Shown one piece after another: positions 1 through 64,000 of a stretch of DNA of 64,000 nt. The translations under genes and the position numbers were made by a program. The notes under the pieces are model-generated. The model was not told the origin of the DNA. It worked only from the letters and a program-made list of their open reading frames with translations, and ran no database searches. Each line of letters starts with the position of its first letter. The first letter of the stretch is position 1. The DNA lies in NCBI GenBank assembly GCA_017883235.1, contig JADGNY010000001.1:1-64000 (forward strand), given 5' to 3'. Origin of the DNA: Thermoanaerobaculia bacterium (GTDB lineage: Bacteria > Acidobacteriota > Thermoanaerobaculia > Gp7-AA8).

Positions 1-1
1 G

Positions 2-331
2 ATCAGCGAGACGCCCGAGGAGCGGAAGTTGAGCGACGCGCTGCTGATGCGCGAGGCGCTGGTGACGCTGCTCAGTCCCGCCGATCAGGCGCGCGTGGCG
101 CAGCGGTTCGGATACGACTACCGGCATCAATCGTCGATCATCGCCGGGATCATTCTCGTTTTCGCGTTGATCGGTGTAGCCACCGCGGTGCATCGCGGGG
201 CGGTGATCTCGTACATCGTGGCGAGTACGGTTGCGGCGGAACAGATCTATCGTCTGATCGTTCTCCGCCGCCGCCCGGCCGGCAGCATTCTCGGTATCGC
301 AGCAAGGCCATTCGTCCGAAAGTTCCTGTAA
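2..331 (+). CDS. Hypothetical membrane protein, C-terminal part (5' end outside window)
   Basis: The frame is open from the first bases of the window to a TAA stop, so the true start may lie upstream; a TTG at 29 is the first internal candidate. The visible part is a charged segment followed by one or two hydrophobic stretches (around IIAGIILVFALIGVATAV and a second near VISYIVASTVAAEQ), ending in a basic tail. This suggests a small inner-membrane protein. I recognise no family and assign no function. Confidence 0.5.
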   Translation: MSETPEERKLSDALLMREALVTLLSPADQARVAQRFGYDYRHQSSIIAGIILVFALIGVATAVHRGAVISYIVASTVAAEQIYRLIVLRRRPAGSILGIAARPFVRKFL

Positions 332-358
332 TCGCGCGAGAGGCATGCAACTCGCACC

Positions 359-2362
359 ATGAACGGCGTGGCCGAATTGCAATTCGACGGGCGTCGCCGT
401 GTCATCATCGAGGGCGTAGCTCCATCGGTCGACGGCGGCCGCTTTCCCGCCAAGCGGGCGGTTGGCGACGTCGTCGCGATCGAAGCCGACATCTTCGCCG
501 ATGGCCACGATCTCCTTTCGGCGGTAGTGCTCCATCGCCACGAATCAGAAACGGCGCACTCGGAGACGCGGATGACGGCGCTGGTCAACGACCGCTGGCG
601 CGCCGAGCTGCCGGTCGACCGCCTCGGGTTCTACTACTTCACCTTCGAGGCGTGGGTCGATCACTTCCTGACCTGGCATCGCGATCTGAAGAAGCGCGCC
701 GATGCCGATCTCGACATGCAGTTGCGCATCGGACTGGAGATGATCCGCGCCGCGGCCACGCGGGCGACGGGCCGCGATCGAAAACGGCTCGATCACTACA
801 TCGCCGTGATCGAGGGGGACGATGAGCCGCGGGATAAGGCCGGCGACGTCGCGAACGACGAGCTCCCGCGGCTGATGACGCGCAACAGTGAACGGCCGTT
901 TGCCACCCGCTACGACGGCGAGCTGGCGATCGAGGTCGATCCTCGCCGCGCCGTGTTCAGCAGTTGGTACGAGCTGTTCCCGCGGTCTGCTGCCGCTGAG
1001 GCGGGGAGACACGGGACGTTGCCAGACGTCGAGGCGCAATTGCCGCGCATCGCCAAGATGGGATTCGACGTGCTCTATCTCCCTCCGATCCATCCGATCG
1101 GGACGACCTTCCGCAAGGGGCCCAACAACACGGCCGGCCCACATAATAATGATAGCGAAAGCGACGCCGGCAGTCCGTGGGCCATTGGCGCGAACGAGGG
1201 AGGACACAAGTCCATCCATCCCAGTTTAGGAACGATGGACGATTTCCGGCGGCTCGTCGATACGGCCAGGTCGCGCGGGATCGAGTTGGCCATGGATATC
1301 GCCTTCCAGGCATCTCCCGACCACCCGTATGTGGCCGAGCACGACGAATGGTTTCAGAAACGGCCCGACGGCACGATTCAATACGCGGAGAATCCGCCGA
1401 AAAAGTACCAGGACATTTATCCCTTCCACTTCGAGAGCGAGGCCTGGGCCGATCTCTGGAAAGAGCTCTGCGACATCTTCCGATTCTGGATCGACAAAGG
1501 CGTGCGCATTTTCCGGGTGGACAATCCCCACACCAAGCCGCTTCCGTTCTGGCATTGGGTGATCCGGACGGTCAAGAAACACCATCCGGACGTCATCTTC
1601 TTGGCCGAGGCTTTTACGAGGCCGAAAATCATGTACTGGCTGGCGAAAGCGGGATTCTCTCAGTCGTACACCTACTTCACCTGGCGCAACACGAAATACG
1701 AGCTCACCCAATACTTCGAAGAGATCACGAAGCCACCGGTGAGCGACTTCTTCCGGCCGAACGCATGGCCGAACACGCCGGACATCCTGACCGAGTATCT
1801 CCAATACGGCGGCAGGCCGGCGTTTACAATCCGGCTGATGCTTGCGGCGACGCTGTCTGCGAGCTACGGCATCTACGGACCGGCGTTCGAGCGATTCGCC
1901 GGCGCACCACGAGAGCCGGGCGGCGAGGAGTATCTCGACTCCGAGAAATACGAGATCAGGAACTGGCCGGAGACCGATGACGATCTGACGGAGCTGATCG
2001 CCGTCGTCAATCGCATCCGCCGCGACAATCCCGCGCTGCAACAGAACCAGACGCTGCGGTTCCATGAGACCTCGAATGACGACATCCTCTGCTACAGTAA
2101 GTCCGCGGGGAGCGACGTGGTGCTGACCATCGTCAACGTCGATCCACACAATACACAGGCCGGATATGTCGACCTCGACCTTGCCGCGCTCGACCTCGAC
2201 GCCAACCAACCGTTCCAGGTCCACGAGCTGTTATCGGGCGCGCGGTATACGTGGCATGGTCCGCGGAACTACGTGCAGTTGAATCCGCAGGTCGTGCCGG
2301 CACACATTTTCAGGATCAGGCGGAAGGTGAGGAGTGAAAAAGATTTTGAATATTTTCTTTAG
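359..2362 (+). CDS. glgE: Alpha-1,4-glucan:maltose-1-phosphate maltosyltransferase GlgE
   Basis: This GH13_3 enzyme transfers maltosyl units from alpha-maltose-1-phosphate onto alpha-1,4-glucan, elongating glycogen in the cytoplasm without nucleotide sugars. The 667-residue length is typical. An N-terminal beta domain precedes the (beta/alpha)8 barrel. The nucleophile region RIFRVDNPHTKP puts the catalytic Asp near 388, and LAEAFTRP puts the acid/base Glu near 417. IHPIGTTFRKGPNN and NPPKKYQDIYP are further GlgE hallmarks. It opens a forward cluster; the next gene, a TreS-maltokinase fusion, should supply its donor maltose-1-phosphate. ATG 359 was chosen because upstream sequence belongs to another frame and the N-terminal domain is complete from here. 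Confidence 0.95.
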   Translation: MNGVAELQFDGRRRVIIEGVAPSVDGGRFPAKRAVGDVVAIEADIFADGHDLLSAVVLHRHESETAHSETRMTALVNDRWRAELPVDRLGFYYFTFEAWVDHFLTWHRDLKKRADADLDMQLRIGLEMIRAAATRATGRDRKRLDHYIAVIEGDDEPRDKAGDVANDELPRLMTRNSERPFATRYDGELAIEVDPRRAVFSSWYELFPRSAAAEAGRHGTLPDVEAQLPRIAKMGFDVLYLPPIHPIGTTFRKGPNNTAGPHNNDSESDAGSPWAIGANEGGHKSIHPSLGTMDDFRRLVDTARSRGIELAMDIAFQASPDHPYVAEHDEWFQKRPDGTIQYAENPPKKYQDIYPFHFESEAWADLWKELCDIFRFWIDKGVRIFRVDNPHTKPLPFWHWVIRTVKKHHPDVIFLAEAFTRPKIMYWLAKAGFSQSYTYFTWRNTKYELTQYFEEITKPPVSDFFRPNAWPNTPDILTEYLQYGGRPAFTIRLMLAATLSASYGIYGPAFERFAGAPREPGGEEYLDSEKYEIRNWPETDDDLTELIAVVNRIRRDNPALQQNQTLRFHETSNDDILCYSKSAGSDVVLTIVNVDPHNTQAGYVDLDLAALDLDANQPFQVHELLSGARYTWHGPRNYVQLNPQVVPAHIFRIRRKVRSEKDFEYFL

Positions 2363-2370
2363 CGCATATC

Positions 2371-2497
2371 GGAGCGCTGGCGTCTCGCCGGCTGGCCCGG
2401 GGGCGTCTCGCCCCCGCTGGGGAGGCACCACGCACTTGCTCGTGACCACCGCAGCGGCGAGACGCCGCTGCGCCAGCCGGCGAGACGCCAGCGCTCC
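2371..2497. repeat. Palindromic GAGACGCC-type intergenic repeat
   Basis: The gap between glgE and treS is almost filled by an inverted repeat whose outer arms are GGAGCGCTGGCGTCTCGCCG and its complement near 2478-2497, with inner GGGGGCGTCTCGCCCCC. A close relative lies at 63517-63618, and related GAGACGCC blocks occur at 14679-14710 and 17032-17074. It looks like a REP-type or MITE-like element and would form a strong hairpin in the glgE-treS transcript. Confidence 0.8.
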
Positions 2498-2514
2498 GGC
2501 CGCAAAGAATCACA

Positions 2515-5500
2515 ATGAACACTGACCTTTGGTACAAAGACGGGATCATCTACCAGACGCATGTCCGCGCCTTCTTTGACGCGAACAACGACGGTGTCGG
2601 CGATTTTCAGGGTCTGACGCGCAAACTCGATTATCTCCAGGACCTCGGCGTCAACATCATCTGGCTGCTTCCGTTCTATCCGTCGCCGTTGCGCGATGAC
2701 GGGTACGACATCGCCAATTACACCGCGGTCCATCCGAGCTACGGCACGCTGGCAGATTTCAAGGCCTTTCTCAAAGAGGCGCACCGGCGAGGACTCAAAG
2801 TCATTACCGAGCTGGTGATCAACCATACCAGCGACCAGCACGAGTGGTTTCAGAAGTCGCGGCGCGCCAGGCCGGGATCACCGTGGCGTGATTTCTACGT
2901 CTGGAGTGATACACCGGACAAGTACAAGGACGCCCGGATCATTTTCAAGGATTACGAGACATCGAACTGGACGTGGGATCCTGTCGCCAACGCGTACTAC
3001 TGGCACCGCTTCTTTTCTCATCAGCCCGATCTCAATTTCGACAATCCCGCGGTTCACGCGGCTCTGCTCAAAGCCCTCGACTTCTGGATGGAGATGGGAG
3101 TCGATGCCTTCCGTCTCGATGCCATCCCGTACCTGTTCGAGCGGGAAGGGACTACGTGCGAGAACCTGCCCGAGACGCATGCCTATCTGAAGTCGCTACG
3201 CGCGCACGTTGACGCGAAGTATCCCGGCAGGATGCTGCTCGCAGAGGCCAATCAATGGCCGGAGGATTCCCTCCCCTATTTCGGCAACGGCGACGAATGC
3301 CACATGGCCTTCAATTTCCCGGTCATGCCGCGGATGTACATGGCGCTGGCCCAGGAAGACCGCTTCCCCATCATCGACATCATGGCCCAGACGCCGGCGA
3401 TCCCCGAGAACTGCCAGTGGGCGATGTTTCTCAGGAACCATGATGAGCTGACGCTGGAGATGGTGACGGACGAGGACCGCGATTACATGTGGCGGACCTA
3501 TGCGTCCGACCGCCAGGCGCGCATCAATCTCGGCATCCGGCGCCGGCTCGCGCCGCTCATGCAGAACCACCGGCTCCGCATTCACTTGATGAACGGTCTG
3601 CTTTTCTCATTTCCCGGTACGCCGATCATCTACTACGGCGACGAGATCGGGATGGGCGACAACATTTACCTCGGCGACCGCAACGGCGTCCGGACGCCGA
3701 TGCAATGGAGTCCGGACCGCAACGCCGGCTTTTCCAGGGCGAACCCGCAGCAGCTCTACATGCCGGTGGTCATCGATCCGCAGTACCACTATGAGCAGGT
3801 CAACGTCGAGCAACAGCAGACCAGCCCGTATTCGCTGCTGTGGTGGATGAAGCGCCTCATCGCCCAGCGCAATCGCTATCAGGCATTCGGCCGCGGAACA
3901 ATGGAGTTTCTGTATCCCGAGAACCGCAAGGTGCTGGCGTTTGTACGGCGTTATCGCGACGAAACGATCCTGGTCGTTGCCAACCTGTCGCGGCTCGTAC
4001 AGTGCTTCGACCTCGATCTGTCCGCATTTCAGGGGATGACGCCTGTGGAGCTCTCCGGCGGCACACGATTCCCCGAAATCGGCGACCGGCCGTATTTTCT
4101 CAATCTGGGCCCTTTCGCCTTCTACTGGTTCTCACTCGAGCGTCAGCAAACAAGCGAGACCAGCGCGGAGGTGCCGCTTGTCAGTGCGTCGAATTTCGAG
4201 GAAGTGTTCTCAGAACGCAACCGCGACGATGTCCGCGGCGCTCTGGAAACCTATATCCGGTCGCGCCGCTGGTTCGGCGGCAAGGCACGCACGATCACGT
4301 CGCTGCGAATCATCGATACCGTCGCGCTCCCGGACGATGCAGGCCACCTGGCATTCGTAAAGATCGAATACGCGGATGGCGAACCGGAGAGCTATCTCCT
4401 GCCGCTGGCGATCATGCATGCCAGGCGTGAGCAGGAGACGGCGAAGGTGTCGACGCTGATTGCACGTTTGCGCGACGGCTACCTCTTGTACGAGCCGGTG
4501 TCGGATGCGAAGTTTGCCGCCGCCTTGCTGGAGCTCATCGCGCGGCGCCGGACGCTGAAGGCCGACCAGGGCACCGTCACAGGCACGACGACACGCGTAT
4601 TCAGGGAACTGCGAGGCGAGGCCGTTCTCGCACCTCAGACTCTGAAGACCGAGCAAAGCAACACGGCCATTCTCTATGGCGAGAGCTTCTTCATGAAACT
4701 CCTGCGGCGCTTAGAGCCCGGGATGAACACCGAGATCGAGGTGACGCGCTTCCTCAACGATGAGACGTCGTTTCGCAGCACGCCTCGCCTCGCCGGTGCA
4801 TTGCAATATGAAGCAACCACATCGGCCGAGACGTCGACGCTGGCCATCCTGCAAGGCTACGTGGAGAACTCAGGCGACGCGTGGAACTACACCGTCGACG
4901 CCATCGGACGCTTCTTCGATTCGATCCTTAGCGATTCCGCGGCGACGGAACGGGTCGCTGTAACGTCCTCCGAGTCGTTGCTTGTCATCGCTGGAAAGCC
5001 GTCGCCGGACATTGCGCAACAGACGATCGGTCTCTATCTCGCCGACGCGGAAATCCTCGGCAGGCGTACGGCGCAAATGCACCTGGCCCTTGCCTCGCGC
5101 GACGACATCGCGGCGTTTGCCCCTGAGCCGATCACTCCGCACTATCAACGCTCGATCTACCAGCACATCCGCTCCCAGGCCGTGCGTACGCTTCAATTGC
5201 TGCGCCGCCGCGGAAAAGGGAATCCGGATGCGGAGGAACTGCTGGCGCGCGAAGCGGAGATCCACCAGCATATCCGCCGGATCCTCGATGGCCGCATCAC
5301 CGGCCTTCGCATTCGCACGCACGGCGACTATCACCTCGGCCAGGTGCTGCACACCGGCAACGACTTCCTCATCATCGACTTCGAAGGAGAACCGACGCGG
5401 CCCCTGAGCGAGCGCCGCATCAAGCGCAGCGCCTTGCGCGACGTCGCCGGCATGCTGCGCTCCTTCCACTACGCGCCATATGCCGTGCTGTTTGGTCAAT

Positions 5501-5772
5501 CGCAGCACTCCGTCATCCGCACCGAGGACATGGCCGCGGTCGAAAGCGGCGCGAGATTCTGGTATCGCTGGGTCAGCGCCGCCTTCCTGCGCGCCTATCT
5601 CGCGGAAAGCGCCGGCGCCGCGCATCTTCCACGGACAGCCGAGGAGGTTGAAGTGCTGCTCGATGCCCATCTGCTCGAGAAAGCGTTCTACGAGATCGCG
5701 TACGAGTTGAACAACCGGCCGGACTGGCTCCGCATCCCGCTTCGCGGCGTGCTGGAGCTTCTCGGGCGCTGA
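2515..5772 (+). CDS. treS: Trehalose synthase / maltokinase fusion (TreS-Pep2)
   Basis: This bifunctional 1085-residue protein has an N-terminal GH13 trehalose synthase (residues ~1-545) that interconverts trehalose and maltose, and a C-terminal maltokinase (~560-1085) that phosphorylates maltose to maltose-1-phosphate for GlgE. In the first half, DAFRLDAIPYLFE gives nucleophile Asp ~202, LLAEANQWPED gives Glu ~244 and FLRNHDEL gives Asp ~310. In the second half, THGDYHLGQVL and FLIIDFEGEPTRP are the aminoglycoside-phosphotransferase-like catalytic and metal motifs of maltokinases. TreS and Pep2 are separate proteins in mycobacteria; fused forms are common elsewhere. It sits directly downstream of glgE. 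Confidence 0.95.
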   Translation: MNTDLWYKDGIIYQTHVRAFFDANNDGVGDFQGLTRKLDYLQDLGVNIIWLLPFYPSPLRDDGYDIANYTAVHPSYGTLADFKAFLKEAHRRGLKVITELVINHTSDQHEWFQKSRRARPGSPWRDFYVWSDTPDKYKDARIIFKDYETSNWTWDPVANAYYWHRFFSHQPDLNFDNPAVHAALLKALDFWMEMGVDAFRLDAIPYLFEREGTTCENLPETHAYLKSLRAHVDAKYPGRMLLAEANQWPEDSLPYFGNGDECHMAFNFPVMPRMYMALAQEDRFPIIDIMAQTPAIPENCQWAMFLRNHDELTLEMVTDEDRDYMWRTYASDRQARINLGIRRRLAPLMQNHRLRIHLMNGLLFSFPGTPIIYYGDEIGMGDNIYLGDRNGVRTPMQWSPDRNAGFSRANPQQLYMPVVIDPQYHYEQVNVEQQQTSPYSLLWWMKRLIAQRNRYQAFGRGTMEFLYPENRKVLAFVRRYRDETILVVANLSRLVQCFDLDLSAFQGMTPVELSGGTRFPEIGDRPYFLNLGPFAFYWFSLERQQTSETSAEVPLVSASNFEEVFSERNRDDVRGALETYIRSRRWFGGKARTITSLRIIDTVALPDDAGHLAFVKIEYADGEPESYLLPLAIMHARREQETAKVSTLIARLRDGYLLYEPVSDAKFAAALLELIARRRTLKADQGTVTGTTTRVFRELRGEAVLAPQTLKTEQSNTAILYGESFFMKLLRRLEPGMNTEIEVTRFLNDETSFRSTPRLAGALQYEATTSAETSTLAILQGYVENSGDAWNYTVDAIGRFFDSILSDSAATERVAVTSSESLLVIAGKPSPDIAQQTIGLYLADAEILGRRTAQMHLALASRDDIAAFAPEPITPHYQRSIYQHIRSQAVRTLQLLRRRGKGNPDAEELLAREAEIHQHIRRILDGRITGLRIRTHGDYHLGQVLHTGNDFLIIDFEGEPTRPLSERRIKRSALRDVAGMLRSFHYAPYAVLFGQSQHSVIRTEDMAAVESGARFWYRWVSAAFLRAYLAESAGAAHLPRTAEEVEVLLDAHLLEKAFYEIAYELNNRPDWLRIPLRGVLELLGR

Positions 5773-5787
5773 TATTCTCCCCACCCG

Positions 5788-8214
5788 ATGCGCGTTCGCT
5801 TCATTTGCATCCATGGTCACTTCTATCAGCCTCCGCGGGAAAACCCGTGGCTGGAGACGGTGGAGACGCAGGATTCGGCGACGCCATATCACGACTGGAA
5901 CGAGCGCGTCACCGCCGAGTGCTACGGACCGAATGCGTCGTCGCGCATCCTCGATGCCCGCGAGCGGATCGTCAAGATCGTCAACAACTACGCGGCGATC
6001 AGCTTCAACTTCGGCCCGACCCTGCTCTCCTGGCTGGAGCAGCAGCAACCGGAGACCTACGCCGCCATCCTCGATGCCGACCGCGCTAGCGGCGAGCGCT
6101 TCGGCGGCCATGGATCGGCCATCGCGCAGGCGTACAACCACATGATTCTTCCCCTCGCCAACGCGCGCGACCAGCGAACGCAGGTGCGCTGGGGGCTCCG
6201 TGACTTCGAGAAGCGGTTCGGAAGAAAGGCGGAGGCGATGTGGCTGCCGGAGACGGCGGTCGATGTCGCGTCGCTGGAAGCACTCGCCGCCGAGGGGATC
6301 GTCTTCACGATCCTCGAACCGCATCAGGCATTACGGTGGCGGAAGATCGGAGACGACGCCTGGATCGAGCAGGCCGGCGCCATCGACCCTACGATGCCGT
6401 ACCGCTGCAACCTCCCCTCCGGGCGTTCGATCGACCTCTTCTTCTACGACGGGCCGATCTCGCGCGCTGTGGCGTTCGAGCGCCTGCTCGTGCGCGGCGA
6501 GGATTTTGCCCATCGTCTGCTCGGTGCATTCAAGGAAGGGCCACCGCGCCCGCAGCTCGTCAACATCGCCACCGACGGGGAGACGTACGGCCACCACCAT
6601 CGCAAAGGTGACATGGCCTTGGCGTACGCGCTCGACTACATCGATGAGCAAAAACTCTCGCGGATCATGAACTACGGGCAGTTTCTGGCCGAGGTGCCGC
6701 CGACCCACCAGGTCGAAATCGTCGAACGGACGGCCTGGAGCTGCGATCACCGCCTCGGGCGGTGGGAACGCGACTGCGGCTGCAGCACCGGCGGCAACGC
6801 GGGATGGAACCAGCAGTGGCGGACCCCGTTGCGCGCCGCGCTCGATTGGCTTCGTGATGAGTGCATCACCATCTTCGAGAACCACGGCGCGGGCGTGCTG
6901 CACGATCCGTGGGACGCGCGCGACGACTACATCAGCGTCGTCCTCGACCGCTCGGAAGACAACGTCGACCGCTTTCTGGCGCGCCATGTCGTCGACGAGA
7001 GCGGCAACGTCACCGCGCTCGAGCTGCTGGAGATGCAACGCAACGCCATGCTCATGTACACGAGCTGCGGCTGGTTCTTCAACGACATCTCGGGAATCGA
7101 GACGGTGCAGGTGCTGCACTACGCCGGCCGGGTCATCCAGCTCGCGGAGGAGGTTTCGGGGCGCAGCCTGGAGCTGGCGTTCCTGGAGCGCCTCGCCTCC
7201 GCGCACAGCAACCTTCCGCAACACGGCGACGGCAGGCAGATCTACGAGCGCGAGGTCAGGCCGATGCGGATCGACCTGCGCCGCGTGGCCGCGCATTACG
7301 CCGTGGCCTCGCTCTTCGACAACTTTGCGCACGACGACCGCGTCTACTGCTATCGCGTCGGGCAGAACGACTTCGAATCGTTTCGCGCCGGGCGGGCAAA
7401 GATGGCCATCGGATCGATCACGGTCACCTCGCTCATCACCCGCGAGGAGTCCTCCTTCGAGTTCACGGTCATCCACCTCGGCGAAACGGAGCTGACAGGA
7501 GGCGTGCGGCCCGCGGCGAAGCTGGAGTACTACGAGGCCATGAAGCGTGACCTCAGCGAAGACTTACGCGTCAACGGCATCTCATCGGTGATCCGCGTGC
7601 TCGACGAATACTTCGCCGGAGTTCCGCTCCTCTCCATTCGCGCGCTCTTCCGCGACGAGCAACGCCGCATTCTCAACATGCTCTGCGATACGACGCTCAG
7701 CGAGGCGGAAAGCGCGTTCCGGCAACTGCACGAGCGCTACGACCCGTTGATGCGCTTCCACGCCGCGCTCGGCGTTCCGCTGCCGAAGGTGCTGCGGACG
7801 GCCGCGGAGTTCGACGTCAACATGCAGGTGCGGCGTATGGCCGCGGCCGACGACCTTCCGCTCGGCGATCTCGAATCGCGCCTCCGCGAATCGCGCGACG
7901 AACAGGTCGTGCTCGACGAGACGACGCTCATGTCGCTGACCCAGGCCGTCGAGCGCGCCGCCGGCGCCTTTTCGCGCAATCCCGACAATCTGGAACTGCT
8001 GGAGCGGTGGGAGACGCTCGTGGCAATCGTCCGAGGGGCCGGCGTCGGCGTCGATCTGCGCCGGCCCCAGAACGAGTATTACCGTCTCAAGAAAACGGTG
8101 CGTCCCGTGACCGCCGCAAACGCCGGCAATGGATCATCGAGCGCCATTCGCTGGCTGCAGCATTTCGACGCCCTCGGAGAGAAGCTTTCGATCAGCCCGG
8201 AGGCGAGAGGATGA
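5788..8214 (+). CDS. GH57 family glycoside hydrolase with DUF3536 domain
   Basis: This 808-residue cytoplasmic protein starts with a GH57 barrel (residues ~5-320; opening motif IHGHFYQPPRENPW, then MWLPETAVD and NIATDGETYGHHH). The Glu of DGETYGHHH is the expected nucleophile. The following ~450 residues match the DUF3536 region in order and composition (for example AWSCDHRLGRWERDCGC). The specificity of this subfamily is not established to my knowledge; alpha-amylase- or branching-like action on glucan is an inference from the neighbours glgE, treS and malQ. No glgB is visible, so a branching or trimming role is worth considering. The ATG lies 15 bp after the treS stop, consistent with one operon. 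Confidence 0.88.
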   Translation: MRVRFICIHGHFYQPPRENPWLETVETQDSATPYHDWNERVTAECYGPNASSRILDARERIVKIVNNYAAISFNFGPTLLSWLEQQQPETYAAILDADRASGERFGGHGSAIAQAYNHMILPLANARDQRTQVRWGLRDFEKRFGRKAEAMWLPETAVDVASLEALAAEGIVFTILEPHQALRWRKIGDDAWIEQAGAIDPTMPYRCNLPSGRSIDLFFYDGPISRAVAFERLLVRGEDFAHRLLGAFKEGPPRPQLVNIATDGETYGHHHRKGDMALAYALDYIDEQKLSRIMNYGQFLAEVPPTHQVEIVERTAWSCDHRLGRWERDCGCSTGGNAGWNQQWRTPLRAALDWLRDECITIFENHGAGVLHDPWDARDDYISVVLDRSEDNVDRFLARHVVDESGNVTALELLEMQRNAMLMYTSCGWFFNDISGIETVQVLHYAGRVIQLAEEVSGRSLELAFLERLASAHSNLPQHGDGRQIYEREVRPMRIDLRRVAAHYAVASLFDNFAHDDRVYCYRVGQNDFESFRAGRAKMAIGSITVTSLITREESSFEFTVIHLGETELTGGVRPAAKLEYYEAMKRDLSEDLRVNGISSVIRVLDEYFAGVPLLSIRALFRDEQRRILNMLCDTTLSEAESAFRQLHERYDPLMRFHAALGVPLPKVLRTAAEFDVNMQVRRMAAADDLPLGDLESRLRESRDEQVVLDETTLMSLTQAVERAAGAFSRNPDNLELLERWETLVAIVRGAGVGVDLRRPQNEYYRLKKTVRPVTAANAGNGSSSAIRWLQHFDALGEKLSISPEARG

Positions 8215-8227
8215 GAGGCAATGTTAA

Positions 8228-9742
8228 ATGACCCACACCTCCACCCCCCAACCCGAAAACCCCTCACGCTCCTCGGGCGTCCTGCTCCATCCGACCAGTC
8301 TTCCCGGACGATTCGGCATCGGCGACCTCGGCGATGAACTGCTGACGTTCCTTGACTGGGCACAGACGGCAGGACTGCGTATCTGGCAGGTGCTGCCGCT
8401 CAACACGCCGGGCTATGGCAATTCGCCCTACGGATGCCTGTCGTCGTACGCCGGCAACCCGCTGTTGATCTCGCCGGCGCGTTTATTGGAAAGTGGATTG
8501 CTGCCGGCCGGCGCGCTCGATGATTTGCCGGAGTTGCCGGAAGACCACGTTGATTTCGATCGCGTCACGGTACTGAAGCACGATTTGCTGCAGCGCTCGT
8601 TCGAGCACTTCTCCAAACATGCCTCCGACGAACAGCAGCAGGCGCTGGCCGCGTTCGTGCGCGATAACACCTGGCTTGAAGGCTGGGCTCTCTACGCCGC
8701 GCTGAAAGAGCTGCATCATGGCCGGCCATGGACGGCATGGCCGCAAGACCTGGCCACGCGCGAGCCCGACGCCATCGCCGGCGCGCGCCTCGATCTCGCG
8801 GACGAGATCCGTTTCAACGAATACGTTCAGTGGCTCTTCTTCGGACAGTGGGCCGCGGTACGCCAGGCCGCACACGCGCGCGGCATTCGCATCATGGGAG
8901 ACGTGCCAATCTACGTCGCCGGCGACAGCGCCGACGTCTGGATCAATCGCGAGATCTTCCAGCTCGACGAGCACGGCCAGCCGACCGTTGTCGCCGGCGT
9001 ACCACCCGATTACTTCAGCGAAACCGGGCAGCGATGGGGCAATCCGCTTTACCGCTGGGATCTGTTACGCGAGACCAACTATCGCTGGTGGGTATCACGC
9101 GTTCGCGCCGCCCTCCGCTTTGCCGACGTCCTTCGCGTCGATCACTTCCGCGGCTTTTCGGCGTACTGGGAAATCCCGGCCGCCGAGCCGACGGCAATCC
9201 GCGGCCGATGGATGCCGGGCCCCGGCCGCAAGCTCTTCGACGCCATACGCGATGCACTCGGGGAATTGCCCATCGTCGCCGAGGATCTCGGATTCATTAC
9301 CCCGGAAGTGCAGGAGCTGAGGAGGGCCATCGGCGTACCGGGGATGAAGATCCTGCAGTTCGCGTTCTCACATGCGCACAGCGCGCACCTGCCGCATGGC
9401 TACGACCCTAAGACCGTCGTCTACACCGGCACGCACGACAACGATACGGCCCGCGGCTGGTACGAAGAGGCCACCGCGGAAGAGCATGAAACGGTAGAGG
9501 CGTACCTCGGCGTCACCGACGCCGACGACGTGGCCTGGGCTCTGATCCGGGCCGCCTATACCTCGGTAGCCGAAACGGCCATCGTTCCGGTTCAGGACAT
9601 TCTCGACCTCGGCACCGACGCTCGGATGAATATGCCGGGCGCCGAGCACAACAACTGGTCCTGGCGCCACCGCAGCGGCGCGCTCACGGCCGAACATGCG
9701 GAGAGGCTGCGGAGGCTCGCTCAGGTTTCCGGACGGCTTTGA
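8228..9742 (+). CDS. malQ: 4-alpha-glucanotransferase (amylomaltase)
   Basis: This GH77 disproportionating enzyme transfers alpha-1,4-glucan segments between malto-oligosaccharides, releasing glucose. Its 504 residues are the normal short bacterial form. The N-terminal SSGVLLHPTSLPGRFGIGDL is diagnostic. FADVLRVDHFRGF provides nucleophile Asp ~305, PIVAEDLGFIT provides Glu ~352, and GTHDNDT holds the third acidic residue. It is the last gene of the forward glucan cluster, 13 bp after the GH57 gene. It could recycle maltose and maltodextrins for TreS and GlgE. Confidence 0.96.
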   Translation: MTHTSTPQPENPSRSSGVLLHPTSLPGRFGIGDLGDELLTFLDWAQTAGLRIWQVLPLNTPGYGNSPYGCLSSYAGNPLLISPARLLESGLLPAGALDDLPELPEDHVDFDRVTVLKHDLLQRSFEHFSKHASDEQQQALAAFVRDNTWLEGWALYAALKELHHGRPWTAWPQDLATREPDAIAGARLDLADEIRFNEYVQWLFFGQWAAVRQAAHARGIRIMGDVPIYVAGDSADVWINREIFQLDEHGQPTVVAGVPPDYFSETGQRWGNPLYRWDLLRETNYRWWVSRVRAALRFADVLRVDHFRGFSAYWEIPAAEPTAIRGRWMPGPGRKLFDAIRDALGELPIVAEDLGFITPEVQELRRAIGVPGMKILQFAFSHAHSAHLPHGYDPKTVVYTGTHDNDTARGWYEEATAEEHETVEAYLGVTDADDVAWALIRAAYTSVAETAIVPVQDILDLGTDARMNMPGAEHNNWSWRHRSGALTAEHAERLRRLAQVSGRL

Positions 9743-9829
9743 GGCACCGCGGGGAGAGACAAGCGTGCGGCTTGTCGCGTTGTCGGTTGTCGGTGGCTGT
9801 TAGAGTAGTTAGAAGCGTCGAATTATTAC

Positions 9830-10036
9830 CTGTCATCCTGAGCCGCCGGAGCCGCATAGCGCGAAGCGCGGAGCTGGCGAAGGACGGTCGAAGGACCCCC
9901 AAGTTGTATCCCGGCTGGGCGGCGGAATAGTCGACGTTCCCCCGCCCTGTCCGGGTTACAGGCTGGGGGTCCTTCGACCGTCCTGCGCCGCGCAATCGCT
10001 CCGCGATTACGCGGCTCCGGCGGCTCAGGATGACAG
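9830..10036. repeat. ~205-bp MITE-like inverted-repeat element
   Basis: The 321-bp gap between the convergent malQ and Uma2-family genes contains an element bounded by TGTCATCCTGAGCCGCCGGA at the left and its reverse complement at 10016-10035. Nested arms read GAAGGACGGTCGAAGGACCC and its complement. A second full copy lies at 61264-61472 and a degenerate piece at about 42788-42862. No reading frame of note lies inside, so it is a non-autonomous or hairpin-type repeat. Confidence 0.85.
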
Positions 10037-10063
10037 GAGAGGTGCTCAGCGTCGTGCACCGCA

Positions 10064-10618
10064 CTAATCGCTGAAGATGCGTTGCAGATGGATCTCGAGA
10101 GTCGGGAAGAGTGGAGACGTGAGCGTGTCGTTTTCCGATAGCTCGGCGGCTCGCTCGTAACGTCCCGCGGCGTTGCGGCGGAACACGCGAACGATGTCAC
10201 GAGCGGGATCGACGATCCAATACTCCCCGACGCCTGTCCGCTCGTAGAGCGCGTGCTTGGTGACCTCGTCGTATTTCTTGTTGGACGAGAGGATCTCGAT
10301 CAGGAGCTCGGGAGCGCCCTGAATGTTGTTCAGGGTCACGATCTCGCGCCGCTCGTTGCTGATGAACATCAGGTCAGGCTCGACCACATCGTTCTGCGAA
10401 AGGACGATGTCCAGCGGAGCGAAGAAGAGCTGACCGAGCGGATGGTCTTCGAGGTATTTCCCGATCGCAAGAACGAAACGATACGAAATGCGTTGGTGCC
10501 GCGTGATCGGCGACGCGTTCACGTAATGCTCCCCATCGATGATCTCGTGGCGGAGACCGTCCTCGGGCAGGAGGAGCAAATCCTCATAGGTCCATTTTGT
10601 CGACGTCACGGACGACAT
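10064..10618 (-). CDS. Uma2 family PD-(D/E)XK-like protein
   Basis: The 184-residue protein has the typical Uma2 (DUF820) layout: YEDLLLLPEDGLRHEIIDGE at the N-terminus, then VVEPDLMFISNER, GAPELLIEILS and the C-terminal KHALYERTGVGEYWIVDP. These are the acidic and Lys/Tyr positions of the PD-(D/E)XK nuclease-like fold. Uma2 proteins are abundant in cyanobacteria and other phyla, but their role is uncertain. The start lies 10 bp after the treY stop on the same strand, so it is probably cotranscribed with treY by position only. Confidence 0.85.
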   Translation of the reverse strand: MSSVTSTKWTYEDLLLLPEDGLRHEIIDGEHYVNASPITRHQRISYRFVLAIGKYLEDHPLGQLFFAPLDIVLSQNDVVEPDLMFISNERREIVTLNNIQGAPELLIEILSSNKKYDEVTKHALYERTGVGEYWIVDPARDIVRVFRRNAAGRYERAAELSENDTLTSPLFPTLEIHLQRIFSD

Positions 10619-10628
10619 GCACGAAATT

Positions 10629-13388
10629 CTACGCCTTCTCCAGTACTGCTAAGGGAAACCTCTCGAAAAGACGACGGATGGCGATCCCGTGGCCATCGTG
10701 ATTCTCCTCGGTGAAGAGGTCGCGCCACCTGCCGGACACGCCCAGCGACGCGTCGCCCCACACATCACCGATTGGAAGAGCACCTGGCTTGACAAGGCTG
10801 GCTATGAGCCGCGGGACTGCGACCAACACCGCGTCGCCCTCGTGACGCCGAACGAACGCGCAGATGTTCGGGGCGGCATCGAGCGGCTCGTAAGTGCCAT
10901 CGCCGAAGAGGTCCACGTGACGCGCTCGCAGCTCCAACAGCTTCCAGGTGACGAACATCTTGATCCGTCCGTCGTGCCAGCGGCGCAGGAGCGTATCGAC
11001 GGAGACGGTCTTCATCTTCTTGAGCATCGCGGCGCGGTGCTGGTAGTCGACGGGACGGCGATTGTCGGGATCGACGAGACTGAAATCCCACAGCTCGCTC
11101 CCCTGGTAGAAGTCGGGCGCGCCGGGCGCGGTCGCTTTGAGCACGACCTGCGCGAGGGAATTGAGGAAACCATAGAAGGCGACCGGCTTCTGAAAGCGGG
11201 TCAGATCGGCGCAGAACTTCGGATCGCTGAGGAGGGCGTCGGCGAAGGACAGCAGCCCCTCCTCGTACTCCGGATTCGGCGCGATCCAGCTCGTATGGGT
11301 CTTGGCCTCGCGAGCGGCCTTCTCCAGGTAATGCCTCAGACGGTCACGGACCGAGGGTAATTCCGCGTTGTCGAGCGGCCACATACCGATGAGCGTCTCG
11401 TAGACGAGCAGCTCCGTATTGCGATCGCCGATTCCGTGCCGTTTCGACCAGCGGAGCACCTGCCGTTCCCATCGCGCAGCGATCTCGGAAAGGACGTTGA
11501 TCCGGGCGCGGATGTCCTCGCTCCGTTTCGTATCGTGCGTCGACGTGGCGTTCATCGTATGCGGCCAGTGACGCTGCATCCGCAAGCCATGCTCGTGGAA
11601 CTCGGTGAGGCCGTCAAATGTTTCGCGTCCCGGATTGCCGCCGACCTCGTTGAGCGAGATCAGTCGGTTGTAGTTGTAGAAGGCGGTGTCCTCGACGCCC
11701 TTGGCCATCACCCGGCCGGTGAACTGCTGCCAGCGCATGACGAAGGCCAGCCAATGCTCGTGTTCCGAGGAGACGTATGGCGGCGGATCGACGAGAAGAA
11801 CGCGTTCGAGGAAGGTGAAGAGCCGCTCATCGAGCGCCGATCCGGCGCGGCGCCGTGCCTCCGCGACCGCGGCACGGATCGATTGCGCATCGGCGTCACC
11901 GATCGCTCCCTCGCGAATATACGTTCGGTAGACGCACATACAGGCCGTCACCTCGGTGAGTGCCGCGGTGAGATCGACCGGCGCGAAGTCGCGCGCGTTC
12001 CGGTCCGGCATGGCCACGGCACCCAGTTGCTTACCGAGCGCGCGCATCTCGCCGGAGAAGAGCTCGTGGATGATCTGTTTCTTTCGCGCGTAGCAGATGT
12101 CGTCGAATGTCTCGTTCACACCTGTGAAGCCTCGGTAGAAACGATCGAGCTGTTGCAAGCCCTTCGGATCGACGAAAAGCGCGTTGGCGGAGTCGAGGAA
12201 GTCGTAGCCGGTCGTACCGCTGACCGGGAAGTCGACCGGCAGCTCCTCGCCATGCTCCAGGATCTTCTCCAGGACGATGTAGAAACTCCTGTCATCCGAG
12301 GCATGACCACGGGAGTCGGGGGTCGGGGTTCGGAGAGAAGAGTCTCCGACGCCCGACCCCCGGTCCCCGACTCCCGTCAGGCGCAACTGCATCTTGCGCA
12401 GGTAGCCGGCCGGATCGTGGAGGCCGTCGATGTGATCGATACGCAGCCCGGTCACTTTCCCTTCCGCGATCAGCTCGAACGTACGCCGGTTCTGCGCCTC
12501 GAACACTTCCGCGTTCTCGACGCGGACGCCGACGAGATCGGTAACGTCGAAAAACCGGCGGTAGTTGATCTTCTTGCTGGCGATTCGCCAGTAAGCGAGC
12601 CGGTACCACTGCGCGTCGAGGATGGCATCGAGCAAGTTGAAACTCGCGGCCTCGCCGGGAACGCCATTGATTCGCGCGATGACGGCGTTCAATGCATCGC
12701 GAAAGGTGACGTCCTGCTCGTAGATGCGCCAGAGTGTTTCCTTGAGGAACCTGCTGTTCGAGACCGTGTCGGCGTCATCGGCCAGTTCGCGCAGTTCCAT
12801 GGCAACGCCCTCGGGGGGCAGCGAGGCGATGATCTCGTGAAGAATCGCTCCGTACGTCTCAGGCGCGAGTGGCAGGCGCGTGTCGTAGTAGGTGAAGAAG
12901 AAGCCGTCGGCATCGAAATGAAGCTTGATCTCCTGCGATTCGAGCGCCTCGCCGTACGGCTTGCCGAGGATCGGGAGCAGAACTTTGAAGGACGTCTGGT
13001 CGGACGTCGTCACGGACATCCAGGCGGTGTCGAAGTAGTACCGGAACCGCGAGTGCTCGCCATTTTCGAGAACGCTCATCCACCATGCGTTCTCGTGGGT
13101 GGCGGCCATGTGATTCGGAACGATGTCGAGCAATAGGCCCATCTGGTGTCGTTGCAGCTCAGCGTGAAGGGCGTTGAAATCGTCCTCCGTTCCCAACTCC
13201 GGATTGAGCGCGCCGGCATCGACGATGTCGTATCCATGCGCGCTCCCTTTGCGCGCGCGAAAGATCGGCGAGGCGTAGACGTCGCTGATGCCGAGCTCGG
13301 CAAGATAGGGAACGATCGCCCGCGCGTCGGCGAAGGTGAAGCCGGCATTGAACTGGAGGCGATACGTGGCTCTCGGGACGCGGTACAT
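10629..13388 (-). CDS. treY: Malto-oligosyltrehalose synthase
   Basis: This GH13_26 enzyme converts the reducing end of a maltodextrin into an alpha,alpha-1,1-linked trehalosyl end. The 919-residue protein begins with YRLQFNAGFTFADARAIVPY and DVYASPIFRARKGSAHGYD, typical of TreY. VTGLRIDHIDGLHDPAGYL carries the nucleophile Asp, and NATSTHDTKRSEDIRAR and a YQGSELWDFSLVDPDNRRP block follow. TreZ, which normally releases trehalose, is not in the window. An in-frame palindromic repeat (12311-12375) adds ~22 residues of low complexity between a helix and the strand FYIVLEKILE. It is divergent from gluQ and convergent with malQ. Confidence 0.94.
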   Translation of the reverse strand: MYRVPRATYRLQFNAGFTFADARAIVPYLAELGISDVYASPIFRARKGSAHGYDIVDAGALNPELGTEDDFNALHAELQRHQMGLLLDIVPNHMAATHENAWWMSVLENGEHSRFRYYFDTAWMSVTTSDQTSFKVLLPILGKPYGEALESQEIKLHFDADGFFFTYYDTRLPLAPETYGAILHEIIASLPPEGVAMELRELADDADTVSNSRFLKETLWRIYEQDVTFRDALNAVIARINGVPGEAASFNLLDAILDAQWYRLAYWRIASKKINYRRFFDVTDLVGVRVENAEVFEAQNRRTFELIAEGKVTGLRIDHIDGLHDPAGYLRKMQLRLTGVGDRGSGVGDSSLRTPTPDSRGHASDDRSFYIVLEKILEHGEELPVDFPVSGTTGYDFLDSANALFVDPKGLQQLDRFYRGFTGVNETFDDICYARKKQIIHELFSGEMRALGKQLGAVAMPDRNARDFAPVDLTAALTEVTACMCVYRTYIREGAIGDADAQSIRAAVAEARRRAGSALDERLFTFLERVLLVDPPPYVSSEHEHWLAFVMRWQQFTGRVMAKGVEDTAFYNYNRLISLNEVGGNPGRETFDGLTEFHEHGLRMQRHWPHTMNATSTHDTKRSEDIRARINVLSEIAARWERQVLRWSKRHGIGDRNTELLVYETLIGMWPLDNAELPSVRDRLRHYLEKAAREAKTHTSWIAPNPEYEEGLLSFADALLSDPKFCADLTRFQKPVAFYGFLNSLAQVVLKATAPGAPDFYQGSELWDFSLVDPDNRRPVDYQHRAAMLKKMKTVSVDTLLRRWHDGRIKMFVTWKLLELRARHVDLFGDGTYEPLDAAPNICAFVRRHEGDAVLVAVPRLIASLVKPGALPIGDVWGDASLGVSGRWRDLFTEENHDGHGIAIRRLFERFPLAVLEKA
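12311..12375. repeat. Palindromic repeat inserted in frame within treY
   Basis: A 65-bp near-perfect inverted repeat begins GGGAGTCGGGGGTCGGGG and ends with its complement CCCCGACTCCC, with an imperfect centre. It keeps the treY frame open and encodes a glycine/serine/proline-rich segment (TGVGDRGSGVGDS and following) absent from ordinary TreY sequences as I know them. It falls in a surface-loop position before FYIVLEKILE. It resembles in-frame palindromic elements such as those described in Rickettsia. Confidence 0.8.
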
Positions 13389-13447
13389 GTGCGAGCTGAG
13401 CAGTTGCGAAAGGAGTGCCGAGGTGTTTGAAGGGCTACCATCGCGCT

Positions 13448-14311
13448 GTGAAACCGACCGGGCGCTTCGCCCCCTCCCCGACCGGTCCTCTGCACCTCGG
13501 CAGTCTCGTCGCCGCGGTGGGATCGTGGCTGTTCGCGCGACGCGCCGGCGGCCGCTGGCTGGTGCGCATGGAGGATCTCGACACGCCGCGCGTCGTGCCG
13601 GGCTCCGCGGACGAGATTCTTCGCGCGCTCGAGCGATACGGCCTGACCTGGGATGGCGACGTCGTCTATCAGTCGCAGCGCATCGCGTTGTACGACGATG
13701 CGCTCACCACCCTGCGTGCAAGAAGTCTGCTCTACGACTGCGCCTGCTCGCGCGCCGATCTGCAGCGGGCCGCCTCGGCGCCTGTCGGACGCGAACCGGT
13801 CTACCCAGGGACCTGCCGTCTTGGTCTGCCTCCTGGCCGCGCGGCACGAGCGGTTCGCTTTCGCGTCCCGAAGACCATCATCGCTTTCGACGACATGGTT
13901 CTCGGACACATCGAAGAGGATGTTTTCGAGACCACCGGCGACTTCGTCGTCCGCCGCGCGGATGGCGTTTACGCCTATCAGCTCGCCGTGGTCGTCGATG
14001 ATGCGGCGCAGGGGATTACACAGGTTGTCCGCGGCGCCGATCTGCTGACATCGACCGCGCGCCAGATCGCGCTGCAACGCGCGCTCGATTTACCCACGCC
14101 GTCGTATGCCCATCTGCCGATGGTCGTGAATGCCGACGGCAGCAAGCTAGGCAAACGGGATGGGGCGTTGCCGCTGCCGGCCCTCGATGAGAAAAAAGTG
14201 GCCGAGACCCTGGCGTTCGCGCTGCGGTTCCTCGGAGTCGATGTTGCTCCCGACACTCCGAAGCGAATGCTTGGCGAAGCCCTGGGAGCGCGGGCGTCCC
14301 GCCAGCGCTAG
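13448..14311 (+). CDS. gluQ: Glutamyl-Q tRNA(Asp) synthetase
   Basis: GluQ is a paralogue of the GluRS catalytic domain that lacks the anticodon-binding part; it attaches glutamate to queuosine in tRNA-Asp. The 287-residue length fits. GRFAPSPTGPLHLGSLVAAV is the HIGH-region signature, CAC...YPGTC supplies zinc-ligand cysteines, and KLGKRDGALPL is the KMSKS-region equivalent. GTG 13448 is preferred because family proteins start just before RFAPSPTG; an in-frame GTG at 13415 would add 11 unrelated residues. The last ~10 codons (ALGARASRQR) and the TAG stop are made of repeat sequence, so the native C-terminus was probably replaced. Confidence 0.92.
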   Translation: MKPTGRFAPSPTGPLHLGSLVAAVGSWLFARRAGGRWLVRMEDLDTPRVVPGSADEILRALERYGLTWDGDVVYQSQRIALYDDALTTLRARSLLYDCACSRADLQRAASAPVGREPVYPGTCRLGLPPGRAARAVRFRVPKTIIAFDDMVLGHIEEDVFETTGDFVVRRADGVYAYQLAVVVDDAAQGITQVVRGADLLTSTARQIALQRALDLPTPSYAHLPMVVNADGSKLGKRDGALPLPALDEKKVAETLAFALRFLGVDVAPDTPKRMLGEALGARASRQR

Positions 14312-14360
14312 GCCGGCACGGCCGGCGGCGCTGGTTGCCCAAGGCTCGGCCACCATCTCC
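14282..14360. repeat. Compound repeat at gluQ 3' end (CTGGGAGCGCGGGCGTC + TAGGCCGGCACGG families)
   Basis: Two repeat families abut here. CTGGGAGCGCGGGCGTC (14282 on) matches in reverse the block at 17032-17074. The second family, starting TAGGCCGGCACGGCCGGC and containing GCTGGTTGCCCAAGGCTCG, recurs at 15271-15350, 18165-18215 and 25126-25175, always in the same orientation. The TAG at its start is the gluQ stop codon. Confidence 0.8.
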
Positions 14361-14426
14361 GCTTGATCGTTCCGCCGCGCAGACTCCTAGAAGCTCGCAT
14401 ATAGGAACCGATCGCGCGAGATCCAA

Positions 14427-14610
14427 GCACAGACAAGAGTGTCTGTGCCATGCCACATTGGTCCTGCCAAGCTCCGGCACAGACAAGAGTGTCTGTGCCA
14501 CATTAGTCCTCGCTTGTGGCCTCAGGCCTCGCGGCTCGCCAATGTGGCACGGCACAGACTTGTTGGCCAAAGCAGCGGCCAATGTGGCACAGACACTCTT
14601 GTCTGTGCCC
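14427..14610. repeat. Cluster of GGCACAGAC...GTCTGTGCC palindromes
   Basis: GCACAGACAAGAGTGTCTGT and close variants occur three times, at about 14427-14449, 14479-14502 and, inverted, 14586-14609. Pieces of CCACATT / AATGTGG lie between them. The 401-bp gap between gluQ and the GNAT gene holds only this cluster, the repeat to its left and a GCGCGGGCGAGACGCCCGCG hairpin at 14679-14710. I see no credible gene in it. Confidence 0.8.
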
Positions 14611-14712
14611 GGCGGCGAAGCCGCGCATTCGCCGACTGAAACCAAGGCTGAAACCAGGGGCTACGGCCAAACTCAAAAGCGCGGGCGAGACGCCCGCGCC
14701 CCCAGGGGGGGA

Positions 14713-15249
14713 TCACAACTTCAGCAGCAGCTTGGTCATGTCGTGCTGGTTGCCGTCGGGGTCGGTGCCGTAGCCCGGCATGACGTAGGGTTGGAAGCCG
14801 AGGTTCTGCAACGTCGTCACGGCATCGGCTTCGAGGTCGGAGATCAGCATCGCGCTCAGATGACGCAGGCCGTTCTCGCGTGCGATGCCGATGAACAGAT
14901 TGACGAGCAGCGTACCGAGGCCGACGCCGCGGAAGGCAGGATCGATCATCCACTTGATACGTCCCGACAAGCGCAGCGGACCGCCATCGCGCCGATGGAG
15001 CGTGGCGTCGGCCACGATGCGATTCCCGTCGAGCGCCAGCAGCGGGAAGACCTTCGCGTAATCGATATCGCGGCCCCATTGCTCGATCAGAGAACGGTTG
15101 CCGATCGGGTCCCATGCGAAGCGGCGATAGGCGATTGGCAGGTGCTGGAAAAACTCATACAACGCATCGACGTCCTTCTCGGCGAAGGGACGGAGGAGAA
15201 CTTTGCGGCCGTCGCGCAGGACGGCCTCCTGCGGATAGCGGTGCGGCAT
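14713..15249 (-). CDS. GNAT family N-acetyltransferase
   Basis: The 178-residue protein has a GNAT fold. An N-terminal LRPFAEKDVDALYEFFQ segment precedes the acetyl-CoA binding motif A region DPAFRGVGLGTLLVNLFIGI (R-x-x-G-x-G/A), and RENGLRHLSAMLISDLEADA leads to the motif-B helix TTLQNLGFQPY. The sequence resembles stand-alone GNAT domains and the acetyltransferase domain fused to acyl-CoA synthetases, but no synthetase is adjacent. The substrate is unknown. Repeats flank both ends. Confidence 0.85.
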   Translation of the reverse strand: MPHRYPQEAVLRDGRKVLLRPFAEKDVDALYEFFQHLPIAYRRFAWDPIGNRSLIEQWGRDIDYAKVFPLLALDGNRIVADATLHRRDGGPLRLSGRIKWMIDPAFRGVGLGTLLVNLFIGIARENGLRHLSAMLISDLEADAVTTLQNLGFQPYVMPGYGTDPDGNQHDMTKLLLKL

Positions 15250-15270
15250 GGGCGAACGATATCAGATCAG

Positions 15271-15350
15271 GCGAGGCCGGCACGGCCGGCTGCGCTGGTT
15301 GCCCAAGGCTCGCCACCGTCCTCGCTCCATCATTCTGCCGCGCAGACTTC
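15271..15350. repeat. AGGCCGGCACGG family repeat copy
   Basis: This is a second copy of the family found after gluQ: AGGCCGGCACGGCCGGCTGC followed by GCTGGTTGCCCAAGGCTCG, then a tail with TCTGCCGCGCAGACTTCTAG, similar to the tail at about 14370-14392. It lies upstream of the GNAT gene in a gap of 158 bp that otherwise shows nothing. Confidence 0.8.
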
Positions 15351-15407
15351 TAGCTCCGCCGGGTCTCCGACGTGGATCAGGCATCCATATCGATACAACT
15401 TCGCCGG

Positions 15408-16091
15408 TCATCGATTCGCCTCCGCCCGCTGTTTGATGGCCTCCAGCCAGCTCCGGCGAATGATGCCACTGCCCGGACGGACGATGCGCCAATAGACGGT
15501 GAAAACGCGTCGCGCCGCGTCCGTGCTTGCGAAAACGCGCGTCTCCGTCGTCAGCCGCCCATCGGGCTCGACGCGAAAGTTCATCACCGCAAAGGTCTGC
15601 GGCGCCACGCGCGTACCGAAAACCAGCTCGCGTGGGGCGTCGTCGGCCAGGATGCGAAACCCGCTTCCGGTAGCGACGTCGAGAATCGGCTTCGCGTCCG
15701 GGGCGTGCATGATGCTTTCCCTCTCGCGGCACCTGCCCATGCAGCGAATCGTGGTGAGGATCTTGAAGAAGCGAATCTCGCCCGCGGTGACTTGCCGGAT
15801 CGCCGAGAAGATCCGCTCGGGCGATGCGGCGATCCGGATCTCGTGCCGTTCCTCGAACTGCCACCGCGGCATGATCCCGTCCAGGCGGGAGGCAGCGTTG
15901 TCCACTCGCCGTTCAGGGACCGGCCAGCAAACGGCGATCAGCACCAAGGCGATGCCGGCGGCGAACAATGCAACCCCTCGCCGCCTCTGCCGACGGAACA
16001 ACATCGCCGCCACGCCGGCCACGACTGCAGCGGCACCGCAGTAGAGCAATACGGAGAGGAACATCGACGACGAGTTTAGCCGCTCGTTCAC
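15408..16091 (-). CDS. SRPBCC-like membrane-anchored protein
   Basis: The 227-residue protein has two hydrophobic segments near the N-terminus (around FLSVLLYCGAAAVVAGVAAM and ALFAAGIALVLIAVCW). A soluble domain of ~150 residues follows, reading FEERHEIRIAASPERIFSAI then RVEPDGRLTTETRVFASTD. That is the usual pattern of START/SRPBCC-type folds, which bind hydrophobic ligands. This is a fold guess from sequence style; the ligand is unknown. The GTG start overlaps the stop of the upstream beta-helix gene (GTGA), so the two are translationally coupled. Confidence 0.65.
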   Translation of the reverse strand: MNERLNSSSMFLSVLLYCGAAAVVAGVAAMLFRRQRRRGVALFAAGIALVLIAVCWPVPERRVDNAASRLDGIMPRWQFEERHEIRIAASPERIFSAIRQVTAGEIRFFKILTTIRCMGRCRERESIMHAPDAKPILDVATGSGFRILADDAPRELVFGTRVAPQTFAVMNFRVEPDGRLTTETRVFASTDAARRVFTVYWRIVRPGSGIIRRSWLEAIKQRAEANR

Positions 16092-16909
16092 TCCCCGGCG
16101 CGGTCGTCGGGGTGGTTCTGACGAACGGCCGTATTGCCGTGTATAGCGACGTTGGCCGCGTCGCCGCTGACGAAGATCCCCCCGCCGCGCACCATCGGAC
16201 CGCCGTTGCCGGTGATCACGCTTCCGCCAACCTGAGTATCAATCGAATTCCGGAGATAGATGCCTCCCCCTTCGCATTCCGCTCCGTGGATGGCGTTGTC
16301 CGTCACGCGGCTGCGCCACATGCGCATGCGGCTCCGTTCGCTCCAGATCCCGCCGCCGCGCACGTCGTGCCGCGCGTACACAGCGTTGAGCTGGATTGAG
16401 CTACCCGCCAGTTCGACCTTACAGTCGTCGAGATAGAGGCCACCCCCACCCGCGATTCCGGCCGAAGGGCACTCCACGGTGTTGCTCGCGACTGTCGATT
16501 TCTGGATCTTCACCGTCGAGCGGCGGCACAACATCCCCGCACCGAACGGCTCTTCCGCGTCATCGCCGATGCGGTTCCCGGCAATCACGCATTCCTGCAG
16601 GCTGAGCGTCGAACCGGAGACGATCATTCCGCGAGCGCGCGCATTGGAACGAATCTCGATTCCACTCAGATGAAGCGCGGAATCCTGCACCGACAACACC
16701 GCGTCGCCACCATTCCCGGCGAGCGTAACGCCGCGCCGCGACAAACGGGAGCTCTGCATGACCAGGTATGGAATCGCGGATACGCGAATGCGCTCGCGAT
16801 AGAGTCCGGGCGAAATCATGATTGTGGTCGGGCGAACGACCGCGTCGACGGCCTCCTGAATCGTTCGAAAGTCCTGCGGGACGAAGAAGACGTCGTAATC
16901 GCCAGCCAT
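16088..16909 (-). CDS. Right-handed parallel beta-helix repeat protein
   Basis: The 273-residue protein starts VPQDFRTIQEAVDAV and ISPGLYRERI, the usual opening of pectin-lyase-fold proteins. About eight coils with SGIEI, SLQECVIAGN, KIQKSTVASN, YLDDCKVEL and GGGIYLRN follow. No signal peptide is evident and no polysaccharide-lyase catalytic residues can be assigned. It is best seen as a pectin-lyase-fold protein of unknown substrate. Its stop overlaps the next gene's GTG. Confidence 0.8.
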   Translation of the reverse strand: MAGDYDVFFVPQDFRTIQEAVDAVVRPTTIMISPGLYRERIRVSAIPYLVMQSSRLSRRGVTLAGNGGDAVLSVQDSALHLSGIEIRSNARARGMIVSGSTLSLQECVIAGNRIGDDAEEPFGAGMLCRRSTVKIQKSTVASNTVECPSAGIAGGGGLYLDDCKVELAGSSIQLNAVYARHDVRGGGIWSERSRMRMWRSRVTDNAIHGAECEGGGIYLRNSIDTQVGGSVITGNGGPMVRGGGIFVSGDAANVAIHGNTAVRQNHPDDRAGE

Positions 16910-17222
16910 GCTCAGGTGAACAGAACGGCGGCGATCCGGTAGAACAACGTGGCGTTCATCAAAGCTCCTTCGATGGAATGGCGTCGTAGGCGTGCTTCAT
17001 CGGGGCATCGTAGCGCACGCATCCCGCTCGACAGCGGGCGAGACGCCTGGCGAGACGCCCGCGCTCCCAGGGGGCATCACATGGAACCTGTTCACTCCTG
17101 AACAGTGGCAAATTCGACGGCGTGGTACGCTGTCGGCTCTTCACCGGAACCGTCCGCCCACACCTGACCCCTCCAATCCCAATTCGTGCTGCCCAAAAGC
17201 CCGCACGCCGAAAGAACACTTG
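16910..17222. other. Intergenic region with repeat and short leader-like frames
   Basis: This 313-bp gap separates the beta-helix gene from the divergent desaturase gene. It contains a GAGACGCC repeat at 17032-17074 (GGGCGAGACGCCTGGCGAGA, ending in a CCCAGGGGG run). On the minus strand a 15-codon frame at 16916-16960 reads MNATLFYRIAAVLFT with AAGGAG before its ATG. It looks like the first codons of a membrane-protein gene that has lost its remainder. Nothing else in the gap is convincing. Confidence 0.4.
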
Positions 17223-18167
17223 ATGACTACGTTTACCACCACTCCTGTCGCCTTTGTACCGAAAGAACGAGCCCTCCGGCCTGTTGATGCTTCGATCCGG
17301 CCTGTTGATGCTTCGATCGTTTCCAGCCTGGGCTCCGAACCATGGAAGAGCGCGTGGTGGAAGACGGCCGATGGAGAACGCCCTACCTTTCTCTACATCA
17401 TGGCCATCCACATCCTGGCCGTTGTCGGACTCATCTTCTTCGCCACGCCCGGCTGGCGGATCATGGTGGCGACGGGTTCGCTCGCCTGGCTCGGCGGACT
17501 CGGCGTCACGGTCTGCTACCACCGCACGCTCGCGCACACGGCGCTCCGGCTGCACCCGGCCGTGAAACATCTGCTCATCTTCTTCGCCATGTTCAACGGT
17601 TCCGGCTCCCCCGATTCGTGGACCGCGAACCACCGGCAACACCATTCGAAGGTCGAGACGTTGGAAGACATCTCCAGCCCTTCGATCGGCGGCTTCTGGT
17701 GGGCTCATCTGCGTTGGCTCTGGCAGGCCGGCAAGATTCCGCTCGACCGCTGGTGCCCCGATCTGGACAAGAGTGAGTACCGCTTCTGGAGACGGATGCA
17801 GGTTCCCCTGCTGGCGGTATCGCTCTTCGGGGGTCTGGCCTTCGGTATCCCGGCATTCTTCTGGCTCGGCCCGATGCGCCTGGTGATGTCGCTTCACGCG
17901 CAGTGCTTCGTCAACAGCATCGCCCACATGCGCGAAGCCCGGGAAGCTGGCGAAGACTCATCGCAGAACGTCGCCTGGCTGGCAGTGCTTCATTTCTTCC
18001 AAGGCGAGAACTGGCACCGCAATCACCACGCGAAGCCCTCCTCGGCCCGCTTCGGATGGAAGTTGTGGCAGATCGACTTCGGCTGGTACGCGATCTGGAT
18101 GCTCGAGCTGGTCGGCCTGGCGACGTCGGTGAAACGGGCGTCGATGCGCGGTCCCTCGGCGATCTAG
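17223..18167 (+). CDS. Fatty acid (acyl-CoA type) desaturase
   Basis: The 314-residue integral membrane di-iron desaturase has the three histidine boxes of the acyl-CoA/acyl-lipid delta-9 family: HRTLAH, HRQHHSK and HRNHHAK. It has four hydrophobic stretches (for example FLYIMAIHILAVVGLIFF). It introduces a cis double bond in fatty acyl chains at the membrane. ATG 17223 precedes a short soluble N-terminus; the longer upstream frame is low-quality sequence. The N-terminus has a 21-bp tandem duplication (RPVDASI twice). The TAG stop is contributed by a repeat of the AGGCYGGCACGG family. Confidence 0.93.
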   Translation: MTTFTTTPVAFVPKERALRPVDASIRPVDASIVSSLGSEPWKSAWWKTADGERPTFLYIMAIHILAVVGLIFFATPGWRIMVATGSLAWLGGLGVTVCYHRTLAHTALRLHPAVKHLLIFFAMFNGSGSPDSWTANHRQHHSKVETLEDISSPSIGGFWWAHLRWLWQAGKIPLDRWCPDLDKSEYRFWRRMQVPLLAVSLFGGLAFGIPAFFWLGPMRLVMSLHAQCFVNSIAHMREAREAGEDSSQNVAWLAVLHFFQGENWHRNHHAKPSSARFGWKLWQIDFGWYAIWMLELVGLATSVKRASMRGPSAI

Positions 18168-18215
18168 GCTGGCACGGCCGGCGGCGCTGGTTGCCCAAGG
18201 CTCGGCCACCATCAC
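18165..18215. repeat. AGGCYGGCACGG family repeat supplying the desaturase stop
   Basis: The copy begins TAGGCTGGCACGGCCGGCGG and continues GCTGGTTGCCCAAGGCTCGG. The opening TAG is the stop codon of the desaturase frame, the same relation as in gluQ. Confidence 0.8.
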
Positions 18216-18226
18216 AGAGGCTCTGT

Positions 18227-18258
<32 letters not shown>

Positions 18259-18281
18259 AAAGCTTTTCGAAACCGTGCCGT

Positions 18282-18467
18282 CTAGCCGCCCGAGCGCGCT
18301 CGGAAGGCCATGTACGCGAAGATGACGACGAGAATGACGAGGAAGACTCTCCCCATCCCCAGCATTCGCGTATGCGCCACGTGCCGGGTGCCCTTTGGTT
18401 TGATGCCGAAGACAGCAGCGACGGCGGTGAGCAGCACCGCGAGACCCAGCCAGACTAACCAGTTCAT
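18282..18467 (-). CDS. Small two-helix membrane protein
   Basis: The 61-residue frame has two hydrophobic helices (LVWLGLAVLLTAVAAVFGI and MGRVFLVILVVIFAYMAF) separated by a basic loop, starting from a clean ATG. The regular hydrophobic/charged pattern supports a real small membrane protein. No family is recognised. It lies downstream of the OsmC-like gene on the same strand with a 52-bp gap. Confidence 0.55.
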   Translation of the reverse strand: MNWLVWLGLAVLLTAVAAVFGIKPKGTRHVAHTRMLGMGRVFLVILVVIFAYMAFRARSGG

Positions 18468-18519
18468 GCCCGAGACCGCTACAAGAGGCGCGCCAAACTC
18501 TCGGAGGGTGCCTCACAAC

Positions 18520-18942
18520 TCAGCGAAGGCGGGCCTCCATGGTGATCTCGGCGTTCAGGAGTTTCGAGATCGGACAGCCAGCCTTCGCCGCCGCCGCGGC
18601 GGTTGCGAACTGTTCCTGTGATGCTCCCGGCACCTCCGCTTCGACGACAAGGTGGACCTTGGTCACCGCGAAGCCCTGCTCCCCCTTCTCGAGAGTGACC
18701 GTTGCGGTCGTGGCGATTTCGTTCGCGGTCAGGCTCGCGTTCCCGAGCTGCCCCGACAGCGCCATCGAGAAGCAGCCGGCATGCGCGGCCGCGATCAACT
18801 CCTCGGGGTTGGTGCCGATGCCGTTCTCGAAGCGGGTCGAAAACGAATATTGAACATCCTTGAGCACGCCGCTCTGCGTGGAGACGGTCCCCTTCCCGTC
18901 CTTGAGTCCTCCGCGCCATACCGCCGAACCATTCCTGTTCAT
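18520..18942 (-). CDS. OsmC family peroxiredoxin
   Basis: OsmC/Ohr-type proteins reduce organic hydroperoxides using two redox cysteines. The 140-residue protein has the first Cys in IAAAHAGCFSMALSGQLG and the second in AAKAGCPISKLLNAEI, with the OsmC-subfamily start NRNGSAVWRGGLKDGKGTVS. It should act in the cytoplasm against peroxide stress. The divergent neighbour msrA also repairs oxidative damage. Confidence 0.9.
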   Translation of the reverse strand: MNRNGSAVWRGGLKDGKGTVSTQSGVLKDVQYSFSTRFENGIGTNPEELIAAAHAGCFSMALSGQLGNASLTANEIATTATVTLEKGEQGFAVTKVHLVVEAEVPGASQEQFATAAAAAKAGCPISKLLNAEITMEARLR

Positions 18943-19088
18943 CTGTTGCCCCCTTTTGTTCGTTCAGGGCGCGAAGCATATCCGACGGCGTTGCCGGCGG
19001 CAGGTCCTATCGATCCAGCCGCCGGCATCTAAGGCATCGTAGGTACCCCGAGGAATCCACGTCAAGTATAGCTACGTTGAACCACACC

Positions 19089-19766
19089 ATGAAGAAGCCG
19101 CTCTTAGCCGTCGTTCTTGCTACCTTTGTCCTCAGTTGCGGCGCCAATGCCGATGCAGTCAACAAGGCCATCCCCTCCCCAGAGCTCGATACGCCTGCCA
19201 CCGGCCCTCAGGTGGCCGTCCTCGCCGGCGGATGTTTCTGGGGGCTGCAGGGGATGTTCGAGCACGTGGAGGGGGTGACCAAAGTCGTAGCCGGCTACTC
19301 AGGCGGCGAGAAAGCGACGGCGCACTACGAGATGGTGGGAACCGAGACCACCGGCCACGCCGAGTCGGTGGAGATCACCTTCGACCCGAAGCAGATCTCG
19401 TACGGCCAGCTCCTGCGGCTCTTCTTCTCCGTCGCCCACGATCCGACAGAGCTCGATCGGCAGGGTCCGGACAGCGGACCCAGCTACCGCTCGGAGATCT
19501 TCTTCGGCTCTACGGCCCAGGAGCGCATCGCCCGGGCGTATGTCGCGCAGCTCACGAAGGCAAAGGTCTTCGCCTCACCCATCGTCACGAAGATCGAGCC
19601 GCTGAAGGGCTTCTACGCGGCTGAGGATTACCACCAGGATTACCTGATCCACAACCCGCACCAGCCGTACATCGTCTACAACGATCTGCCGAAGATCGAT
19701 GCGCTAAAGCGGGTCTACCCACAGCTCTACCGTCCGACGCCGATGGCTTTGACCGCGGCACGCTGA
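19089..19766 (+). CDS. msrA: Peptide-methionine (S)-S-oxide reductase, predicted lipoprotein
   Basis: MsrA reduces methionine-S-sulfoxide in proteins. VLAGGCFWGLQGMFEHVEGV contains the catalytic Cys of the GCFWG motif, and AHYEMVGTETTGHAESVEI and YSGG follow as in the family. The chosen ATG gives an N-terminal signal, MKKPLLAVVLATFVLSCGAN, whose LSC/G site suggests a lipoprotein exported to the periplasm. A TTG at 19077 is in frame but adds only four residues. The length of 225 fits MsrA without MsrB. Confidence 0.93.
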   Translation: MKKPLLAVVLATFVLSCGANADAVNKAIPSPELDTPATGPQVAVLAGGCFWGLQGMFEHVEGVTKVVAGYSGGEKATAHYEMVGTETTGHAESVEITFDPKQISYGQLLRLFFSVAHDPTELDRQGPDSGPSYRSEIFFGSTAQERIARAYVAQLTKAKVFASPIVTKIEPLKGFYAAEDYHQDYLIHNPHQPYIVYNDLPKIDALKRVYPQLYRPTPMALTAAR

Positions 19767-19794
19767 GGGAGCAGCGCGGACCTGAACGTCACGA

Positions 19795-20061
19795 TCAGGT
19801 GGCGCGACGCAATAACCTTCGCGCGGCCAGCCAGATCAGGACGATGATCGCCCACCAGAAAACGACCGTGGTCAACACGCCCACCGCGTTCGGAGGGTGG
19901 AAGCCGAGGGCCTCGATTCTTGCCCTGACGAAGAAACCGGGGAGAAAGACCAAGTGAGGTTTGACACCGAAAAGCAGGAGCGCACTGATCACGACCGCTG
20001 CTCCGATCGGCGCGACCACGAACAAAGCGACCACCCGCAGGACGGGAGAGCCTTCGGCCAT
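19795..20061 (-). CDS. Small membrane protein of unknown function
   Basis: The 88-residue frame has two clear hydrophobic helices (VALFVVAPIGAAVVISALLL and VGVLTTVVFWWAIIVLIWLA) and a basic C-terminal end (ARRLLRRAT). It looks like a genuine small inner-membrane protein, but no family is recognised. It is convergent with msrA and follows the secreted-protein genes at 20119-24154 on the same strand. Confidence 0.6.
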   Translation of the reverse strand: MAEGSPVLRVVALFVVAPIGAAVVISALLLFGVKPHLVFLPGFFVRARIEALGFHPPNAVGVLTTVVFWWAIIVLIWLAARRLLRRAT

Positions 20062-20118
20062 GCGTTTACGCTACCACTGCATCAGCGTGGCGTGAAGATC
20101 TGCACGTGCTGCGTTTCG

Positions 20119-21081
20119 TTATCGGTGAGCGTGAGCATCGCACACCGGGCTCTGAGACTCGACTTCGATGCGCACGTTTGCATGTGCGCGAACGGCGGCG
20201 GACGCCAGGAGATCGCTGAGCGTCACCGTCCCCAGGGGATCGGAGTCGGTGGGGAAGGAGCGCTGAATCGTCTGCTCGAACAGCAATTCGCCCGTTGTGT
20301 TGTCCTTCACCCGCACGATGATGAAGAACCAGCGCGTGAGGACACGAAGCGTCGACGGGAAACGAACGTTGGTCGGGATGGACGGCAACCAGACATGATT
20401 CTTCTGAAAATCGCGCGACCGGATGACCGGGATCTCCGTGCCGGGACCGTCCGGATCTCTCGATGTCTCGTGCAGCCGTGCGGTGAAGTGCAGCCTGTCG
20501 GCATGATCGGCCGGGGGCAGAAGAACCATCGCCGGCTGGGGTGCCCACGTCGACAGCGGCTCGATGGACATCGACGCATTCGGTGGAACCCGCCGTGGGG
20601 GCTGACTGCAAGGGACCACCGTGCCGAAGATGTAGCAGAGCTCAGGATCGATGGGGACGACATCGTCAGAGTCGTTGTAGACGGAGATCTCGCTCACCCA
20701 GCGCGTGCCGAAGCTGGCATCGACCGGCTTGAAGGCGATGGGGATGATGATCTCTTCGAGCTGGGGCCGGAAGACAAACTGGCTGAGGGAATGGAGGAGC
20801 GCGCCGTTGTCGCGCACCGTCACTGCGACGGCGCCGATGGCGTGCGGCGGCGCCACGGCCTTGACGTTGTAGGCGTCGACGAGAGTGACGCGAGGCGAGG
20901 CCACGTCGCCGAAGAAGACCTGAGGCGCCGTGAACCGCAGGTAGGTATTCGCATTCGCAAGGATCTCGATCTCGGCTCCCCCCTCGGGTGGAGAGGAGCT
21001 GGGAGAGAACATGAAATCATCAGTCTGCGCAGCGGCTGTCGCCGCGAGCAGCGTCAGGAGCACATAGGGGATGAGTCGCAT
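20119..21081 (-). CDS. Secreted protein of unknown function with IPT/Ig-like N-terminal part
   Basis: From ATG 21081 the 320-residue product starts with a signal peptide (MRLIPYVLLTLLAATAAAQ). A segment resembling an IPT/TIG-type beta domain follows (SPPEGGAEIEILA, then AVAVTVRDNGA). The rest (SEISVYNDSDDVV, TRWFFIIVRVKDNTTGELLF) looks like an extracellular beta-sandwich. Upstream in-frame codons overlap the previous gene and are not needed. It lies 10 bp after the FG-GAP protein gene, so the two are probably cotranscribed and exported together. Confidence 0.6.
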   Translation of the reverse strand: MRLIPYVLLTLLAATAAAQTDDFMFSPSSSPPEGGAEIEILANANTYLRFTAPQVFFGDVASPRVTLVDAYNVKAVAPPHAIGAVAVTVRDNGALLHSLSQFVFRPQLEEIIIPIAFKPVDASFGTRWVSEISVYNDSDDVVPIDPELCYIFGTVVPCSQPPRRVPPNASMSIEPLSTWAPQPAMVLLPPADHADRLHFTARLHETSRDPDGPGTEIPVIRSRDFQKNHVWLPSIPTNVRFPSTLRVLTRWFFIIVRVKDNTTGELLFEQTIQRSFPTDSDPLGTVTLSDLLASAAVRAHANVRIEVESQSPVCDAHAHR

Positions 21082-21091
21082 GACGGGCTGA

Positions 21092-24000
21092 CTATTTGTG
21101 AACCGCCCTCTGCCTCGGAGTTGAAGGGCCAATCGTGACGGTGCCAATCAGCTCGTCGTTAACGCGCGCCGAGATTGTCAGCACCTCAACCGCGGCGGGA
21201 GCACCCACCGAGGTTATGTAACGGCCGACATCGCGATACAGCGGATAGCCCGTAGAACCTCGCGAACTGGTGATGGTAATACTCGGCGTGTTGTCGTAAT
21301 TCAACGGAATCTGCTGCCCGCCCGCACCCAGGAGCTGGACTTCAATGTCGTAGCCACCTCTCGTGGGAGTTACCGTGAGCCGCGAGTCATGCGGAGAGAC
21401 CGGGACGGTCGTGGGAGAGTAGCTGTAGTGTAATGACATTCCGGGTAAATAGTTGTCGTCGCCGCTGTATTCGGCGCGAATCGAGTGAAGGCTGGCCCCG
21501 AAATCACGCGTGACCGTCGCGAAGCTCGCCGCGGGTGCCGTAGCGAGAACGGTATTCGAGAAGACATCGCGGAATGTTACGGTACCGCTGGGCTCAAACA
21601 TCTCGGTGCCCAGGCCTATCCGTGCTGTCAACGTGGAAGGGAATGCGGCGAGATCGCGTCCGAAAAACAGATCGACAGCAACACCCCTCCTCGGAACGTC
21701 CATCAGAAACTCCGTGGAGGAGCGTGCGAAGATCGCATCGCCTGAGTAGTCGGCGGTGACGTGGTGACTTCCGGCCCTCAGAGGTAGCGCCGTCGACGAG
21801 CCCAGTTCGACGCTACCGACGATCCGGTCATTGTCGCGAAAGACGACCGTTCCCGTAGGCACACCCGAGGAGCTGGATACGTGCGGCGTGATGATGCCCG
21901 TATTCGTAACAACATACCCAACGGGGTTCTGGATATCGAAAGAAGTCGAACTTGCCGCTTCACCCGTCGCCGTGGGATGCGCCAACAGAATCGACAGGCC
22001 CTTACTTGTAACGATCACAGCGTCGCGCTGGCCATCGCCGTCGAAATCAGCCGATCCGGCCAGTGTCGCGTTCATGAGCTGGCCCACGCGATCAAATTGA
22101 AGATTACCCCGATTGAGAAGAATCGACCTCGGCGTGATGATATCGGTGCGATGGTCTCCATCCCAGTCGAGGAATACGGCCGAGCCTCCGTCGATAAAAA
22201 CTCCGCCGATCGAATGTCCGGAGTACGAAGGGTACGCGAACGTTCCATCGCCATTTCCATGTTGCACGCTCAGGCGCTCGGCAAATGTGAACTCATCAAG
22301 TGTGAACTTGATCAAATCCGGTATTCCGTCGGAGTCCAGGTCGGCAATTCCGATCCAACCCCAGTCAGTCGGATAATCGTGAATCGGAGCGCCATGAATG
22401 ATTGAGCGGCCTCCATTGATGATGAGATCGCTCGAATCAGAGCGACTCGGTGAATAAAGATCGATCAGACCGTCTCCGTTCACATCTCCCAGCACCCCGG
22501 AGATAGGCCATCCCACAACCGGACGGAGCTTCCGGTCACGCGTAAACCCAGCGATCTCGAGCAGGCCATAGGTAGTGAACAACAAGTCTGATGTACCCTC
22601 ATTGAACATGTCCGCCGCGCCCAAGAGCACGGCGGAAGGGAGTGCCGGTTTGACCTCAATAAATTCTCCATCGCCGGCTCCAAAAAGGACGGAGGTCGAG
22701 GACATCCCCGTCTGTATGGCAACGTCGACGTTGCCATCTCCGTCAAAGTCGCCGGCCCGTGCGGCCACGAATTCATTATTTGCGTTGCTTGGCCGGATCA
22801 ATCCTGGACGCCGTTCAAGGATACCTCTCCCTCTATTCATGAAGATCAGCAATTCGGGAGTATCGACGGGTGAAATGCAACAGCTCTGTGTAACGACCCC
22901 GACGTCGGGATACCCGTCATGGTCGAAGTCGGCCACGAAAACCAGGAGTGCCCTACGATCGTACAGCGAAGTCGATTGCGTGACACTGGCGAAGGAATAG
23001 ACGATGGGCGCGTCGATTCTGCCGTTTCCCGCGCCAACAATCGTCGCGAGCAGGAGCTGTTTGTCGGGACCGTCGCCATCCACGACAACGTCCGGGATCC
23101 CGTCACCCGTGAAATCAGCGACAACGATCCGATAGGCCCCATAGGATATGAAGTACGTCGTCGGCGGATCCAACGCCGTGCCTCCGCGATTGAGGGAGAT
23201 GGTGATCGTTCCTTCGCTGACGCCAACGAGATCCGGATACCCGTCCCCATTGACGTCCGCCACGGTCGAGAATGCTCCAGGCATGCTCGAGACCGTGGCC
23301 GGCGCAAGCCAGCCGTTTGCTGATCCGAATGTAACAGCGACATTCGCGTCATAGTCGAAAGCTGCTGAAATCGCGTCCAAATAGCCATCCCGGTTGAAAT
23401 CCGCGTAAAGAGGACCTGACACTTTTGGACTGGCGACGAATGTAAAGTTGCCACTCTTATCCAGATTGAATTCGTCAGTCCAGAGGGGTCGCGCGGCGAT
23501 CAACTGCAGCGTCCCCTTGGGATCGCGCCACATCGTCAGCGAGTTGACTAACCCATAATGGCTGACATCGCTGACCTCGATTGACGGACCCTTCGCCAGC
23601 CCACTCCGAGATCCGAAGTACGCCGTGAGAGTTTCCTGCTGAACTTGTCCTCCGACGATCGCGTACTGCCACGACGCAACGACGACGTCGGTCAACCCGT
23701 CTCCATTAATGTCACCGACCGCGGAAGCCGTGAAATTGGGAGCCGGCATTGCGGTCAAAACAGCAGGCGCGAAGTTGCCTTGGCCAGTGCCCTTCAATAA
23801 CCTCATGTTTTGCGACGAAAAGCTCATCGTCAGCAGATCGGCAACGCCGTCTCCATCGAAATCAGACAGAAAAACTGACGATGTGGACCCGTCATCAAGC
23901 TGCGTACATGGCTTGAAATGCCCATCACCTTTGCCGAGCATCAACGAAACGCCGTCCGGACCGCCGGCGATAAGATCGGCCTTCCCATCGCCATCGGCGT

Positions 24001-24154
24001 CGCCTCCGATCAATACCCAGCCTTGGCCGGCGCAGGTGAGAGCGATGGTAGGCCGTGCGGCAGGAAAGACCGTGAACTGGGGCTCCGCAGCCATGACAAG
24101 CAGAGCCAGCAGACAAAGAATTGCGGACGAGAGGTACCTGGATACGTGACGCAT
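21092..24154 (-). CDS. Secreted FG-GAP/VCBS repeat protein with Ig-like domain
   Basis: The 1020-residue protein has a signal peptide (MRHVSRYLSSAILCLLALL). More than ten FG-GAP/VCBS repeats follow, with calcium-binding-like loops such as DADGDGKADLIAGG, DFDGDGVADLLTMS, DINGDGLTDVV and DFDHDGYPDVGVV, predicting a beta-propeller array over residues ~30-690. The C-terminal third has Ig-like repeats (GTVVFRDNDRIVGSVELGSS, then HHVTADYSGDAIFARSS). It is probably an extracellular adhesion or carbohydrate-interaction protein; no enzyme motif is seen. Confidence 0.85.
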   Translation of the reverse strand: MRHVSRYLSSAILCLLALLVMAAEPQFTVFPAARPTIALTCAGQGWVLIGGDADGDGKADLIAGGPDGVSLMLGKGDGHFKPCTQLDDGSTSSVFLSDFDGDGVADLLTMSFSSQNMRLLKGTGQGNFAPAVLTAMPAPNFTASAVGDINGDGLTDVVVASWQYAIVGGQVQQETLTAYFGSRSGLAKGPSIEVSDVSHYGLVNSLTMWRDPKGTLQLIAARPLWTDEFNLDKSGNFTFVASPKVSGPLYADFNRDGYLDAISAAFDYDANVAVTFGSANGWLAPATVSSMPGAFSTVADVNGDGYPDLVGVSEGTITISLNRGGTALDPPTTYFISYGAYRIVVADFTGDGIPDVVVDGDGPDKQLLLATIVGAGNGRIDAPIVYSFASVTQSTSLYDRRALLVFVADFDHDGYPDVGVVTQSCCISPVDTPELLIFMNRGRGILERRPGLIRPSNANNEFVAARAGDFDGDGNVDVAIQTGMSSTSVLFGAGDGEFIEVKPALPSAVLLGAADMFNEGTSDLLFTTYGLLEIAGFTRDRKLRPVVGWPISGVLGDVNGDGLIDLYSPSRSDSSDLIINGGRSIIHGAPIHDYPTDWGWIGIADLDSDGIPDLIKFTLDEFTFAERLSVQHGNGDGTFAYPSYSGHSIGGVFIDGGSAVFLDWDGDHRTDIITPRSILLNRGNLQFDRVGQLMNATLAGSADFDGDGQRDAVIVTSKGLSILLAHPTATGEAASSTSFDIQNPVGYVVTNTGIITPHVSSSSGVPTGTVVFRDNDRIVGSVELGSSTALPLRAGSHHVTADYSGDAIFARSSTEFLMDVPRRGVAVDLFFGRDLAAFPSTLTARIGLGTEMFEPSGTVTFRDVFSNTVLATAPAASFATVTRDFGASLHSIRAEYSGDDNYLPGMSLHYSYSPTTVPVSPHDSRLTVTPTRGGYDIEVQLLGAGGQQIPLNYDNTPSITITSSRGSTGYPLYRDVGRYITSVGAPAAVEVLTISARVNDELIGTVTIGPSTPRQRAVHK

Positions 24155-24335
24155 TTCTGAACTCCGGATTCAAGAGAACCGGCGACCTTCTCAGCCGCCC
24201 GTTTCAAGCAATACATAATTATACTGCCAGTCGGCCAAATCCGCCCGCGAGAGCACATCGTCCCGGCCATCGGAAGCGCCGACACCGTACCTGTCCGACA
24301 TCGAGAACCATTCCTTCGAGACAGTGGCAAATCGT

Positions 24336-25082
24336 TCACGGATGCCTCTGCAACTCGCGCGTGATGACCTCGAGCAACCGTTTGTGCTGCGAGTGCAGAT
24401 ACGAGTGGTCTCCCGGCAGCATTTCAACCCGAGCCTCGGCGCGCGTCTGCTGGCGCCAGGCCTCGAGCTCCGAGGCATCAACCCGATCGTCGGCGAGTCC
24501 GCCGACGATCGTGAACGGGACATCGAGCGGATCCTCCGCCACGAAGCTGTATGTCTCCTCGATCTCGAAATCGGCGCGCAGAATCGGCGAAACGAGCGCC
24601 ATCAGTTCCTCATGCTCCAGGACTTCTTCCGGAACGTCCGCCCGCAGCCGGAGCTCCTTACGGGACTCAGACTCCTCCAGGCGATGGATATCCGCGACAC
24701 GGCTCGGAAGATTCGGCGCGCGATGGCAGAACAAGAAGAGCCGCGCCGGTTGCGGCAATGACATCCGCCGCAGCGACCGCGCAAGCTCGAAGGCAATCAA
24801 TGCCCCCAGATCGTGGCCGAAGATCGCAAAGGGCTGCCCGAGGGACTCACGCATCGCCTCGACCAGCAGGGGAATGAGTGCATCCATGCGGGTGATCCGC
24901 GGCTCGCGTATCCGCTTCCCACGTCCCGGTAACTGTGCCGCGCACACATCCACGCCGCGGGGAAGTTCGCCGGTCCATGATCGATAGGCCGAGGCATCGC
25001 CGCCGGTGTACGGGAGACAGAAGAGACGGCTCTGGACAGGTTTGCTTGATGACGTACAGAGGAGCCAGGAGTTTGTGCTCAT
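24336..25082 (-). CDS. Type II thioesterase-like alpha/beta hydrolase with Ser-to-Asp at nucleophile
   Basis: The 248-residue protein follows the TE-II/oleoyl-ACP-hydrolase pattern: RLFCLPYTGGDASAYRSW, then CAAQLPGRGKRIREP, FAIFGHDLGALIAFELAR, an Asp in GGLADDRVDASELEAW and the C-terminal LPGDHSYLHSQHKRLLE. These enzymes normally remove wrong acyl groups from carrier proteins of NRPS/PKS systems, using Ser in GHSMG. Here the position reads GHDLG, so the usual nucleophile is replaced by Asp while Asp and His of the triad remain. No NRPS/PKS gene is adjacent. It may be inactive, altered in chemistry, or a family variant. Confidence 0.82.
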   Translation of the reverse strand: MSTNSWLLCTSSSKPVQSRLFCLPYTGGDASAYRSWTGELPRGVDVCAAQLPGRGKRIREPRITRMDALIPLLVEAMRESLGQPFAIFGHDLGALIAFELARSLRRMSLPQPARLFLFCHRAPNLPSRVADIHRLEESESRKELRLRADVPEEVLEHEELMALVSPILRADFEIEETYSFVAEDPLDVPFTIVGGLADDRVDASELEAWRQQTRAEARVEMLPGDHSYLHSQHKRLLEVITRELQRHP

Positions 25083-25125
25083 CGGGCCGTGAGGTTACGT
25101 CGTCGAAACCTCATGACGCAAGCGT

Positions 25126-25175
25126 GCCGGCCGGCACGGCCGGCTGCGTTGGTTGCCCAAGGCTCCGCCAGCAGT
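25126..25175. repeat. CCGGCACGGCCGGC family repeat copy
   Basis: This fourth copy of the family begins GCCGGCACGGCCGGCTGCGT and continues TGGTTGCCCAAGGCTCCGCC, in the same orientation as those at 14311, 15271 and 18165. It lies at the left of the 772-bp gene-free stretch between the thioesterase and DUF1203 genes. The rest of that stretch is unremarkable up to the tandem array at 25324. Confidence 0.75.
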
Positions 25176-25323
25176 GGCGCAAGAACGTTCTACCGACCCG
25201 GATCACGCGGTGAGCCGTCCGACATGCACGCTGAATCGACACGATCGCGGGCGCGAGGTGACACATTTCAGTTCCAACACCGGCCATGGAAAGGACGGGA
25301 ACGGCCAAAACTGGTAAGTCGGC

Positions 25324-25790
25324 GGACTCCGCGAGTCCATTAGTGGCCCCACGAGCTCACTAGTGGACTCCAAGAGACCACCTAGGTGGTCTCCAGAGGT
25401 CACTAGGTGGTCTCCAGAGGTCACTAGGTGGACTCCAAGAGGTCACTAGGTGGACTTCAGAGGTCACTAGGTTGCCTCCAGAGGTCACTAGGTGGCCTCC
25501 AAGAGGTCACTAGGTGGCCTCCAAGAGGTCACTAGGTGGCCTCCAAGAGGTCACTAGGTGGCCTCCAAGAGGTCACTAGGTGGCCTCCAAGAGATCACCA
25601 GGTGGTCTCCAGAGGTCACTAGGTGGCCTCCAGAGGTCACTAGGTGGACTCCAGAGGTCACTAGGTGGCCTCCAAGAGGTCACTAGGTGGCCTCCAAGAG
25701 GTCACTAAGTGGACTCCACGGGGCCATGAATGGACTCCGCGAGTCCATGATTGGACTCCACGAGTCCATGATTGGACTCCGCGAGGCACG
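25324..25790. repeat. Tandem array of 21/22-bp hairpin-forming units
   Basis: About fifteen head-to-tail units of GTGGCCTCCAAGAGGTCACTAG (22 bp; 21 bp when one A is missing) occupy 25364-25716. Each unit is two 8-bp half-sites, GTGGCCTC and GAGGTCAC, nearly complementary with one mismatch and separated alternately by CAA and TAG. Each half can pair with either neighbour. The array is bordered by a second hairpin type with the same period: GGACTCCGCGAGTCC at 25324-25338, and TGGACTCCRCGAGTCCA at 25731-25747 and 25752-25768, with a broken third copy after it. There are no spacers, so it is not CRISPR. It lies upstream of the DUF1203 gene. Confidence 0.9.
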
Positions 25791-25854
25791 AACCCCACCT
25801 TCGCCGAACGGAAGTGCCGTCACCCGTGTTCTTTCCCACAAAGGAAAACGACTG

Positions 25855-26388
25855 ATGACCTCCTCAACCGCCCTCGCGACACTACTGGACGCCCGAGAGA
25901 CATCGCAGCCAACGATGCCGATCACCATCGCTCCAATCCCCGCCGCCTTCCTGAACCGCGTTCGTCGCGAAGACCTCGACGACCTCGGCCAGCCCGTAAA
26001 GCACGTCGAAGCCCAAGGCGGTGAACCATGCCGCGACGTCCTTCGCCGAGCCTTTCCCGGCGAACAACTGATCCTGGCCAGCTTCACACCGTTCACGAAG
26101 CCGGGCCCGTATCACGAGTACGGTCCCGTGTTCGTCCTGGCCGAGGAGAGCGGCGAACAGGTCCTTCGTGACAGGCTTCCTGCCGCCGGTTCACCGACCG
26201 ACTATCTCCGGGAGCAGTTTGCCGTTCGCGCCTACTCCGAAGACGAAAAGATCGTCGACGCGGCGTTGATCGAGGCAGGCGATTTTGATGCGACCATCGA
26301 ACGGTTCTTCCGGTCAAACGATGTCGCTTTCCTTCACGTGCGGTACCCGGCCTACGGCTGCTTCTCGTGCCGCATCGATCGGGGATAG
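25855..26388 (+). CDS. DUF1203 family protein
   Basis: The 177-residue protein matches DUF1203 in layout: an N-terminal ITIAPIPAAFLNRVRR segment, GEPCRDVLRRAFPGEQLILA, GPYHEYGPVFVLAEE, then IERFFRSNDVAFLHVRYPAYGCFSCRI at the end. The function of DUF1203 is unknown. ATG 25855 has AAAGGA nine bases upstream; an ATG at 25915 is an alternative that fits the family start equally well. Codons upstream of 25855 run into the tandem array and are not protein-like. A strong hairpin follows at 26430. Confidence 0.82.
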   Translation: MTSSTALATLLDARETSQPTMPITIAPIPAAFLNRVRREDLDDLGQPVKHVEAQGGEPCRDVLRRAFPGEQLILASFTPFTKPGPYHEYGPVFVLAEESGEQVLRDRLPAAGSPTDYLREQFAVRAYSEDEKIVDAALIEAGDFDATIERFFRSNDVAFLHVRYPAYGCFSCRIDRG

Positions 26389-26429
26389 GGGTGAATCACC
26401 GCTTCGGCTGCCCCTCACGGGCAACGCAG

Positions 26430-26459
26430 AACGGGCGGCCTCGCGGCCGCCCGTTTTCA
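26430..26459 (+). terminator. Rho-independent terminator (AACGGGCGGCC hairpin)
   Basis: An 11-bp perfect stem, AACGGGCGGCC / GGCCGCCCGTT with a TCGC loop, is followed on the plus strand by TTTTCAG, after the DUF1203 gene. The same stem ends rpoC and both rpoC-tail copies. Confidence 0.8.
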
Positions 26460-26511
26460 GATTAGTGGTGCGTAGAAATCGCCTGCCTCGAGGCGACGAT
26501 TCAACAGTCCG

Positions 26512-26820
26512 TTACCGGCTCCAATGGCCATCCACCCAATAGTAGCCGCGATGCTCCTGCACCCAACGTCCAGGAACCCACTGCGCGCGCCGATGAGGAG
26601 GACGAGCCCAGGTACCGGCGGTCCAGGCATAGCTCCGGCCGTTCCAGCGGTGATAGCCCTGCTGCCAGACGTAGCCGGACCGCGGGGCCTGTACCTGTTC
26701 CACGACGATCGGTGGCGGGGCGATACGCACGTAGATACGCGTTCTTGCTTCGGAAACCGGGATGATCAGCAGCCCCGTCAGAACCGCCAAAGCCATAAAT
26801 CGCGAAAGGATTCTCATCAA
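26512..26820 (-). CDS. Secreted YXWGXW-repeat (BcpO-related) protein
   Basis: The 102-residue protein has a signal peptide (RILSRFMALAVLTGLLIIPV, then SEA). Tryptophan/tyrosine-rich repeats follow: YVWQQGYHRWNGRSYAWTAG, WVPGRWVQEHRGYYWVDGHW. This is the YXWGXW pattern of small exported proteins of unknown function, often annotated BcpO-related. ATG 26820 and 26817 are both possible. It is convergent with DUF1203. Confidence 0.82.
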   Translation of the reverse strand: MMRILSRFMALAVLTGLLIIPVSEARTRIYVRIAPPPIVVEQVQAPRSGYVWQQGYHRWNGRSYAWTAGTWARPPHRRAQWVPGRWVQEHRGYYWVDGHWSR

Positions 26821-26998
26821 TTGTTACCTCTGCGATTAGTACTGCGAAGCAGATGCCTATTGCCTGACGATCCGGATGGGTCCGCTCGCGCCGACTGGTC
26901 TACCCTGCCTTTCGTCCGCGCCTCCGCGCCTCCGCGTGACCTTCTCTCACCTCGAAGCCGACCGGCCATCTGCTAATCTCAGCGGCAGAGAGGTCACG

Positions 26999-27613
26999 AT
27001 GGGTTGGACGGCAAGAGAGCGGCGAATTCTGGCTGGGTTACGTACCCCGGCGCACATCCAGCAATTCCTCGATGAATTGGACTACGACGAAAAGGGCGGC
27101 GGCGATTCGCCGCGCATCGTGATGCGGACAGGCAAAGCGCAATGCTTCAGCGGTGCTCTGTTCGCCGCCGCCGCGCTGCGTGAATTGGGACATCCCCCAC
27201 GCCTCCTGTACTTCGACGCGGTCAGCGATGACGGACATTGCCTGGCGATTTACGAACGGGAAGGATTGTGGGGCGCCATCGCCAAATCCAACTTCACCAC
27301 GATCCGTTCGCGCGAGGCCATCTACCCCTATCTCGCCCTCGGCCTGAGCTACTTCGACGGCTTCTTCAACGTCTACGGAAAAAGGACGATGCGATCCTTC
27401 ACCGACCCCGTCGAACTGGAACCGTTCGAATCCCGCGGCTGGCGCTTCAGCGAGCGAGAGCTCATCGACATCGATCGGGCCATCGACGACACTCCAAAGG
27501 CCTGGGTACTTCCTCGCCGGAGCATCAAACACGTCAGCAAGGTGAGTGATCTTCTGCGAAATGCCGGGCTGCTGGGGTCCAAGCCTGAGGGACTCTGGCG
27601 GCGCTCGGGATGA
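26999..27613 (+). CDS. Transglutaminase-like cysteine protein of unknown function
   Basis: The 204-residue protein begins MGWTARERRILAGLRTPAHI and carries TGKAQCFSGALFAAAALREL and SDDGHCLAIYEREGLWGAI. The Cys in a helix start followed by a His in a beta context is the transglutaminase/papain-like arrangement. I recall this as a widespread hypothetical family, but no substrate is known. ATG 26999 gives the family-like start; upstream codons are low quality. It is convergent with the ABC permease gene, 20 bp apart. Confidence 0.7.
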   Translation: MGWTARERRILAGLRTPAHIQQFLDELDYDEKGGGDSPRIVMRTGKAQCFSGALFAAAALRELGHPPRLLYFDAVSDDGHCLAIYEREGLWGAIAKSNFTTIRSREAIYPYLALGLSYFDGFFNVYGKRTMRSFTDPVELEPFESRGWRFSERELIDIDRAIDDTPKAWVLPRRSIKHVSKVSDLLRNAGLLGSKPEGLWRRSG

Positions 27614-27633
27614 GCGCTCGGTACGTTGCCCGA

Positions 27634-28353
27634 TCACAGCAGCGACAGGAGGTCGCGCCGGCAACGGTGTGCGGCGATCACCGAAACTACCACGCCAAGC
27701 ACAACCATCGCGCCCGCTGCGGCCAAAGGGAGATCGCGCGTCGGGGTGGTGCTGATGAACGTTCGGATCGATGGAGTGACACGAAACACGACGGCAGGCA
27801 GTACCGCCAGTGCGAACAACACTGCTGTCGCAGTCTGGACTGCCTGCCGCACCGTGGCCGCGCGAAGCGACAGGAGCACGCAGGTTGCCGAGATGAAGAA
27901 ATTCAACGCCAACGTGATCGAGACGGCGCTCCAGAAAATTCTTGGATCGAAAAAGGCGATGCGGCGCGATGCGGCATTCGCTGAAATCCAGCCGACAAGT
28001 ATCTGCGCTAGAGCTGTGAGCCACCCGAAGATCATCGGGGCGGCGATCTTGCCCAGCAGCAGGCCTTCATCCGAGAGAGGGCTGGCGAGAAGCGCATCGA
28101 GCGTGTGCCTTTCACGTTCGCCGGCGAACGAGTCCGCCGCTGCATTGATCATAAATACTGCCCCGAGGCAAGGCAGAAGAAAGGCCATTTCAGACCGCAG
28201 GTAGGGAGCGCCGGCGTTCGCCGGATAGATCACCCCAAATAGAAGTAGAAATGTTGCGAGAAACATCCATCCACTGCGAGCATGTCCCTGCCCGACCTGA
28301 TATGGCATCTCCCTGCACTCCTTCCAGATCACTGCAAGGGCGTCGCGAATCAT
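27634..28353 (-). CDS. ABC-2 type transporter permease
   Basis: The 239-residue membrane protein has six predicted hydrophobic segments (for example SGWMFLATFLLLFGVIYPA and a C-terminal AAAGAMVVLGVVVSVIAAH). It has the ABC-2 hallmark AAADSFAGERERHTLDALLA in the first cytoplasmic region. Its ATG overlaps the stop of the ATPase gene (ATGA), so the two form one exporter. The substrate is unknown. Confidence 0.9.
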   Translation of the reverse strand: MIRDALAVIWKECREMPYQVGQGHARSGWMFLATFLLLFGVIYPANAGAPYLRSEMAFLLPCLGAVFMINAAADSFAGERERHTLDALLASPLSDEGLLLGKIAAPMIFGWLTALAQILVGWISANAASRRIAFFDPRIFWSAVSITLALNFFISATCVLLSLRAATVRQAVQTATAVLFALAVLPAVVFRVTPSIRTFISTTPTRDLPLAAAGAMVVLGVVVSVIAAHRCRRDLLSLL

Positions 28354-29282
28354 CGCTCCTCCATCAGTTTCAGGAACGCACTCTCCAGTTCCGAATGCGT
28401 GGACCGCACGTCATGGATCTGAACCCCCGCTGCGGTCAGGACCTGAATGACTGATGACAACCCGCCACCCGCCGCAATCTGCATCGTCAGCCCGTCGCTG
28501 ACGCGTGCGATCGAAACTACCTCTGGAAGCTGGGACAAGGCGTCGACGACTGGCTGCGTGAGGCCGGCCGCGACCACGGTCACCGTGCGCGGTGAACCGG
28601 TGGCGCGTGCGATCTCTGCAGGCGAGCCGGACGCCATGATGCGTCCTTCCCGGAGCACCACCACCTGATCCGCCATCTCCTCCACCTCATGCAGATTGTG
28701 CGTGCTCATGAAAATAGTCATGCCGCCACGCTCGGCCAGACCGGCCACGAGTTGCCTCAGGTCGGCAGCGGCCACGGGATCCAGGCCTGCGGTCGGCTCA
28801 TCAAGAAGCAGCAGCTCGGGCTCGTGCAGCAAGGCCCGGGCGATGGCGAGTTTCTGTTTCATGCCACGGCTCCAGGTCCCCACGAGATCACGACGCCGCT
28901 CCCACAATCCGAAGTGCATGAGAACGTCACGGATCCGGCGGTTGCGCTGGTCAGGGGGTAGACGCCAGACGCGGGCATAGAACTCGAGGTTGGTCTCCCC
29001 AGAGAGGCGATCGTAGAGACCGGTGTGTTCGAGAAGGGCTGCGCTCCGCTCGCGGATTTGCTGCCCTTGGGACGAAACGTCGAAACCGAGAACTTGCACG
29101 GTACCCTCGACGGGTTGAATCAGGCCGAGGAGAAGCTTCATCATCGTGGACTTGCCAGCACCGTTCGGCCCGACGACGCTGAAGATGGTACCTGCAGCTA
29201 CCTGGAAAGAAAGATCATGGAGTGCCTCGCGCTCGCCGTACCTGAACGTGGCAGAACGCATGACGATCGCTGCGTCAGTCAT
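28350..29282 (-). CDS. ABC transporter ATP-binding protein
   Basis: The 310-residue ATPase has Walker A VVGPNGAGKSTMMKLLLG, signature WSRGMKQKLAIARAL, Walker B LLLLDEPTAGLDP and the switch His in FMSTHNLHEVEE. A C-terminal ~80-residue extension is typical of drug- or lipid-type exporters. ATG 29282 is used; a longer frame to 29402 reads through the DUF2442 remnant and is not protein-like. It is transcribed away from the rearranged rpoC-tail region. Confidence 0.93.
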   Translation of the reverse strand: MTDAAIVMRSATFRYGEREALHDLSFQVAAGTIFSVVGPNGAGKSTMMKLLLGLIQPVEGTVQVLGFDVSSQGQQIRERSAALLEHTGLYDRLSGETNLEFYARVWRLPPDQRNRRIRDVLMHFGLWERRRDLVGTWSRGMKQKLAIARALLHEPELLLLDEPTAGLDPVAAADLRQLVAGLAERGGMTIFMSTHNLHEVEEMADQVVVLREGRIMASGSPAEIARATGSPRTVTVVAAGLTQPVVDALSQLPEVVSIARVSDGLTMQIAAGGGLSSVIQVLTAAGVQIHDVRSTHSELESAFLKLMEER

Positions 29283-29332
29283 GCCGCAATGTCCCAACGG
29301 TACTTTGCGGGGCGGACCGCGCCCGCAGCGCG

Positions 29333-29380
29333 AGTGAAATCGCGAACGTATCGCGCGTCGATGACGGTGGAGTACACGTT
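29333..29380 (-). pseudogene. DUF2442 fragment
   Basis: Sixteen codons read [16 protein letters not shown], nearly the same as [16 protein letters not shown] of the intact DUF2442 gene at 30486-30782. Homology stops after DFT. The fragment holds the palindromic core CGCGAACGTATCGCG at 29341-29355. It marks a rearrangement breakpoint. Confidence 0.75.
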
Positions 29381-29417
29381 TCTCGGTTTCTCGGTGCTGC
29401 ATGGTAACTCCGTGTTC

Positions 29418-29477
29418 ACGCGGAGAAGCGGAGTGAGAAGCTTTCCTCCTCCGCGTCTCCGCGTCTCCGCGTGAGTG
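29418..29477. repeat. CACGCGGAG...CTCCGCGTGA hairpin repeat
   Basis: TTCACGCGGAGAAGCGGAGT and, after a short loop, CTCCGCGTCTCCGCGTCTCC then GCGTGA form a long imperfect hairpin just beyond the terminator of rpoC-tail copy A. A related hairpin lies at 32157-32232 beyond the true rpoC terminator, so the duplication may include it. Confidence 0.7.
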
Positions 29478-29504
29478 TTTAAGAGAAACGCCGGACGTAA
29501 CGTA

Positions 29505-29538
29505 AACACAAAACGGGCGGCCTCGCGGCCGCCCGTTT
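29505..29538 (-). terminator. Terminator of rpoC-tail copy A
   Basis: The stem AAACGGGCGGCC / GGCCGCCCGTTT (29511-29538, loop TCGC) is followed on the minus strand by TTTTGTGTTT. It is the same terminator as the one after rpoC at 32258-32292, and was duplicated with it. Confidence 0.85.
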
Positions 29539-29561
29539 CCGTTGATGCGATGAGATAGAAC

Positions 29562-29963
<402 letters not shown>

Positions 29964-29964
29964 C

Positions 29965-29985
29965 TACCGCGGCGGACAAGCGGTA
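29965..29985. promoter_or_regulatory. Possible operator between divergent genes
   Basis: The inverted repeat TACCGC-N9-GCGGTA lies in the 96-bp gap between the rpoC-tail frame and the divergent DUF4160/DUF2442 pair, where a promoter region and autoregulation site would be expected. The proposal rests on symmetry and position only. Confidence 0.25.
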
Positions 29986-30011
29986 ACATGTGAACGCGAG
30001 AATCGTGGTGA

Positions 30012-30248
30012 ATGCCGACTGTTCTGAAGCAGGGTTCCTATCGCGTATTCTTCTATGCGAGTGATCGCGGCGAACCGGCTCACGTACATGTCGAGCGCGA
30101 GAACTGCATGGCAAAGTTTTGGCTGAAACCGCTCCGTCTGGCCCATAGCGGCGACTTTGGACGCGCTGAGATCCGGCGTATCGAACGGATCCTCGGTGAT
30201 CATCAAGTGGAGCTCCTGGAGGCGTGGAATGACTTCTTCGTTGACTGA
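30012..30248 (+). CDS. DUF4160 domain protein (predicted toxin-antitoxin-like partner)
   Basis: The 78-residue protein reads MPTVLKQGSYRVFFYASDRG, EPAHVHVERENCMAKFWL and ends LLEAWNDFFVD. This is the DUF4160 pattern, with the conserved RFFFYS/EPPHVHV-type core. DUF4160 genes are usually followed by DUF2442 genes, and the pairs are predicted type II toxin-antitoxin-like modules; activity is not established to my knowledge. Here DUF2442 follows with a 20-bp overlap. Confidence 0.85.
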   Translation: MPTVLKQGSYRVFFYASDRGEPAHVHVERENCMAKFWLKPLRLAHSGDFGRAEIRRIERILGDHQVELLEAWNDFFVD

Positions 30249-30525
30249 AATCGCTGTTCCCGCGGCGACCAACGTCGTGGTCACCGATGACACGTTGACT
30301 GTGGACCTGAGTGACGGACGCACGATTTCGGTGCCGCTCGCTTGGTATCCCCGACTCGTCCACGGCACACAGGAGGAGCGTGCGGATTGGCGACTGATCG
30401 GCCGAGGCGAAGGAATTCACTGGCCTCAACTCGATGACGACATTTCTGTGGAGGGTTTGATTGCAGGCAGACCGTCCGGCGAGAGTCAGAGATCGCTTGC
30501 CAGGTGGCTTGAGACCCGGCGGTAG
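30229..30525 (+). CDS. DUF2442 domain protein, partner of DUF4160
   Basis: The ~98-residue protein reads VVVTDDTLTVDLSDGRTISV, PLAWYPRLVHGT, ADWRLIGRGEGIHWPQLDDD, ISVEGLIAG. This is the DUF2442 subtype with the WYPRL and GIHWPxLDEDI motifs normally paired with DUF4160. ATG 30229 overlaps the DUF4160 stop by 20 bp; TTG 30241 is the alternative. The 3' end overlaps the convergent second DUF2442 gene by 40 bp. Confidence 0.85.
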   Translation: MTSSLTEIAVPAATNVVVTDDTLTVDLSDGRTISVPLAWYPRLVHGTQEERADWRLIGRGEGIHWPQLDDDISVEGLIAGRPSGESQRSLARWLETRR

Positions 30526-30782
30526 CCTGAAGGGCGGAAGAGCAACTCCTCCGGCGCGATGTCTGCGCCGTTCGGCCAGCAGATCGTGCCGTACTCGGCG
30601 ACTGAGAAGTTGCGGAAGTAGTTCACGTCCTTCAGCGGCTCGAAGACAGGACCCCATAGCTCGTCGGCGAGTTCGATTTCTCCCTCGCTTCCGTCGGCGA
30701 ACTTCGCCCAGATGGTGAAATCGCGAACGTATCGCGCATCGATGACGGTGTAGTAGATGTTCTCAGTGATTCTATCGATCAC
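30486..30782 (-). CDS. Second DUF2442 domain protein, convergent
   Basis: The core reads [40 protein letters not shown], then NYFRNFSVAEYGTICWPNGA DIAPEELLF. This is the other DUF2442 subtype (ELWGPVFEPL, WPNGADIAPE). GTG 30782 is proposed as the start; the frame extends to an ATG at 30827, but those codons are the terminator hairpin. It lies on the minus strand directly after rpoC-tail copy B and its terminator. Two truncated relatives of its N-terminal coding sequence lie at 29333-29380 and 31093-31124. Confidence 0.7.
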   Translation of the reverse strand: MIDRITENIYYTVIDARYVRDFTIWAKFADGSEGEIELADELWGPVFEPLKDVNYFRNFSVAEYGTICWPNGADIAPEELLFRPSGYRRVSSHLASDL

Positions 30783-30797
30783 GCCATCCGTAGAAAC

Positions 30798-30823
30798 AAC
30801 GGGCGGCCTCGCGGCCGCCCGTT
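30798..30823 (-). terminator. Terminator of rpoC-tail copy B
   Basis: AACGGGCGGCC / GGCCGCCCGTT with loop TCGC is followed on the minus strand by TGTTTC. This is the third copy of the rpoC terminator stem; its T-tract is weaker than at 32258-32292. Confidence 0.75.
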
Positions 30824-30842
30824 TCATACGATGAGATAGACC

Positions 30843-31499
<657 letters not shown>

Positions 31500-31994
31500 T
31501 TAACCGGCGTTTTTGCGCTTTGCGATTGCTAACAGTTTTTCAACGTCTGCAAGGTCTTTCTGCCGCGCCGACGCTCGCTTGTTTCGCAGCAACGCTTCCC
31601 ATCCGAGAATGTTTACTGGCTGATCATCGATCGCCGTTTGGATACGAGACTGCCAAGCCGAGTCGAAATCGACTGCCGAAATAGATGTCAGAAGGTCAAT
31701 GCGATTGGGAGGCTGACCAAGCTGAATGACTTGGCCCGACTTGAGGAGATCGCTTTCGTCAATACCGACACTTCCGAAGCCGAAATCTTCCAGCACGGCA
31801 AGAACCCGCTCAGCATTCACTTCCGTCGCTCGGATGAGAAAGTCAATATCGCCCGTAAATCGTGGATGACCGTGATATGCCACGGCGTGCCCGCCGACGA
31901 GGATGTATTCAACGCCGTGTGAGTTCAACAATGCAATGAACTCTTTCAAATCTGCTTGCAGCTTCGCCAAGGGCGCTCCGATGCCGGTCAACAA
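31500..31994 (-). CDS. Nucleotidyltransferase (DUF6036/AbiEii-like)
   Basis: The 164-residue protein carries FIALLNSHGVEYILVGGHAV followed by RFTGDIDFLIRA, the GG and DxD metal-binding motifs of minimal nucleotidyltransferases. NRIDLLTSISAVDFDSAW and ILGWEALLRNKRASARQKDL A follow, as in the DUF6036-type family. Such proteins often form pairs with a small upstream protein and are predicted toxin or MNT-like effectors. The start is not fixed: TTG 31994 or 31991 gives the usual N-terminus. The first ~85 bp overlap the 64-residue upstream gene in another frame. Confidence 0.8.
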   Translation of the reverse strand: MLTGIGAPLAKLQADLKEFIALLNSHGVEYILVGGHAVAYHGHPRFTGDIDFLIRATEVNAERVLAVLEDFGFGSVGIDESDLLKSGQVIQLGQPPNRIDLLTSISAVDFDSAWQSRIQTAIDDQPVNILGWEALLRNKRASARQKDLADVEKLLAIAKRKNAG

Positions 31995-32103
31995 GTTCGA
32001 GCAATAGGTCGAGGCGAGCCTCAGGTTCGAGGTGTGCGTAGAACTCGTCGTCCCCTTGTTCCTCGGCCTCAAAGCTTCGAAATACCCTCGCGACTCGTTC
32101 CAC
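31909..32103 (-). CDS. Small partner protein upstream of nucleotidyltransferase
   Basis: The 64-residue protein (MERVARVFRSFEAEEQGDDE, then RLDLLLELVDRHRSALGEAA, ERVHCIVELTRR) is of a type I recall repeatedly in front of DUF6036-like nucleotidyltransferases. It is helical and charged, possibly an antitoxin-like partner. The 3' end overlaps the nucleotidyltransferase reading frame by about 85 bp, so the same DNA encodes two proteins there. Confidence 0.65.
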   Translation of the reverse strand: MERVARVFRSFEAEEQGDDEFYAHLEPEARLDLLLELVDRHRSALGEAASRFERVHCIVELTRR

Positions 32104-32156
32104 GACATTGACTCTAACATGACAGGAGCTATCCCTGTTCGCGGTAGCTCTCTTGT

Positions 32157-32232
32157 TTTCACGCGGAGCCGCGGAGCCGCGGAGTGAGGCGATTTTGATC
32201 TCTCCGCGTCCTCCGCGCCTCCGCGTGAAACC
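32157..32232. repeat. CACGCGGAG...CTCCGCGTGA hairpin repeat after rpoC
   Basis: TTTCACGCGGAGCCGCGGAG and CTCCGCGTCCTCCGCGCCTC then CGCGTGAAA form long arms around a short loop. A relative lies at 29418-29477 in the same position beyond rpoC-tail copy A; a partial arm occurs at about 26920-26940. Confidence 0.7.
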
Positions 32233-32257
32233 GCCTCCCTTTGGCTGACGCTTTCGC

Positions 32258-32292
32258 TGAAAACAAAACGGGCGGCCTCTCGGCCGCCCGTT
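32258..32292 (-). terminator. Rho-independent terminator of rpoC
   Basis: An 11-bp stem AACGGGCGGCC / GGCCGCCCGTT (32267-32292, loop TCTC) is followed on the minus strand by TTTTGTTTTC, 24 bp beyond the rpoC stop. It ends the rplK-to-rpoC transcription unit. Confidence 0.88.
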
Positions 32293-32315
32293 CGATTGAT
32301 GCGATGAGATAGACC

Positions 32316-36563
<4,248 letters not shown>

Positions 36564-36628
36564 ATGCGCCTCCCTATGTGGTTCGGCTACGAGATGACGG
36601 CCCAGTGGCCGCCGGCTCGAACTAATAT

Positions 36629-37810
36629 TTACGGCGTGTAGATCAACTCCACGGGGACGATCTCGAGACCAGAGAAGCCAAAGTCGCACCCGACGGTATC
36701 GACAGGAACGAAGAGATAGCTCCCCGCCGGGCATCCATTACAAAGCGGACCGTTATAGATGCCGGGGTAATAGAGCGTTTTCCCCGCGTACGAACCCGCT
36801 GATCCACCAAGAGTCGATGTATCGACGACTCCACCATACGTCCATTGGCCGCTTGCCAAAGAGTTTGAATACTCCCACTCAATCGGCTCACCGGCGTTCG
36901 ACTGCGCAAAATGAACCCATGCGCTCAACCGAGGATCGAATTTGACGTCCCCAGCGCCGGTGTTCATGGGCATACACGCACCCTCCATGAGGACAGGATC
37001 CCCGGGATACGTCGCGGCATTGTCGTAATTCCAAACGAGATATCCGGAATCGGCGACCCATTGCCCGCCCTGCCAGATCTCGTGAATGGGACCGATACCA
37101 AACGGATGATTCACGTTGTAGGTAAATCGGAAAGCCACCACTTCAGAGCCTCGGAAGTGGCCGTTGTTATAGTGTGAATACCGAATGTGAATGTAAAAAT
37201 AGCCAGCCTCGAAATTCAGGGATACCTGATCCGTGCCCGAGGGGTGGTCGCCATCCAATCCCAGACATTCCTCGTGGTAGATAGGATTGACGATGGGAGT
37301 AAGGCCCTGACCACCCGCGCCCCAATTGTAGAGATTCCAGGAAAGGCCATCGGAGGATACCGCCCAGTAAGTCTTCCCCGTAATCCCATCGGAGTTGCCC
37401 CCGACGTAGGCCATGTAGTAACGATCGCCGACATGAACCACGCTTGGACTGGCGATAGGCCCGCGAGGAGTCGAGTCGGGCGAGTATGCGCAACGCGTAT
37501 ACAGCCCGCTCAACTCCGGAACGAGAAGAGGAGCCGATGATGTCGGGACCGACCAAGCTCCATCGGCAGCCTTCCTTGTGAACGCGAAGAAGTAGTCGGT
37601 CGCAGAATCGCTGTTGCCCTGCGCAAGAAGACGAAGATCTCCGTTTGGAAGCGCGAAGATCTCAGGATCATAAACACGGTCTCCACAGTTGTGGCCGTAG
37701 ACATTCGTCAGACGGGGTTTGTAGACGACCCCTGTTCGATAGCTCCCCGCGGAGAGAGCTGCCGGAATGAGCAGGCTGAGAGAAAAACAAAGCGTCAGCG
37801 ATTTAGACAT
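36629..37810 (-). CDS. Secreted beta-propeller-like (GH43/68-like fold) protein between rpoB and rpoC
   Basis: From ATG 37810 the 393-residue product has a signal peptide ([20 protein letters not shown]). Repeated elements follow: [58 protein letters not shown]. These resemble blades of five-bladed propeller glycosidase folds. Catalytic acids cannot be fixed by eye, so no activity is claimed. It lies 65 bp upstream of rpoC on the same strand and must be transcribed with rpoBC unless it has its own promoter. Its base usage is less GC-biased than that of rpoB or rpoC, suggesting acquisition. Confidence 0.75.
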
Positions 37811-37972
37811 AGCCGCATGCGATAGATCGACGTCGACGACATTCACCCGACCGTCGATCATTGACGGACCACAGCCGATGCGCAACGTGCGCCCGGCTGT
37901 TTCTGGGTCGACCCTGTCGATCGTCTGTAAGGTGATTGACGTCATGCCTTTGCCTTCGAGTAAATCGTTATC

Positions 37973-38164
37973 TCAGGCGTTATCCGTTGAACGCGGTTTC
38001 GGAAGCGAAAGAGCCACGGTGTTTCCGTAGCACTCCCAGCACGGTGCTTCCCATTCCTGGTCGCCGCTGGGAAAGTGCGCGGTCATGCTGACTGCCCCCA
38101 TGCCCTGACAGGCAGGGCATGAGACGTTGGGCATGCTGGTAACCGCTGTGACTTTTTTCGCCAT
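37973..38164 (-). CDS. Small DnaJ-type zinc-finger protein downstream of rpoB
   Basis: The 63-residue protein has two CxxCxG-type half-sites, SCPACQGMGAVSM and PCWECYGNTVAL, spaced by ~25 residues. This is the pattern of half a DnaJ cysteine-rich domain. It starts three bases after the rpoB stop, so it is almost certainly cotranscribed and probably translationally coupled with rpoB. The role is unknown. Between it and the propeller gene, a 45-codon stretch reads LRIGCGPSMIDGRVNVVDVD, resembling a methyltransferase motif I, perhaps a relic. Confidence 0.65.
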   Translation of the reverse strand: MAKKVTAVTSMPNVSCPACQGMGAVSMTAHFPSGDQEWEAPCWECYGNTVALSLPKPRSTDNA

Positions 38165-38167
38165 GCG

Positions 38168-42451
<4,284 letters not shown>

Positions 42452-42887
42452 TCAATTGCTCCTTTGGTCCGCGACACGGCAACGGCGGCAACTTCGAAGC
42501 GGAGCGTGTGGACAGCAAAAGGCCGCACGGCAGAAGGCTCTGCCTGCGACCGTCGGTTGCGGTCCACGCACACCGGGTTCGTCACTGCGTTAGTTGTGAT
42601 GACGCGCCCTCAATGAGAATTTCGTAGGCGAGTCCCGCCGCAGGCAACGCGGCAGGGTGGATTCGCGAGGATTGTGAGCTATAGGAAAGGGCCGCTCCCC
42701 CCCTTTCCAGCTCAGGGATGACTCGTGCTCTCTGGAAAAAGCAATTTCCGGACGGGACATTCCGCCCCGTCCGGATTTGTTCTGTTACGTCGGAGATCCT
42801 TCGGCCGTCCCTTCGTCGCCATTTGGCTCCTCAGGGCATGCTACGCGGCCTCAGGATGACCTGCGGGCGGCTGTCGCCGCCAGCAGG
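42452..42887 (-). promoter_or_regulatory. rplL-rpoB intergenic leader
   Basis: This 436-bp gap separates rplL from rpoB. It holds an intrinsic-terminator-like hairpin at 42748-42774 and a second hairpin at 42685-42709 (GGAAAGGG / CCCTTTCC, with flanking AGCT on both sides). Near 42788-42862 is a degenerate piece of the TCATCCTGAG repeat family. The remaining ~230 bp before rpoB form an untranslated leader with no gene that I can see. In E. coli the equivalent gap holds an attenuator and an RNase III site. Confidence 0.6.
42731..42774 (-). terminator. Attenuator/terminator hairpin between rplL and rpoB
   Basis: CCGGACGGG / CCCGTCCGG is a perfect 9-bp stem with a 9-nt loop, followed on the minus strand by AAATTGCTTTTTCC. 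It should partially terminate transcription between the ribosomal protein genes and rpoB, setting their ratio. Confidence 0.7.
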
Positions 42888-43268
42888 TCACTTGATCGTG
42901 ACCTTGGCGCCGGCATCTTCAAACTTCTTCTTGATGTTCTCAGCCTCTTCCTTCGAGACCGCTTCCTTGACCGTGCACGGAGCGGCCTCAACGAGGTCCT
43001 TCGCTTCCTTCAGACCAAGGCTCGTCACTTCGCGTACAGCCTTGATTACGTTGATCTTCTTCTCGCCTACCTCGGTCAGGAGGACGGCAAACTCGGTCTG
43101 CACCTCGACCGGAGCCGCTGCTGCTGCCGGGCCCGCCGACGCTGCCGGGGCGGCAGCCGCGGCGGCCGACACGCCGAAGCGGTCTTCCAGTGCCTTGACC
43201 AGGTTCGAGAGGTCCAGCACCGACATCGTCTCAATCTGCTTCACGAAATCTTCAGTCGAAATAGCCAT
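42888..43268 (-). CDS. rplL: 50S ribosomal protein L7/L12
   Basis: The stalk protein that recruits translation GTPases: 126 residues, with an N-terminal dimerisation domain ([20 protein letters not shown]), an Ala/Pro-rich hinge ([20 protein letters not shown]) and the C-terminal domain ([25 protein letters not shown]). ATG 43268 has GGAGG five bases upstream; a start four codons earlier lacks support. It follows rplJ after 71 bp. Confidence 0.97.
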
Positions 43269-43339
43269 TTCAGCCTCCAAATAGTGTTGAATCGTTCAAT
43301 CTCGTGCGCCGGGCCTACAAGGCAAAGCGCGAATTCTTA

Positions 43340-43903
43340 CTAAGCGTTTGCCTCGGGTTCGGTTGCTTCCGAGGCAGTTGTTCCGGCAGCGCCCTTCTGC
43401 TTGGCGATCTCGCTGATGACGACCGCCAGGTTGCGGATGTTCGCCTGCAGCACGATCGCCAGTCCGCGGATCGGAGCCTGCATCACGTACAACAGTTTCG
43501 CGATCAGCTCGTTGCGCGACGGCAGGTTGGCGATGGCCTGGATCTGGTCCGCCGGCACGATCTGCCCGTTCAGCATCGCGCCTTTGAACGAGATCGTCGG
43601 AACGTCTTTGGCGAACTTCGTCAGCGCCTTGGCCAGCGCCACGGCGTCGGTGCGGTTGAACGCCACCGCGGTCGGGCCGCTGAACTGGTCCTTGAGCGCC
43701 GTCAGCGGTGAGTCTTTCACCGCGATGAGAGCCAGGGTGTTCTTGACGACGACGTAGCTCGAGTTCGTGTCGCGGACCTGGCGCCGCAGTTCGGTGACCT
43801 GGGGAACGGTGATGCCTTTGAAGGCGATCACGAACGCGTTCGTGGCTTTGCCGATGCCTTCGCCGAGCTCGGAGATCGCTGCTGCTTTATCTTCGCGATT
43901 CAT
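43340..43903 (-). CDS. rplJ: 50S ribosomal protein L10
   Basis: L10 anchors L7/L12 dimers to the 50S stalk base. The 187-residue protein has the usual FKGITVPQVTELRRQVRDTN and KNTLALIAVKDSP core, GAMLNGQIVPADQIQAIANL, and a C-terminal helical stalk segment with an acidic tail (TEPEANA). It starts only nine bases after rplA, leaving no room for the L10 autoregulatory leader found there in many bacteria. Confidence 0.97.
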   Translation of the reverse strand: MNREDKAAAISELGEGIGKATNAFVIAFKGITVPQVTELRRQVRDTNSSYVVVKNTLALIAVKDSPLTALKDQFSGPTAVAFNRTDAVALAKALTKFAKDVPTISFKGAMLNGQIVPADQIQAIANLPSRNELIAKLLYVMQAPIRGLAIVLQANIRNLAVVISEIAKQKGAAGTTASEATEPEANA

Positions 43904-43912
43904 GCTCCCTCC

Positions 43913-44614
43913 TTACTCTGCTTTCGCCTCGGCCACGGCCGTGTCGATCGAGATCGAGGGGCTCATCGTGGACGAGATGTAGATGGTGCGGACGTACTTG
44001 CCCTTCGCCGCGGGCGGCTTGGCCTTGCGCACCGCGTTGATGATGCTGGCGGCGTTGTCGCGAAGCTGGTCCGCGGAGAACGAGATCTTTCCGACCGGAA
44101 CGTGGATGATCGACGTCTTGTCGACGCGGAACTCCACCTTACCGGCCTTGATCTCGGAGATTGCTTTGGTGACGTCGAACGTGACGGTGCCGGTCTTCGG
44201 GTTCGGCATCAGACCCCGAGGTCCGAGGATTTTGCCGAGCTTGCCGACCGAACGCATCATGTCCGGCGTGGCGATGACGGCATCGAAATCCGTCCAGCCA
44301 CCCTGGATCTTCTCGACAATCTCGTCTCCGCCCACCATGTCAGCGCCGGCTTCCTGAGCCTCGCGCTGTTTGTCGCCCTGTGCGATCACGAGCACACGCT
44401 TCGACTGTCCGGTTCCGTGCGGGAGCACGGTGGTACCGCGGACCATCTGATCGGCGTGCTTGGGATCGACTCCGAGAAGCATCGACAGCTCGACCGTCTC
44501 GTTGAACTTGGCGAACGCGATCTGTTTGAGCAGACCGAACGCTTCATCCAGCAGATACGGCCGCTGTTCGACCTTCTCGAACGCTGCACGGTACTTCTTG
44601 CCGTGTTTGGCCAA
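43913..44614 (-). CDS. rplA: 50S ribosomal protein L1
   Basis: L1 forms the mobile L1 stalk and in many bacteria represses its own operon. The 233-residue protein has [58 protein letters not shown] and the closing [23 protein letters not shown] 44614 gives the family start [11 protein letters not shown], with GGAGG six bases upstream; the longer frame to 44665 has no support. A hairpin near 44662-44682 in the rplK-rplA gap could be the L1 binding site, though its sequence match is not tested. Confidence 0.97.
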
Positions 44615-44758
44615 TTTCACCTCCGTAGTAATAACGGCTCTCGCGAGCCTCCTACTTTTTTGCACCGGCCACGCGCCGGCGCGACTTTCGACTTGGTCTC
44701 GGAGTTACGCGGTCTCGCGATCTCGCGGCAAAACCCACCGCGCGACCTCGCAACCTCG

Positions 44759-45184
44759 CTACCCCGTTACTTCCAAACCCATCGACCGCGCGGTGCCTTC
44801 GACGGTACGAACGGCCGCTTCCAGCGATGCGGCGTTGAGGTCGGGCATCTTGGTCTTGGCGATCTCTTCGACCTGTTTGCGCGTGACGCTACCGACCTTG
44901 GTCTTGTTCGGCACGCCCGAGCCCTTGGGGATCCCGGCCGCTTTGAGCAGCAGGATGGCCGCGGGGGGCGTCTTGGTGATGAACGTGAACGTGCGGTCGG
45001 AGAAGACGGTGATGACCACCGGGATGATCAGCCCCTGCTGCCCCTGCGTCCGCGCGTTGAACGTCTTGCAGAACTCCATGATGTTCACGCCGTGCTGGCC
45101 GAGGGCCGGGCCGACCGGCGGAGCCGGTGTCGCCGCGCCGGCGGGAATCTGGAGCTTGATGTATCCGGTGATTTTCTTTGCCAT
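44759..45184 (-). CDS. rplK: 50S ribosomal protein L11
   Basis: L11 is part of the GTPase-associated centre. The 141 residues show the invariant [40 protein letters not shown] and [20 protein letters not shown] segments. It follows nusG after 30 bp in the standard order nusG-rplK-rplA-rplJ-rplL. Confidence 0.98.
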
Positions 45185-45214
45185 TTCTGTCCTTTGATAC
45201 TGAGTCCTTTGAAA

Positions 45215-45805
45215 CTATCGTTTCTGTGTTGCCGCGCTGCCGCCTTGCTCTTCGCTGGGATCGAAACGCGCGACCTGCAGGAAGTCGAGCTCGACCGGCG
45301 TCGAACGGCCGAAGATCGTGACCATGACCTTCAGGGTGTTGCGGTCGAGATTGACCTCTTCGACGACACCGGTGAAGTTCGAGAACGGCCCGTCGATGAT
45401 GCGTACATGCTCGCCGTGCTCGTAAACGTGCTTCGGCTTCGGTTTCTCTTTGGTGGTGACGACCTGCGTCAGGATCTGGTCGACTTCTTCCGGAGTCAGC
45501 GGGGTCGGCTTCTTGCCGGTTCCGACGAAGCCGGTCACCTTGGGGGTGTTCTTCACGAGATGCCAGGCATCGTCGGCCATGTCCATCTCCACCAGGATGT
45601 AGCCGGGGAAGAACTTCCTCTGGACCTCGCGCTTCTTGCCGCCCTTCATCTCGATGAGCGTTTCGGTCGGGATCTTGATCTCGCCGAACTTGCCCCGCAT
45701 GCCGAGGGCCTCGATGCGCTGGTTGAGGTTCTCCCGCACCCGCTCCTCGAACCCGGAGTAGGTGTGGACGATGTACCACTGCTTGGCGCTCGTCGCTTCG
45801 ACCAT
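45215..45805 (-). CDS. nusG: Transcription termination/antitermination protein NusG
   Basis: NusG couples RNA polymerase to the ribosome and Rho. The 196-residue protein has the NGN domain ([20 protein letters not shown], then [20 protein letters not shown]) and the KOW domain ([20 protein letters not shown]). ATG 45805 overlaps the secE stop by one base (TGATG); the frame continuing upstream encodes the secE region and is not used. Confidence 0.97.
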
Positions 45806-46053
45806 CAGGTCCCCGCCCCAAAGCGTTTGAACATCGTCGAAATAATCCAGAAGAACGCTTGGTCGCATCCCCAGAGATAGACGGCGAAGATGATGGTGGA
45901 GATGATGACCACGACCGTCGTCCCGACCACTTCGGGACGGCCGGGCCAGGTGACCTTCTTCATCTCCGAGTTGGTGTCACGAAAAAAGTCGCGCGTGGTC
46001 AGCCACCACTCACGCGGCCTGGCGATGACTGAATTCTCTTTGTCTGATTCCAT
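45805..46053 (-). CDS. secE: Preprotein translocase subunit SecE
   Basis: This single-span form of SecE has 82 residues. It shows the conserved amphipathic [29 protein letters not shown] and one membrane helix ([20 protein letters not shown]). It is an essential partner of SecY. ATG 46053 gives the normal short form. Confidence 0.95.
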
Positions 46054-46150
46054 CGATACCCCGAAATGCTGACAGCTTTCAGCCCTCAGCCTTCCACGGC
46101 TCGTTGCCGCCGGGGAAGGTTGAGAGCTGAACGCTGAACTGAGATGTTGG

Positions 46151-46223
<73 letters not shown>

Positions 46224-46322
46224 GCAAGTGCCGCAAAAGCCTGCAAAAGCGGGCTTAACGCGACTTATTCCTTCGCCCAGATCCTTCGACGTGCTTCGCC
46301 GTCTCAGGATAAGTGCTTCGCC

Positions 46323-46484
46323 TTACTTCGACTCCCGATGGGGAGTGTGCTTCCGATCGTGACGGCAGAACTTCTTCAGTTCCAGCTTCTCCGTCATGGT
46401 CTTCTTGTTCTTCGTCGTCGTGTAGTTCCGACGTTTGCACTCGGTACACTGGAGGGTGATGATTTCTCTGCCTGCGCGCGCCAT
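46323..46484 (-). CDS. rpmG: 50S ribosomal protein L33
   Basis: The 53-residue protein starts [20 protein letters not shown] and ends [17 protein letters not shown]. It has the zinc-binding pairs CTEC and the second Cys position in KKFCRHD, so the second CxxC is reduced to a single Cys. It sits between tRNA-Thr(GGT) and tRNA-Trp, the standard place for rpmG. Confidence 0.93.
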
Positions 46485-46512
46485 GTTTTGCTACTCCGCT
46501 TGTGACGTTAGA

Positions 46513-46587
46513 TGGAGCCCTCTACGAGAGTTGAACTCGTGACCCCGTCCTTACCAAGGACGTGCTCTACCCCTGAGCTAAGAGGGC
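46513..46587 (-). tRNA. tRNA-Thr (GGT)
   Basis: The minus-strand cloverleaf starts GCCCTCTTAGCTCAGGGGTA. It has anticodon GGT in CGTCCTTGGTAAGGACG and the T arm CACGAGTTCAACTCTCG. The acceptor stem GCCCTCT/AGAGGGC is perfect and the 3' CCA is encoded. Confidence 0.95.
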
Positions 46588-46621
46588 TTACTTCTGACTT
46601 CTGCTTTCTGCCTTCTGCTTT

Positions 46622-46697
46622 TGGAGCGGGAGACGGGGCTCGAACCCGCGACCAACAGCTTGGAAGGCTGTGACTCTACCAACTGAGTTACTCCCGC
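46622..46697 (-). tRNA. tRNA-Gly (TCC)
   Basis: The minus-strand cloverleaf starts GCGGGAGTAACTCAGTTGGT, with anticodon TCC in CAGCCTTCCAAGCTG and the T arm GCGGGTTCGAGCCCCGT. The acceptor stem is perfect and CCA is encoded. Confidence 0.95.
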
Positions 46698-46776
46698 TGG
46701 TGAAACCAGAAACCTGAAACTAGAAACCAGAAGAGGCGGTCCTTCTGGTTTCTGGTTTCTCTCTTCTGGTTTCAAA

Positions 46777-46863
46777 TGGTGGAGAGAGGAGGGTTCGAAC
46801 CTCCGTAGGTCGTTGACCGGCAGATTTACAGTCTGCTGCTTTTAACCACTCAGCCATCTCTCC
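46777..46863 (-). tRNA. tRNA-Tyr (GTA)
   Basis: This class II tRNA has a long variable arm. It starts GGAGAGATGGCTGAGTGGTT, with anticodon GTA in CAGACTGTAAATCTG. The acceptor stem GGAGAGA/TCTCTCC is perfect and ACCA is encoded at the 3' end. Confidence 0.95.
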
Positions 46864-46875
46864 ATAACCGACTGC

Positions 46876-46951
46876 TGGAGCTGGCGACGGGACTCGAACC
46901 CGCGACCTGCTGATTACAAATCAGCTGCTCTACCAACTGAGCTATGCCAGC
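46876..46951 (-). tRNA. tRNA-Thr (TGT)
   Basis: The minus-strand cloverleaf starts GCTGGCATAGCTCAGTTGGT, with anticodon TGT in GCTGATTTGTAATCAGC and the T arm GCGGGTTCGAGTCCCGT. CCA is encoded. It is the first of the Thr-Tyr-Gly-Thr cluster. Confidence 0.95.
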
Positions 46952-47075
46952 ACCAAACCGCTAGATTTCAAAGACACAAACAGCCTGTCGACGCTAAGCA
47001 AAAAGGTAGCTCAGACGGCGGAGGCCGAGGAACCGTGGGTTATAGCAAATGGCCAAACGGTACGCAAGAGGGAAG

Positions 47076-47795
47076 TTATTTCGCCCCGCCCTGCTGGCGC
47101 TGGACCTCGTAGCAGAGGACGGCTGCGGCGGTGGCGACGTTGAACGATTCGACGTGACCGGTCATCGGGATCGTGACGATCCGGTCGCAGTGCTCCAGGA
47201 CGTTGCGTCGGATGCCCTTCCCCTCGTTCCCGACGACGAGCGCGACCTTGCCACGGAAGTCGATGGACTCGGGTCTGTCGCCCTTCTCCGCGGCGGCGTA
47301 GATCCAGTAGCCGGCCGCCTTGAGGGTCTCGATGGCGCGGGAGAGGTTCGTCACCTGCGCTACCGGCACCCACTCCGAGGCACCGGCTGAGGCTTTGACG
47401 GCAACCGGCGTGAGGCCGACGCTGTCATGCTGCGGCATGACGACCAGATCGACCCCGAAGCCGTCCGCGACGCGGAGGATGGCCCCGAAGTTCTGCGGGT
47501 CAGTGATGGAGTCGAGGATGAGCACGAAGGTAGTGGCCTCGTTCGCCACGATGTCATCGAAGTCCGCATACGCCGTCTCCGAGACCTCGGCGACCACCCC
47601 GTTGTGTACGCCGCGCCCGGCCAACCTCTCGATCTGATCGACGGCCAGATTCCGCACCGCCACGCCCGCCCGCTTCGCCTCCCCGATCAGCCGCTGATGC
47701 CGCGCGGTCTCCTCCCGCGCCACCCCGATGTAGCGAATGCGCTCCGCGTGGGAACGAATCGCCTCGAGGACGGGATTGACGCCGTAGATGATCAT
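47076..47795 (-). CDS. rlmB: 23S rRNA (guanosine(2251)-2'-O)-methyltransferase RlmB
   Basis: This SpoU-family (SPOUT) methyltransferase has 239 residues. An N-terminal L30e-like substrate-binding domain (IIYGVNPVLEAIRSHAERIR) precedes the knotted catalytic domain with motif 1 LILDSITDPQNFGAILRVAD, motif 2 VALVVGNEGKGIRRNVLEHC and motif 3 IPMTGHVESFNVATAAAVLC. It methylates G2251 of 23S rRNA using SAM. Its ATG overlaps the pyrD stop (ATGA). It precedes the tRNA cluster on the same strand. Confidence 0.93.
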   Translation of the reverse strand: MIIYGVNPVLEAIRSHAERIRYIGVAREETARHQRLIGEAKRAGVAVRNLAVDQIERLAGRGVHNGVVAEVSETAYADFDDIVANEATTFVLILDSITDPQNFGAILRVADGFGVDLVVMPQHDSVGLTPVAVKASAGASEWVPVAQVTNLSRAIETLKAAGYWIYAAAEKGDRPESIDFRGKVALVVGNEGKGIRRNVLEHCDRIVTIPMTGHVESFNVATAAAVLCYEVQRQQGGAK

Positions 47796-48751
47796 GTCGT
47801 GCGCACCAGCCGCCTCGCCATCAGCGGTCCTTGGTAAATGAAGCCGGTATATACCTGAACCAGGTCTGCGCCCGCCGTCAACTTCGCGCGGACGTCGTCC
47901 GCGGTGAAGATGCCGCCGACTCCGATGAGCGGAAATGTCCCGCCGACCCGCTTGCGCACGCGCGCAAGGATCGACGTCGACGGCTCCATGAGCGGGGCAC
48001 CCGAGAGGCCGCCGCCCTCGGATGCAGGGAACGGTCGGGCAACGGTTGTGTTCGTGCAGATCATTCCGCGGGCGCGGTTGACGCAGACATCGCAGATCTC
48101 GGCGAGCATCGTGTCGTCGATGTCCGGCGCGATTTTCACCAGGGCGGGGCCGACGGCGGTGAGGATGCGTTCCAGGTGCTCGGGGCGCTGGAGCTCGCGC
48201 AGCGACGGCGTATTGGGCGAGGAGAGATTGACCACCACCGCGTCGGCGAAGGGCGCGAGCTTCGCGGCGCAGGCGCCGTAGTCATCGGCGGCCGCTTCGA
48301 TCGGCACGTCGCGGTTCTTGCCGATGTTGACGAACAGCGGGACGGTTCGCTGCCACGACCTCAGGCGCGCGGCGACGGCGTCGGCGCCGTCGTTGTTGAA
48401 GCCGAGGCGATTGATGAGGGCCTTGTGCTCAGGATAGCGGAAGAGGCGGGGACGCGGGTTGCCCGGCTGCGGGCGGAGCGTGACCGTGCCCACTTCGACG
48501 AAGCCGAAGCCGAGGGCGGCCAGCATCGGCATCAGCAGGCCGTTCTTGTCGAAGCCGGCGGCGATTCCGATGGGCGAGGGGAAACTCAGTCCCATCACCT
48601 CGCGGCGCGCGGACGCGGGAGGAGCACAGAAGCGTTCGATGGCGCGCAGCACCAGGGGGATGTTCTGCAACGCGATCATCTGCCGCACGGTGAGCTCGTG
48701 CGCGTCTTCGGCGTCGAGCAGGAACAGTAGCTTGCGGATCAGCGAATACAT
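47792..48751 (-). CDS. pyrD: Dihydroorotate dehydrogenase (quinone), class 2
   Basis: This membrane-associated flavoenzyme oxidises dihydroorotate to orotate with quinone, in pyrimidine synthesis. The 319 residues include the N-terminal helical segment of class 2 enzymes (SLIRKLLFLLDAEDAHELTV), PIGIAAGFDKNG, INRLGFNNDGAD, VNLSSPNTPSLRELQ (catalytic Ser), TNTTVARP and IGVGGIFTADD. It overlaps rlmB by four bases. Confidence 0.95.
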   Translation of the reverse strand: MYSLIRKLLFLLDAEDAHELTVRQMIALQNIPLVLRAIERFCAPPASARREVMGLSFPSPIGIAAGFDKNGLLMPMLAALGFGFVEVGTVTLRPQPGNPRPRLFRYPEHKALINRLGFNNDGADAVAARLRSWQRTVPLFVNIGKNRDVPIEAAADDYGACAAKLAPFADAVVVNLSSPNTPSLRELQRPEHLERILTAVGPALVKIAPDIDDTMLAEICDVCVNRARGMICTNTTVARPFPASEGGGLSGAPLMEPSTSILARVRKRVGGTFPLIGVGGIFTADDVRAKLTAGADLVQVYTGFIYQGPLMARRLVRTT

Positions 48752-48841
48752 GATTCAGCGCGTCCCAACGGCCACTTTATCCCGCATGCGAAGTATCTCC
48801 GTGCTTCGTTATGATGAGCTGCCGTGCATGGAGGACCGACA

Positions 48842-50236
48842 GTGATCGCGGATCGGCGATTGCGAGCTCTCGCGCTGGTGGTTGCTACTGCCCTCGCGCT
48901 CGCCATCCAGACCGCGGCATTCAGGAGTTCGCCTCCCGACCCGAGAGCCGGCGACGGGCCAAGCTACATCGAGCCGGCACAGAACCTCGCCAGCGGCCGC
49001 GGGTTCGTGGCCGCCGCTCCGCTGGCAGCCAGCGTCCACCACACACCCGTCCGTTCATCCGCCCCCGATACGTTGCGCACGCCCGGCTATCCTCTGCTCC
49101 TGGCTACCGCTCTCATCCTCGGCTTACCACTAGCGGCTGTCGTCGCCTTGCAGCATCTGCTAGTCGTAGGCATGACTCTGGTGGTGTTCCTCGTGACCGA
49201 ACGGATGACCGGCCGTTGGAGTGGCGCATTCGCAGCGGCGATTTTCCTGGCCCTCTTCCCTCCGCTGATCGGCACGACACCCCCGTATATGGGCGCGACA
49301 CACGAATACATGACAGATGTTGTTGGAGCCGCCGTGATCCTCGCTGTCATGTTGGCCGCATGGAGAGCAGCGCAGGGGATGACTGGTTGGGCGGTGGCAG
49401 CGGGGCTCCTGAGCGGCGCCGCAACGCTCGTCCGTCCCATTGCCCTGCTCTGGTTCGTGCCGCTGGCCATCGTCATAGCCACGCGGGCGCGGCGAGCGGC
49501 GGTGGTCTTCACGATTGCCGCCGTTCTTCTGCCAGGAGCCTGGATCGCGCGTAACCAGCGTGCCACCGGTGTAGCGACCATCAGCTCGATCGGAGGAGAG
49601 AACCTCCTCTTCTTCCGGGCGTCGGGAGCATTGGTCGTTGCGGACTCTCCACCCGGTTTCGGATTCTTCGCTTTGCAGCGGCAAACCGGCTTTTTTCGAA
49701 ACGCCGACGCCTGGAAGGCACGGCTCGCCCGGGAGGCATACGCGGAGATGCGACGCGACGGCCTCGAACCGCTCCGCCTGCCGCACGCGGTGCTTGCACA
49801 GCGCTACTCGCGGCTGGCGGCGCGCATCCTGCTCCGCCATATTCCGGAGACGATCGAGTTGGCTTGCAGCGCCTTGATCGAGATATTCATCGGACCGTTC
49901 ATCTATCCGTTCGGCAGCTTCGGAATTGTCATCGGGGTGTACGTCTTCGCCGCCGCCTGCATTGGGCTTTGGCAACTGGAACGAACATTCCGGATTCTGT
50001 CGATCGTGACGATCTGTTACTTCTCACTGATGGCCGCCGGGCCGGAGGCAGAGATCAGGTTTGCCATCGCTTTCGTGCCTGCCTATGCCATCGCCTTCGG
50101 CGCAGGTATCACTGGAATCAGCGAATACATAGTTCGGCGCGCGCGAGAGGCGAGAGCACCCGCGCATCCGACTCGCCGGCGCGGGCCAGCAGCGGGATGG
50201 CCCGCACCAGCTCGGGGCCATGATCCATGCCGGTAA
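48842..50236 (+). CDS. Multi-spanning glycosyltransferase family 39-like membrane protein
   Basis: The 464-residue integral membrane protein has about nine hydrophobic helices. A luminal loop after the first helix contains DPRAGDGPSYIEPAQNLASG RGF, and DTLRTPGYPLLLATALIL follows. This is the arrangement of GT39/ArnT-PMT-like polyprenyl-phosphate sugar transferases, with acidic residues in the first loop. GTG 48842 has GGAGG eight bases upstream and is preferred to ATG 48824. The last ~39 codons (50118 on) overlap the 3' end of convergent gltX and are Arg/Pro-rich, so the native C-terminus was probably extended into gltX. Confidence 0.75.
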   Translation: MIADRRLRALALVVATALALAIQTAAFRSSPPDPRAGDGPSYIEPAQNLASGRGFVAAAPLAASVHHTPVRSSAPDTLRTPGYPLLLATALILGLPLAAVVALQHLLVVGMTLVVFLVTERMTGRWSGAFAAAIFLALFPPLIGTTPPYMGATHEYMTDVVGAAVILAVMLAAWRAAQGMTGWAVAAGLLSGAATLVRPIALLWFVPLAIVIATRARRAAVVFTIAAVLLPGAWIARNQRATGVATISSIGGENLLFFRASGALVVADSPPGFGFFALQRQTGFFRNADAWKARLAREAYAEMRRDGLEPLRLPHAVLAQRYSRLAARILLRHIPETIELACSALIEIFIGPFIYPFGSFGIVIGVYVFAAACIGLWQLERTFRILSIVTICYFSLMAAGPEAEIRFAIAFVPAYAIAFGAGITGISEYIVRRAREARAPAHPTRRRGPAAGWPAPARGHDPCR

Positions 50237-51503
50237 GCATCAACCGCAGCGGCATGAAGAGCTCCTTGCCTTTGAGACCGGTGGACTTCTTCAACCGCTC
50301 GTTCATCGCCTTGACCGCGTCGGCATCGCGCGGCTCACCGTTCTCGCGCAGATCGGCGACGACAGCCGTGGCGAAAGCACGGTCGATCTCCGGCGGCGCG
50401 TATTCGGTCACGAAGCGAATGACTTCGCGGAACTGTGGCAGGAGATGCACCGAGGTTTTCACGACATCGATGGCTTCCTCCAGCCACGGCGCATCGAAGC
50501 CGATCGCGTTCACCACGAGCGGCCGCAACGCAGAGGCGCTCATGGCGTGGATGTACTGCGCGTTCAGCCATTCGAATTTCTGCGGGTCGAACACCGCCGG
50601 CGCGGAGTTGACGCGATCGAGCGCGAAGTTGGCGATGGCGTAGCCGCGGTCGAACACATCCCGCCCGTCCGGCGCCGACCAGCCGAGAAGCGTCAGGTAG
50701 TTGACCATGGCATCGGCGAGGAAGCCCGCCTCCGCGTACGCCGACACAGACGTCGCACCATGGCGTTTGGAGAGCTTGGTCCGGTCCTGCCCGAGGATCA
50801 GCGAAACGTGCGCGAACCGCGGGATCGGCCACTCCATGGCGCGGTAGATCAGCACCTGGCGATGCGTGTTCGTCAGATGCTCCTCGGCGCGGATGACGTC
50901 GGTGATGTCCATGTCGTGATCGTCGACGACGACGGAGAAGTTGTAGGTCGGCAGCCCATCGGAGCGGACCAGGATGAAGTCGCCGAGCGATTCGCGCTTC
51001 CAGGTCACCTCGCCGCGGATGGCGTCGTCGATGGTGACGTCACCGTCGCCGGGGACGTGGAAGCGGACGGCGTGGGGCACCCCTACCTCGTCGCGCCGGT
51101 TCAACCAGCACTTCAGGTCGTAGTGCGGCGGCCTATTCTCCGCCTCGGCGATCTTTCGTTTGGCCTCGAGCTCCTCCTCGGTGCAGTAGCAGCGATAGGC
51201 GATGCCGCGCGCGATCAGTTCGCGGCCAACGTCACCGTATCGCTCCACGCGCTCCGACTGCCGGTAGGGCGCATGCGGCCCGCCGATATCCGGCCCTTCG
51301 TCCCACAGCAGACCAAGCCAGCGCAGATCGTCGAGGACCATCGTCTCCGACTCCGCGGTCGACCGCGCCTGGTCGGTGTCCTCGACGCGGATGATGAACG
51401 TCCCGCCGTGATGCCTGGCGAAGAGCCAGTTGAAGATAGCCGTGCGCGCGCCGCCGACATGGAGGTGACCGGTGGGGGAAGGTGCGAATCGGACGCGGAT
51501 CAT
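50118..51503 (-). CDS. gltX: Glutamate-tRNA ligase
   Basis: The 461-residue class I synthetase has MIRVRFAPSPTGHLHVGGAR (HIGH region), YRCYCTEEELEAKRKIAEAE, AEEHLTNTHRQVLIYRAM and the KMSKS equivalent TKLSKRHGATSV. The anticodon-binding domain ends LLARAGESDARVLSPLARAE. It charges tRNA-Glu and possibly tRNA-Gln; gatCAB is not in the window. Its 5' side faces a 21-bp tandem array, and its 3' end overlaps the convergent membrane-protein gene by 119 bp. Confidence 0.95.
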   Translation of the reverse strand: MIRVRFAPSPTGHLHVGGARTAIFNWLFARHHGGTFIIRVEDTDQARSTAESETMVLDDLRWLGLLWDEGPDIGGPHAPYRQSERVERYGDVGRELIARGIAYRCYCTEEELEAKRKIAEAENRPPHYDLKCWLNRRDEVGVPHAVRFHVPGDGDVTIDDAIRGEVTWKRESLGDFILVRSDGLPTYNFSVVVDDHDMDITDVIRAEEHLTNTHRQVLIYRAMEWPIPRFAHVSLILGQDRTKLSKRHGATSVSAYAEAGFLADAMVNYLTLLGWSAPDGRDVFDRGYAIANFALDRVNSAPAVFDPQKFEWLNAQYIHAMSASALRPLVVNAIGFDAPWLEEAIDVVKTSVHLLPQFREVIRFVTEYAPPEIDRAFATAVVADLRENGEPRDADAVKAMNERLKKSTGLKGKELFMPLRLMLTGMDHGPELVRAIPLLARAGESDARVLSPLARAELCIR

Positions 51504-51569
51504 GACTCTCTACTCTATCCTGAGCCTGACCTGCCCCTTCGATTCGAGGCAGTTGGCCGGGAAACTGGT

Positions 51570-51842
51570 GAGTCCGAGCTGGACATCGCAGCGTCCAAGC
51601 TGGACATCGCAGCGTTCGAGCTGGACATCGCAGCGTTCGAGCTGGACATCGCAGCGTTCGAGCTGGACATCGCAGCGTTCAAGCTGGACATCGCAGCGTT
51701 CAAGCTGGACATCGCAGCGTTCGAGCTGGACATCGCAGCGTTCGAGCTGGACATCGCAGCGTTCGAGCTGGACATCGCAGCGTCCGAGCTGGACATCGCA
51801 GCGTTCGAGCTGGACATCGCAGCGTTCGAGCTGGACATCGCA
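51570..51842. repeat. 21-bp minisatellite, 13 units
   Basis: Thirteen contiguous units of GCGTTCGAGCTGGACATCGCA run in strict 21-bp register; the first is degenerate and a few carry TCC for TTC or AAG for GAG. They lie in the 435-bp gap between ispF and gltX. All six reading frames through the array are open, which creates artefactual frames on both strands. The remainder of the gap shows only GTCCAGAATTCGCACACCGC-like flanking sequence and no gene. The period equals two turns of DNA, as in iterons, but no protein or origin is identified. Confidence 0.9.
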
Positions 51843-51938
51843 GCGTTCGATTTTCATACCGATGCCTGCATTTTGGACAGCGGTGTGCGAATTCTGGACA
51901 GAAATGCCCAGAACGGGCTCTGAAGCTACGCCGCGGAG

Positions 51939-52418
51939 TCAGTCGGAGCTGCTGATCAGCACCACCGCCATCGCGCAAATCCCCTCCCCCCGCCCAATGA
52001 ACCCGAGCTGATCCGTCGTCGTCGCTTTGACGTTGACGTGACCGGCCGGGAGGTCGAGGAGCCTGGCGATGTTCGCCTCCATAGCGTCACGGAAAGGAGC
52101 CAGCTTCGGCCTCTCAGCGATGATGGTCACATCGACGTTGGCGATGTCGGCTTCCATCTCCACCACGACTCGTTTCGCCTCGCTGAGAAAGATCGTCGAG
52201 TCGGCATTCTTCCAACGGGCGTCGTCTGAAGGAAAGTACTGGCCGATGTCGCCGGCGCCGGCCGCGCCGAGGAGGGCGTCGGTGACGGCGTGGAGGACGG
52301 CGTCGGCGTCAGAGTGGCCGGCGAGTCCATCCGTTTCACTGATGCGCACGCCGCCGAGAATCAGCGGACGCGTTTCATCGAAGGCGTGAACGTCAACACC
52401 CTGGCCGACGCGGATCAT
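51939..52418 (-). CDS. ispF: 2-C-methyl-D-erythritol 2,4-cyclodiphosphate synthase
   Basis: This fifth enzyme of the MEP isoprenoid pathway is a zinc-dependent trimer. The 159 residues include RVGQGVDVHAFDETRPLILG (metal-binding DxH), GLAGHSDADAVLHAVTDALL and VNVKATTTDQLGFIGRGEGI. ATG 52418 overlaps the ispD stop (ATGA), giving a coupled ispDF pair. Confidence 0.96.
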   Translation of the reverse strand: MIRVGQGVDVHAFDETRPLILGGVRISETDGLAGHSDADAVLHAVTDALLGAAGAGDIGQYFPSDDARWKNADSTIFLSEAKRVVVEMEADIANVDVTIIAERPKLAPFRDAMEANIARLLDLPAGHVNVKATTTDQLGFIGRGEGICAMAVVLISSSD

Positions 52419-53110
52419 GCGTCGCCCTCCCCGCCCCATTCGGCGTAAATCCGCTCGGCCATCACCAGATCCTCCGGCCGCGTGATCTTGAAGTTCATCG
52501 AATCGCCGTGAACGAGTTGCACCCGGTGACCGTACTTCGCCGCCAGGCCGGCCTCGTCGGTCGCGTCGGCGTCCTCACGCGCAGCACGCGCGACGATGTC
52601 GCGCAGGATGGCGACGCGGAAGCATTGCGGCGTCTGGGCGGCGACGAGCACGCTGCGATCAGGTGTCGACGCGATGGCGTCGTCCGCGATCTGATGCACC
52701 GTGTCGGGCAGCGGGATGCCGGGAAACGCGGCGCCATGCCTGCGCGCGGCGTCGAGGGTGGCGTGGAAGGTGTCGATCGAGAAGAAGGGACGGACGGCAT
52801 CGTGGACAGCGACGAGATCGACATCATCGCCAGCCGCTTCCAGGCCTCGCGTCACCGACTGCAGCCGCGTAGCGCCGCCGGCGACGAACTGTACCCTCTC
52901 CCCAGGCGAAGTTTTGACGGCACTCAAGAGCATGTCCGCCACCGGCACGATGACACGCGTGACGACGGCATCGAAAAGAAACCGCTCCACGACGCGTTGC
53001 ACGAGCGGCTTGCCCCCCAGCGGCAGGAACTGCTTCGGCACATCGCCGCCGAAACGCGACCCGCTTCCGGCCGCGGGGATGATGACGAGGATGCGCTCCG
53101 GGTCAGGCAT
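52415..53110 (-). CDS. ispD: 2-C-methyl-D-erythritol 4-phosphate cytidylyltransferase
   Basis: This third enzyme of the MEP pathway transfers CMP to MEP. The 231 residues begin with VIIPAAGSGSRFGGDVPKQF (nucleotide-binding loop). VAVHDAVRPFFSIDTF, AQTPQCFRVAIL, DATDEAGLAAKYGHRVQLV and the final NFKITRPEDLVMAERIY follow. It starts the ispDF pair after a repeat-filled gap. Confidence 0.96.
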   Translation of the reverse strand: MPDPERILVIIPAAGSGSRFGGDVPKQFLPLGGKPLVQRVVERFLFDAVVTRVIVPVADMLLSAVKTSPGERVQFVAGGATRLQSVTRGLEAAGDDVDLVAVHDAVRPFFSIDTFHATLDAARRHGAAFPGIPLPDTVHQIADDAIASTPDRSVLVAAQTPQCFRVAILRDIVARAAREDADATDEAGLAAKYGHRVQLVHGDSMNFKITRPEDLVMAERIYAEWGGEGDA

Positions 53111-53182
53111 GCGTTAGCCCGCACTTCTCACACGACGAGAGGAATCGCCGGCACCCTGTTAATCGCCGGCAGGCTCTTACCT

Positions 53183-53453
53183 CGAGAGCCCTTCTCCCCC
53201 GCGGTTTCTTGCGGGGGAGAAGAGCCTGCCCTGAGCGAGCGAAGCGAGTCGAAGGGTGCCGAAGGCGGATGAGGGGGCGTTTCACGCGAACGTCATTTGC
53301 GCACGAGCAGAATGGCAACGTGCAAGCGACGCCTTCAAGCGGTCTCGGGCCACAACGCAAGATCGTACATGTTGCGTAAAACTCCCCCCTCATCCGCCTT
53401 CTCATCCGCCTTCTCCCCCCGCAAAGAAACCGCGGGGGGAGAAGGGCTCTCGA
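53183..53453. repeat. ~270-bp inverted-repeat element (GAGAGCCCTTCTCCCCC family)
   Basis: The 459-bp gap between frr and ispD contains terminal inverted repeats. The left arm is CTCGAGAGCCCTTCTCCCCC with an internal hairpin GCGGTTTCTTGC. The right arm is its complement ending GAGAAGGGCTCTCGACG. Inner arms GGCGGATGAGGGGG (~53264) and CCCCCTCATCCGCC (~53386) also pair. A shorter relative is at 63674-63728. No gene is seen inside. Confidence 0.75.
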
Positions 53454-53569
53454 CGTAAAGGAGTCGCAAGATTGCAAGCGGCTGTGTTCGAGCGGTCTCG
53501 CGGTCTCACGGTTTCGTGGTCTCGCGGCGTTCGGATTCAGGCTCGGCGCAACCCCGCAACCCCGCTCCA

Positions 53570-54127
53570 TCACACCGCCATGATGTCGACTTCTTTGCTC
53601 TTCAGGATGCTGCCGACTTCGTCGATGTGTTTGTCGGTCATCTTCTGGATCTCGTCGAGGGCATGCCGCTCATCGTCCTCGGAGATCTCGTGTTCTTTGA
53701 GCATCTTCTTGAGCTTGTCATTGCCGTCGCGCCGCACCTGCCGGATGGCCGTTCGCGCTTCCTCGGACATGTGATGCGCTCTCTTGACCAGCTCCTTCCG
53801 CCGTTCCTCGGTGAGCTGCGGGATGGGGATGCGGATCACCTTGCCGTCCGTCGCCGGATTCAGACCGAGGTCCGAGATGCGGATGGCTTTCTCCACGGCT
53901 GACACCATCGACTTATCCCACGGCTCGGCCACGATGAGCGACGCCTCGGGAACTTTGAGCGACGCAACCTGCCCGATCGGAGTGGGCGTGCCGTAGTAGT
54001 CGACCATGATGCCGTCGAGCATTCCCGCGTTAGCGCGGCCGGTGCGAAGCGTTTTGAACTCGCGGTGCAGCGCCTCGATGGCGCCGTGCATGCGGTGTTG
54101 AATGTCTTTGATTACCTCATTGATCAT
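53570..54127 (-). CDS. frr: Ribosome recycling factor
   Basis: RRF splits post-termination ribosomes with EF-G. The 185 residues show KTLRTGRANAGMLDGIMVDY YGT, PLNQV-like PIGQVASLKVPEASLIVAEP, GLNPATDGKVIRIPIPQLTE ERR and the C-terminal helix. It follows pyrH after 7 bp, as in the usual pyrH-frr pair. Confidence 0.97.
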   Translation of the reverse strand: MINEVIKDIQHRMHGAIEALHREFKTLRTGRANAGMLDGIMVDYYGTPTPIGQVASLKVPEASLIVAEPWDKSMVSAVEKAIRISDLGLNPATDGKVIRIPIPQLTEERRKELVKRAHHMSEEARTAIRQVRRDGNDKLKKMLKEHEISEDDERHALDEIQKMTDKHIDEVGSILKSKEVDIMAV

Positions 54128-54134
54128 GGTTTCC

Positions 54135-54857
54135 TCACGTCAAATCATCGCTGACCATCGAGCCGATGTCCTCGCCGAGGAGGGCGCGGCGGATATTGCC
54201 GGGCTCGCGAAGCGAAAAAATATAAATCGGTATCGAGCTGCCGCGCGCCAGGTCGATGGCGGTCGCGTCCATCACCTGCAGCCGTTCGGCGAGCACGCGC
54301 TGATAGTTCGCATGCGGGATCTTTGTCGCGCTCGGATCTTTTTCGGGGTCCGAGGTGTAGATGCCGTCGACCTTCGTGGCCTTGAAGATGATCTCGCACT
54401 TCAATTCGCTGGCGCGCAATGCGGCCGCGGAGTCGGTGGTGAAGTAGGGATTGCCGGTGCCGGCGGCGCAGATGACGATGCGCGCCTTCTCGAGATGGCG
54501 GATGGCCCGACGCCGGATGAACGGCTCGGCCACCTCGGCCATCGTGATCGCGGAGGTGACGCGCGTCTGCGCGCCACGGCGCTCCAGGGCGTCCTGCATG
54601 GCGATGGCGTTGATGACCGTGGCCAGCATCCCCATGTGATCGCCGGCCACCCGGTCGATTCCCTCGGTGGCCGCGGTGACACCGCGAAAGATGTTGCCAC
54701 CCCCGATGACGATGGCGATCTGGACGCCGGTGCGATGCACCTCCACGATCTCGTCCGCAATACGGGCGATCGTGTCGGCATCGATGCCCGTCCGGCGCCC
54801 GCCCATCAGCGCTTCACCGGAGAGTTTGAGAAGGATGCGTTTGTAACGAGGCGGCAT
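54135..54857 (-). CDS. pyrH: UMP kinase
   Basis: This amino-acid-kinase-fold enzyme phosphorylates UMP to UDP. The 240 residues include [73 protein letters not shown] and [19 protein letters not shown]. In most bacteria tsf lies directly upstream; here a large antiparallel gene (54910-58005) separates them, so pyrH needs its own promoter in the 52-bp gap. Confidence 0.97.
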
Positions 54858-54909
54858 TGGCGATGCTTTATATCAAATGCGCAGCCCGTATACTGCTGGA
54901 CATCCCGCC

Positions 54910-57900
54910 ATGAGTCAGATGCCGCCATCAGTCCTGGACCGACTGCTGCGCCTCTCCCAGCGCTTGCACGACATTCACGAGCGCCGGCGCCCGGAGATTT
55001 CTCCATTGATTCTTCTTCTGGCCGCGGCGAAGCTGGACTCGGCGGTGATGCACACGCTGCGCAATGCTGGGTTCGACTTGGTGCGGTTTGAGGAGTCGCT
55101 GCCGCGCCGCAAGCCGTCCGCAAAACTGGAAGAGGCGGCATTCGATCGGCGGTTCGCGGATTTGATCAAGGTTTCGGAAGAACTGCGGCCGGTAGACGCT
55201 GCCGCAGCAGCGCTTCAGATCATCGCGACGAATGAATACGAGCGGCTGGCTGGGTCAACACTCATTGTCCAGACTGCCGCGAACAGAATGCAGGCGTTGG
55301 CACAACTGGATCGCCTCCCCACAACAATCGAGCTGGAGAAGATCCTTGCCCTACCCATGACGATCAGCAGCAAGCGCGTGCTCGACGCAGCGATCAAACG
55401 CGCTCCGAGCCTCGTGACAACGAGCATCGTGGTGATCGCGGCGATCGAGGATGAGGGTGCCATCAAGGGCAGCGGTCCGGATGTTTTGCGCAATTACGTC
55501 CGCGCTGGCGATCCGAAACGGGTCGATGGTGAAATCGAGCAATGGATGAGCGCTTACCAAAGCAGCTCGATCCATGACGCATCTCTCCCGCTGCTCGAGA
55601 TGTTCCGCTATGCGGCGGAGATCGCGCTTCGCGTCAGCGGCGAGACCGTCATCCACGCCCGACACCTGATCGGCGCAATCCTGGCGTCGCGCGACATGGA
55701 ACTCGGCTCAAACGACTTACTCGCCCGATTCGCCGTGCCGGACGAGATGGCGCGTAATTTTCTTAACTTCATAGAGGAGGACGGCGCGAAATATCGCGAT
55801 CCCGACGACCGGGCTGCCTGGCGCCGGCTTCTCAATGTCGACGATCCGAGCTCAGTGCCGCGCTATGACGCCGAGGGCTACACGAAGAACGACTACCTCG
55901 GAATCGGGGCTGAGGTCGATGCCTTCGCCGCGCTCATTGCATCCAGGGAGCTGCAGCCGCCCATGTCGATCGGCCTGTTCGGCGACTGGGGCTCGGGCAA
56001 GAGTTTCTTCATGAGCCAGCTCCACGATGCGGTGGCAGACCTGGCCGGTACCGGAGGCGACGCCTACTACAAACGCATCGTACAGATCGACTTCAACGCC
56101 TGGCATTACGTCGAATCCAACCTCTGGGCCAGCCTCGTGGAGAACATCTTCCGGAACCTTCGGATCGCCGGAGAGAAACCGGAAGACCCGGTCGCTCGAA
56201 CCGAAGCCGTACTGCAGCGCATCGACGACACGCTCCTCAAGCGCGCCGAACAGGAGAAGAAAGTTGAGAAGGCGCAACTCAAGCGAGATGAAGCAGCGAA
56301 AGTGTTGGAGACGAGAAAGACGGAAGTCGAAAAGAGCGCCACGAAGCTCAATCTCGCACTTGCGAGCGACGTCTGGGACGCCGTCACCGTTGAAGAGCTG
56401 CCCCGCGCCGCATTCTCGGAGGCTCTGAAAAACCTCGGGATCGATCGCGTCATGAAGTCGACCGAGGACGTGCGAGCCACGATGGACGAAATCCGGCAGA
56501 TCGGCGGCCGAACGCGACTCCTGTGGTTCTGGGTCATGCAGAACCCCGGCATATGGCTGGTGCTCTGCGCCGTGATTCTCGCCGTACCCCTGGCGGTCGC
56601 CTGGGCCATGCCTTGGCTGAAGATCCTGTTTCCGGCAATCTCATCCGCCGTTTCTCAACTGGTGAGTATCGTCGCCGCGCTTGTTGGCTGGATCTCGGTG
56701 CAGATGAAACGCGGCGGCACTGCGGTCGGCACCGTGGAGGAAGCGAAGAAGAAGATCGACGGCGTCATTCAAAAGGCAGAGGCACGGAAGAAAGAGACCG
56801 TCAAGACCGAGCAAGATGCGCTCGATGCGGCCGACCGAGAACTGGCGACCGCGCAAAGAGCGTTGCAGGAACAGAATGACGCAGTTAAGAAAGCGGAAGA
56901 AGAGCTCCTAAACCTGCGCGCGGGCCGTCAACTCGCGCGCTTCATCGGCGACCGTGCTGCAAGCGACGACTATCGAAAGCTCCTCGGCGTCCTGGCCACG
57001 GCACGCAACGACTTCGAGCACTTGAGTGCACTAATGCGACGGCAGAACGACGAGCAGCCGCTTCCCGCGCACCTCGCGCACATCGATCCCATAGATGAGA
57101 AGTACCGGATCGACCGAATCGTTCTTTATATCGACGACCTCGACCGCTGTCCTCCGAACCGCGTCGTTGAAGTTCTACAGGCCGTCCATCTGCTGCTCGC
57201 GTTCAAATTGTTCGTGGTGGTCGTCGGCGTCGACGCCCGATGGGTCTCGGAATCAATCGAGTACAAGTTCAGGAACGTCTGGAAGCAGACGCGGATGCCG
57301 GGGTATCGCGTCGGGGCGCGGGATTATCTGGAAAAAATCTTCCAGATCCCTTACTGGCTGAACACGCTGGACCTCGGCGCAACAAGACGGTTCGTCGCGC
57401 GGCTCGTGGAAGGCGATGTGCGCACCGACGGCGCTACCGGCGAGGGGCGGCAGCAGAACGCAGCAGGACGGGGTGACAGCCGTGAAGAGGCGCCAGCATC
57501 CAACGGCGCCTCGACAGAGGAGGAGACCACGGACCGTCGCGAGAGGCTCGCCAGCGCGACCCCATTGCAGCTTTCCGAGCACGAGAGCAACTATATGAAG
57601 AGTCTGGCCGATCTCATCGGCCGCTCGCCTCGAACCGTGAAGCGTTACATCAACACGTATCGAATCATACGGGCCACGGTTCCGCAGCGGCGGCTGGCCG
57701 GCTTCCTGAAAGAGGACTACCGATCCGTTCTCCTCCTGCTCGCCATCGTCGTCGGCGTCCCTGAAGAGACGTTCAACATCTTCAAAGCTCTCGAATCGGT
57801 TACGGGTACCACAACGATCGCCGACTTCGCGAAAACGGTCCAGGGCGGTGTGGCCCGCGCGGCATTTGAGGACTACGCCCGCGACCGCTCCATCACAGTC

Positions 57901-58005
57901 GGGGAGCTGCGCCAACACATCAACACGGTGAGCCGGTACTCATTCGACCGACGGGAGAAAGCGGCGGGCCGGGAGCCCGCCGCCGATGATGTCTACTTCA
58001 TATAG
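54910..58005 (+). CDS. KAP family P-loop NTPase with N-terminal Clp-N-like region and membrane segments
   Basis: The 1031-residue protein belongs to the KAP NTPases, membrane-linked STAND-like ATPases that include phage-exclusion PifA. Walker A is LFGDWGSGKSFFMSQLHDAV (residues ~356-375). IVQIDFNAWHYVESNLWASL is the KAP hallmark. Walker B is IVLYIDDLDRCPPNRVVEVL (~737-756). Two hydrophobic segments at ~545-600 lie in the large KAP insertion, followed by a charged coiled coil. The N-terminal ~320 residues are helical with stretches resembling Clp-N repeats (ETVIHARHLIGAILASRDME). A polar linker at ~850-885 precedes the C-terminal SPRTVKRYINTYRIIR. It is antiparallel between pyrH and tsf, and its 3' end overlaps tsf by 13 bp. 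ATG 54910 is preferred to 54877. A defence role is an inference. Confidence 0.82.
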   Translation: MSQMPPSVLDRLLRLSQRLHDIHERRRPEISPLILLLAAAKLDSAVMHTLRNAGFDLVRFEESLPRRKPSAKLEEAAFDRRFADLIKVSEELRPVDAAAAALQIIATNEYERLAGSTLIVQTAANRMQALAQLDRLPTTIELEKILALPMTISSKRVLDAAIKRAPSLVTTSIVVIAAIEDEGAIKGSGPDVLRNYVRAGDPKRVDGEIEQWMSAYQSSSIHDASLPLLEMFRYAAEIALRVSGETVIHARHLIGAILASRDMELGSNDLLARFAVPDEMARNFLNFIEEDGAKYRDPDDRAAWRRLLNVDDPSSVPRYDAEGYTKNDYLGIGAEVDAFAALIASRELQPPMSIGLFGDWGSGKSFFMSQLHDAVADLAGTGGDAYYKRIVQIDFNAWHYVESNLWASLVENIFRNLRIAGEKPEDPVARTEAVLQRIDDTLLKRAEQEKKVEKAQLKRDEAAKVLETRKTEVEKSATKLNLALASDVWDAVTVEELPRAAFSEALKNLGIDRVMKSTEDVRATMDEIRQIGGRTRLLWFWVMQNPGIWLVLCAVILAVPLAVAWAMPWLKILFPAISSAVSQLVSIVAALVGWISVQMKRGGTAVGTVEEAKKKIDGVIQKAEARKKETVKTEQDALDAADRELATAQRALQEQNDAVKKAEEELLNLRAGRQLARFIGDRAASDDYRKLLGVLATARNDFEHLSALMRRQNDEQPLPAHLAHIDPIDEKYRIDRIVLYIDDLDRCPPNRVVEVLQAVHLLLAFKLFVVVVGVDARWVSESIEYKFRNVWKQTRMPGYRVGARDYLEKIFQIPYWLNTLDLGATRRFVARLVEGDVRTDGATGEGRQQNAAGRGDSREEAPASNGASTEEETTDRRERLASATPLQLSEHESNYMKSLADLIGRSPRTVKRYINTYRIIRATVPQRRLAGFLKEDYRSVLLLLAIVVGVPEETFNIFKALESVTGTTTIADFAKTVQGGVARAAFEDYARDRSITVGELRQHINTVSRYSFDRREKAAGREPAADDVYFI

Positions 58006-58928
58006 CTCGCCACTTCGGCGGCGAAGTCATCGCTCTTTTTCTCGATCCCTTCGCCCAGCTTGTAGCGGGTGAAACGGGTCACCGTGTACGCGCAGCCGGA
58101 CTCTTTGCCCGACGCGGCGAGATATTCGTTCACCGTCTGCTTGTCGTTGCGGATGTACGGCTGCTCGAGGAGGCAGGCCTCGCCGTAGAACTTGTCCATC
58201 TTGCCGGTGACCATCTTCTCGACGATGTTCTCCGGTTTGCCGGACTTGGCAGCGGCGTCGCGGGCGATCTCGCGCTCGGTATCGAGATCCTTCTGGGTCA
58301 CCTCGTCGCGGCGGATGAATCGCGGCTCCGCGGCGGCGATGTGCATGGCCACGTCCTTGGCGATCTCGCTCATGCGCGCGTTCTTCTCGCCGCTGGTGGC
58401 GACGAGCTCGACGAGCACACCGATCTTGCCGCCGGCGTGGATGTATGACGAAAGGACCGCGTTGGCGGCTCCCTCGTAGCGGACGAAACGGCGGATGGTG
58501 ATGTTCTCCTTGATCGAGCCGATCATGGATAGAACGTGCTGTCCGACCGTCTGACCGTCCTCATCGGTCGCATCTCCCGGCCACGGCTCGCTCTTCAGCG
58601 CGTCGACGGAATCGGCCTTGCTATGCGCGATCACCTTGGCCACTTCTTCGGCGAAATGGCGGAAGTTCTCGTTGCGGCCGACGAAATCGGTCTCGCAGTT
58701 GACTTCGACGAGTACGCCCAGGCCGTCGCCGACATACGACTGCACGGCGCCCTCGGCGGTGATGCGGCCGGCTTTCTTGCCAGCGGCGGCCAGACCCTTC
58801 TTGCGAAGGATCTTGGTGGCCTCTTCCATGTTTCCATCGGCCTCGGTCAGCGCGGACTTGACGTCCATCATGCCGGCGCCGGTCTGCTCGCGCAGTTCCT
58901 TTACCATCGCCGCGGTTACTTGTGTCAT
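57993..58928 (-). CDS. tsf: Elongation factor Ts
   Basis: EF-Ts is the nucleotide exchange factor for EF-Tu. The 311 residues include VTAAMVKELREQTGAGMMDV KSAL, EVNCETDFVGRNENFRHFAE and ACLLEQPYIRNDKQTVNEYL. It follows rpsB after 79 bp. Its 3' end overlaps the convergent KAP gene by 13 bp. Confidence 0.97.
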   Translation of the reverse strand: MTQVTAAMVKELREQTGAGMMDVKSALTEADGNMEEATKILRKKGLAAAGKKAGRITAEGAVQSYVGDGLGVLVEVNCETDFVGRNENFRHFAEEVAKVIAHSKADSVDALKSEPWPGDATDEDGQTVGQHVLSMIGSIKENITIRRFVRYEGAANAVLSSYIHAGGKIGVLVELVATSGEKNARMSEIAKDVAMHIAAAEPRFIRRDEVTQKDLDTEREIARDAAAKSGKPENIVEKMVTGKMDKFYGEACLLEQPYIRNDKQTVNEYLAASGKESGCAYTVTRFTRYKLGEGIEKKSDDFAAEVASYMK

Positions 58929-59007
58929 CTGAAATCTCCTCGATACAAGAGCGCCGTCTGCCTCGATCAGGCAGCCGGCGCTCCAAGTGGAAGTAGTCTT
59001 GGCGAAA

Positions 59008-59817
59008 CTAAGAAGCGGCCGGAGCGCTCATCGCTTCGGCGGGTTCGGCCGGAATGGGAGCGGCGGCCATGGGAGCAGTGGGAGCAGTGGGAGCAGCCTC
59101 GCCCTTATCCTCGACGCCGATGAACTTCTCCTCGGCGAGGTTGTAGCCTTCGAGCACGGCATCGGCGATCTTCTGCGTGAACAGCCGGATGGCGCGGATG
59201 GCGTCATCGTTCCCCGGAATGACGTAGTTGATGTCCTCCGGATCGCAATTCGTGTCGACGATGGCCACCACGGGGATGCCGAGCTTCTTCGCTTCCTGGA
59301 TGGCGATGTATTCCTTCTTCGGATCGATCACAAAGAGCGCGTCCGGAAGGCCGTCCATCTCGCGGATGCCGATGAGATTCTTGAGGAGCTTATCGCGCTC
59401 GCGGTCGAGTGCGGCGCGCTCCTTCTTCGACATCTCTTTTTCGGTGTCGCCGATGATGATCTCGATCTCCTTGAGGCGCTCGATCGACTTGCGGACGGTG
59501 GTGAAATTCGTGAGCGTCCCACCAAGCCAGCGGTTGTTCACGTAGAACATGCCGCAGCGGTTGGCCTCTTCGAGAATGGCATCCTGCGCCTGGCGCTTGG
59601 TGCCGACAAACAAAATGCGTTTCCCCTGGGACGCGAGGTCCGAGATGAACGCGGAAGCTTCCTTAAAGAGCTTGAGCGTCTTCTGAAGGTCAATGATGTA
59701 GATCCCATTGCGCTTGCCGAAGATGTACTTCTTCATCTTCGGATTCCAGCGCTTGGTCTGATGACCGAAGTGGACGCCAGCTTCCAAAAGCTCTTTCATC
59801 GTAATAGAGACTGCCAA
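59008..59817 (-). CDS. rpsB: 30S ribosomal protein S2
   Basis: The 269 residues contain [65 protein letters not shown] and [15 protein letters not shown]. The C-terminal extension is Ala/Pro-rich ([20 protein letters not shown]). The gene is preceded by a strong terminator that separates it from rpsI. Confidence 0.97.
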
Positions 59818-59864
59818 GCAAACCCTCCTTTTCGCGTGACGTTTGAGTTGGACTGCGTTGAGAC

Positions 59865-59897
59865 AAAAAAAGACAGGAGCGAGCGGCGCTCCTGTCT
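59865..59897 (-). terminator. Rho-independent terminator between rpsI and rpsB
   Basis: AGACAGGAGCG / CGCTCCTGTCT is a perfect 11-bp stem with a 5-nt loop, followed on the minus strand by TTTTTT. It ends the rplM-rpsI unit. Confidence 0.9.
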
Positions 59898-59934
59898 TCG
59901 GGAATCAAACTTGGGAAAACCGGAACATCGGAGA

Positions 59935-60327
59935 CTAGCGCTTGGAGAACTGGAAGCGAGCGCGCGCGCCTTTCTGGCCGTACTTCTTGCGCTCCTTCAT
60001 TCTCGGGTCACGTGTGAGCAGGCCGGCCTTCTTCAGGCGCTTGCGCAGCTCGACGTTGAAGATCTGCAGCGCGCGCGAGATACCGTGACGGATCGCGCCC
60101 GCCTGGCCGCTGGGGCCGCCGCCGTCAACCGTGACGACGATGTCGAACTTGTCGGCCGTCTCCGTCAGCGAGAGCGGCTGCTTGATGATCATCTTCAGCA
60201 CATCGTTGCCGAAGTACTCGTCCAGCGTGCGGTGATTGACGGTGATGGCACCGCTGCCTTGACGAAGGTGAACGCGCGCCGTCGAGGTCTTGCGCCGTCC
60301 CGTTCCGTAGTATTCAACCAGAGCCAA
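59935..60327 (-). CDS. rpsI: 30S ribosomal protein S9
   Basis: The 130 residues include [41 protein letters not shown] and the C-terminal tail [16 protein letters not shown], which reaches the decoding centre. It follows rplM after 18 bp in the conserved rplM-rpsI pair. Confidence 0.97.
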
Positions 60328-60345
60328 AGAATCCTCCTAGATCTG

Positions 60346-60777
60346 TCAGGCGACTTCGAGCCGTTCCGGCTTCTGCGCTTCGTGGGGGTGAACCGTACCG
60401 CGGTAGACTTTCAGCTTCTTGATCATCTTCCGGCCTAGCTTGTTCTTCGGCAGCATGCCCAGAACGGCCCGCTCGATCATCGACTCCGGCTTCTCGGCGC
60501 GGACGAACCGTGCCGCTTTCTCGCTCAGGCCGCCCGGGTAGAGCGAGTGGTGACGGTAGATCTTGTCCGTCTCCTTCTTGCCCGTCAGGAGGATCTTCTC
60601 GGCATTGATGACGATCACGTGATCGCCCGTGTCGAGGAACGGCGTGTAGGTCGGCTTGCTCTTGCCGGAAATGATCCGGGCGATCTCGGTCGATAGCCGC
60701 CCGAGGACTTTGCCCTCGGCGTCGATGATGAACCACTTCGGCTCGATGTCGCCCTGCTTGGGGAAATACGTACGCAT
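60346..60777 (-). CDS. rplM: 50S ribosomal protein L13
   Basis: The 143 residues include [59 protein letters not shown] and [21 protein letters not shown] 60777 has AGGAG upstream; an ATG five codons earlier lacks support. Confidence 0.97.
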
Positions 60778-60986
60778 GACTCTCCTGAACACACCACGAA
60801 ACTAGAGATTTCGATCTTCGGAGGACCGCGGCGCAGGTGAGAACTGCTCAGCGCCGAACGTCATTCAAAGACAACCACACACCTTCCCCGCGGAAGGGGG
60901 TGAAACGGTAACACTGCCGAACAGAGCCCGTCAAGGGATTCATTCCCTGGGCGGATCGAGGGATTGCGGGCGGAGCCTTTCGCCGA

Positions 60987-61157
60987 TCAAAGGCGGTCCT
61001 TCTTCTCACGAAACCCGGTCGTTCGCATGCCGCGTACAAAACCCCGCATTGCGGCGATTGGCTTGTCGGGAACCAGGATGATCACTCCTCCCTTTGCGAT
61101 CACCTGGAACTCCTGTTCGGGGCGGATATCGCTTCGCTTTCGCGCTTTTTTCGGCAT
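60987..61157 (-). CDS. AbrB/SpoVT-type antitoxin-like protein, probably frameshifted
   Basis: The 56-codon frame reads MPKKARKRSDIRPEQEFQVI AKGGVIILVPDKPIAAMRGF and then VRGMRTTGF, which is the swapped-hairpin AbrB pattern from the Pro-Lys-Lys-Ala-Arg segment onward. The expected N-terminal strand (GSSKNKVG) is encoded just upstream in another frame from ATG 61197. One extra T near 61158-61160 separates the two. Either the gene is a one-base frameshift pseudogene, the base is a sequencing error, or translation starts internally. No toxin gene is adjacent. Confidence 0.6.
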   Translation of the reverse strand: MPKKARKRSDIRPEQEFQVIAKGGVIILVPDKPIAAMRGFVRGMRTTGFREKKDRL

Positions 61158-61263
61158 AACCCACCTTGTTTTTCGAGGAACCCTTCGTTCGTCCCATAAC
61201 TTCCCACGTAGAACCCGATTGCTCCTGCGCTCGCGTAGCGCTCACATCACCTGTACGCCTACC

Positions 61264-61472
61264 TGTCATCCTGAGCCGCCGGAGCTGCGAGTCGCGAAGC
61301 GATGAAGCAGCGTAGGACGGTCGAAGGACCCCCAGATCGAAACCCGGACAGGGAGGGGGAAAGTGAGACCTCCCCCGCCCTTCCCTGGTTTCAGGCTGGG
61401 GGTTCTTCGACCGTCCTTCGCCGCACTTCGCTCGCTACGCTCGCTCAGCGGCTCCGGCGGCTCAGAATGACA
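61264..61472. repeat. Second ~205-bp MITE-like element
   Basis: It begins TGTCATCCTGAGCCGCCGGA and ends with the near-complement GGCTCCGGCGGCTCAGAATG ACA. Nested GGACGGTCGAAGGACCCCCA and its complement match the element at 9830-10036. It fills most of the gap between the AbrB-type gene and the frame at 61557. Confidence 0.85.
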
Positions 61473-61556
61473 GTGAGTTGAGAAGAAGGCAAAGTCAACC
61501 CATGAGTGACAGCACACAAGGAATGGCAGAGGTTTCCATCGGTTTCCCATCACCGC

Positions 61557-61841
61557 ATGCCCTCCGATCCCACCGGTCCCATCCGCGCCGCCGTCCTGAG
61601 CGCGACGCTCGTTCTCGATCCTGCCCCGGCTGATCCGTTCGAGATACGCTCGCCGCCCATCCGCCGGACGATGCCGCACGTTACCCCGCCGCTCGGTCTC
61701 GAACCGGCCTATTTCCGATACCGCATCGACCGCGACGGACTTGTCCATCCGCTCCCGGCCATCGCCGGCGCACGCGTCTGCCGTGAGAAATCTCCCCAGC
61801 GGCGGCGGCGTTCTGCCGCGCGTTCTTTCAGGCGTTCATGA
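61557..61841 (+). CDS. Hypothetical protein, possibly coupled to the ABC-F gene
   Basis: The 94-codon frame (MPSDPTGPIRAAVLSATLVL, then PPLGLEPAYFRYRIDRDGLV) ends with TGA overlapping the ATG of the ABC-F gene (ATGA), an arrangement of coupled genes. The sequence is moderately protein-like, with a basic Arg/Ser tail. No family is recognised. It may be noncoding. Confidence 0.35.
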   Translation: MPSDPTGPIRAAVLSATLVLDPAPADPFEIRSPPIRRTMPHVTPPLGLEPAYFRYRIDRDGLVHPLPAIAGARVCREKSPQRRRRSAARSFRRS

Positions 61842-63481
61842 TCAGCCTCAGCAGAATCTCCAAACAGTACGGCCGGCAGCTCGTCTTCGTCGATGCATCC
61901 TTTCAGCTCAATCCCGGCGAACGAGCCGGCCTGGTCGGCCCGAACGGCGCCGGGAAGACGACGCTCTTCCGGATGATCGTCGGCGAGGAGTCGGCCGACG
62001 ACGGCGACGTCTCCGTCCCAAAGAAAATGACCATCGGCTACTTTCGGCAGGACATCGAAGAGATGTCGGGCCGGTCGGTCCTGGACGAAGCCATCGCCGG
62101 CAGCGGCCGGCTCGGCGATCTCCATCACGAGCTCGAAGCGCTGCAGAACGCCATGTCCGATCCGGACCGGACCTATGAAAATAACGCTGAGATGGACGCG
62201 ATCCTCGACCGCTTCGGACACGTCCAAGAGGACTACTCCCACCTCGGCGGTTACGAGCTCGAGGCCCGCGCCCGCGAGGTGCTGCATGGTCTCGGCTTCG
62301 AAGACGACCGGATCGACGGCGACGCCGGCGCCCTCAGCGGCGGCTGGAAGATGCGCGTGGCCATGGCCAAGGTCCTCCTCGGCCGTCCGGACGTGTTGCT
62401 GATGGACGAGCCGACCAACCATCTCGACATCGAATCGATCATCTGGCTCGAAGACTTTCTGAAGCGCTACGACGGCTCGCTGCTCATGACCTCACACGAC
62501 CGCGAGTTCATGAACCGCGTGGTCACGAAGATCGTCGAGATCGATGAGGGCGACCTCGTCACCTACTCCGGCAACTTCGAGTTCTACGAACGGGAGCGCG
62601 CCATCCGCGAGACGAACCGCGAAGCCGCGTACGCCCGCCAGCAGTCGATGCTGGCCAAGGAGCAGCGTTTCATCGACCGCTTTGCCGCACATGCGGCGAA
62701 GGCCGCGCAGGTGCAGAGCCGGGTGAAGGCGCTCGATAAGATCGAGAAGCTCGAGCCGCCGAAGAAGCGGAAGACGATGAAGTTCGATTTCCGCAGACCT
62801 TCCCGCTCCGGCGACGACGTGGCGGTGCTGAAAGGTGTTTCGAAGAAGTACGGACAGCGGACGATCTACGACGGCTTCGACTTCCTGGTCCGCCGCGGCG
62901 AGCGCTGGTGCGTGATGGGAAAGAACGGCGCCGGCAAGTCCACCCTGCTGAAGATGGTCTCAGGCTCCCTGGAGCCCGACGGCGGAAGCGTCCGCCTCGG
63001 CGCGTCGCTGAAGATGGGCTACTTCTCGCAGCAGGCCTTCGACGTCCTCGATCCGAACCTCACCGTATGGGAACAGATCCAGAAGGACTTCCCACTCGAG
63101 TCGATCGGGACGCTGCGCAGTCTCCTCGGCGCGTTCCAGTTTTCCGGCGACGAGGTCGAGAAGAAGATCCGCTCCCTCTCCGGCGGCGAGCGCTCCCGAC
63201 TCGTACTGGCCCGGATGCTGCTCGATCCTCCGAACTTCCTCGTGCTCGACGAACCGACGAACCATCTCGATCTGGCGACGAAGGAGATGCTCGTCGAAGC
63301 GTTGAAAGACTTCGACGGGACGATGCTCTTCGTCTCGCACGACCGCATGTTCCTGCGCGGCCTCTCGAACCGCGTGCTCGAGCTCCCCGAGGAACGCGGC
63401 GCCGCGCCGCGCGTCTACGGCGGGTCGTACGTGGAGTATGTGAACGCCAGCGGCCACGAAGCGCCGGGCGTGCACGCGTAG
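61838..63481 (+). CDS. ABC-F family ATPase
   Basis: The 547-residue protein has two ABC domains without membrane parts, typical of ABC-F proteins that act at the ribosome E site. Domain 1 has GLVGPNGAGKTTLFRMIVG, GALSGGWKMRVAMAKVLLG and DVLLMDEPTNHLD. The linker (~245-320) is basic and coiled, ending in KKRKTMKFDF. Domain 2 has VMGKNGAGKSTLLKMVSGS, RSLSGGERSRLVLARMLL and FLVLDEPTNHLD. The exact subtype (Uup/EttA/YbiT-like) is not resolved by eye, and there is no evidence that it confers antibiotic resistance. Confidence 0.94.
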   Translation: MISLSRISKQYGRQLVFVDASFQLNPGERAGLVGPNGAGKTTLFRMIVGEESADDGDVSVPKKMTIGYFRQDIEEMSGRSVLDEAIAGSGRLGDLHHELEALQNAMSDPDRTYENNAEMDAILDRFGHVQEDYSHLGGYELEARAREVLHGLGFEDDRIDGDAGALSGGWKMRVAMAKVLLGRPDVLLMDEPTNHLDIESIIWLEDFLKRYDGSLLMTSHDREFMNRVVTKIVEIDEGDLVTYSGNFEFYERERAIRETNREAAYARQQSMLAKEQRFIDRFAAHAAKAAQVQSRVKALDKIEKLEPPKKRKTMKFDFRRPSRSGDDVAVLKGVSKKYGQRTIYDGFDFLVRRGERWCVMGKNGAGKSTLLKMVSGSLEPDGGSVRLGASLKMGYFSQQAFDVLDPNLTVWEQIQKDFPLESIGTLRSLLGAFQFSGDEVEKKIRSLSGGERSRLVLARMLLDPPNFLVLDEPTNHLDLATKEMLVEALKDFDGTMLFVSHDRMFLRGLSNRVLELPEERGAAPRVYGGSYVEYVNASGHEAPGVHA

Positions 63482-63516
63482 GGTTGCGTCGCGTTGTCGG
63501 TTGTCGGTTATCGGCC

Positions 63517-63618
63517 GGAGCGCTGGCGTCTCGCCGGCTGGCTCGGGGGCGTCTCGCCCCCGACCCGGCAAGACTCCATACATTTGCTGGTAACCCGGCG
63601 GCGAGACGCCAGCGCTCC
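63517..63618. repeat. Palindromic GAGACGCC-type intergenic repeat
   Basis: The outer arms GGAGCGCTGGCGTCTCGCCG and GGCGAGACGCCAGCGCTCC are the same as in the element at 2371-2497, with an inner GGGGGCGTCTCGCCCCCGAC. It follows the ABC-F gene. Just before it, GCGTTGTCGGTTGTCGG also occurs at about 9777-9794. Confidence 0.8.
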
Positions 63619-63673
63619 GTTTGCTAGCCCGCATTTCTCACACTCTCACTCGAATCGTCGGCAGCCTGTTACT

Positions 63674-63728
63674 CGTCGAGAGCCTTCTCCCCCAGCGCTT
63701 TTCAGCTGGGGGAGAAGGACTCTCGACG
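63674..63728. repeat. CGTCGAGAGCCTTCTCCCCC palindrome
   Basis: CGTCGAGAGCCTTCTCCCCC followed by its complement GGGGGAGAAGGACTCTCGACG around an AGCGCTTTTCAGCT core. It is a compact relative of the 270-bp element at 53183-53453. Confidence 0.8.
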
Positions 63729-63772
63729 AAAGGGCGTTGCAAGTGATTCAGACAGACTGTGAGAAATGCCGG

Positions 63773-64000
63773 TTAACGCGCCTCGATGTGAATCGATCCG
63801 TTCGTCGTGCGGAGATGCAGCTCCGGTCCGCCGCCGTTCAACGTGCCCCGCAGCTCGTGTTTGTTGTGCGACCCGGTCATGGTCACCGGCAGGTCGGTCT
63901 CGATCGAGCCGTTGGTATTCGCCGCGTCGATGCGCGCTCCCAAGGTACGGGGCAAACGGGCGTGAATCCCACCGTTCGTCGTCTCCAACCGAATGGCCCG
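63773..64000 (-). CDS. DUF4097-type beta-strand repeat protein, C-terminal part (gene continues beyond window)
   Basis: The visible ~75 residues show repeating TNGGIHARL, NTNGSIETDLPVTM and TTNGSIHIEAR blocks, the signature of DUF4097 (putative adhesin-like) beta-helix proteins. The frame is open to the window edge, so the start lies outside. No function beyond the family name is known. Confidence 0.75.
   Translation of the reverse strand, partial: RAIRLETTNGGIHARLPRTLGARIDAANTNGSIETDLPVTMTGSHNKHELRGTLNGGGPELHLRTTNGSIHIEAR

Follow-up and report, generated by a model that had tools for sequence, protein, structure and literature searches.

The genes for the β and β′ subunits of RNA polymerase, rpoB and rpoC, form one of the best-conserved bacterial gene pairs and are normally adjacent. 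Type I DnaJ proteins, in turn, carry four CXXCXGXG motifs, which bind two zincs. A stand-alone version of such a zinc finger has been described in ZnJ2, a J-domain-less protein with holding activity that has been linked to rbcL polysomes (PMC5818400), while DksA, a regulator of the polymerase, is a target of the zinc-binding domain of DnaJ itself (PMC8262869). Further, genes of unrelated function have been inserted into and beside the operon cluster considered here, as reported for nrdHEF between rplL and rsmC of Lactobacillaceae (PMC8046335). In the available passages of a published survey of an otherwise conserved cluster, 77 of 115 events were traced to gene insertions. Those cases resemble the one described below in that lineage-specific genes entered a conserved cluster; however, the examples in these passages lie between operons or between rplL and its flanking gene, and the rpoB-rpoC junction is not among them. 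We found no description of a bacterial gene between rpoB and rpoC in the open-access literature, which does not prove that none exists.

The window analyzed here, a whole stretch of 64,000 nucleotides, derives from the genome of a soil acidobacteriote (Thermoanaerobaculia), in which rpoB and rpoC are separated by 1,604 bp (36564-38167). On the minus strand the genes are ordered rpoB, a gene for a 63-residue zinc-finger protein, a gene for a secreted protein and rpoC, with the following features:

38168..42451, minus strand: rpoB, β subunit, 1427 aa (from the ORF list; C-terminus 97-100% identical to those of family members)
37973..38164, minus strand: stand-alone half DnaJ-type zinc finger, 63 aa (from family conservation, the PF00684 match at E=1.6e-5 and dN/dS)
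36581..37972, minus strand: lineage-specific insert of 1,392 bp, from the zinc-finger stop codon to the Shine-Dalgarno region of rpoC (from the empty site in two congeners)
37811..37945, minus strand: in-frame upstream extension of the secreted-protein ORF, 45 codons (ATG at 37945)
36629..37810, minus strand: secreted, β-rich protein, 393 aa (ATG aligning with that of the homologue in genome G016)
36586..36622, minus strand: possible stem-loop at the insert's 3′ terminus (not followed by a T-run; not called as a terminator)
32316..36563, minus strand: rpoC, β′ subunit, 1415 aa (TTG start at 36563)

The first-pass annotation had noted 1.6 kb between the two polymerase genes on the same strand and a DnaJ-type zinc-finger frame three bases past rpoB; both descriptions are accurate, with rpoB ending at 38168, the TTG of rpoC at 36563 and the ATG of the zinc-finger frame lying 3 nt past the rpoB stop codon. 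The rpoB and rpoC frames are intact on either side of the gap, which lies on a single 202-kb contig of a draft assembly (6.9 Mb, 246 contigs), and a Shine-Dalgarno sequence, AGGGAGGCG, stands immediately 5′ of the rpoC start. Conservation indicates that both frames in the gap are genuine genes rather than chance ORFs, because the zinc finger is conserved in nine genomes and the secreted protein has homologues in two. The two genes had been treated as one oddity, a view that does not survive comparison with the relatives: they differ in age and origin, the zinc finger being present in nine genomes of the family and the insert in this genome alone. By a small measure, we lean toward an explanation in which the gap consists of two layers of different age, an old zinc-finger gene and a young insert, taken together with the function proposed below.

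The size of the gap sets this genome apart as an extreme outlier among its relatives. Among the matches listed for 107 Acidobacteriota genomes, a sample biased to closer relatives, the rpoB-rpoC distance has a median of 134 nt and reaches at most 467 nt in the other genomes, against 1,607 nt here. It was measured between matches of the last 120 residues of RpoB and the first 120 of RpoC on the same contig, and includes any C-terminal extension of RpoB, so that the values for the other genomes are upper bounds.

The zinc-finger protein is defined by a C16-x2-C19-x-G-x-G motif followed by C42-x2-C45-x-G. An alignment of its nine members has 17 invariant residues, including the four cysteines C16, C19, C42 and C45 and the glycines G21 and G23. 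It resembles the DnaJ cysteine-rich domain (PF00684) in having a CxxCxGxG motif and, about 20 residues on, a second CxxCxG motif with a predicted β-hairpin between them, and it matches that profile with 25.5 bits, under the cut-off of 32.7. It differs from that domain in its two rather than four motifs and in the absence of a J or C-terminal domain. Indeed, all nine members contain one CxxCxGxG and one CxxC (mostly CxxCxG), short of the four motifs of type I DnaJ, and no J domain with an HPD motif is found in the 63-residue frame. A structural model is confident only locally (mean pLDDT 64, pTM 0.33) but contains the expected central β-hairpin; a fold search with it yielded nothing significant, the top match being DnaJ (E=1.4). 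The same zinc motif is also present in anti-TRAP (RtpA, PF15777/NF058604), likewise a small protein, whose two profiles match weakly (E=0.0096 and 0.0011, respectively). However, the protein falls far under the cut-offs (NCBIfam score 19.1 against 65 bits) and the genome contains no TRAP gene by a PF02081 search that does detect it in B. subtilis, and this identity was rejected. With ZnJ2 and the BSD2-type proteins it shares the stand-alone DnaJ-type zinc finger and, as a concept, a holding function dedicated to the making of a single complex (PMC5818400). ZnJ2 itself, however, carries four motifs and is directed to the chloroplast, and the likeness is one of motif alone.

Clear homologues of the zinc-finger gene were recovered in eight other genomes in a search of 60 relatives, all from the same family. 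The gene is present at nine of the 12 assembled rpoB-rpoC junctions of this family (Thermoanaerobaculia, Acidobacteriota), and in every carrier (G000, G001, G002, G006, G009, G010, G012, G013 and G016) it lies between the two polymerase genes, in line with the linkage to polymerase genes proposed at first pass. A profile search of 149 genomes of the class produced no further clear members. Across 84,980 species genomes of GTDB, scanning recovered the same carrier set plus two matches, one in Anaerolineae and one in an unclassified bacterium, which lie inside UvrA-type ORFs and were discarded as not being relatives in function. Within the genomes searched, the zinc finger is a feature of this family and no local oddity. 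Two weak profile matches, in G010 and G017 of the family, were likewise set aside as belonging to a different small protein, with a PDPNCPYCHGSG half zinc finger and a DPSEEDTLVxK tail (L074, 1501-1680, in G010; L073, 1408-1713, in G017), which is unlinked to rpoBC. The zinc-finger gene is absent at three assembled junctions of the family, with gaps of 30 nt (G005), 77 nt (G008) and 217 nt (G015), and likewise from G018, of the closest neighboring family within the order (gap 48 nt).

The start codon of the zinc-finger gene lies 3-8 nt past the rpoB stop in seven of the nine genomes and 80-82 nt past it in the other two, where palindromic repeats occupy the space between the genes (G010, L015, 1189-1269; G013, L022). 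At the G015 junction (L017, ~390-560) a palindromic element of ~110 nt (GTCATCCCGAGCG...) is flanked on both sides by the terminal ~28 nt of rpoB, an arrangement that looks like a small repeat element with a target duplication at this same junction. The rpoB-rpoC junction seems prone to small insertions. On a phylogeny built from rpoC and rpoB fragments, the distribution of the zinc-finger gene requires a minimum of two changes, whereas shuffled patterns average 6.8. This fits one gain followed by losses without proving it, the inner family branches of the tree being poorly resolved. Among three congeners, dN/dS (Nei-Gojobori) is 0.15-0.30 for the zinc-finger gene and 0.03-0.06 for rpoC, i.e., about five times higher in the former, values that place the zinc-finger gene under purifying selection. 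Additionally, the nearest congener differs between the two genes: the zinc-finger gene (37973-38164) has a dS of 0.33 to G002 as opposed to 0.48 to G001, while a segment of rpoC (35667-36563) has a dS of 0.23 to G001 as opposed to 0.34 to G002. On these small numbers, this could be a trace of recombination.

The second layer is delimited by the two congeners G001 and G002, in which the site is empty: the sequence ...GCCTGA is followed directly by CACATAGGGAGG and rpoC. In other words, the congeners have GATAACGCCTGA joined to CACATAGGGAGGCGC and rpoC, while here GATAACGCCTGA is followed by 1,392 bp and then by CACATAGGGAGGCGC and rpoC. The first-pass view of the secreted gene as an insertion is thereby upheld, and its absence from the rpoBC junctions of the relatives confines it to this genome, which contains one copy. 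The insert has a single ORF and lacks any frame for a transposase or integrase; no target-site duplication was found, the longest word common to its two ends being 3 nt, and none of the usual marks of a transposon or integrative element (recombinase gene, terminal repeats, target duplication) is present. Neither a σ70-like promoter nor a strand-matched terminator was found at its ends, and the possible stem-loop is no better than those of shuffled sequences (z = -1.2).

The encoded protein has a hydrophobic signal-like stretch at its N-terminus, in keeping with its initial description as secreted; the propeller-like character included in that description found no such backing, as no Pfam or PDB match passes and the single-sequence AlphaFold model is unusable (pLDDT 33). 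A short motif, PSVV..YYM...G....I..A.S.DG..W, is common to this protein and β-1,2-mannobiose phosphorylase, recalling the GH130/GH43-like five-bladed glycosidase propellers. However, this best match in the GH43/GH130 propeller test is not significant (E=1.1) and there is no Pfam family match, and a β-propeller glycosidase-like fold is guesswork based on this single short motif. Two clear homologues were detected among the 149 genomes of the class, one a stand-alone gene of 383 aa in G016 of the same family (42-43% identity), the other a secreted protein of 795 aa in G065, matched over its N-terminal part (38-39% identity); the wider phylum offered short motif matches only. None of these three members has a Pfam family, and searches of Pfam, NCBIfam and PDB gave no passing match for the protein. 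The 45-codon extension has no Pfam match, and its DNA was not found in 60 relatives; its methyltransferase-like look by eye was dismissed for want of such a match.

The secreted gene had also been called foreign. Its GC3 of 0.62 is indeed lower than that of rpoB and rpoC (0.87), but the window also contains a secreted FG-GAP gene (21092-24154) with a comparable GC3 of 0.65, a relative of which sits behind rpoC in the congener G002. Low GC3 is thus common to at least one secreted gene of the lineage, and base composition was rejected as proof of foreign origin. With the nearest homologues in the same family and class, the foreign label is not borne out.

The region downstream of rpoC has a history of its own. 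The last ~300 nt of rpoC (true end at 32291-32590), together with the hairpin terminator, recur twice, at 30818-31117 and 29537-29836, with small genes for a nucleotidyltransferase, DUF4160/DUF2442 proteins and an ABC ATPase as cargo between the copies. The congener G002 (L046) has the same arrangement of rpoC tails (4706-5188, 8803-9290 and 12775-13280) with other cargo, namely an FG-GAP protein and a 1053-aa protein, while the other family genomes checked for an rpoC tail have one copy. Compared with the true rpoC end in the two genomes, the near copy has silent-to-replacement codon ratios of 6:1 and 22:1 and the far copy, which has decayed, of 18:8 and 18:11. This pattern fits serial insertion of an rpoC tail with its cargo by one-sided homologous recombination, newer units pushing older ones away, and suggests that the 3′ end of the rpoBC operon is a recurrent landing place. 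In pneumococcus, tandem duplications arise during transformation (PMC3784515), at a far larger scale than that of the rpoC tails. A DUF2442-related segment of 27-36 nt (GTGAAATCGCGAACGTATCGCGC...) is present three times in both orientations within this region of rpoC tails (30711-30746, 31087-31122 and 29334-29365).

These observations may be accommodated by the following sequence of events. In an old event, in the ancestor of the family or early within it, a gene for half a DnaJ-type zinc finger would have settled at the rpoB-rpoC junction. In a young event, a 1,392-bp segment with the secreted gene was inserted in this species alone, presumably by recombination without a recognizable mobile element, into the spacer of ~20 nt that separates the stop codon of the zinc-finger gene from the ribosome-binding site of rpoC, leaving the Shine-Dalgarno of the latter intact. 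The secreted gene would then be a passenger riding on operon transcription, and rpoC is probably read through the insert because the latter is co-oriented with the operon and no promoter or terminator was found. Joining of a gene from elsewhere into the junction through an assembly or binning error might come to mind for an insert unique to one draft genome of 246 contigs, but seems very improbable: one 202-kb contig spans the gap, both breakpoints fall in a tiny intergenic spacer with neither gene damaged, another genome of the family has a homologue and, the insert being single-copy, there is no repeat to mislead the assembler. The clean ends of the insert and the serial insertions behind rpoC might instead recall delivery by a mobile element or site-specific system, such as a transposon cassette, an integron-like system or a phage-derived one; we consider this unlikely given that there is neither a transposase or integrase frame nor a target-site duplication beyond 3 nt, and that neither viral contigs, searched with exact peptide patterns, nor plasmids gave a match to the secreted protein. 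It is equally doubtful that the insert decouples rpoC from rpoB by a promoter of its own, resetting the β/β′ ratio. The 162-nt non-homologous leader 5′ of the secreted ORF could hold a promoter outside the model of the σ70 scan, yet no σ70-like site was found, and with a co-oriented insert free of terminators read-through suffices.

As for the zinc-finger gene, it is probably part of the operon transcript, with its translation coupled to that of β, because its start usually lies 3-8 nt past the rpoB stop. We infer that its product would most likely bind one zinc via the two CxxC pairs and serve as a small holdase or an assembly or redox factor for new RNA-polymerase subunits or a polymerase-bound protein, much as J-domain-less zinc fingers of the DnaJ type serve other complexes. 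In its most specific form, a family-specific, rpoBC-encoded dedicated chaperone or regulator that is translated from the shared mRNA between β and β′, captures nascent β or β′ (or their zinc sites) and aids assembly, the proposal is tentative and on balance improbable. Alternatively, the protein may be unrelated to the polymerase, either a small zinc or redox protein of general function or a near-dispensable passenger, that landed once behind rpoB and was then inherited, staying there because rpoBC is rarely rearranged; we give this serious weight, somewhat below an even chance. The fixed location can reflect inheritance instead of function, and the gene has been lost from or is absent at three of the 12 family junctions, which means that it is not essential for the polymerase within the family. 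It also evolves faster than rpoC, and genes of unrelated function do enter this operon cluster, as in the nrdHEF example (PMC8046335). Against this, one would expect a protein of general use to have moved now and then, whereas clear homologues were never found away from rpoB-rpoC in the searched genomes, and the gene combines purifying selection with tight coupling to rpoB. Gene linkage makes an RNA-polymerase factor plausible, and action on the polymerase or its making appears the most likely reading, with inheritance as a passenger nearly as likely.

Most members of the family retain a gene at the exact rpoB-rpoC junction, and no clear copy of it was found at any other place, which makes it a strong lead toward a new polymerase-associated protein. 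The young insert, for its part, indicates that even this junction can take an unrelated gene of 1.4 kb, tolerated when it lands in the spacer, is co-directional and spares the ribosome-binding site of rpoC; the insert would appear to satisfy these conditions for a survivable intrusion. Thus, the conserved rpoBC operon accepts passengers, and the zinc finger within it is a candidate RNA-polymerase helper.
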